IMG/VR virus record: IMGVR_UViG_3300009151_000281
Coordinates: 1 to 29,139 of that record
Length of the DNA stretch: 29,139 bases
DNA from: a virus
Reading direction: 5' to 3' (one strand)
In this document: in pieces, positions 1 to 29,139 of the stretch
Layout of the letters: each line of letters opens with the position of its first letter
Numbering within the stretch: position 1 is the stretch's first letter
The notes under the pieces: generated by a model
Seen by the model: the letters and a program-made list of their open reading frames with translations, nothing else
The model's database searches: none
Told to the model about the DNA's origin: nothing
Made by a program: the position numbers and the translations under genes

Positions 1-678
1 CTAGAAGAACTTAAAATAAGAAACGAACTAGTTAATGGGATATATAAAGGAGATATAAGAATTAAATCTAAATATATATTACCAAATCTATCTGATATTG
101 TAGTTAGTGGATATTTTAATTGTTCTAGTAATAAACTTACATCTTTAGAAGGAGCTCCTAAAGAAGTTGGTGGAAATTTTAATTGTTCTAGTAATAAACT
201 TACATCTTTAGAAGGAGCTCCGCAAAAAGTTGGTGGAAATTTTAATTGTGATGATAATAACCTTACATCTTTAGAAGGAGCTCCTAAAGAAGTTGGTGGA
301 AATTTTAATTGTGATGATAATAACCTTACATCTTTAGAAGGAGCTCCTAAAGAAGTTGGTGGATATTTTTATTGTGATGATAATAACCTTACATCTTTAG
401 AAGGAGCTCCGCAAAAAGTTGGTGGAAATTTTTATTGTTCTAGTAATAAACTTACATCTTTAGAAGGAGCTCCTAAAGAAGTTGGTGGAAATTTTAATTG
501 TGATAATAATAACCTTACATCTTTAGAAGGATCTCCGCAAAAAGTTGGTAGAGATTTTTATTGTGATGATAATAACCTTACATCTTTAGAAGGAGCTCCG
601 CAAAAAGTTGGTGGATATTTTTATTGTTTTAATAATCTAGTCAAATTAGACTATAAAGCATGGTTGACAAAACAATAA
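1..678 (+). CDS. Repeat protein with 21-residue leucine-rich-like repeats, 5'-truncated
   Basis: The frame is open from base 1 to the stop at 676-678, so the start lies outside the window. After about 45 residues of lead-in come eight consecutive 21-residue units of the form LTSLEGAP-(K/Q)-(E/K)-VGG-x-F-x-C-x-x-N-x, then a short divergent tail (LVKLDYKAWLTKQ). Regularly spaced Leu, Val, Phe and Asn suggest a solenoid like the leucine-rich or pentapeptide-type repeats found in many phage and bacterial surface or interaction proteins. No signal peptide or membrane segment is visible in the part seen. It sits just upstream of uvsY but has no obvious functional link to recombination. The repeat class is clear; function is unknown. 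Confidence 0.7.
   Translation, partial: LEELKIRNELVNGIYKGDIRIKSKYILPNLSDIVVSGYFNCSSNKLTSLEGAPKEVGGNFNCSSNKLTSLEGAPQKVGGNFNCDDNNLTSLEGAPKEVGGNFNCDDNNLTSLEGAPKEVGGYFYCDDNNLTSLEGAPQKVGGNFYCSSNKLTSLEGAPKEVGGNFNCDNNNLTSLEGSPQKVGRDFYCDDNNLTSLEGAPQKVGGYFYCFNNLVKLDYKAWLTKQ
136..639 (+). repeat. Eight tandem 63-bp repeats inside the truncated gene
   Basis: Units begin at 136, 199, 262, 325, 388, 451, 514 and 577. Each starts with CTTACATCTTTAGAAGGA and most are near identical at the DNA level. Two variable slots are shuffled between units: PKEV versus PQKV, and CSSNK versus CDDNN. This mosaic suggests recent expansion and exchange between units. Confidence 0.9.
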
Positions 679-700
679 TCTTATGATCCATATATAATAT

Positions 701-1147
701 ATGACATTGAATGAAATTATCACAATTTGGGCAGATGACTCCAAGATAGATCCTAAGAATCTTGATACTACTGCAATTAAATCGGCTTTGCTTCATGCAA
801 AGTATCTTGAACTATATTCAGTAGCAAAGCTTCAATTAAAAAAGTTAGATTGGACTATGGCAGTTCTTAAAAAAGATAAATGGTTATATTATAATGGTAA
901 ACTATCTAAAGAGGAAATGGATAAGTTTGGTTGGCCATATGATCCATTTAACGGACTTGTAAAACCCTTGAAATCTGATATGGATATGTTTTATTCTACT
1001 GATCCAGATATTTCAAAATTGAAAATTCAAATGGATTATCAAACTACTGTTGTGGAAGCTCTTAAAGAAATTATGGATACTATTAAATGGAGACATTCCA
1101 CAATTAAAACTATTCTTGATGCACAGAAATTTATGGCTGGATGTTAA
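701..1147 (+). CDS. uvsY: UvsY-like recombination mediator
   Basis: The 148-residue protein is close to the 137 residues of T4 UvsY and matches its general pattern: an early helix with AKYLELYSVAK, a central LKKDKWLYYNGK segment (T4 has a comparable LKARLDYYSG-type stretch), and a C-terminal helix with IKTILDAQKFMAG. In T4, UvsY loads the UvsX recombinase on gp32-coated single-stranded DNA. It lies 3 bases upstream of uvsW, and this pairing is conserved in T4-like phages. No Shine-Dalgarno sequence precedes the ATG; it follows an AT-rich TATATAATAT stretch, and no convincing -35 is seen. The assignment rests on remembered family similarity plus synteny. Confidence 0.8.
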   Translation: MTLNEIITIWADDSKIDPKNLDTTAIKSALLHAKYLELYSVAKLQLKKLDWTMAVLKKDKWLYYNGKLSKEEMDKFGWPYDPFNGLVKPLKSDMDMFYSTDPDISKLKIQMDYQTTVVEALKEIMDTIKWRHSTIKTILDAQKFMAGC

Positions 1148-1150
1148 TAT

Positions 1151-3049
1151 ATGAAAGATATTCAAATTACAAAAGTTAATGAAGTTCATTTGAGAATTAA
1201 CTCAGATGATTCTAGCATTATTCAGGAAATTAATGAATACTTTACATTTGAAGTACCGGGAGCTAGATTTCATCCAAAGTTTAAAGCTAAATTATGGTCA
1301 GGAAAAATTTCTATCTTTTCAGCTCAAACAAGATTACTTCCGTATGGACTACTTTTCGAACTTATTAAGTTTTGTGAAGTTAGAAATTATACATTTGATA
1401 TTGATAAAGAAGTTAGTAATAAACCTGTCATAACTAGACAATCTCTTATAGATTACATTAAGTCTTTAAAACTTACAGTCCGAGGAGAACCTGTGGAAAT
1501 GCGTGATTACCAATTAGATGCATTCATTCATGCGATTCAAGAAGGTCGAAGTTTAACTTTAAGTCCTACGGCTTGTCTTGATGGTAATACAGAAATCATT
1601 GCAGAAATCAATAAATCTCCTTATTATTATAAGTTTAAGGAATTGTATAATGAATATAACAATGGAATTATTATAAAATTTCCGACTCCAGATGGATGGA
1701 AATCTGTTATAGGAGCATACAAAAAATATGGTCCGGGAAGAAAGATTGAGTTTAGCGATGGTACTGAAACTATAGGATCAGATTATCATCAGGTTCAAAA
1801 AGAAGGTAAATTTGTTACACTAGAATCTTTAAAAGTACACGATATTTTAGATCATAAAAATTCAAGAATATCTAAAATTATTCCAGTACCTCCTCAAGAT
1901 TGGTATGATTTTAGTTTAGATTATGATAAAGAATGCTATTATCAAAATGGAATACTTCATCATAATTCTGGTAAAAGTCTAATTATCTATACTTTGATTC
2001 GATGGTATCTAGATAATTGTAATGAAAAAATACTAATTATTGTGCCATCAGTTTCACTTTGTCATCAAATGAAGTTAGACTTTGAAGATTATAGTTCAAG
2101 TGATGACAATTTTGATGTTGAATCTGAAATTCATTTGATTTATTCAGGTCAAGAGAAATTAGATGTTTCACAAAGAATTTTAATTTCAACGTGGCAATCC
2201 ATCCATACACAACCCCGAAATCAATTCTTGAAATTTGGTATGGCAATTTGTGATGAGGTACATCTCGCAGTCGCAAAAAGTCTTAATACTATCATGAATA
2301 ATCTAACCAACGCTCAATATAGAATTGGCACAACAGGTACTCTTGATGGAGCTAAATGTAATGAACTAGTTCTTGTTGGTAACTTTGGTCCAGTCAATAG
2401 AGTTATTACAACAAAAGAGTTAATGGATTCTGATACAATTGCTCAATTGAAAATTAGATGTCTTGTTCTCAATCATAATAATGAACTTAAAAAGATTGTA
2501 TCAAAAATGGAATATCAAGATGAAATCAATGCTATTATAAGTCATGTTGGAAGAAATGATTTTATCACTAAGTTAGCCATAGATCAAAAGGGTAATACAT
2601 TAGTTTTATTCAATCGGATTGAAGATCACGGGAAACCTCTATATAAAAAGGTATGTGATATAGCTTCAATAAATTATCCCGATAGAAAAATCTTTTATGT
2701 ATCCGGAGAAGTCAATGCAAAGACAAGAGAAGAAATTAGAGCTATTGCTGATAAAGAAAGTAATTGTATCATATTGGCATCTGTGGTTTTTGCAACGGGA
2801 ACGAATTTAAAAAATATTCATACTATTATTTTTGCAGCTCCTACTAAATCTCAAGTAAGGGTTCTTCAATCAATTGGAAGAGGTCTTAGAAAATCCGATA
2901 ACGGTAAATCAACAACTCTTTATGATATATCCGATAACTTCTCATGGAAATCAAAGAAAAACTTCACTATGAAACATGCCAAAGAAAGAATTGATATATA
3001 CAATAGAGAACAATTTGATTATAAAATTTTTGAAATAGATCTACCATAA
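1151..3049 (+). CDS. uvsW: UvsW-like recombination helicase containing a mini-intein
   Basis: The 632-residue precursor is an SF2 helicase: Q-motif-like MRDYQLDAF near 117, Walker A read across the insertion as SPTA/SGKS, motif II CDEVH, motif III-like GTTGTLDG, and motif VI QSIGRGLRKSD near the C-terminus. A 131-residue insertion (residues 142-272) has intein features and sits exactly in Walker A. Without it the host protein is 501 residues, close to the 503 of T4 UvsW. UvsW remodels branched DNA and R-loops and helps switch from origin-dependent to recombination-dependent replication in T4. Without protein splicing the ATPase site would be broken. The stop codon overlaps the next ATG by one base (TAATG). 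Confidence 0.92.
   Translation: MKDIQITKVNEVHLRINSDDSSIIQEINEYFTFEVPGARFHPKFKAKLWSGKISIFSAQTRLLPYGLLFELIKFCEVRNYTFDIDKEVSNKPVITRQSLIDYIKSLKLTVRGEPVEMRDYQLDAFIHAIQEGRSLTLSPTACLDGNTEIIAEINKSPYYYKFKELYNEYNNGIIIKFPTPDGWKSVIGAYKKYGPGRKIEFSDGTETIGSDYHQVQKEGKFVTLESLKVHDILDHKNSRISKIIPVPPQDWYDFSLDYDKECYYQNGILHHNSGKSLIIYTLIRWYLDNCNEKILIIVPSVSLCHQMKLDFEDYSSSDDNFDVESEIHLIYSGQEKLDVSQRILISTWQSIHTQPRNQFLKFGMAICDEVHLAVAKSLNTIMNNLTNAQYRIGTTGTLDGAKCNELVLVGNFGPVNRVITTKELMDSDTIAQLKIRCLVLNHNNELKKIVSKMEYQDEINAIISHVGRNDFITKLAIDQKGNTLVLFNRIEDHGKPLYKKVCDIASINYPDRKIFYVSGEVNAKTREEIRAIADKESNCIILASVVFATGTNLKNIHTIIFAAPTKSQVRVLQSIGRGLRKSDNGKSTTLYDISDNFSWKSKKNFTMKHAKERIDIYNREQFDYKIFEIDLP
1574..1966 (+). mobile_element. Mini-intein in the Walker A motif of UvsW (no endonuclease domain)
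   Basis: The insertion begins with Cys (block A, CLDGNTEI) directly after SPTA. It holds a block-B-like segment with GSDYHQV followed by LKVHDIL, a block-F-like YDFSLDYDKECYY, and ends with Leu-His-His-Asn (block G) directly before Ser of SGKS, the required +1 nucleophile. At 131 residues there is no room for a homing endonuclease. Cys1, the block B His, the penultimate His, the terminal Asn and Ser+1 are all present, so it is predicted to splice. The conserved block B Thr appears replaced by Ser or Asp depending on alignment. Confidence 0.93.
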
Positions 3050-3456
3050 TGAGTAAAGAACTTTTAGAATATGTTAATAAACTTGATGTTAGAGTGTTTA
3101 CAACTATATCTGGCAGACAATTAATAGGAGAAGTAGAGTTTGACGAAAATAAAAGGATTATTTTACATTCACCTTTACAATTTATTAAATCTTATGATCA
3201 AGAGAGTAAGAAAAGTATAATTACCTTGGTTCCTCCAGTAATAGAAAATAGTTCATGTATTAAATTAAGTTCAACTGCGATTGAATCTGAAACTATAGCT
3301 GATATAAGACTCAAGAAGGTCTATTGTGATCAACTAATTTATAATCAATTGGAATTAATGATTGAAGGATTAGAACTAGATAATAAACAATCCAATGATT
3401 CTTTGGAGGAATCTGATGACTATTTTAAATCAGTTATAGATAATTGGAAGAAGTAA
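3049..3456 (+). CDS. Small protein with possible Sm-like N-terminal barrel, function unknown
   Basis: 135 residues. The first half (VRVFTTISGRQLIGEVEFDENKR, then ILHSPLQF) has the alternating pattern and G-x-x-x-G-E-V-x-F-D turn typical of Sm/Hfq-like barrels: 'use of a site, G-x-L-x-G, then D'. The C-terminal quarter is acidic and probably disordered. It is translationally coupled to uvsW by a one-base overlap. I do not recognise a specific family; an Sm-like fold is an inference from pattern only. Confidence 0.6.
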   Translation: MSKELLEYVNKLDVRVFTTISGRQLIGEVEFDENKRIILHSPLQFIKSYDQESKKSIITLVPPVIENSSCIKLSSTAIESETIADIRLKKVYCDQLIYNQLELMIEGLELDNKQSNDSLEESDDYFKSVIDNWKK

Positions 3457-3477
3457 TGTAATTATTACTTGAACTTC

Positions 3478-3563
3478 ATCCGTAGGATGATCCCGAAGGG
3501 ATAATTAATGTTTTATAAGATATCATGTTACTTAAATTAGCCTGCTGCTATCCCTTCGGGATA
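3478..3563 (+). promoter_or_regulatory. Three consecutive RNA hairpins, the last with a UUCG loop
   Basis: Hairpin 1 is CATCC-GTA-GGATG (3478-3489, allowing for one shared base). Hairpin 2 is ATCCC-GAA-GGGAT (3490-3502). Hairpin 3 is TATCCC-TTC-GGGATA (3549-3563), which can also be read as C(UUCG)G, the very stable tetraloop known from T4 intercistronic regions. Hairpins 2 and 3 are also complementary to each other, so an alternative long-range pairing is possible. A T-rich stretch follows hairpin 3. This may be a terminator, processing or attenuation region between the uvsY-uvsW unit and the sigma factor unit. Confidence 0.6.
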
Positions 3564-3728
3564 TTTTCAGGTTATTTTATTAAGTTTTTATTGATTTTGT
3601 TTTATTGGTTTCAACATGATTCACATAGAATTTTTATTGAATTTTTAATATTTTCTATAATAATTATAACGGTTTTTCAAATTGATGTAAAGCAAAAAAT
3701 GATCAAATCTAAAAATAAATTTGATTAG
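3525..3728 (+). CDS. Doubtful small hydrophobic ORF
   Basis: A 67-codon frame starting at an ATG without Shine-Dalgarno sequence or clear promoter. The translation is rich in Phe, Ile and Leu with one or two possible membrane segments (around residues 13-30 and 38-52) and a basic tail. The frame runs through the third hairpin of the preceding element, and the T-rich composition gives hydrophobic codons by default. It may be non-coding leader or terminator-associated DNA. It is listed because the 323-base gap between neighbouring genes holds no other candidate. Confidence 0.2.
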   Translation: MLLKLACCYPFGIFSGYFIKFLLILFYWFQHDSHRIFIEFLIFSIIIITVFQIDVKQKMIKSKNKFD

Positions 3729-3744
3729 ATATAACAAAAAATGA

Positions 3745-3773
3745 TTTACTTTCTTCATATCTTATAGTATAAT
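3745..3773 (+). promoter_or_regulatory. Early-type promoter for the late sigma factor gene (leaderless)
   Basis: TTTACT, 17-base spacer, TATAAT. Counting seven bases from the end of the -10 puts the first transcribed base at 3780, the A of the start codon. Confidence 0.75.
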
Positions 3774-3779
3774 GAAATT

Positions 3780-4451
3780 ATGGAAATATCAATAGAATCT
3801 AAACAAAAGACCAGGAAGACTAGAAAGAAAAACGATGCCGATTACGTGGATAATGAACAATTTTCAATAGCCGTAAGTGATTATGTTTCAATAGCTAAGA
3901 ATGCTATTGCAGAAGGTTTAGAACCTCCCATGGTACCAAATTATATTGCGGAATGTTTTCTTAAAATTTGTAATGGTTTATCCCGTTCCCCTTCATTTAC
4001 TTCCTATACCTATAGGGAAGATATGGTTATGGATGGAGTTGAGAATTGTTTAAAAGCTATTCTCAATTATGACAAGTCAACACCTACAAGAACCGGAAAG
4101 CCTAATCCATTTTCATATTTTACACAAATGACATTTTTTGCATTCTTGCGTCGAATTGAAAAAGAAAAGAAGCAGACAAAAATTAAGCAAGAATTTACTG
4201 AACATGGAGGTATTGATTCATTTGCAGATTTTGATGAAAATTCTGATATGCATTCCATGGTGGGAGAAAGTATGGTAGAAAGAATTAGACAAAAAAACGA
4301 TACTTTTTATAAAATAGAAAATGAACTAGCTCCTATTTTTGAGATTTCCAAACCAAAACGAATGTCAACAAGACGATCAGCAAAGAAGGAAGTTCATCCT
4401 CTTGCTGCATTATTTGATTATGATATGGTAGATATTGAAGAAGGTGTATGA
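3780..4451 (+). CDS. 55: Late-transcription sigma factor, gp55-like
   Basis: 223 residues, somewhat longer than T4 gp55 (185). Shared pattern: an early VDNEQ stretch, a central ICNGLSRSPSFTSYTYREDMVMDGVENCLKAILNYD-type region cognate to the minimal sigma-2 region of gp55, then NPFSYFTQMTFFAFLRRIEKEKK. The C-terminal HPLAALFDYD resembles the short hydrophobic tail by which T4 gp55 binds the gp45 sliding clamp. In T4, gp55 redirects host RNA polymerase to TATAAATA late promoters; such sites occur in this window at 17135 and 17587. The gene overlaps gene 47 by four bases (ATGA). It has its own promoter with a predicted leaderless transcript. Confidence 0.85.
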   Translation: MEISIESKQKTRKTRKKNDADYVDNEQFSIAVSDYVSIAKNAIAEGLEPPMVPNYIAECFLKICNGLSRSPSFTSYTYREDMVMDGVENCLKAILNYDKSTPTRTGKPNPFSYFTQMTFFAFLRRIEKEKKQTKIKQEFTEHGGIDSFADFDENSDMHSMVGESMVERIRQKNDTFYKIENELAPIFEISKPKRMSTRRSAKKEVHPLAALFDYDMVDIEEGV

Positions 4452-5521
4452 AATTAGCAATTTGCACAGATACACATCTGGGAATTAAGAATGGATCTGA
4501 TATTTTTCTTAATTATGCAGAACAATTCTATTCCGAGGTATTCTTTCCTTATTTGTTAAAGGAGGGAATTAAAAGGATTCTTCATCTTGGTGATTACTTT
4601 GATCATAGACGATACGTAAACTATAAAGCTCTGAATCGCAACAGAACAATGTTTCTGGAGAAGTTGGTTGAATATGGAATGATCATGGATATCATTCCAG
4701 GTAATCATGACTGTTTTTATAGAACAACAAATTCACTCTGTTCTCTCACAGAGATTCTCAAGTATTGTCCAAACAATGTTAATATTTACATGGAACCAAC
4801 TGTACTTGATTATGACGGATTAAAACTTGGATTAATTCCATGGATCAATGAAGAGAATTATAACGATACTTTAAATTTCATTCAAACATGCGCAGCTCCT
4901 ATTATTGGAGCTCATCTTGAATTATCAGGATTTGAAATGATGAAAGGTTGTGGTGCCGCATCTCATGGCATGGATGCGAGTATATTTTCACGATTTGAAA
5001 TGGTTTTATCTGGCCATTATCACACAAAGTCCTCGAAAGGAAATATTCATTATCTTGGTGTGGCTTTTGAACAAACCTGGTCGGATTGTAATGATCCAAA
5101 GTTTTTTCATATTCTTGATACTGAAACACGCAAGTTAAAATCGATTCGTAATAAGAATTGTATCTATCATAGATTAATATACGATGATAGTATTTTATCC
5201 GAAGAAGATATTTTACGAGTAAATCTTTCTCACATTAAAAATGGATTTGTTAAGATAATAGTGGCTGCCAAGAAAGATCCAATCATATTTGAGAAATTTC
5301 TTGATAAGGTTATCGCGACCAATCCTTTTGAATATAAAATAGTAGAAAATCTGCAAGAGTATAATTCGGAAAATGTAGAAGATGATATTATTGCTTTGTC
5401 GGATACACCATCATTATTAAATTCCTATGTTGAATCAGTTGAAACTGATTTGGATAAAGATCGAATTAAAATCCGATTGCAGGAGTTATATACAGAAGCT
5501 CAGAATTTAGACACCTTATGA
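4448..5521 (+). CDS. 47: gp47 recombination nuclease subunit (Mre11/SbcD-like)
   Basis: 357 residues. The calcineurin-like phosphoesterase motifs are in order: DTHLG (D8, H10), GDYFDHR (D49), GNHD (N86, H87), GAHLE (H165) and GHYHT (H190, H192). With gp46 it forms the exonuclease that resects double-strand ends for recombination-dependent replication. It overlaps both neighbours by ATGA, which indicates coupled translation of 55, 47 and 46. Confidence 0.93.
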   Translation: MKLAICTDTHLGIKNGSDIFLNYAEQFYSEVFFPYLLKEGIKRILHLGDYFDHRRYVNYKALNRNRTMFLEKLVEYGMIMDIIPGNHDCFYRTTNSLCSLTEILKYCPNNVNIYMEPTVLDYDGLKLGLIPWINEENYNDTLNFIQTCAAPIIGAHLELSGFEMMKGCGAASHGMDASIFSRFEMVLSGHYHTKSSKGNIHYLGVAFEQTWSDCNDPKFFHILDTETRKLKSIRNKNCIYHRLIYDDSILSEEDILRVNLSHIKNGFVKIIVAAKKDPIIFEKFLDKVIATNPFEYKIVENLQEYNSENVEDDIIALSDTPSLLNSYVESVETDLDKDRIKIRLQELYTEAQNLDTL

Positions 5522-7248
5522 TTATTTTTAAGACATTAACTGTACAGAATTTTCTAAGTATTGGAAATACTCCTACTGTATTTCATTTAGATGAAGTAAG
5601 AACTACTTTGATAGTTGGAAAAAATGGTAATGGAAAAAGTGGTCCATTGATTGACGGTTTATCATTTGCAGCCTTCGGAAAACCTCATAGAAGTATTAAT
5701 AAATCTCAATTAGTCAATAGTGTTAATTGTAAAAATCTATTAGTAACTCTTGAGTTTTCCAATGGAGTTTCTGATTATAAAATTGTACGAGGAATCAAAC
5801 CAAATATTTTTGAGATATGGTGTAACGGAGTAATGATCAATCAGGAATCCCATGTTCGAGATTATCAAAAGCTGCTTGAAACTAATATTCTCAAACTTAA
5901 TCACAAAACATTTCATCAGATAGTTGTTTTAGGATCTGGTAACTTTATACCATTCATGCAATTGAGTGCTGGTAATAGAAGAGAAGTTATTGAAGATTTA
6001 TTGGATATCGGTATTTTTTCAAAGATGAATGTTATTCTCAAGGAGCAACATTCAAAACTCAAAGATAATATTAAAGATACAGAATATCAATTGAGTAGTA
6101 TAAAGGATAAGATTACTTTACAAAATACTCATATTGACAATCTGAAAAGTATTGCAAGTTCAGCATCTATCAAATATGATGTGGAGATTCTAGATTTAAA
6201 AAAACAAATTGAAGCTTTAATAGCAAACAATGATTCTCTTCTTGATAATTATGATAAGAATTACGGCAAGATCAAATCTAAGTTTGATAAGACAAATAAG
6301 AATAAGATAAAATTGCAATCATATGAATTACAGATTAACGATAATATCAAACGAATAGATGATGATTATCATTTTTATGAATTGAATAAAAAATGCCCAA
6401 CTTGTTCGCAAGTGATTAATGATAATCTACGCAATTTAAAGATTGGAGAATGTACAAATAAGAAGAAAGAGTTGGAAGAAGGTTATGAACAACTTTCGAT
6501 ATCTTTAAAAGAATCTATACAATCTTTAACCGATGCTGAAAATCAATTAAGTGAACTTTTAAAATCTCAGAATATAATTAGATCTAATCAAAGTCTCATA
6601 TCTAATTTTGAAAAGAGAATTGTAGATCTGAATAAAATCAAGGATTCTACGATAGATCAGATTGATATTAGTGCTGTGATAACTGATTTATCAAACTTTA
6701 GAGATGCACGTGATACTCTCGTAGATCTTAAATTAGTACAACAAGAAACCAAAACCTATAATGAAGTTATAGCAGAATTATTAAAGGATACAGGTATTAA
6801 AACAAAGGTTATTCGTCAATATCTTCCTGTCATGAATAAGTTGATTAATCAATATCTGCAAATTCTTGATTTCTTTATCAGCTTTGAATTAGATGAAAAC
6901 TTTTCAGAAACTATTCGTTCAAGGCATCGAGATGAATTTAGTTATGGAAGCTTTTCAGAAGGCGAACGCAGTAGAATTAATCTAGCCTTATTATTTTCAT
7001 GGCGAGCTATTGCGAAGATGAAAAATAGTAGCGATACAAATTTGTTAATACTCGATGAAGTTTTTGATGGATCTTTAGATGAAACTGGAATTGAAAATCT
7101 TATGTCTATTCTAAATTCTTTAGATCCTGCCGTAAGAGTATTCATTATTAGTCATAAAACAGAAGTTTCTGATTCTAGGTTTAATCGGAGAATCAATGTG
7201 ACCAAGCCTGGAAATTTCTCAGTGTATGAAACTCTTGAAGGAAATTGA
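5518..7248 (+). CDS. 46: gp46 recombination ATPase subunit (Rad50/SbcC-like)
   Basis: 576 residues (T4 gp46 is 560). Walker A is GKNGNGKS near residues 35-42; coiled-coil arms follow; the zinc-hook CPTC lies near residue 292; the ABC signature FSEGERSR is near 480, and Walker B LLILDEVFDGS near 510, followed by a switch His in FIISHK. It partners gp47, whose gene it overlaps by four bases. Translation is likely coupled. Confidence 0.93.
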   Translation: MIIFKTLTVQNFLSIGNTPTVFHLDEVRTTLIVGKNGNGKSGPLIDGLSFAAFGKPHRSINKSQLVNSVNCKNLLVTLEFSNGVSDYKIVRGIKPNIFEIWCNGVMINQESHVRDYQKLLETNILKLNHKTFHQIVVLGSGNFIPFMQLSAGNRREVIEDLLDIGIFSKMNVILKEQHSKLKDNIKDTEYQLSSIKDKITLQNTHIDNLKSIASSASIKYDVEILDLKKQIEALIANNDSLLDNYDKNYGKIKSKFDKTNKNKIKLQSYELQINDNIKRIDDDYHFYELNKKCPTCSQVINDNLRNLKIGECTNKKKELEEGYEQLSISLKESIQSLTDAENQLSELLKSQNIIRSNQSLISNFEKRIVDLNKIKDSTIDQIDISAVITDLSNFRDARDTLVDLKLVQQETKTYNEVIAELLKDTGIKTKVIRQYLPVMNKLINQYLQILDFFISFELDENFSETIRSRHRDEFSYGSFSEGERSRINLALLFSWRAIAKMKNSSDTNLLILDEVFDGSLDETGIENLMSILNSLDPAVRVFIISHKTEVSDSRFNRRINVTKPGNFSVYETLEGN

Positions 7249-7462
7249 CGCAGTTTGAAAAAGATCAGATCTTCTTAAAAGGTCAAGGTTTCTGCGTCAT
7301 AATCCATTGCAAATCAATGAGTTATGAATGAGAATTTGTAGTTTTTTCGGATTCGTGTGGGTTTCCCTATTAAAAACGTCGTTTAAAGCTGCTTATTTTT
7401 CGTCTCCATAAGTCGTTGCAAATGAACGGCTTAAAAAACTTCAAAATTTAATCATTTTTATG
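7249..7462 (+). other. Structured non-coding region upstream of the CobT-like gene
   Basis: No ORF is credible here. GACGCAG just after the gp46 stop pairs with CTGCGTC at about 7293-7299, enclosing an inner AAGATC/GATCTT element. Two further small hairpins share the loop core GCAAAT: CATTG-caaat-CAATG near 7308-7322 and AAGTCGTT-gcaaatg-AACGGCTT near 7408-7432. A related element recurs in the gap at 27193-27336. Confidence 0.5.
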
Positions 7463-7491
7463 TTTACAAGCTCTAGATTTTGTGATAAATT
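7463..7491 (+). promoter_or_regulatory. Promoter for the CobT-like gene
   Basis: TTTACA, 17-base spacer, TAAATT (a one-base shift gives ATAAAT with a 16-base spacer). The predicted start of transcription is about 7498, two bases before the ATG at 7500. This argues against the upstream GTG at 7482, which lies inside the promoter. Confidence 0.6.
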
Positions 7492-7499
7492 GCCCTTGC

Positions 7500-9896
7500 A
7501 TGCAAATTACACCACCACAAACCAAAACTACCAGAGCAAGGATTAATCCTGAATCCCAAAAACTTCTGGCCAAACTTCTGGCTAAGGAGAATATTACTGT
7601 TTCTGTTGGTAATTATTCCACAGCATTCTTTGATCCTAAGAAGCGTCTTTTAGGACTTCCCACTTGGAATACTGACTCTAAGTCGGTATCGGATTTGTTA
7701 GTTGGTCACGAGGTTGGGCATGCTCTTTATACTTCGTTTGAAGATATTGAAAAGTTTAAAACTACCTGTTCGAAAATTCCATTCGGAATTATGAATATTG
7801 TAGAAGATATTCGGATTGAGCGCATGATTCAACGGAATTATCCTGGTCTTGTGCATTCTTTCAAAGATGGTTATCGGCAATTTATTGAAAAAGATTTCTT
7901 TAAAATTAAAGGCGCTGATCTAAGAAAACTTAATTTCGCTGATCGGCTTAATATTCACGGGAAGATTGGTAACCAAATTGAGGTTCCTCTTTCTATAAAA
8001 GAAAAGAAAATTTATGATCGGTGTTACGCTGCTGAAACCTTCGATGAAGTCATTGAGATTTGTAAAGATATTTACGAAATGATCAAGACTGAACTTGAGA
8101 AGCCCGCGAAAGAAAAGCAGCCGAAAAATAAAGTCGAAAAAAACCCTAAATCGGAAGATGAACAAGATCCTACAAATAACGGTATAGAGAATCTTGAAGA
8201 AGATGAAGATTCTGAGAAGTCCGCGAAAAATAAAGTCGAAAAAAACCCTAAATCGGAAGATGAACAAGATCCTACAAATAACGGTATAGAGAATCTTGAA
8301 GAAGATGAAGATTCTGAGAAGTCTAATGATTCTTCACTTGCTGCTGGAAATGTGACAGGCTCTGATTGGGAACCAGATTCTTCACTTGCTGCTGGAAATG
8401 TGACAGGCTCTGATTGGGAACCAGATTATTCTGGGCAAGATCAATTTCAAGCGGATACACTCGATGCGCTTTCTCAAAATCTAGATTCTCTCAAGGAGAT
8501 TATTACAGATTATCATGTCGGAAATCAACCCAACTTGAAAGATATGATGTCAACAATTGTTCCTATCAAAGAAATTATGGCTAGTCGGAGAGCTGATATG
8601 TATAATTATGAAAGAATTATGAATTCCGATATGGTGAAGAAAGATTGGAAGAAATTCAAGGAATCATCTAAAAAACATCTGGAAGTTCTGGTCAAGGAAT
8701 TTGAACGTAAGAAGGCGGTTTTTCAATATAGCCGAGCACAACAATCAAATTGTGGTGTACTTGATGCAAAGCGACTTTACTCCTATAAATTTACGGATCG
8801 GCTTTTTAAGAGTATCACGAATTTGGCTGATGCTAAGAATCACGGCATGATGTTCTTTATTGATTACTCCGCATCAATGAGATGTACAATAACCAGTGTT
8901 ATTGATCAGACATTACAACTAGTTCTCTTTTGTAAAGCCGTTGGAATTCCGTTCGAAATTTATGGATTTACTGGAGGAAATATTTACGCCACAGACTATA
9001 ATAAAGAGGAAACAATCCCGGGATATAATATTTCATTCAATCATGTTAAATTATTCGAGCTGCTCAATTCTTCCATGAAAAAAGCTGATTATGATTTGGC
9101 TTTAAAAGAACTCAAAGCTCAATCGTGTGCTTTTGGTTCAGGGTTGCATAAGAAAGAAGTTAATCTTATTACAATGCCACTTGGCGGTAAATACGAAATT
9201 CTCGGAATGACACCTCTCTATGAAACTATTATTATTGCTCATGAATTAGTAAAAAGATTTAGAGCAAAACATAATATTCAAAAGATGAATACTTTGATTC
9301 TTTCTGATGGGGCTGCTCATTCAATGCTTATCACCAAGGATAATAATGAGCATATTATACCTTTGAAAAAAGAATCTCGGGCTGCTCCCACCAAATTGAA
9401 AATCAATGGCGGCAAAGAAATTAGGATTTATCCAGAATATGCCTGTGAAAATGTACTTTATAATCTTTATGCTCAATTGATTGAAAATCTTAAAGTTACT
9501 TGTAACACCACTGTGACTGGGTTCTTCATTGCCAATAATGATAGATCTTACAAAGAAACTGCAATTAACGCTATTCGAAATTCTTCCTCAAAAGGAGTTA
9601 TTACTCCTTATTATGAATGTGTGGAAATTTTTAAAAAGAATAATGTATCCGCTAAAAAAGAGCGATGTATGATTATTGAAAATGGTTATCGGTATGATGC
9701 ATACTTCGTTTTTGATAAAGGAAATTCTTTGAATATTTCAGATAAAGAAGAGTTTACATCAGAGCTTTCTTCCGATGACGGAAACTTCGGAGATACTTCT
9801 TCTCAAAATAAATTGGCAAAGGAATTCTCCAAATTCAACAAGGAAAGACGAATTTCTCGAGTCTTTCTTGACAAATTCATTGAAATTATTGCTTGA
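7500..9896 (+). CDS. cobT: CobT-like protein: metallopeptidase-type motif plus VWA domain
   Basis: 798 residues from the ATG at 7500. N-terminal region: HEVGHALYT near residue 70 followed by NIVEDIRIERMIQ about 25 residues later, a zincin-like HExxH arrangement. The middle is a long acidic, Lys/Glu-rich linker with two exact internal duplications. The C-terminal half has a von Willebrand A domain with MIDAS motif DYSASM and a later SDG (LILSDGAAHS), plus GMTPLYET. Cobaltochelatase CobT couples a VWA domain to a MoxR/CobS-type AAA+ partner, and just such a gene follows. In phages these proteins are not thought to make cobalamin; their role is not established. Cobaltochelatase activity itself is not implied. 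VWA with MIDAS is clear; peptidase activity is inference. Confidence 0.75.
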   Translation: MQITPPQTKTTRARINPESQKLLAKLLAKENITVSVGNYSTAFFDPKKRLLGLPTWNTDSKSVSDLLVGHEVGHALYTSFEDIEKFKTTCSKIPFGIMNIVEDIRIERMIQRNYPGLVHSFKDGYRQFIEKDFFKIKGADLRKLNFADRLNIHGKIGNQIEVPLSIKEKKIYDRCYAAETFDEVIEICKDIYEMIKTELEKPAKEKQPKNKVEKNPKSEDEQDPTNNGIENLEEDEDSEKSAKNKVEKNPKSEDEQDPTNNGIENLEEDEDSEKSNDSSLAAGNVTGSDWEPDSSLAAGNVTGSDWEPDYSGQDQFQADTLDALSQNLDSLKEIITDYHVGNQPNLKDMMSTIVPIKEIMASRRADMYNYERIMNSDMVKKDWKKFKESSKKHLEVLVKEFERKKAVFQYSRAQQSNCGVLDAKRLYSYKFTDRLFKSITNLADAKNHGMMFFIDYSASMRCTITSVIDQTLQLVLFCKAVGIPFEIYGFTGGNIYATDYNKEETIPGYNISFNHVKLFELLNSSMKKADYDLALKELKAQSCAFGSGLHKKEVNLITMPLGGKYEILGMTPLYETIIIAHELVKRFRAKHNIQKMNTLILSDGAAHSMLITKDNNEHIIPLKKESRAAPTKLKINGGKEIRIYPEYACENVLYNLYAQLIENLKVTCNTTVTGFFIANNDRSYKETAINAIRNSSSKGVITPYYECVEIFKKNNVSAKKERCMIIENGYRYDAYFVFDKGNSLNISDKEEFTSELSSDDGNFGDTSSQNKLAKEFSKFNKERRISRVFLDKFIEIIA
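8122..8323 (+). repeat. Exact 102-bp tandem duplication in the CobT-like gene
   Basis: Copy 1 spans 8122-8223 and copy 2 8224-8323, both beginning CGAAAAATAAAGTCG. The unit encodes 34 acidic residues (KNKVEKNPKSEDEQ..., ending EDEDSEKS). The reading frame is kept. Identity at third positions points to a recent duplication. Confidence 0.93.
8328..8423 (+). repeat. Exact 48-bp tandem duplication in the CobT-like gene
   Basis: Units 8328-8375 and 8376-8423 each encode DSSLAAGNVTGSDWEP. The repeat follows the 102-bp duplication by four bases, in the same linker. Confidence 0.93.
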
Positions 9897-9922
9897 AAAT
9901 TGAGAAAATATGAACTTTTTTG

Positions 9923-9951
9923 TTTACAATCCCTGAAAATTGTGCTACAAT
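9923..9951 (+). promoter_or_regulatory. Promoter for the CobS-like gene
   Basis: TTTACA, 17-base spacer, TACAAT. Predicted start about 9958, giving a 25-base leader ending ACACACCACACC before the ATG, with no Shine-Dalgarno sequence. Confidence 0.75.
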
Positions 9952-9982
9952 AAGTCGTCACCAATAAAAGACACACCACACC

Positions 9983-11227
9983 ATGACCGATAAAGTTAAA
10001 AATGTACTGAATGAATTATTCTCTAATGGGGTCACTCGTTTTATCTCTTATAACGATATTAATCGAGTTGCTCGTCAACATGATTTGACATTTGCCCAAA
10101 TCAAGGAAATTTTCATGCCTGATAAATTCAAGGTTGGGCGTGGCCGATTTGATATCACGCCTCTTCTGGATGATTCCAATATTCCAAATATTGGAAATCG
10201 TAAACGTAAGGAGCGAGTTTCAAAACTTCAAACGGTGACCAAACTAGTACAAACCTCCAAAGTTCTTGAATTAAGTGCTGGATTGGTTTCAGATCAAGCT
10301 CAAAAAATAGTGTCTATTTCAAATAATGGCGTTTTTGTACCTGCAATCGATCCAACATTTGTTGCATGGGGAGAATATAAGAATATCAAGAAAATCATTG
10401 AATCTCGTATGTTCTTTCCTGTGTATATTTTTGGTTTAAGCGGGGGAGGCAAAACTATTTCTGTGGAACAATGTTGTGCAAAGCTTGGTCGTGAATATAT
10501 TCGACTTCAAATTACACCTGAAACTGATAATGACCAAATTTTAGGAGGATTTCGACTTATTAATGGAGAGACATTTTTCCATAAAGGACCTTTGGTAAAA
10601 GCTATGGAAGCTGGAGCAATTCTTCTAATCGACGAAATTGACCGTGGAAATAATAAGGCATACTTCGCACTAAATGGGGCACTTGAAGGCAAACCTATTA
10701 TGATTCCTCAAACTGGAGAAATTATTCATCCAGCCCAAGGATTCAATGTTATTGCAACGGCAAATACAAAGGGTCGTGGGTATGGTGATGATAATCATTA
10801 TACCGCAGCGACTATTATTGATGAAGCTTTCCTTGAACGCTTTGTCGCCACAATCGATCAACCATATCCTGGGTTTAAGATCGAGCGTAATATTCTCGCA
10901 AAACACATGAAAGCTTATGGTTGTAATGATGAAGAATTTACTGATAAGCTGGTCTCATGGTCTTCAGTTATTCGCAAAACTTATGCAGATGAAGGTGTTG
11001 ACGAACTGATTAGCACTCGTCGGCTTTGCCATATTGCAAAAACATATTCGGTTTTCCAAGATCGTCTTATCGCAATCTCAATGTGTATTGCTCGATTTGA
11101 AGTCGAAGTCCGTGAAGCCTTTTTGGATCTTTATCAGAAAATTGATGCAAATCTAATCAAAGCTGATAATTCAGAAAGTATGGAACTAGTTGCAGAAACT
11201 GATACTTTGGATGAAGTTCTGGTTTAA
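9983..11227 (+). CDS. cobS: CobS/MoxR-like AAA+ ATPase
   Basis: 414 residues. N-terminal region of about 75 residues resembles a small helical DNA- or protein-binding module (ARQHDLTFAQIKEIFMPDKFKVGRGRFDI). The AAA+ domain follows: Walker A GLSGGGKT near 150, Walker B ILLIDEID near 213, sensor 1 IATANT near 258, Arg finger region ERF near 287, and sensor 2-like STRRL near 340. This is the MoxR/CobS pattern. It probably acts with the VWA protein encoded just upstream, as CobS does with CobT. CobS-like genes are common in T4-like cyanophages, where the substrate is unknown. It has its own promoter. Confidence 0.82.
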   Translation: MTDKVKNVLNELFSNGVTRFISYNDINRVARQHDLTFAQIKEIFMPDKFKVGRGRFDITPLLDDSNIPNIGNRKRKERVSKLQTVTKLVQTSKVLELSAGLVSDQAQKIVSISNNGVFVPAIDPTFVAWGEYKNIKKIIESRMFFPVYIFGLSGGGKTISVEQCCAKLGREYIRLQITPETDNDQILGGFRLINGETFFHKGPLVKAMEAGAILLIDEIDRGNNKAYFALNGALEGKPIMIPQTGEIIHPAQGFNVIATANTKGRGYGDDNHYTAATIIDEAFLERFVATIDQPYPGFKIERNILAKHMKAYGCNDEEFTDKLVSWSSVIRKTYADEGVDELISTRRLCHIAKTYSVFQDRLIAISMCIARFEVEVREAFLDLYQKIDANLIKADNSESMELVAETDTLDEVLV

Positions 11228-11238
11228 TCAAAATTTTA

Positions 11239-11267
11239 TTTGCAAATCATAAAGAATAGTTTATAAT
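11239..11267 (+). promoter_or_regulatory. Promoter for the small basic gene at 11310
   Basis: TTTGCA, 17-base spacer, TATAAT. The predicted start near 11274 gives a 36-base leader made almost only of A and C with no Shine-Dalgarno sequence. Confidence 0.7.
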
Positions 11268-11309
11268 ACTATCTCACATAAAACAAAAACAACAAAAATA
11301 AAAAACGAT

Positions 11310-11558
11310 ATGACAAAGCCACAAACTAAGAAGTTGACCGCTCTACTCTCGAAGTACACCCAAAAGGAATCTGTGTATGCATTCCTTGCTGCGGGAAATG
11401 AGCTGGCTGCAACCGATGCAAAGTCGGTAGCAGTCAAGGATCCGAAGCGTGTAGTGAATAAACTGCGCACAGAGCATGGCATCAAAATCAATTCTAGCCG
11501 CCGTACTCTTCGCGATGGTACAACTACCACAGTTTATTCCCTTGGCGAAAATTACTAA
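11310..11558 (+). CDS. Small basic protein, possible winged-helix DNA-binding protein
   Basis: 82 residues: LTALLSKYTQKESVYAFLAAG, then KDPKRVVNKLRTEHGIKI, then TTTTVYSLG. A helical first half, a helix reading VVNKLRTEHG and a closing beta hairpin are reminiscent of short winged-helix regulators in phages. It is more G/C-rich than its neighbours and uses more C-ending codons. It is a single-gene unit with its own promoter and terminator, so it may be strongly expressed. I do not recognise the exact family. Confidence 0.7.
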   Translation: MTKPQTKKLTALLSKYTQKESVYAFLAAGNELAATDAKSVAVKDPKRVVNKLRTEHGIKINSSRRTLRDGTTTTVYSLGENY

Positions 11559-11574
11559 TTGGTAGGGTAAAATA

Positions 11575-11613
11575 GGAGACGGTATTGTGTGTGGTGTGCA
11601 ATACCGTCTCCTT
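11575..11613 (+). terminator. Terminator-like hairpin after the 11310 gene
   Basis: A 13-bp perfect stem GGAGACGGTATTG / CAATACCGTCTCC (11575-11587 and 11599-11611) with an 11-base loop. The T-tract is short (TTCTT), so it may be a stability or processing hairpin. Confidence 0.65.
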
Positions 11614-11715
11614 CTTAGATAAACATCACAGAGTCTCTATATTATGAAATAGAAATCAGCAATTATATCCTTTATAATTCAACTTGATCAATAATATAGT
11701 TACAAATTTTCCCGA

Positions 11716-12042
11716 ATGAAAAGCAAAGATACTGCAGTACCGATAAAAGAAGTTGGAATTAAATATGATACCGAAAAACATCGGTATGATTTGATTCCTC
11801 CTTTTGCGCTGGATTCTATGGTAGCCGTACTTACACATGGTGCCGCAAAATATTCTCCAGATAATTGGCGGCATGTCGATAATGGAGAAACGAGATATTT
11901 TGCTGCAATCAATAGACACCTTTGGGCATGGAAACGCGGAGAAACAAATGATCCAGAATCAGGGTTTTCTCATTTAGCTCATGCATTGTGTAATCTGATG
12001 TTTCTGTATGAACTATCTCATCCCGGAAATATAACAAAGTAA
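11716..12042 (+). CDS. dATP/dGTP diphosphohydrolase-like protein (MazZ/DUF5664 type)
   Basis: 108 residues: KYDTEKHRYDLIPPFALDSMVAVLTHGAAKYSPDNWRHVD, then RHLWAWKRGETNDPESGFSHLAHALCNLMFL (quoted in part here as GESN-type blocks: RYDLIPP, HGAAKY, NHRL-like RHLWAW, DPESG, HLAHA). This is the all-alpha NTP pyrophosphohydrolase family annotated as dATP/dGTP diphosphohydrolase, related to MazG and to phage S-2L MazZ. It probably hydrolyses a deoxynucleoside triphosphate to the monophosphate, shaping the pool for DNA synthesis. No clear promoter precedes it. The exact substrate cannot be read from the sequence. Confidence 0.75.
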   Translation: MKSKDTAVPIKEVGIKYDTEKHRYDLIPPFALDSMVAVLTHGAAKYSPDNWRHVDNGETRYFAAINRHLWAWKRGETNDPESGFSHLAHALCNLMFLYELSHPGNITK

Positions 12043-12071
12043 TTTACAATTCTCTCAAAATAGTATATAAT
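12043..12071 (+). promoter_or_regulatory. Promoter for the sliding clamp gene
   Basis: TTTACA, 17-base spacer, TATAAT. Predicted start about 12078, giving a 26-base leader that contains no G at all. Confidence 0.75.
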
Positions 12072-12103
12072 AATTTTAACATAAACACTCAATAATATAA
12101 AAT

Positions 12104-12778
12104 ATGAAGTTATCTCAACAAACTCTAGATATTCTCAAGAATTTTAGTACAATCAATGAAAATCTTGTAGTAAAGCAAGGCTCTACTATTTCTTCAATTT
12201 CTGAAGCGAAGAATGTGATTTCAATTGCAGAACTTACAGATTCTTTTCCACAAGAATTTGGTATTTATTCTTTGAATGAATTCCTAGCAATTTATAATCT
12301 TACTGGAGATTCCCCGGAACTTGAATTTAACGAAAGCTCGGTTCAATTTTCGTGTGGTCGTAGTAAGGCTAATTTCCGATTTGCAGATATTAGTATTCTT
12401 ACAACTCCAAAGTCAGCGGTAAAAATGCCTGCATCTGATCTGACACTTACGATCACTGCAGAAGATATTGCGCAAGTCAGAAAAGCTGCAAGTGCATTAT
12501 CGCACAGTGTGGTTTCAATCAAGGGAGATAATGGCGTAATTTCATTATCAGTGATGGATCCCAAGAATAGTTCAGCTAATAGTTTTGATATTCTTATTGA
12601 TGAAAATAATGATTGCAAAAGTGTTTTCTCTCTTGAATTTCTAATCTCAAACTTGAAAGTAATTTCTGGAGATTATACTGTTAATATTTCATCCAAATTG
12701 ATTTCTCATTGGACTCATGCAACAGTTCCAGTACAATATTATCTTGCTCTTGAAAAAAGCTCAACATTTACTATCTAA
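12104..12778 (+). CDS. 45: gp45-like sliding clamp
   Basis: 224 residues, close to the 228 of T4 gp45. The start MKLSQQTLDILKNFSTIN closely follows the T4 clamp start (MKLSKDTTALLKNFATIN), and the end YYLALEKSSTFTI mirrors VVALEADSTHDF. The trimeric clamp tethers the polymerase and, in T4, also activates late transcription through gp55 and gp33. The gp55-like factor and polymerase in this window both end with hydrophobic tails suited to clamp binding. The gene has its own promoter and a G-free leader. Confidence 0.9.
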   Translation: MKLSQQTLDILKNFSTINENLVVKQGSTISSISEAKNVISIAELTDSFPQEFGIYSLNEFLAIYNLTGDSPELEFNESSVQFSCGRSKANFRFADISILTTPKSAVKMPASDLTLTITAEDIAQVRKAASALSHSVVSIKGDNGVISLSVMDPKNSSANSFDILIDENNDCKSVFSLEFLISNLKVISGDYTVNISSKLISHWTHATVPVQYYLALEKSSTFTI

Positions 12779-12783
12779 TAATT

Positions 12784-13042
12784 ATGAAAAACGAATTGAA
12801 ATTAGGCCATCTTGCAACTGATAAAATTACAGGAGCATCTGGAGTTGTGGTTTGTGTATCGCATTGGTCGAAGGGTAAGTTTTCAGCCGAAAGTATTGAA
12901 AGATGGTATGCCTACAGATTGTATTACCCTTGATATTGAACAGCTGGTTTTTTCTGAAGAAGTTGATGTGAACATTAATGCAACACCAACTGGCGGACCA
13001 AGTATTGCTCCAAAACAACGTATTAATCCTTCTCGATTCTGA
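12784..13042 (+). pseudogene. Frameshifted small phage protein (KITG..GVVV family)
   Basis: The ATG at 12784 opens MKNELKLGHLATDKITGASG, then VVVCVSHWSKG, and this frame stops at 12931-12933. The expected remainder (RVSFQPKVLKDGMPTD, then ITLDIEQLVF...) is in the +1 frame, open to 13042. In the common phage family with the pattern L-G-x-x-x-x-D-x-I-T-G-F-x-G-V, these two halves form one short protein. The junction lies around 12865-12885 and appears to lack a few residues as well as one net base, so a small deletion is likely. Sequencing error or programmed frameshifting cannot be excluded. The 12905 ATG could give a truncated second half. Confidence 0.6.
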
Positions 13043-13076
13043 TAAAATCTCACAATAAACAAAAACAAAACATAAT

Positions 13077-13352
13077 ATGACACAAGAAACACAAAATACA
13101 GTAGCACTTAGTCTAGAAGATATCTCATTAATGGTTTCCATTATTTCTACAGTTAGTCGACGTGGAGCAATTGCTCCTGAGGAATTTAGTGTGGTTGGAG
13201 CGTTCTTTGAACGACTTCGTGCATTTCTACCAGTTCAAGAGAATGAAGACGATTCTTCTGATACTGAACAAGTACCTACTACATTAGATACCGTGAATTC
13301 AGAAAAAGAATCAAATGTAATTTCCATCGATTTCACGGGAGTTAAAGCCTAA
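13077..13352 (+). CDS. Conserved-looking small phage protein, unknown function
   Basis: 91 residues: LSLEDISLMVSIISTVSRRGAI, then GAFFERLRAFLP, then an acidic Ser/Glu-rich tail ending ISIDFTGVKA. The helical core with S-R-R-G-A and a following G-A-x-x-x-R-L-x-x-F recalls short hypothetical proteins common in T4-like marine phages. The leader (TCACAATAAACAAAAACAAA) closely resembles that of the 11310 gene. Function is unknown. Confidence 0.7.
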   Translation: MTQETQNTVALSLEDISLMVSIISTVSRRGAIAPEEFSVVGAFFERLRAFLPVQENEDDSSDTEQVPTTLDTVNSEKESNVISIDFTGVKA

Positions 13353-13363
13353 GAGGCTAACCC

Positions 13364-13400
13364 AGAAGGGCATATTGATTTTATATTGATATGCCCTTCT
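13364..13400 (+). terminator. Strong hairpin after the 13077 gene
   Basis: Perfect 12-bp stem AGAAGGGCATAT / ATATGCCCTTCT (13364-13375 and 13389-13400) with a 13-base loop. A weak T-rich tail (ATCTATAATT) follows. Confidence 0.6.
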
Positions 13401-13431
13401 ATCTATAATTATTATGTTATTTCTTAAATTT

Positions 13432-13608
13432 ATGAATACACAATCATTGAACATTGCAAAAGCTTGTCTTATTGGAAATGTCTGCTTTGATTCATTTGAT
13501 TCTGAAACTGTTTTGAAGTTTTTCACGACAGGTGCTATTACTCAAGCGATGATGACTTTGAAAGCTAATGGGCTTGTTGAAGATACTGATTATAAACTAA
13601 CCAATTAA
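13432..13608 (+). CDS. Small unknown protein
   Basis: 58 residues from the ATG at 13432 (an in-frame ATG at 13414 would add six hydrophobic residues). Reads MNTQSLNIAKACLIGN and ends VEDTDYKLTN. Mostly helical with a possible helix-turn-helix at TTGAITQAMMTLKANGLV. No promoter is recognised. It abuts the next gene (stop 13606-13608, ATG 13610), so the two are likely cotranscribed. Confidence 0.55.
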   Translation: MNTQSLNIAKACLIGNVCFDSFDSETVLKFFTTGAITQAMMTLKANGLVEDTDYKLTN

Positions 13609-13609
13609 T

Positions 13610-14113
13610 ATGAAAAACTCGTATAAGATCATTTCAGTCGATAATCATCAGCGGCGTCTCGGAGTAATGACATTACGTGAAAAGGATAATCAATTACTTG
13701 TTAAAGTTGATATGGATCCAATTCATCCGGGATTATTTAATCAGAATTTTGTTTTTGAATTGTTGCGAAAAGTTGAAATTGCTGCATCAACAGAAGAAGA
13801 AAAGGAACTTGTCCTTGAAGCAATTGATCATCTCCAAGATCATTGCCGTAAACTCCTAACAGAAACTAGACCACCATTTAGAATTCTTCGCTTTATAGAT
13901 TGCAATACATTCATGCCTATGATTAGTGTTATCGGCCAAGAGGATAACACTATTGTTACATATAGTCTAAAACGTGTACAAGATTTAGAGGTTACACGTA
14001 GTAAAGAAGAAGCCTTTGAAGTGTTCTATAAAGAAATTATGAACGTTACAACAAATGATATGAAAGATATTACTTCCCAAGCCTTAGAATTTCTCAAACA
14101 ACATCAAGAATAA
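13610..14113 (+). CDS. Unknown protein, 167 residues
   Basis: Soluble, mixed alpha/beta composition with no signal peptide or membrane segment. It begins MKNSYKIISVDNHQRRLGVM, has a helix-rich centre (EEEKELVLEAIDHLQDHCRK) and a C-terminal helix ending ALEFLKQHQE. I recognise no family. Position between the clamp and the DsbA-like gene suggests a replication or transcription accessory role, but nothing in the sequence shows it. Confidence 0.75.
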   Translation: MKNSYKIISVDNHQRRLGVMTLREKDNQLLVKVDMDPIHPGLFNQNFVFELLRKVEIAASTEEEKELVLEAIDHLQDHCRKLLTETRPPFRILRFIDCNTFMPMISVIGQEDNTIVTYSLKRVQDLEVTRSKEEAFEVFYKEIMNVTTNDMKDITSQALEFLKQHQE

Positions 14114-14119
14114 ACATAT

Positions 14120-14380
14120 ATGATTGATCTAACAGACCCTAAAAAGAACCAAGAAATTCTTGATTCTATTCGTGAAATCTCTCTAGAGATGTCGAAGATT
14201 GACGATGCGAGAGAGCAAATTAAGGAGATCATTGACACAAGTTCGGCGGCGTTCGAGCTAGAAAAGAAAACACTGCGAAAGGTAGCAAAGTTGTTTCACA
14301 GTAGAACTGTGGCATTGTTTGAAGCTGAAGTTGGAGAAGTTAAGGAGTTATATTCTGCGATTACGAAGCCGCAGCCTTAA
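14120..14380 (+). CDS. dsbA: DsbA-like double-stranded DNA-binding protein (tentative)
   Basis: 86 residues, similar in length to T4 DsbA (89). The C-terminal ALFEAEVGEVKELYSAI resembles the T4 VFEAETEEVVELYDTV segment, and the preceding charged helix-rich half is compatible. T4 DsbA binds double-stranded DNA and enhances late transcription; its gene neighbours gene 33. Here it ends the clamp-containing unit at a strong terminator. The match is from memory over a short protein, so it is tentative. Confidence 0.5.
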   Translation: MIDLTDPKKNQEILDSIREISLEMSKIDDAREQIKEIIDTSSAAFELEKKTLRKVAKLFHSRTVALFEAEVGEVKELYSAITKPQP

Positions 14381-14395
14381 AAGATACGAAATAGC

Positions 14396-14432
14396 CTCTT
14401 GAAAGATCATTATGTCTTTCAAGAGTTTTTTT
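14396..14432 (+). terminator. Rho-independent terminator
   Basis: Perfect 11-bp stem CTCTTGAAAGA / TCTTTCAAGAG (14396-14406 and 14415-14425), 8-base loop, then TTTTTTTATTTT. It separates the + strand unit from the - strand pseudogene. Confidence 0.92.
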
Positions 14433-14439
14433 ATTTTGA

Positions 14440-15392
14440 TTATCTAAGAACCCATGCCGTATCTTCTGGTTGTTCAAAGAAATATTGTTGACCCTCACCT
14501 TCTTTATCATAGAGTTTTTTACCTTTTCTAGCTTTGGCTCTATTTTGATTTTCTTCAATTGAAACTATCTTACCTAAAGAGAAATCCTCTCCTGGACAAT
14601 CAAGTGAGCTTATATTAATTATCCCATTATTCCAGCATCTTATATTAAGTTTTTTATTTCTTCTTATTTCTAGAGAAGCCTCTGACACTGTAATTCCTAA
14701 TATATAATTAGAATCGGGGCATTCTATACAAAATTTATTAATAGTTCCATTGGTCCAACTAACATACCCTGTTTAGCTTTACTCTGTTTTTGATTTATAT
14801 TTTCACGATCATGGTGACCCTTAATATAATCAGGACCTGGACACTCTTTTGAATATGTTGATATAGTACCATTAGTCCATAAGATCATATCTATATTAAT
14901 ATCATGCAATCTTGTATGAAAATCTTCTGATGTAGTAAACCCTTTATAAAAATCAGGTCCGGGAGATGTTCTCGCTCGCTTGTTTACAGTTCCATTAGTC
15001 CAATAGGGACTGTTATTTTGAAATTCTGTAATTTTGCGGTTCGCCTCTTCGGTACGAGTTATACAATAAAATGAAATACCACCATTGGATTTATTTGTAT
15101 ATCTAGGATGTCTTGCGGCATTAACTGTTGTAAAAGACCATGTTTCATATGCAATAGCTTCAGGACCTGTTGCAAAATGCTTAATGAATAAGATTTCAAA
15201 TGAATCTAATCCGTCCCTTTCAATGTATTTTTTGATATATTCTGATGATGTTAAATATCCAAATTTCATCATCAATATTGAAGAATCACATGTAAATTTT
15301 GAATATTTAGATTCTATATATAATTCCATGGACGGTCTGTGTCGTATCCCATAAACATAAGGATCTTTACATGTTAAACCTTCGGGTATATA
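14440..15392 (-). pseudogene. Decayed GIY-YIG-type homing endonuclease gene
   Basis: Read on the - strand from 15392: KDPYVYGIRHRPSMELY, then YLTSSEYIKKYIERDGLDSFEI, then AIAYETWSFTTVNAARHPRY-TNKSNGG, the pattern of phage GIY-YIG-like homing endonucleases. Three to four C-terminal WTNG...ECPGPDFIKG units follow (WTNGTVNKRARTSPGPDF, WTNGTISTYSKECPGPDY, WTNGTINKFCIECPDSNY, CWNNGIINISSLDCPGEDF). Two lesions are visible: no in-frame ATG at the expected N-terminus (first is M at 15329), and a -1 frameshift around 14757-14765 that truncates the first frame at 14724 and puts the last two units in another frame ending at 14440. It sits between the clamp and clamp-loader units, a typical place for free-standing T4 HEGs. 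Confidence 0.75.
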
Positions 15393-15393
15393 T

Positions 15394-15401
15394 TATTTAT
15401 A
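15394..15401 (-). promoter_or_regulatory. T4-type late promoter for the HEG pseudogene
   Basis: TATAAATA on the - strand, directly upstream of the open frame of the decayed endonuclease. T4 homing endonuclease genes often have late promoters. Confidence 0.5.
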
Positions 15402-15411
15402 TGAAAGGTTA

Positions 15412-15440
15412 TTTACAAATCACATAACTTAATATATAAT
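15412..15440 (+). promoter_or_regulatory. Promoter for gene 44
   Basis: TTTACA, 17-base spacer, TATAAT. Predicted start 15447, nine bases before the ATG; no Shine-Dalgarno sequence. Confidence 0.8.
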
Positions 15441-15455
15441 CTATTTATACAAAAC

Positions 15456-16409
15456 ATGAAAAAAATTAACTTAAATGAATCATTGTGGGTAGAAAAATAT
15501 CGTCCGCAAATAATTGAGGATTGTATTTTACCACAAAGCATTAAAAATACTCTAAGTGAAATAGTAAAGTCTAGGGATATTCCAAATATGCTTTTAGTTG
15601 GAAAAAGCGGTTGCGGAAAATCGGCAAGCGCAATTTCTATGTGTAAAGCAATGGGATTGGATTATATCTTCATAAATGGATCCTCGGAAAATGGAGTTGA
15701 CATCCTTAGAAATAAGATAACTCAATTTTCATCAACTGTTTCATTTGGAGGTGGCGTTAAGGTTGTAATAATTGATGAAGCTTGCGGACTTACGTCAGCC
15801 TTCCAGATGGCGCTCAAATCTAGTATTGAAACATTCGCTTTAAACACTCGTTTCATTTTTACCGCAAACTTTCAAGGTAAAATTTTAGATGCTATTCAAA
15901 GCCGTTGTACTATAATTGATTTTAATCCTTCAAAAAAAGATATCGTATCTCTTGCTCAGCAGTTTATGAAGCGCATGAAGTTTATTCTCAAAACTGAAAA
16001 TATTAAATGTGCTGATGATAAAATCCTTGTCGAACTTATTCTTAAATTTGCTCCGGATTGGCGTCGAGTCTTGGGAGAATGTCAACGTTATTCAGTATCT
16101 GGGGAAATTACATCTGATATTCTTGTTGGAAGTTCTGATGAGAATTTAGGTGAACTTATTACGTATCTGAAAACAAAAGACTTTGGAAAAATGCGTTCAT
16201 GGGTCGCAACTAATTCAAGTTTAGATTCTACAGTTGTATATCATAAAATCTATGACGCTCTATCTGAACATGTTGAAGCTTCAAGTATTCCTAGTGCTGT
16301 TCTAATTCTTGCAGAGTATAGTTTCAAGTCACAAAATACAGTTGATAAGGAGTTACAATTAGTTGCGGCTTGTACAGAAATTATGGGAAGCATTAATTGG
16401 AAGCACTAA
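15456..16409 (+). CDS. 44: gp44-like clamp loader ATPase subunit
   Basis: 317 residues (T4 gp44 is 319). The start LWVEKYRPQIIEDCILP is the typical clamp-loader N-terminus. Walker A VGKSGCGKS is near 47-55, the DEAC form of Walker B (VVIIDEACG) near 107, sensor 1 FIFTANF near 139, and the SRC Arg-finger motif (IQSRC) near 150. With gp62 it opens and loads the gp45 clamp. A gene for gp62 follows after seven bases. Confidence 0.92.
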   Translation: MKKINLNESLWVEKYRPQIIEDCILPQSIKNTLSEIVKSRDIPNMLLVGKSGCGKSASAISMCKAMGLDYIFINGSSENGVDILRNKITQFSSTVSFGGGVKVVIIDEACGLTSAFQMALKSSIETFALNTRFIFTANFQGKILDAIQSRCTIIDFNPSKKDIVSLAQQFMKRMKFILKTENIKCADDKILVELILKFAPDWRRVLGECQRYSVSGEITSDILVGSSDENLGELITYLKTKDFGKMRSWVATNSSLDSTVVYHKIYDALSEHVEASSIPSAVLILAEYSFKSQNTVDKELQLVAACTEIMGSINWKH

Positions 16410-16416
16410 TTATATC

Positions 16417-16890
16417 ATGGCTGCAAAAAAGAAAGTAGAGGAAAAGTCTCAACTTCCTCCGAAGATTAAATCTTTTGGAGTTTTTGATATTGTATTTAAT
16501 ATCAATGAAGGGATTCGGGGTGAAAACTTAATGAAGGATTGCTCAGCAGATCAATCTGAAAATGCAAAAACTGAAATTGAGAAATTATACAATTCATTTC
16601 TAATCAATCGAAATTTCTCAAATTTTTCAGACACTATTCTCCTTGCAAATGTATTAAATTCATATCCAGGTCTTCCTCATAAAATGCAATATGAATTTTT
16701 AAGGAATACTATTCGACCTAAAAAAAGATTTGCAAAATGGGGTAAAGCAAGTGATAATTCTGGAGATGTTGCAGTTCTAATGGAATTGTATAATTATAGT
16801 GCAGAAAAAGCTCGTGCTGCGTTGCCATGTTTAACGGAAGATCAGATGATTGTGTTGCGGAAAAGAGTTGATAAAGGAGGAAAGCAATAG
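16417..16890 (+). CDS. 62: gp62-like clamp loader small subunit
   Basis: 157 residues from the ATG at 16417, chosen because it lies just after the gene 44 stop; a longer frame from 16363 would overlap gene 44. The central GLPHKMQYEFLRNTIRPKKRFAKWGK parallels the T4 gp62 stretch MAAVPRGKRYGKWAK, and SGDVAVLMELYNYSAEKA follows as in T4. T4 gp62 has 187 residues. It bridges the clamp loader ring and has no ATPase motif. Synteny 45-44-62-regA-43 supports the call. Confidence 0.82.
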   Translation: MAAKKKVEEKSQLPPKIKSFGVFDIVFNINEGIRGENLMKDCSADQSENAKTEIEKLYNSFLINRNFSNFSDTILLANVLNSYPGLPHKMQYEFLRNTIRPKKRFAKWGKASDNSGDVAVLMELYNYSAEKARAALPCLTEDQMIVLRKRVDKGGKQ

Positions 16891-16891
16891 C

Positions 16892-17116
16892 ATGAATAAT
16901 AGTACTATGATAGAAACATATGATCCAAACTCGACAGATAGTCGGAGTCATATGAATTCGGAATATCTTAATTCCAAACCTGAGATTAAACTTAGCAAAG
17001 CTCAGCCGATATGCAAGTCAAAAAAGAATTTATCTCCCAAGAGATTTTCTAAGAGACGGGCAGCATCGAAAGTTTCAAGAAAATCGAGGCATCGACGGCA
17101 GCAACATCGTAAGTAA
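16892..17116 (+). CDS. Small, very basic protein, unknown function
   Basis: 74 residues from the ATG at 16892; it overlaps the gene 62 stop region closely (gap of one base). A GGAGG Shine-Dalgarno sequence lies at 16876-16880, one of the few in this window. The first 30 residues are Ser/Asn-rich; the last 35 are rich in Arg/Lys (SPKRFSKRRAASKVSRKSRH, ending QQHRK), suited to nucleic acid binding and probably disordered. No family is recognised. Confidence 0.6.
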   Translation: MNNSTMIETYDPNSTDSRSHMNSEYLNSKPEIKLSKAQPICKSKKNLSPKRFSKRRAASKVSRKSRHRRQQHRK

Positions 17117-17134
17117 AACTATGCAAATTTTGCA

Positions 17135-17142
17135 TATAAATA
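17135..17142 (+). promoter_or_regulatory. T4-type late promoter upstream of regA
   Basis: TATAAATA, an exact match to the T4 late consensus. The predicted start of transcription is about 17149, six bases before the ATG at 17155. It implies late, gp55-dependent transcription of regA in addition to read-through from gene 44. Confidence 0.6.
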
Positions 17143-17154
17143 AATTTACTTATT

Positions 17155-17577
17155 ATGAATCATTCTCCACAAGATAGTGTTATAAACTGGTCTTCCTCTA
17201 TAATGCTTGAAATTATTTTGGAAACTCCCGATAACTTTCTAAAAGTTAAGGAAACTCTTTCTAGGATAGGTATTGAGTCTAAACGAGAACCTAATGTATT
17301 ATTTCAAAGTTGCCATATACTTCATAAGAGAGGTCATTATTATATTGTATCCTTTAAAGAGATGTTTGCCCTAGATGGTAAAATTACTACAATCACTAAG
17401 GAAGATATTTCACGCAGAAATACCATTGCAGTTCTTTTACAAGATTGGAATTTATTGAAAATTGCAGATATATCGAAAGCTGTTCCAGTATCAGATTTAA
17501 AAAAAATTAAGATTGTACCACATAAAGATAAATGTAATTGGGAATTTCGCGTAAAATATTCAATAGGTAAGAAATGA
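17155..17577 (+). CDS. regA: RegA-like translational repressor
   Basis: 140 residues; T4 RegA has 122. From residue 17 the match is strong: MLEIILETPDNFLKVKETLSRIGI, then SCHILHKRGHYYIVSFKEMF, then KEDISRRNTIAVLLQDWNL, ending WEFRVKYSIGKK (quoted in short blocks). T4 RegA binds AU-rich translation start regions and represses early mRNAs, including those for replication proteins. Position between 62 and 43 is as in T4. The 16-residue N-terminal extension depends on the start chosen; the ATG of residue 17 gives a T4-like start. Because most starts here lack a Shine-Dalgarno sequence and sit in AU-rich context, RegA targets may be widespread. Confidence 0.92.
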   Translation: MNHSPQDSVINWSSSIMLEIILETPDNFLKVKETLSRIGIESKREPNVLFQSCHILHKRGHYYIVSFKEMFALDGKITTITKEDISRRNTIAVLLQDWNLLKIADISKAVPVSDLKKIKIVPHKDKCNWEFRVKYSIGKK

Positions 17578-17586
17578 TCTTATTTT

Positions 17587-17594
17587 TATAAATA
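17587..17594 (+). promoter_or_regulatory. T4-type late promoter at the Ntn-hydrolase start
   Basis: TATAAATA, exact consensus. Seven bases separate its last base from the A of the ATG at 17601, so the late transcript would be leaderless. Confidence 0.6.
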
Positions 17595-17600
17595 ATAGAT

Positions 17601-18506
17601 ATGTGCTGCATTGCTGTGAAATTTTTAAAAGATATTGGTTTTGTTGGAGCCAAATGCAGAGATAGAAATTATCCGTGTTTCATTAAAATCATTAATTCGA
17701 ATAGAGATTCAATTCAAAGACTTTATATTGATGATCAGACAACTCGTTGGACTGAAGGTTTAAATGAAACAGGCTTATCAATTATATCTGCATCCTTTTC
17801 TGTAGCTGATGATGAGAAGGAAGGTAAAAAAATATTATTGAAAAAGAAAACCAAAAAACCTATTATATCTCCAGACGGTCTTGCAATTCGTAATGCTTTA
17901 TTATTAAAAGATCCTAAGAAAGCTGCAGAATATTTGATTAATAAACAATTAGCTGGAGCCACCTTCATTTTTAATAGAGACATATGTTATCTTCTTGAAG
18001 GAGGTTTTACTATCAGAAAAAAGAAGGCAACTAAAGATTATCCTAGGGATTATATTTACAATCTAAAAGAAATTACCAAGGAAGCTAATTATGCAGTACG
18101 TACTAATCATGGAATTGATATGCCCATGTTAGGATATGTAAAAGATTCTAAGGATCCTTATATCAAAAAATGCCGAGAAAGTTCTGAATCAAGATGGAAA
18201 ATAGTAAATAACTATTTGAGAGATAATGATATAACAAACCCAAAGGGATTATTAGATGCTTTAAACCAAAGCCCGAGTAAGGATCCCTTCATGAATCCAA
18301 TTCGTACCGGGGATCCTAAAAAAGGAGATATGGTTACAACTGGAACTTTATTGGTAGTTCCTGCAGAAAGTACTTTACATTATACTCCAATATATTCGTC
18401 TGTCGAATTTTGCTATCACAAACTTTCTAATGAAAAAAATAAGACTTTCTTTGAGATCATTTCTAATCGTAAGCTTTTGAGTTTCAAGGATTTTGTAAAG
18501 AAATAA
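17601..18506 (+). CDS. Ntn-type (Cys) hydrolase, choloylglycine hydrolase/C45-like
   Basis: 301 residues beginning MCCIAV, so removal of Met exposes a Cys, the nucleophile of N-terminal nucleophile amide hydrolases. It is followed by KCRDRNYP (R20, D21, N23), the Arg-x-Asp-x-Asn region of penicillin acylase and bile-salt hydrolase relatives, LNETGLSIISA near 55, and VRTNHGI near 166 matching the T-N-H block of the C45/acyltransferase group. No signal peptide is seen. The natural substrate is unknown: a linear amide or a peptide bond. It is preceded by its own late promoter rather than belonging to the early replication unit, so a maturation or lysis-time role is possible. Catalytic class is likely; substrate is open. 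Confidence 0.65.
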   Translation: MCCIAVKFLKDIGFVGAKCRDRNYPCFIKIINSNRDSIQRLYIDDQTTRWTEGLNETGLSIISASFSVADDEKEGKKILLKKKTKKPIISPDGLAIRNALLLKDPKKAAEYLINKQLAGATFIFNRDICYLLEGGFTIRKKKATKDYPRDYIYNLKEITKEANYAVRTNHGIDMPMLGYVKDSKDPYIKKCRESSESRWKIVNNYLRDNDITNPKGLLDALNQSPSKDPFMNPIRTGDPKKGDMVTTGTLLVVPAESTLHYTPIYSSVEFCYHKLSNEKNKTFFEIISNRKLLSFKDFVKK

Positions 18507-18534
18507 TTTCTGATCGTGTTGTTGCGGTCATAAA

Positions 18535-18560
18535 ACATATGATGCCTTTGGGTCATGTGT
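18535..18560 (+). other. Intergenic hairpin before hsp20
   Basis: ACATATGAT pairs with GTCATGTGT (nine pairs including two G-T) around an 8-base loop. No T-tract follows, so it is more likely a stability or processing signal than a terminator. The rest of the 95-base gap shows nothing recognisable. Confidence 0.4.
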
Positions 18561-18601
18561 AGAATAACCAACAAAATAACTAGCATAAATTGAAGTTAAA
18601 A

Positions 18602-19015
18602 ATGAAATACATAAACAATAGTAATTTCGGTATCGGATTTGAACGATTCTTTACTGAATTTGAACAAGCCCTCGCAGTTGGTCCTGCTTTATCCTATCCA
18701 CCACATAATATTGTGCGAATAGGAAATGAAGGCAATGAATTCCTCGTAGAACTTGCGGTAGCAGGCTTCTCTGGGAATGAGTTAAACATTGAGGTGAAAA
18801 ACAACACATTAACTATAACAGGCAAGAAGACGGATAAAGATGAACGTAATTATTCTCATAAAGGGATTGGTACGCGTGCATTTGAACGATCTTTTAAATT
18901 GGCTGAGCAAGTTATTGTCGAAAATGCGACATTAGCGAATGGTATTCTTGGAGTTTCTTTAAAATTGGAAATTCCTGAAGAAAAGAAACCGCGCAATATT
19001 GCAATTGAATACTAA
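18602..19015 (+). CDS. hsp20: Small heat shock protein (Hsp20/alpha-crystallin family)
   Basis: 137 residues from the ATG at 18602 (a TTG at 18590 would add four). N-terminal FGIGFERFFTEFEQAL, then the alpha-crystallin domain: YPPHNIVRIGNEGNEFLVELAVAGFS (in blocks), LTITGKK, FERSFKLAEQV, then NGILGVSLKLEIPEEKKPRNI with the terminal K-x-R-x-I-x-I-like IAIEY. It is an ATP-independent holdase. Hsp20 genes near gene 43 are common in T4-like cyanophages. A terminator follows at 19036. Confidence 0.92.
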   Translation: MKYINNSNFGIGFERFFTEFEQALAVGPALSYPPHNIVRIGNEGNEFLVELAVAGFSGNELNIEVKNNTLTITGKKTDKDERNYSHKGIGTRAFERSFKLAEQVIVENATLANGILGVSLKLEIPEEKKPRNIAIEY

Positions 19016-19035
19016 TTATAATCTAACTTAAAAAA

Positions 19036-19069
19036 GGGCTCACTTTGATATTTACAGAGTGAGCCCTTT
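19036..19069 (+). terminator. Terminator of hsp20, overlapping the gene 43 promoter
   Basis: 9-bp perfect stem GGGCTCACT / AGTGAGCCC (19036-19044 and 19058-19066), 13-base loop, A-tract before and TTTATGTT after. The -35 box of the next promoter lies in the loop. Confidence 0.85.
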
Positions 19070-19079
19070 ATGTTATAAT
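19051..19079 (+). promoter_or_regulatory. Promoter for DNA polymerase gene 43 (leaderless)
   Basis: TTTACA (inside the terminator loop), 17-base spacer (the 3' arm of the terminator stem), TATAAT. The predicted start 19086 is within one base of the ATG at 19085. Confidence 0.8.
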
Positions 19080-19084
19080 AACAC

Positions 19085-20578
19085 ATGATTGAATTTTACA
19101 CTTGTGTTGACCGCCATATGAATAATATTCTCTATAGAGGATATGATGCAGATGGACGAAAGATTTACAATAAAATCAAGTATAAGCCTACAATGTATCT
19201 CGAAGCAAAAAGTTCAGATACTCTTTGGCATACACTTGAAGGTACACCAGTTGAAGAAATGAAATTTGAGTCAATGAGTGATTGTAGAAACTTTCAAAAG
19301 ACTTATGAAGATATCAAGTCTTTTAAGATTTATGGAAATGATCGGCATATCATATCATATATTCAAGAAAAGTTTCCAGATAAGATTCAATTTAAGTCAA
19401 GCAGAATTGAGATTTGCTTCCTAGATATAGAAAATATGGTTTCTTCTACGGGAGAATTTACGGAGTCTACAGTTGCCGATCAAGAAATTACTCTCATCGG
19501 TTTGAAAGCATCTACTCATTCTCATTATATTCAGTGGGGGACAAAACATTTCGATCAAGACAAGTCTCTAGTTCCTCATATTAATCTTGAGCGTAGAGAA
19601 TTTGATTCTGAACACGAAATGTTATCAGATTTTATTACATGGTGGTCTGACCCCATGAATACACCTGATGTAATTACTGGATGGAATACAAAATTATATG
19701 ATGTTCCATATTTAATCAATCGATTATCAAGAGTTTTAGGATCAGATGAAGCTAAAAGATTATCTCCATGGAATAATATTTCTCAAAGAACTAAGATAGA
19801 TAAAACTGGCAAGGACTGTACATTCTTTGATATCAGTGGAGTTCAACAATTAGATTATCTTGATTTATTTATTAAATTCAGTTTAAATACTTACGGTAAA
19901 CAAGAGTCACACAAGCTAGATTTTATTGCCGATCTCGTCCTTGGAGAAGGTAAGATTAATTATGGAGAATCTGGCTATTCAAATCTTACTGAACTATATG
20001 AAAAGGATTATGATTTCTACTGTTCATACAATCTCGTCGATATTGAACTTATTACAAAGCTTGAAGAAAAGCTAGGAACAATCAATCTAGTATTTACTTT
20101 ATCATATTATGCAGGTACTAATTATAATGATACATTAGGAACTGTTGCAATTTGGGATGCTATTATCTTTAGATATCTTGCTAATAAACGTATTGCAATT
20201 CCTCAAAATGAAGTTTCTTTTAAAACTGAATATGAAGGAGGTTATGTTAAAGAAGCTCACAAAGGCCGGTTTGATTGGGTAATGACATATGATTTAAATA
20301 GTCTATATCCAAATACTATCATTCAATATAATATGAGCCCAGAAACTATTGTACCTCATATGAAAGTTCCGGGAATTACACCAGAAAAGATATTAGAAAA
20401 TATTGATAGAAAACAATGGTCTCCTGAGGAAAACTTAGCAATAGCAGCAAATGGTTGTTGCTTTAAACGAGATAAACAGGGGTTTCTTGGAGCTCTTATG
20501 GAAGATATCTATATGAATAGAGTTCTTGTAAAGAGACGAATGATTGAAGCTCAGAAAGAATTAGAATTGTTAAAATAA
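19085..20578 (+). CDS. 43A: DNA polymerase gp43, N-terminal part (exonuclease and first half of palm)
   Basis: 497 residues of a family B polymerase. Exo I is FLDIENM (D114, E116), Exo II ITGWNTKLYDVPYL, Exo III YCSYNLVDIELI, and polymerase motif A YDLNSLYP (D403). The frame stops at 20576-20578 after KKRMI-like RRMIEAQKELELLK, before the fingers and motifs B and C. The rest is found from about 20781 on. The two parts total about 857 residues against 898 for T4 gp43. Split gene 43 forms are known from some Aeromonas T4-like phages, where the two polypeptides work together. Whether here two proteins are made or an intervening RNA is removed is not certain. Confidence 0.9.
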   Translation: MIEFYTCVDRHMNNILYRGYDADGRKIYNKIKYKPTMYLEAKSSDTLWHTLEGTPVEEMKFESMSDCRNFQKTYEDIKSFKIYGNDRHIISYIQEKFPDKIQFKSSRIEICFLDIENMVSSTGEFTESTVADQEITLIGLKASTHSHYIQWGTKHFDQDKSLVPHINLERREFDSEHEMLSDFITWWSDPMNTPDVITGWNTKLYDVPYLINRLSRVLGSDEAKRLSPWNNISQRTKIDKTGKDCTFFDISGVQQLDYLDLFIKFSLNTYGKQESHKLDFIADLVLGEGKINYGESGYSNLTELYEKDYDFYCSYNLVDIELITKLEEKLGTINLVFTLSYYAGTNYNDTLGTVAIWDAIIFRYLANKRIAIPQNEVSFKTEYEGGYVKEAHKGRFDWVMTYDLNSLYPNTIIQYNMSPETIVPHMKVPGITPEKILENIDRKQWSPEENLAIAANGCCFKRDKQGFLGALMEDIYMNRVLVKRRMIEAQKELELLK

Positions 20579-20780
20579 TCCCATATAGAGAATTTAGTAT
20601 GATGTGTTTTTATAAAAGCATCATATTATGCCCAGATATGTCTCTAAATCATATTAAAAAACCACACCGTATCTGCATAATCCTAGAAATTTAAAGTTAA
20701 TGATAAGTCCCCATTGCGACTGTCATAGTAAAGTTAGCAATATGACCAGGTATCATTTTGAAAAACGTAAACAAAATAAT
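20579..20780 (+). other. Sequence between the two gene 43 parts, with homing-endonuclease-like tail
   Basis: The first part can fold: ATGATG and CATCAT flank a T/A-rich inner stem near 20598-20625, possibly a terminator or processing hairpin. From 20658 a frame is open and continuous with the second polymerase part. Its ATG at 20700 encodes MISPHCDCHSKVSNMTRYHF, then EKRKQNN. This matches the C-terminal zinc-finger-like tail of phage homing endonucleases (typical form CPHCGKxGGxxNMxRYHFDNC), with key Cys lost. No group I intron core is seen in these 202 bases, so it reads as the remnant of an inserted endonuclease element. Confidence 0.55.
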
Positions 20781-22108
20781 ATGAATATAGAAAAAAGAAA
20801 AAGAGAATTGGAAATTGAAATTGATCGACTTAATAATGAACAAATGGGTCTTAAAATCCTAAACTAATGGGACCCTCTATAGCAATATAGAGGTAAACTT
20901 CATGTGAATTCAGGGAAGGCTTTAATATGCTAATCCTGAGCCAAGCTAGAAATAGAAGGTGCAACGACTATCCGTAAGGAGTACACTCAAGTGAGTGGAA
21001 GCGCATGACAACTCTCTGAGTTGAAGATATAGTCTGATCTTATAGGAAACTATAAGCAGTAGTAATACTGAGTATGAAATTAACGAATCATACTTAACAT
21101 AAATGATTAAATTCCTGCTATGGAGCATTTTCAAATAGGTTTTTCCGATATTATAATATTGACATTGCAGAAGCTATTACGTTATCTGGTCAATTAGCAG
21201 TACAAACAGCTGAACATGCCGTAAATAATTTCTTATCAACCTCATTAAAAGATTCTACTTTTAATGATCGAATCCTTATGTCCGACACTGATTCAATTGC
21301 CACTCATCTCGGAGATGTCGTTGATAAATGCAAGCCAAGAGATCCTCATCAATTTCTTTTAGATTTTGGAAGAAGTGCTTTAGAACCTGTTATTGAAAAA
21401 GCATATTCTGAATTAGCTTTGAAAGTTAATACATATAAGAACACTATGGTTATGAAAACAGAAAAAATTTGTTCTGTTGGAATTATCCAAGCGAAAAAAA
21501 GATACATATTCAATGTAATTTCAAGTGAAGGGGTAGTCTATAAAGAACCTAAACTTGTTATGAAAGGTATTGAGGCTATTAAATCTTCAACACCTAAGAT
21601 TTGTCGAACTGAATTTAAAAAGTTATTTAAACTTCTTATGGCAGCATCTGAATTGGAAATTCAGACAGAGGTGGAACGATTTCGAGAAGAGTTTGAACAA
21701 GAACCAATTGAAAAGATTGCATTTCCTCGTGGTCTTACTAATATTAAAAAATATATTCAAAAGGTAGGAGCAAATGGAATTAAAGTTCCATATATCAAAG
21801 GAACCCCTATGAATAGTAGGGCATCTATCATGTATAATCACTTAATAAAAACTATGGGATTGACAAACAAGCACCAATATATTAAAGGAGGTGATCGTAT
21901 TAAATATATCTTCCTTCGTAAAGGCAATCCTACAGGAGAAAACGTAATTGCGTTCCTTGATAAACTTCCAACAGAATTTGATCTTGACAAATATGTAGAT
22001 AGAGATTTATTATTCGAAAAGACATTTATCTCCCCATTACAATTAATTTTGGACGCAATTAACTGGAAGGCTATACCATTATCTGATCTTAGTGATTTCT
22101 TTTGTTAA
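20781..22108 (+). CDS. 43B: DNA polymerase gp43, C-terminal part, interrupted by a group I intron
   Basis: Exons 20781-20860 and 21106-22108, joined in frame to 360 residues. The first exon encodes MNIEKRKRELEIEIDRLNNE, then QMGLKIL; the second continues LNSCYGAFSNRFFRYYN. The join rebuilds motif B (QMGLKILLNSCYGAFSN) exactly as in the family. Motif C is MSDTDSI near 85, followed by thumb sequences. The C-terminal LSDLSDFFC resembles the T4 clamp-binding end (SLDFLFG). The start is uncertain: the ATG at 20781, or the in-frame ATG at 20700 that would add an endonuclease-like tail. Without splicing, the first exon ends at a stop at 20866-20868 and the region up to 21106 has stops, so splicing is required. 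Confidence 0.85.
20861..21105 (+). ncRNA. Group I intron (about 245 nt, no ORF) in gene 43B
   Basis: Core signatures are present: TAATCCTGAGCCAAGC (P4 region), CAACGACTATCC (5' strand of P7) and GAAGATATAGTCTGA (3' strand of P7, hallmark of IA2 introns such as T4 td). The 5' exon ends in T and the intron ends in G. The exon end TCCT pairs with GGGA at 20869-20872 with a closing U-G pair, giving P1. These splice sites restore the conserved motif B of the polymerase. No endonuclease is encoded inside. Confidence 0.88.
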
Positions 22109-22119
22109 TATCTTTTATA

Positions 22120-22148
22120 TTTACAAACACTATAATAAAATATATAAT
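22120..22148 (+). promoter_or_regulatory. Promoter for the MazG-like gene (leaderless)
   Basis: TTTACA, 17-base spacer, TATAAT. The predicted start 22155 is the A of ATGATG. Confidence 0.8.
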
Positions 22149-22154
22149 ATCTAT

Positions 22155-22661
22155 ATGATGACAATTGAACAAGCACAAATAAAATGGGGTTACAAAAAAG
22201 AAGCATTTATCAGAAATGATGAATATGAGAATAGTATTATTAATCCAGGAGTAGTACAAGATGATATGAATCTTATGCACTCTTATTATGGTATTCATCA
22301 AGCGATGGAAAAACTTAGTCCAGAACAACTTAAGGAATTTATTTCATTCCGCTTCCGATTCCTTCAAGAGGAAGTTACAGAAGGGTTTAAAGCGATTGAT
22401 GACAAAGATGGAGACGGAGTTGTTGATAGCATTATTGACCTCGTTGTTGTTGCCGTAGGCACGTTAGATCTTCTTGGAGTTGACTTTAGAACAGCCTGGA
22501 ATAAAGTATTGATTGCTAATATGAATAAAAAAGTAGGTATTAAAGCAAGTAGACCAAATCCACTTTCATTACCGGATCTTATCAAGGAGTTTGGGTGGCA
22601 GGCTCCTTGTCATAAAGATAACTTGGGAGTAATTCAAACTGCTCTAAATCATACAACCTAA
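22155..22661 (+). CDS. MazG-like nucleotide pyrophosphohydrolase
   Basis: 168 residues from the ATG at 22155. The longer frame from 22092 is rejected because the promoter lies inside it. All-alpha NTP-PPase motifs: FLQEEVTEG (E-E-x-x-E type) near 75, then DSIIDLVVVAVGT near 100 (D-x-x-x-D), then KASRPNPLSLPDLIKEFGW. This is the phage form often annotated as phosphoribosyl-ATP pyrophosphohydrolase-like. It would cleave a nucleoside triphosphate or ppGpp-like substrate. It is the second such enzyme in the window. It is followed one base later by the primase-like gene. Confidence 0.78.
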   Translation: MMTIEQAQIKWGYKKEAFIRNDEYENSIINPGVVQDDMNLMHSYYGIHQAMEKLSPEQLKEFISFRFRFLQEEVTEGFKAIDDKDGDGVVDSIIDLVVVAVGTLDLLGVDFRTAWNKVLIANMNKKVGIKASRPNPLSLPDLIKEFGWQAPCHKDNLGVIQTALNHTT

Positions 22662-22662
22662 T

Positions 22663-23604
22663 ATGAAGTATTCATTAACAATCTTTACGTCAATCTTTGA
22701 TAATAAAACCCATCGACGTATGGATTTTAATTCCTGGGATATGTTTGAGACTTTGTTGTATAACCTATCTAAAGAACCAGGATATAAACCTAAAAAGGGA
22801 GAGCGCATTAAAAATGCATCTCCTTTAATTACTCCGGCTATCTTTAAAGAAGGTACTACCCGAAAAAATGAAAATGTTTTAGAATGGGCGTCATGGGCAT
22901 GTATGGATGTTGATAATTATGATACACCTTTTGAAGATGCTGTTGCTGTATTTAAAACAAATAGGTTTGTATGTTATTCAACATCTTCTAGTACATACAA
23001 AAAACCAAAATTTCGAGTAGTACTTCCTTTACTATCATCTGTTCCTGCAAATAAAATTCGTCATTTCGTATATGCATTGAATAAGGAATTTAAATCATTG
23101 AGTGATCCACAAACAAAGGATTTATCTAGAATGTACTACATCCCGGCACAATATCCAGATTCATACCAATTCATATTCTCTCATAAGGATGCTTCTATGA
23201 TTAATCCTAATGAGCTAATGGAAACCCATCCATTCATTTCTATGAGTTCAAACTCATTAGTGGATAGTCTATCACCAGAAATACGTGAACGAATTATTGC
23301 ATATCGAAAAGAGAAACTGACTAATACATCATATTCTTGGAAGTCATACTTAGATTGTCCTTTCGTCAATCATACACTCATTGCTGAATATCGACATATA
23401 TCAGAAACAGGTTGGTATAGCAAGATGTATCAGATAATGGTGTCAATCGCATCATCGGCTATGCGCCGAGGGTATCCAATTTCATCACACGAGATTGCTG
23501 TTCTTTGTTCGGAAATTGATACAGCCACTGGTGGATGGTACAAAAATCGGCCTCTCGAAACTGAGGCAGTTAGAGCGCTAGCTTTCGTGTGTAAGTCGTT
23601 ATAA
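22663..23604 (+). CDS. Archaeo-eukaryotic-type primase/replication protein candidate
   Basis: 313 residues. Motif I WACMDVDNYDT gives D82-x-D84; a central CYSTSSSTYKKPKFRVVLPL (residues 104-123) matches the 'T-x-S...K-x-R-V-V-L-P-L' block of plasmid and phage AEP primases; DLSRMYYIP (D153, R156) supplies the third acidic site. The C-terminal WYSKMYQIMVSIASSAMRRG, then EIAVLCSEI, resembles the PriCT helical domain. T4 itself uses a DnaG-type primase (gp61), so this would be additional or a replacement. Expressed with the MazG-like gene from one promoter. The fold assignment is from motifs only. Confidence 0.6.
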   Translation: MKYSLTIFTSIFDNKTHRRMDFNSWDMFETLLYNLSKEPGYKPKKGERIKNASPLITPAIFKEGTTRKNENVLEWASWACMDVDNYDTPFEDAVAVFKTNRFVCYSTSSSTYKKPKFRVVLPLLSSVPANKIRHFVYALNKEFKSLSDPQTKDLSRMYYIPAQYPDSYQFIFSHKDASMINPNELMETHPFISMSSNSLVDSLSPEIRERIIAYRKEKLTNTSYSWKSYLDCPFVNHTLIAEYRHISETGWYSKMYQIMVSIASSAMRRGYPISSHEIAVLCSEIDTATGGWYKNRPLETEAVRALAFVCKSL

Positions 23605-23741
23605 CCCATAGTTTGAGACAACTTACAACCATCTACAGTAGAATATCCGATAAGATAAAGGAATTGAAAGTCTCATGGATTTTTACCATCTTCCTAAGCC
23701 GCTTGTTTATAGTAGTGAGTCAATTATTTTCGTTTTTGTTG
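23605..23741 (+). other. Short gap before the ThyA-like gene
   Basis: No ORF, tRNA or clear terminator is visible. GAGAC and GTCTC about 50 bases apart could pair. The last 30 bases form the upstream part of the promoter at 23742. Confidence 0.3.
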
Positions 23742-23770
23742 TTTACTATTAGATAAAAATAACGTATAAT
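23742..23770 (+). promoter_or_regulatory. Promoter for the ThyA-family gene
   Basis: TTTACT, 17-base spacer, TATAAT. Predicted start 23777, five bases before the ATG at 23782. Confidence 0.78.
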
Positions 23771-23781
23771 ATTAAATACAT

Positions 23782-24486
23782 ATGGATAATGTAGAATCAA
23801 TACGACGCCAATTATTAGTAAAGTATCAAACAAGTGAATTTGTAATTGATAAGAGCGGAGTAAAAACTATTGAATTGGTTGGTACAAGTTTTATTGCAGA
23901 TGAACCGGCTATTTTTGGTAAACCTAATATAGAATATATTGCGAGAGAACTTGAATGGTATCAATCTCAATCTCTTAACGTGAATGATATTCGCGGTGTT
24001 ACGCCTAAGATTTGGCAAGAAGTCGCATCTCCTGAAGGTCTCATCAATTCGAATTATGGATACCTTGTTGATTCATATAAAAACGGAGATCAATATATAA
24101 ACGTTCTTAACGAACTGCTTATTAATCCCCATAGTCGTCGTGCTGTCATGATTTACACAAGGCCTACCATGCATACTGATTATAATAAGGATGGTATGTC
24201 TGATTTTATTTGCACAAATACTGTTCAATATCTAATTCGTAGTAGTAAAATGCATGCAGTTGTGCAAATGAGGAGCAATGATCTCATCTTCGGATATGCC
24301 AATGATTATGCATGGCAGGAATATATGCTTAATTCTCTTATTAGTGATTACAATGGAGTTAATGGAGATAATCCTCTCTTAAAAGGGAACATTACTTGGC
24401 AGGTAGGATCACTACATTTATATGAACGTCATTTCAAATATATTGAAGACTATCTTTACTTAGTAAATAATATCACATATTGTTGA
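23782..24486 (+). CDS. ThyA-family enzyme, probable dCMP hydroxymethylase
   Basis: 234 residues. Thymidylate synthase family features: HSRRAVMIY (R119, R120, phosphate binding), DFICTNTVQY with the catalytic Cys C144 and Gln five residues on, MRSNDLIFGYANDYAW, and GSLHLYERH (H212, Y214). In MRSND...GYAND, the residue that is Asn in thymidylate synthases (L. casei N229, binding the uracil face) is Asp here (D175). T4 dCMP hydroxymethylase (gp42) also has Asp at this place (D179), and Asn-to-Asp changes confer dCMP use. So dCMP is the likely substrate, and the product 5-hydroxymethyl-dCMP or 5-methyl-dCMP. It is shorter than T4 gp42 (246). Leads the modification cassette. Confidence 0.75.
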   Translation: MDNVESIRRQLLVKYQTSEFVIDKSGVKTIELVGTSFIADEPAIFGKPNIEYIARELEWYQSQSLNVNDIRGVTPKIWQEVASPEGLINSNYGYLVDSYKNGDQYINVLNELLINPHSRRAVMIYTRPTMHTDYNKDGMSDFICTNTVQYLIRSSKMHAVVQMRSNDLIFGYANDYAWQEYMLNSLISDYNGVNGDNPLLKGNITWQVGSLHLYERHFKYIEDYLYLVNNITYC

Positions 24487-24534
24487 ACCTAAGAGTCCCA
24501 AATCGCTTCTTAAAATCTCTATAACTAAAACTAA

Positions 24535-24885
24535 ATGAATCAAATTCAAGCTGAATCTGTAACAGTTCTCAAAGAATGTATTGAGACTCAAAAATTAAAA
24601 TCTCGAGATTATCAAAATCCATATTCGCGGATTAAACAAGCCGACTACTATCTCAATGGTGTATCTACAATTGTTGATATTGTACATGCTAAGATTCTTA
24701 GAGCTCGATCTGTTATTGAAGCCATGACAAATGATCCTACATATGAACCTAATTTTGAATCTTTTGAAGACAGTTTTAAGGATGCAATTAATTACCTATC
24801 TTTCGCAATTGCATATTCTCGTGGAAAGATTAATGGTCAAAATCTAGATCATGATTTTCTAAATCGCCCTTACAAAAAAGATTAA
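24535..24885 (+). CDS. Nmad1/DUF1599-like protein
   Basis: 116 residues: KSRDYQNPYSRIKQADYYLN, then TIVDIVHAKILRARSVIEAM, then FESFEDSFKDAINYLSFAIA, ending YSRGKI and a basic tail. The K-x-x-D-Y, D-I-x-x-x-K-I-x-R and D-x-x-x-D-x-I-N-Y pattern is that of 'nucleotide modification associated domain 1' proteins, a MazG-related helical fold found next to phage base-modification genes. Its place 48 bases after the ThyA-like gene fits. Activity is not known; it may hydrolyse or sense a nucleotide. Family call is moderate. Confidence 0.55.
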   Translation: MNQIQAESVTVLKECIETQKLKSRDYQNPYSRIKQADYYLNGVSTIVDIVHAKILRARSVIEAMTNDPTYEPNFESFEDSFKDAINYLSFAIAYSRGKINGQNLDHDFLNRPYKKD

Positions 24886-24886
24886 T

Positions 24887-26092
24887 ATGTCTTTAATTGA
24901 AAAAACTGAATATTATAATGAATTTATTCGTTATTATAATTTCGCCAAGGAACAACAGAAGAAATGTAATGTTTCACAAGATCCTCCGTATGGAATGATT
25001 CCACATGCTCAATCTGGTATAGGAGATGACCTTATGGAGCAGATTGAGTTATATGATGTTGTTGAAAGATCATATGCAGGATTTTCACAGATTATACATG
25101 ATTGTTTTTATGGTTGGTCAGAAGATCATCCGTATTGGAAAAAGATGAGCGCCGGTCTTTATTGTGAACAGAGGAATGTTATAGCACATGATTGGACCGG
25201 CAAACAATCACAGTTTGGTTTACCTGAATGGCTATACATATTCATTTTACATCGTGTATGTGGCTCAGGTATTAATTATTCATTAAGACCGTCGGGGTAT
25301 TACAATACAATATTATCAAAACTTTATCGAGCCGATAGTATTGAAAAGATGTGTCATATGATTAAAAACGAAAAGAATTCTTTTTATTCTTCAGTTGGAT
25401 ATCAATTTCCAGCATTTCCTAAACCACCATCCGAATATAAACGGGGTGGTGATTATTACTTATGTGAGTATGCTCCTCGTCTTGCAAGAGAATTAGCAGA
25501 TTGGTTGGTAAAGGGTAATAAAAAAGACCTGCGTGAGATTGGTACTTTTATGCTAGATTGGAATGTTAAGAATGGTCTTAGAAAATACTTCTTCCAGTAT
25601 GCAGCAACAATCTCTGATATTGCAGATTGGTTTCCTCAGTATGTTAATCGAAATTCTTTATTTTATTATGGTAGTAATGCAACAGAATGTATTTCATACC
25701 TTGCAAAAACTAAGGTTAAAATGAAAACAGATGATTTGTTGGATGCTATTATGATGCAAATCTTTGAAGATACTGGGTCAGAGCCTTATAATGCAGAAGA
25801 TGTTGCTTGTGATTTTATTCGATACATTACAAATTATTACCGTTCAGGTTCTGATTATAATCATATTGATGGTGATACTTTATGGAATTCAAGTAAACTT
25901 ATTCATCCATACGGCAGGCAAAAGGCTATGCTGGATTTAGGATTGGTAAAATCTTTTAATAATCTTTCTGGAGGATTTTTCTCAGATCAAGTAATACGAT
26001 CTGCTGGATTAACCCCTATCCAATATATAAAAAAGGTAAAGGAACTTCCTCAATATTCAGATTGGACATATGCTACTCTAATATTTTCCTAA
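24887..26092 (+). CDS. Large helical protein of unknown function, possible DNA-base-modification enzyme
   Basis: 401 residues starting one base after the previous stop. Noted blocks: HRVCGSGINYSLRPSGYYNT (near 122-141), FYSSVGYQFPAFPKPP followed by YKRGGDYYLCEYAPRLA, FMLDWNVKNGLRKYFFQYAA, ADWFPQYVN, and HPYGRQKAMLD. It is rich in aromatic residues and mostly helical. The G-S-G-x-N-Y plus H-P-Y elements recall the helical phage families linked to hypermodified bases (5-hmdU DNA kinase helical and glutamyl/putrescinyl thymine pyrophosphorylase groups), but I cannot assign it firmly. Its place between an Nmad1-like and an SGNH-like gene supports a role in base modification. No ATP-binding P-loop is visible. 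Confidence 0.75.
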   Translation: MSLIEKTEYYNEFIRYYNFAKEQQKKCNVSQDPPYGMIPHAQSGIGDDLMEQIELYDVVERSYAGFSQIIHDCFYGWSEDHPYWKKMSAGLYCEQRNVIAHDWTGKQSQFGLPEWLYIFILHRVCGSGINYSLRPSGYYNTILSKLYRADSIEKMCHMIKNEKNSFYSSVGYQFPAFPKPPSEYKRGGDYYLCEYAPRLARELADWLVKGNKKDLREIGTFMLDWNVKNGLRKYFFQYAATISDIADWFPQYVNRNSLFYYGSNATECISYLAKTKVKMKTDDLLDAIMMQIFEDTGSEPYNAEDVACDFIRYITNYYRSGSDYNHIDGDTLWNSSKLIHPYGRQKAMLDLGLVKSFNNLSGGFFSDQVIRSAGLTPIQYIKKVKELPQYSDWTYATLIFS

Positions 26093-26097
26093 CATAT

Positions 26098-27192
26098 ATG
26101 ACTACTACAAGAAGAGCACTAGTTACATGTCCGTTTGTTCCAATTACATCTATATTGGGTTCTCATAGATCAGCCTTAGGTGTCATCTATGCTGATATGA
26201 TCAAACAATCTGGTAAGTATGATGAAGTTGTTATTGATTGGCGAGCTAAAACAATAACAAATCATAATGAGTTTGATGATATGTTCCTTTACCATGGATC
26301 TGATTGGAATAAAGTTATAAATTTATATAATGGAGTATACGGATTTCTATATCTATCCAATGTTATCAATGTATCAAAATTTAAAGGAAAAGTATACTCT
26401 TTGGGAGTACAATGCCCAGAATATCATACGCTTCTTAAAAGAAGGCTACATTCAGCAGAAGTTAAAGGTACTTGGGTTATTCAACCAGGTTGGTATGATG
26501 TAGACATGGATAATCTGGGTAAAATGGTCGAATCTATGCAATGTGTTCCATTTCCTCACATTACTGATAAGGTTGTAATTGGTGATTCTCACGCAATTTG
26601 TATGTATCGCCCAGGCTGGACAGTTAACTCTGTTAAGTCTAAAACATTGAATGGTGCATTGACCAGCGGATTAAGTTCATTTGTTGAAGAAATTCGTCCG
26701 CTAAATGAAGTTAAATATTTAGAATGTTATTTTGGAAATATTGATGTTCGCCATCACCTATGCCGTCTAGAAGGCAATCATATTCATAATGCAAAGGAAT
26801 TAGCAACACGCTATTTTAATGCCGCAAAAGAATTAACAATTCCTAATATTGTATTGTATGAATTGTTACCTATTGAAAATCCATCTCGAAAGATTCCTAA
26901 GACCGGGTTCTATAAAGGAAAGCCATTTTGGGGAACATGGCTTGAGCGAAATGCAGTTCGGACAGAATTTAATAATACTCTTGAAAATCTATGTGATTCT
27001 CATCCTACTATTACCTTTAAGAAATGGACTAATTACCTTATTAATGCAAGTGGCGAACTCGATTTTGCATATATGGAAACTCCTAAATCAATTCATCTTA
27101 GTCGTGAGTTCTACCCATATTGGACAGGACAAGACTCAAGCATTCCAATTGCATCACAAATTCGTAACTCCTTAGATCAATTCTTCTCCTAA
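26098..27192 (+). CDS. SGNH/GDSL-like hydrolase or transferase
   Basis: 364 residues from the ATG at 26098; the frame from 26062 is rejected because it overlaps the previous gene. VIGDSHAICMYRPGW (near 158-172) carries the G-D-S-x nucleophile block; the C-terminal SIHLSREFYPYW (near 335) can supply the catalytic His. In between, ECYFGNIDVRHHLCR may hold the Gly/Asn blocks (G-N). The first 110 residues look like a separate Rossmann-like domain (ALVTCPFVPITSI, then GSHRSALGVIYADMI). SGNH enzymes act as esterases or acyl transferases. In this cassette it may add or remove a group on the modified base, which is inference. The start lies in AACATATATG without Shine-Dalgarno sequence. Confidence 0.65.
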   Translation: MTTTRRALVTCPFVPITSILGSHRSALGVIYADMIKQSGKYDEVVIDWRAKTITNHNEFDDMFLYHGSDWNKVINLYNGVYGFLYLSNVINVSKFKGKVYSLGVQCPEYHTLLKRRLHSAEVKGTWVIQPGWYDVDMDNLGKMVESMQCVPFPHITDKVVIGDSHAICMYRPGWTVNSVKSKTLNGALTSGLSSFVEEIRPLNEVKYLECYFGNIDVRHHLCRLEGNHIHNAKELATRYFNAAKELTIPNIVLYELLPIENPSRKIPKTGFYKGKPFWGTWLERNAVRTEFNNTLENLCDSHPTITFKKWTNYLINASGELDFAYMETPKSIHLSREFYPYWTGQDSSIPIASQIRNSLDQFFS

Positions 27193-27336
27193 CGCTCCTC
27201 GAATCTGGTTTCCCAGCACAGAAAATGCGTCCACTGCGTCTCTTTTCTTTGAGGAATAGAAAAAACTCGGAATTTTGGACGTAACTCGTTGTAAATCAAT
27301 GGTCAAAATTATTTTCTCTTTTTACACACTTTTTTG
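27193..27336 (+). other. Structured non-coding region upstream of the 27398 gene
   Basis: Contains CTGCGTC, a GCGTCC/GGACGT pairing, and a hairpin CGTTG-taaat-CAATG near 27290-27304, resembling the region at 7249-7462 in element order. Both precede a TTTTTGTTTACA promoter. No ORF is seen. Confidence 0.45.
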
Positions 27337-27365
27337 TTTACAGGAACTGGTTTTTGTGGTATAGT
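27337..27365 (+). promoter_or_regulatory. Promoter for the 27398 gene
   Basis: TTTACA, 17-base spacer, TATAGT. Predicted start about 27372; 26-base leader ending CACCACTACC, similar to the CobS-like leader. Confidence 0.78.
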
Positions 27366-27397
27366 GAGCCCGTACGGAAACCTCAAACACCACTACC

Positions 27398-27751
27398 ATG
27401 AGAATTCATGATGTCGTTCTATTTGAAGACGAGTATATTTTCGACTCAGATTCGGAATATTCCGATATGGGTAATCCGAATGGTGACAGATATGATAAAG
27501 CCTTGTTTATTAGTGCAACCACTTCGGATGGTCGTCGGTATATTCTTTCGGGAATTCAATTCAATCTTGAAGAAATTAAAAAAGCTCAAAAGCTGGTTAC
27601 TCGAATTAAGAATGTGGGTGCAATTTCTCCAGGTCTTTGGTCCGAAACATTTTCGGTTTATGGATCAGTTGCTTGGCAAGAAGAGGATATGGCGCGGCAA
27701 TTCGCATGGGATTCCAATCCTGCAAATCGTGGAACCGTTTGTGATTATTGA
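27398..27751 (+). CDS. Unknown protein, 117 residues
   Basis: Acidic, soluble: MRIHDVVLFEDEYIFDSDSE, then a beta-rich DGRRYILSGIQFNL, a helix EEIKKAQKLVTRIKNVG, then GLWSETFSVYGSVAWQEED. The end (SNPANRGTVCDY) has no motif I know. It is the first gene of a unit with a strong promoter. I recognise no family. Confidence 0.75.
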   Translation: MRIHDVVLFEDEYIFDSDSEYSDMGNPNGDRYDKALFISATTSDGRRYILSGIQFNLEEIKKAQKLVTRIKNVGAISPGLWSETFSVYGSVAWQEEDMARQFAWDSNPANRGTVCDY

Positions 27752-27787
27752 AAAATCTCAAAACAATACTACAACCAAAGCTAAATT

Positions 27788-28246
27788 ATGCAAAATAAAT
27801 TCGATTCGATGATTACCTATTTGAAGGCGCTCCCAAATTCTGACTTGGGGTTTTCGCCAGTATTTCTATTTAATACTGCGAAAACTTTCAAGGTGCCTGG
27901 CCGTATTATTCGAGAACTATTTCTTGGAAATTCTAAGAAAATAAGTCCTGGCAAGTATGCAGTAGAAAGCGCAATCGTCGCTGAAAAGACTTATAAAAAG
28001 ACGAAGAGTCCAAAAACTCCAAAAGCCCCGAAGATTCTAAAGCATATCAAGACAGAGACTGAAATTTCAGAAGAAACCTTGCTTGCTCGCAAAAATTTGA
28101 TTGCTAAGATTGTCAAACGTCACATGACTGAGCGTAATTTAGTTAAGGATCTCTACGTGAAAAAGAATACAGAAACAGTGGATATCGACGAATTTGATAT
28201 TCTTGAAGAATTTGAACAATTAAAGAAAAGTAGTATTCGACTTTAA
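27788..28246 (+). CDS. Basic protein sharing the N-terminal module of the CobS-like protein
   Basis: 152 residues. The segment TAKTFKVPGRIIRELFLGNS followed by KKISPGKYAV parallels VARQHDLTFAQIKEIFMPDK followed by FKVGRGRFDI in the CobS-like AAA+ protein (9983): same helix pattern and a closing G-K/R-Y/F. A Lys/Pro-rich linker (KSPKTPKAPKILK) and a charged helical C-terminus follow. It may be an adaptor or DNA-binding companion of the CobS/CobT pair; this is inference. The leader (AATACTACAACCAAAGCTAA) is again A/C-rich. Confidence 0.65.
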   Translation: MQNKFDSMITYLKALPNSDLGFSPVFLFNTAKTFKVPGRIIRELFLGNSKKISPGKYAVESAIVAEKTYKKTKSPKTPKAPKILKHIKTETEISEETLLARKNLIAKIVKRHMTERNLVKDLYVKKNTETVDIDEFDILEEFEQLKKSSIRL

Positions 28247-28247
28247 T

Positions 28248-28697
28248 ATGAAACAATCACTCAAAGAACACGCTTTAGAATTTGCAACAATTGCTCATCA
28301 AGGACAATTACGAAATGGTTCTGGACTTCCTTATATCACTCATCCTATTGCGGCTGCAGAAATTGTTTTGGCTAAATGTGATAAAGTGTTCGAACCCTTT
28401 AGTACTCTAGAGGGGGATATCTTGTATACAGTAGCACTTTTACATGACACTATTGAAGATGTTAGTTGGGTGGATCGTCATGAACTTTATAGTCGTTTCG
28501 GTTCTATCATTGCTGATGCCGTTGATGCATTGACCAAACATAGTGAAGAACCATATATCAATGCAGTTCTTCGCGCAAAAGATAATTACTTTGCTCGGCG
28601 TGTGAAATGGGCAGATAATGAACATAACGCATATGATTTAAACCCGGGAACACTTCTCGATAAATATCGAATGAGCCAATATATTTTAACACATTAA
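28248..28697 (+). CDS. SpoT/MESH1-like HD hydrolase (possible ppGpp hydrolase)
   Basis: 149 residues. FATIAHQGQLRNGSGLPYIT, then HP (H32), LLHDTIED (H66, D67, E70, D71), FGSIIADAVDALTK and VKWADNEHN (D123) are the HD-domain motifs of RelA/SpoT hydrolases and the stand-alone MESH1 group. No synthetase, TGS or ACT domain is present. It may break down host (p)ppGpp or a related nucleotide during infection. It starts one base after the previous stop in TTTAATATGAAA, with no Shine-Dalgarno sequence. Fold is likely; substrate is inferred. Confidence 0.75.
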   Translation: MKQSLKEHALEFATIAHQGQLRNGSGLPYITHPIAAAEIVLAKCDKVFEPFSTLEGDILYTVALLHDTIEDVSWVDRHELYSRFGSIIADAVDALTKHSEEPYINAVLRAKDNYFARRVKWADNEHNAYDLNPGTLLDKYRMSQYILTH

Positions 28698-28700
28698 AAA

Positions 28701-28988
28701 ATGAATTATTTTCCAAAAATTAACGATTGGTCTATTATTGCTCTTGACGATCAAAACCCGTGTCTAGCCCCCGAACTACGTCGAATGGCAATTGCTGGGT
28801 TTGTTACGGACCGACAAAATTTTAAGGATGGAGATCCAATTATTACTTCTACAATCAAGGGTAGATATAAAGATTTCATTGTAACTAAATCAGGTTCAAT
28901 GTATTCCTTAGGAGATCCAAATAAAGAATATGAAAAACAATTTCCAAACGCTCTAAATCGTCTTCTAACTTCATTGACAGAACTATGA
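28701..28988 (+). CDS. Unknown protein, 95 residues
   Basis: Starts MNYFPKINDWSIIALDDQNP, then PELRRMAIAGFVTDRQNFKDG, PIITSTIKGRYKDFIVTKSG, and ends YEKQFPNALNRLLTSL. Mixed beta-strand pattern with no membrane segment. It resembles short hypothetical proteins common in T4-like phages; no function known. Its stop overlaps the next ATG (ATGA). Confidence 0.7.
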   Translation: MNYFPKINDWSIIALDDQNPCLAPELRRMAIAGFVTDRQNFKDGDPIITSTIKGRYKDFIVTKSGSMYSLGDPNKEYEKQFPNALNRLLTSLTEL

Positions 28989-29139
28989 CTATTTATAATA
29001 CACATGTACAATTTAGTGAAGAAAATAGTAATAGGCTTGTAAAGATTTCAATTTCTGAGCTTATTCAATTGTGTCTTTGTCATAGACTTCTTGGAAAGAA
29101 GCAATTACAATCCGATAAATTATTTCAAGATGATGATGA
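28985..29139 (+). CDS. Unknown protein, 3'-truncated by the window end
   Basis: 51 codons are visible: MTIYNTHVQFSEENSNRLVK, then ISISELIQLCLCHRLLGKKQ, then an acidic run. Open to the last base. Coupled to the previous gene by a four-base ATGA overlap. Too little is visible to assign. Confidence 0.6.
   Translation, partial: MTIYNTHVQFSEENSNRLVKISISELIQLCLCHRLLGKKQLQSDKLFQDDD

What the first reader, a model, noticed from the sequence alone, without database searches (positions are those of the whole stretch)
1574..1966. Mini-intein inserted exactly in the Walker A motif of UvsW
A 131-residue insertion with Cys1, a terminal His-Asn and Ser+1 splits SPTA/SGKS, so helicase activity depends on protein splicing. 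Removal leaves a T4-sized UvsW. It lacks an endonuclease, so it is either fixed or depends on one elsewhere. Inteins in phage helicases are known; one in the UvsW P-loop is notable, and splicing could act as a switch for late replication.
Basis: partly seen in the sequence, partly recalled or inferred. Interest (0 to 1): 0.75.

Follow-up and report, generated by a model that had tools for sequence, protein, structure and literature searches.

The report
Mini-intein in phage UvsW ATP-binding loop
A phage DNA-repair helicase gene carries a 131-residue self-splicing protein insert exactly in its ATP-binding loop; related phages carry the same insert whole, split in two around a DNA-cutting gene, or split with only a relic of that gene, so the site shows how split inteins can arise or heal.

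Summary
UvsW is window 1151-3049. Residues 142-272 (1574-1966) form a complete class-1 mini-intein: Cys1, block-B His72, penultimate His, terminal Asn, Ser+1. It separates SPTA from SGKS in Walker A. An AlphaFold model (pLDDT 96) matches the VidaL intein at Z 19.2, 1.6 Å over 130 of 131 residues. Excision would leave a 501-residue UvsW with SPTASGKS, a motif found intact in about 40% of the intein-free relatives checked.

A junction scan of IMG/VR found 12 distinct viruses with an intein at this exact site. Four are contiguous and endonuclease-free (window type). Three have a short N-half split off. Five carry LAGLIDADG-type inteins. In two of the split ones an antisense putative homing-endonuclease gene lies between the halves; their N-terminal domains are related but their C-terminal regions differ. 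In the third, window's closest split relative, only a 53-codon relic remains. Similar synonymous divergence in intein and extein points to vertical inheritance, so the contiguous/split state probably changed in place; the direction is unresolved.

No evidence supports a late-replication switch. The intein is a new member of a known kind (VidaL/Cat-like). The same-site series and possible natural re-fusion are the interesting parts.

The parts
1151..3049 (+). uvsW precursor gene, 632 aa (with stop codon)
   Evidence: ORF and Pfam/PHROG matches
1151..1573 (+). N-extein, UvsW residues 1-141, ending SPTA
   Evidence: Pfam UvsW_N at 3-85; alignment with intein-free relatives
1562..1573 (+). first half of Walker A (SPTA)
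   Evidence: alignment to SPT[AG]SGKS relatives
1574..1966 (+). mini-intein, 131 aa, C...HHN, no endonuclease domain
1574..1597 (+). block A, CLDGNTEI, with nucleophile Cys1
   Evidence: sequence; NCBIfam intein_Nterm weak match, below cut-off
1610..1615 (+). position equivalent to the natural split / endonuclease insertion point of L006 and L104 (after strand 2, site S1)
   Evidence: alignment of IntN ends CLDGNTLIEAEISD* and CLDGNTIVDAEISD*; strand 7-12 in the model
1742..1798 (+). block B, KIEFSDGTETIGSDYHQVQ, with SxxH and His72
   Evidence: His72 invariant in all 7 relatives
1901..1966 (+). blocks F and G, WYDFSLDYDKECYYQNGILHHN, with His130 and Asn131
   Evidence: invariant in the family
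1967..1978 (+). second half of Walker A (SGKS), Ser+1
1967..3049 (+). C-extein, UvsW residues 273-632 and stop
   Evidence: ResIII and Helicase_C

Best explanation
Window 1574-1966 is a functional class-1, cis-splicing, endonuclease-free mini-intein of the VidaL/Cat type, inserted between residues 4 and 5 of SPTA|SGKS in Walker A of a T4-like UvsW helicase. It should excise itself soon after translation (Cys1 acyl shift, transesterification to Ser+1, Asn131 cyclisation) and leave a 501-aa UvsW with an intact P-loop. Its long-term persistence is explained by position: only a precise deletion restores an active helicase. The same site in relatives is part of a homing cycle: a putative homing-endonuclease gene inserted after intein strand 2 turns the contiguous intein into a trans-splicing one with a 14-28 residue N-half, and the endonuclease can later decay. 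Shown: sequence, fold, site, the relatives and the relic. Inferred: that it splices, that the helicase needs splicing, and that the inserted genes home.
For: All splice-junction residues are present. Profile matches solved inteins: VidaL 3.4e-10, CatC 1.2e-8, gp41-1 1.3e-7. Model pLDDT 96.1; top structural match VidaL, Z 19.2, 1.6 A over 130/131 residues. Intein-free relatives lack the segment and 35 of 83 read SPTASGKS, exactly the predicted spliced motif. The insert is conserved with UvsW: pN/pS 0.34 for intein and 0.24 for extein between window and L005, with equal pS 0.59. L005, L099 and L103 carry contiguous copies; L006, L104 and L109 carry split copies. The L006 gap matches the C-terminal 53 residues of the L104 antisense ORF (58%, 8e-21, one in-frame stop).
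Against: No splicing was measured. The block-B Thr is Ser and the usual block-F His is absent, so rate and efficiency are unknown. NCBIfam intein_Nterm scores below its cut-off (17.6 against 24.5 bits) and Pfam finds no domain in the insert. The pN/pS values are near saturation for synonymous sites.
Confidence: 0.93

Rival explanations
1. The intein is dead (splicing lost) and the window phage either uses a truncated UvsW or none.
For: No splicing assay; block-B Thr to Ser and block-F changes depart from the commonest motifs.
Against: All nucleophiles and the C-terminal His-Asn are intact in every copy of the family; purifying selection on intein and extein is similar; Ser+1 and the full helicase motifs are kept. 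A dead insert in Walker A would free the downstream helicase to decay, which is not seen.
Confidence: 0.04
2. Splicing is conditional and acts as a switch for late replication.
For: Position in the ATP site makes activity depend on splicing; UvsW acts late in T4 (established knowledge).
Against: No cysteine, redox or temperature feature specific to regulation was identified; about 80 close intein-free relatives do without it; VidaL, the nearest characterised intein, is fast (PMC13014065).
Confidence: 0.05
3. The contiguous intein of window and L005 is a re-fused (healed) split intein: the common ancestor with L006 and L104 was split by an endonuclease gene, which was lost by a deletion that put the two halves back in frame.
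For: Intein tree ((window,L005),L006),L104 with 95/91 and 98/95 support on the two deeper forks. L006 and L104 share the split point and the homologous endonuclease gene or relic. VidaL, taken as outgroup, is also split. Counted on this tree by hand with equal costs, a split ancestor needs 2 changes and a contiguous one 4. Near the junction window and L005 have lost residues (K28, T30 of alignment A3) that most split copies keep.
Against: Independent insertions at the same point are expected of a site-specific element, so equal costs are doubtful. The shared junction residues of L006 and L104 could also come from co-conversion during homing (perm p 0.0036). L103 and L099 are contiguous in the other clade.
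Confidence: 0.35
4. The split copies derive from contiguous ones: an antisense putative endonuclease gene invaded a window-type mini-intein at strand 2.
For: Contiguous copies occur in both intein clades; the genes between the halves in L104 and L109 differ in their C-terminal domains, as expected of separate invasions; the mosaic in L006 fits a co-conversion tract around the insertion.
Against: Most near-junction residues shared by L006 and L104 look ancestral rather than newly acquired, and synonymous identity is not raised in the tract.
Confidence: 0.5

Closest known systems
VidaL intein (PDB 6vgv)
   Same: Best sequence-profile hit (3.4e-10) and best structural match (Z 19.2, 1.6 A). Cys-dependent class 1. 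In the crystallised construct the residues after the intein are SGK and those before Cys1 (mutated to Ala) are SG, so the flanks resemble the same position of a P-loop.
   Different: VidaL is naturally split with a 16-aa N-half (PMC13014065); the window copy is contiguous. About 20% identical. The host gene of VidaL could not be verified here.
AceL-TerL, GOS-TerL and the consensus Cat intein (PDB 6dsl)
   Same: Atypically split phage inteins with short N-halves; CatC is a sequence hit (1.2e-8), 32% identical over about 99 columns.
   Different: Their host gene is TerL; AceL and GOS TerL split after helix 1 (site S2), whereas L006 and L104 split after strand 2 (S1); the window copy is not split.
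gp41-1 split intein (PDB 6qaz, 6riz) and the 'fractured genes' of Dassa et al. 2009
   Same: Phage helicase inteins with split genes and an associated homing endonuclease family; fold match Z 16.9.
   Different: Canonical split near the C-terminal side, other gene. The paper itself is not held, so its orientation and gene lists could not be checked.
LAGLIDADG inteins at the same UvsW site (L096, L097, L105)
   Same: Identical insertion point, C...HN|SGKS.
   Different: Start CH rather than CLD, 18-21% identical, carry Hom_end/LAGLIDADG domains.
P-loop inteins of mycobacteriophage TerL (PMC5050341)
   Same: Insertion in Walker A, a known hotspot: about 70% of inteins lie in ATP-binding proteins.
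   Different: Other gene; the common TerL1-a site lies between Lys and Thr of GK|T, not before SGKS.

Membership tests
Class 1 intein | Nucleophile Cys/Ser at position 1 | tested here: met
   Cys1; kept in all copies whose N-half is held
Class 1 intein | Block-B TxxH | tested here: inconclusive
   SDYH: His72 invariant in 7 of 7, Thr replaced by Ser (Ala or other in relatives)
Class 1 intein | C-terminal His-Asn and Cys/Ser/Thr +1 | tested here: met
   HHN|S in all 7
Class 1 intein | Hint (horseshoe) fold | tested here: met
   pLDDT 96.1; 62 PDB matches at E <= 0.001, the 50 listed inteins or intein-like domains
Class 1 intein | Intein-free alleles of the host gene exist | tested here: met
   83 intein-free UvsW loci checked; over 3,000 phage records with UvsW and no intein hit in any of them
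Class 1 intein | Autocatalytic excision and ligation | not testable with these tools
   needs expression
Homing (maxi-) intein | Internal homing endonuclease domain | tested here: not met
   131 aa, no linker domain; no GIY-YIG (five related contigs, window not included) or HNH (window and the same five) family match
Atypically split intein (VidaL type) | Homology to VidaL/Cat | tested here: met
Atypically split intein (VidaL type) | Encoded as two polypeptides with a short IntN | tested here: not met
   window copy is one open frame; met in relatives L006, L104, L109
UvsW helicase | UvsW_N domain, SF2 motifs, uvsY neighbour | tested here: met
   (uvsY at 701-1147)

The most novel reading that the evidence does not exclude
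The contiguous mini-intein of the window lineage is a naturally re-fused split intein: a homing-endonuclease insertion had broken uvsW and its intein in two, and the lineage later lost the endonuclease and fused the halves back in frame, which would make split inteins reversible in nature.
Probability: 0.35. Interest if true: 0.7.

Novelty: new member of a known kind. Interest (0 to 1): 0.52.

Why it matters
How inteins become split at unusual positions is an open question. Here one insertion site holds, in closely related viruses, the whole intein, the intein split around a putative endonuclease gene, and the split intein with only a relic of that gene left, together with intein-free alleles and LAGLIDADG inteins. 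That makes the order of events testable by sampling and by swapping halves. The 14-residue N-halves of L006 and L104 are one residue shorter than the shortest natural one cited in PMC13014065 (15 aa), so they are also candidate labelling tools.

Tried and rejected
The L006 split as a sequencing frameshift: both halves are in the same frame and the 120-nt gap is homologous to the L104 antisense gene, so it is a real relic. A Hint domain in the L046 insertion: profile comparison gives 3.9% probability, so the resemblance I saw by eye is dropped. Group I intron in L046 or L006: none at Rfam thresholds. A cellular source: the genome-contig scan with the intein profile found no relative. Further endonuclease copies: scans with the L104 and L109 proteins found only themselves in IMG/VR. 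The mosaic test for co-conversion is significant by permutation, but outgroup residues show that much of the signal is ancestral similarity, so it is not used to set a direction. Papers: no held paper that names both intein and UvsW, as far as read (three of seven), reports a UvsW intein; the key split-intein papers (Dassa 2009, Bachmann 2015, the PNAS 2020 VidaL paper) are not held, so earlier mention of a UvsW or T4-like helicase intein cannot be excluded.

Full report
Observation. The frame 1151-3049 (+) is UvsW: Pfam UvsW_N, ResIII and Helicase_C, PHROG_16 at 1.8e-87, and a UvsY gene directly upstream. Residues 142-272 are foreign to every helicase profile. They start CLDGNTEI and end HHN, followed by Ser+1 of SGKS. 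The stretch is identical in two other contigs of the same virus.

What it is. A profile of seven relatives hits VidaL, CatC and gp41-1 inteins in PDB at 3.4e-10 to 1.3e-7. The model has pLDDT 96.1 and superposes on VidaL with Z 19.2 and 1.6 A over 130 of 131 residues; the other top rows are inteins too. Cys1, His72, His130, Asn131 and Ser+1 are in place. The block-B Thr is Ser. There is no endonuclease domain.

Where it sits. It lies between SPTA and SGKS in Walker A. In 83 intein-free loci the motif reads SPTG (47), SPTA (35) or SPTS (1) before SGKS, so excision restores a natural motif and a 501-aa protein.

Who else has it. A junction pattern, HN|SGKS[LF]IIY, scanned over 2.9 million viral contigs gave 15 stretches, 12 distinct viruses. 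Contiguous mini-inteins: window virus, L005, L099, L103. Short-IntN split: L006, L104, L109. LAGLIDADG type: L096 (=L108), L097, L102, L105, L107 (the last with a broken frame). L103 also has a second, split intein at its DEAH-type box (VDE|C...SN|CH). A scan for UvsW in general returned more than 596 relatives; of the 80 best, none has an intein at this site. The intein searched against 50,697 phage records found only weak matches (best E 0.04), in TerL, UvsX and unnamed genes, none in UvsW.

The split relatives. L104 reads SPTG|CLDGNTIVDAEISD-stop, then a 388-aa ORF on the opposite strand, then MSISKHTFKELYD...HHN|SGKS. L109 has the same plan with a 28-aa N-half and a different ORF. The two ORFs share an N-terminal/central domain (30% over 137 aa, 4e-11) but their C-termini differ: HNH-like by eye and similar to phage proteins of unknown function in L104, GIY-YIG/MUG113-like in L109 through its homology to the TerL-associated ORF of the window virus. 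Calling them homing endonucleases is inference from arrangement and domain similarity. L006, the closest split relative of the window, has CLDGNTLIEAEISD-stop, a 120-nt gap and MELKKHTFKNLYD. The gap encodes, antisense, 53 residues 58% identical to the end of the L104 ORF, with one in-frame stop (8e-21; DNA 73% over 164 nt). It is a relic.

Inheritance. Between window and L005, pS is 0.59 for intein and extein alike; between window and L006 it is 0.59 for the intein C-half and 0.61 for the C-extein. Extein and intein trees agree on ((window,L005),L006). The intein therefore travelled with its gene in this clade, and the contiguous/split state changed in place. The values are near saturation, so old transfers between these lineages are not excluded. 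Direction is open: a split ancestor is more parsimonious at equal costs with VidaL as outgroup, whereas repeated insertion of a site-specific element is biologically cheap. Permutation tests find that L006 resembles L104 near the junction and window/L005 further away, which fits co-conversion or retained ancestral residues.

Mechanism. Cis-splicing by the class-1 route is inferred from residues and fold. Dependence of the helicase on splicing follows from the position in Walker A. Regulation is not supported.

Novelty. P-loop inteins, VidaL-type inteins and endonuclease genes between intein halves are all known kinds (PMC13014065, PMC11766414, PMC5050341). The crystallised VidaL construct has SG before and SGK after the intein, so a P-loop intein at the same step was probably already known in split form. 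New here, as far as the held literature shows, are UvsW as the named host, the contiguous form, and the same-site series.

Noticed in passing
window 20842-21056 (+): Group I intron (RF00028, 96.3 bits) between two exons of the gp43 DNA polymerase gene: 19085-20578 and 21278-22108 match adjacent parts of PHROG_262.
   Followed up: partly
L124 (74-kb contig of the window virus) 1257-5203: TerL appears interrupted three times: a P-loop split intein with a same-strand homing-endonuclease-like ORF (1645-2685), a contiguous intein before CLMLDE, and another short-IntN split intein before CEFIG.
   Followed up: partly
L124 7747-11235: The gp20 portal ORF (1162 aa) holds two intein-like inserts, the first with an HNH_3-like stretch.
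   Followed up: no
window 14724-15329 (-): Antisense ORF between the sliding clamp and clamp loader genes, weak match to a homing endonuclease family (PHROG_314, 0.00037).
   Followed up: partly
L046 1280-2260: uvsW broken at a different place (after IYSGKEKDLSN) around a 249-aa ORF related to homing endonucleases that interrupt gp17 in Aeromonas phages; no intron or intein found there.
   Followed up: partly
L103 6049-6522: Second intein in the same uvsW gene, split, between DE and CH of the Walker B box.
   Followed up: partly
L127 (Vibrio phage vB_VmeM-32) 2849-5924: An unannotated split intein in the gp41 helicase position (GVN|C... and HHN|TGKS) around an endonuclease-like ORF related to that of L109.
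   Followed up: partly
window 102-636: Tandem repeat with a 63-bp period, seen as off-diagonal self-matches of 85-92% identity.
   Followed up: no
L099 13046-13250: uvsW ends in an unrelated tail (NYRKFYFGDIYVKIYDDEDVILTD...), so this gene is probably interrupted a second time.
   Followed up: no
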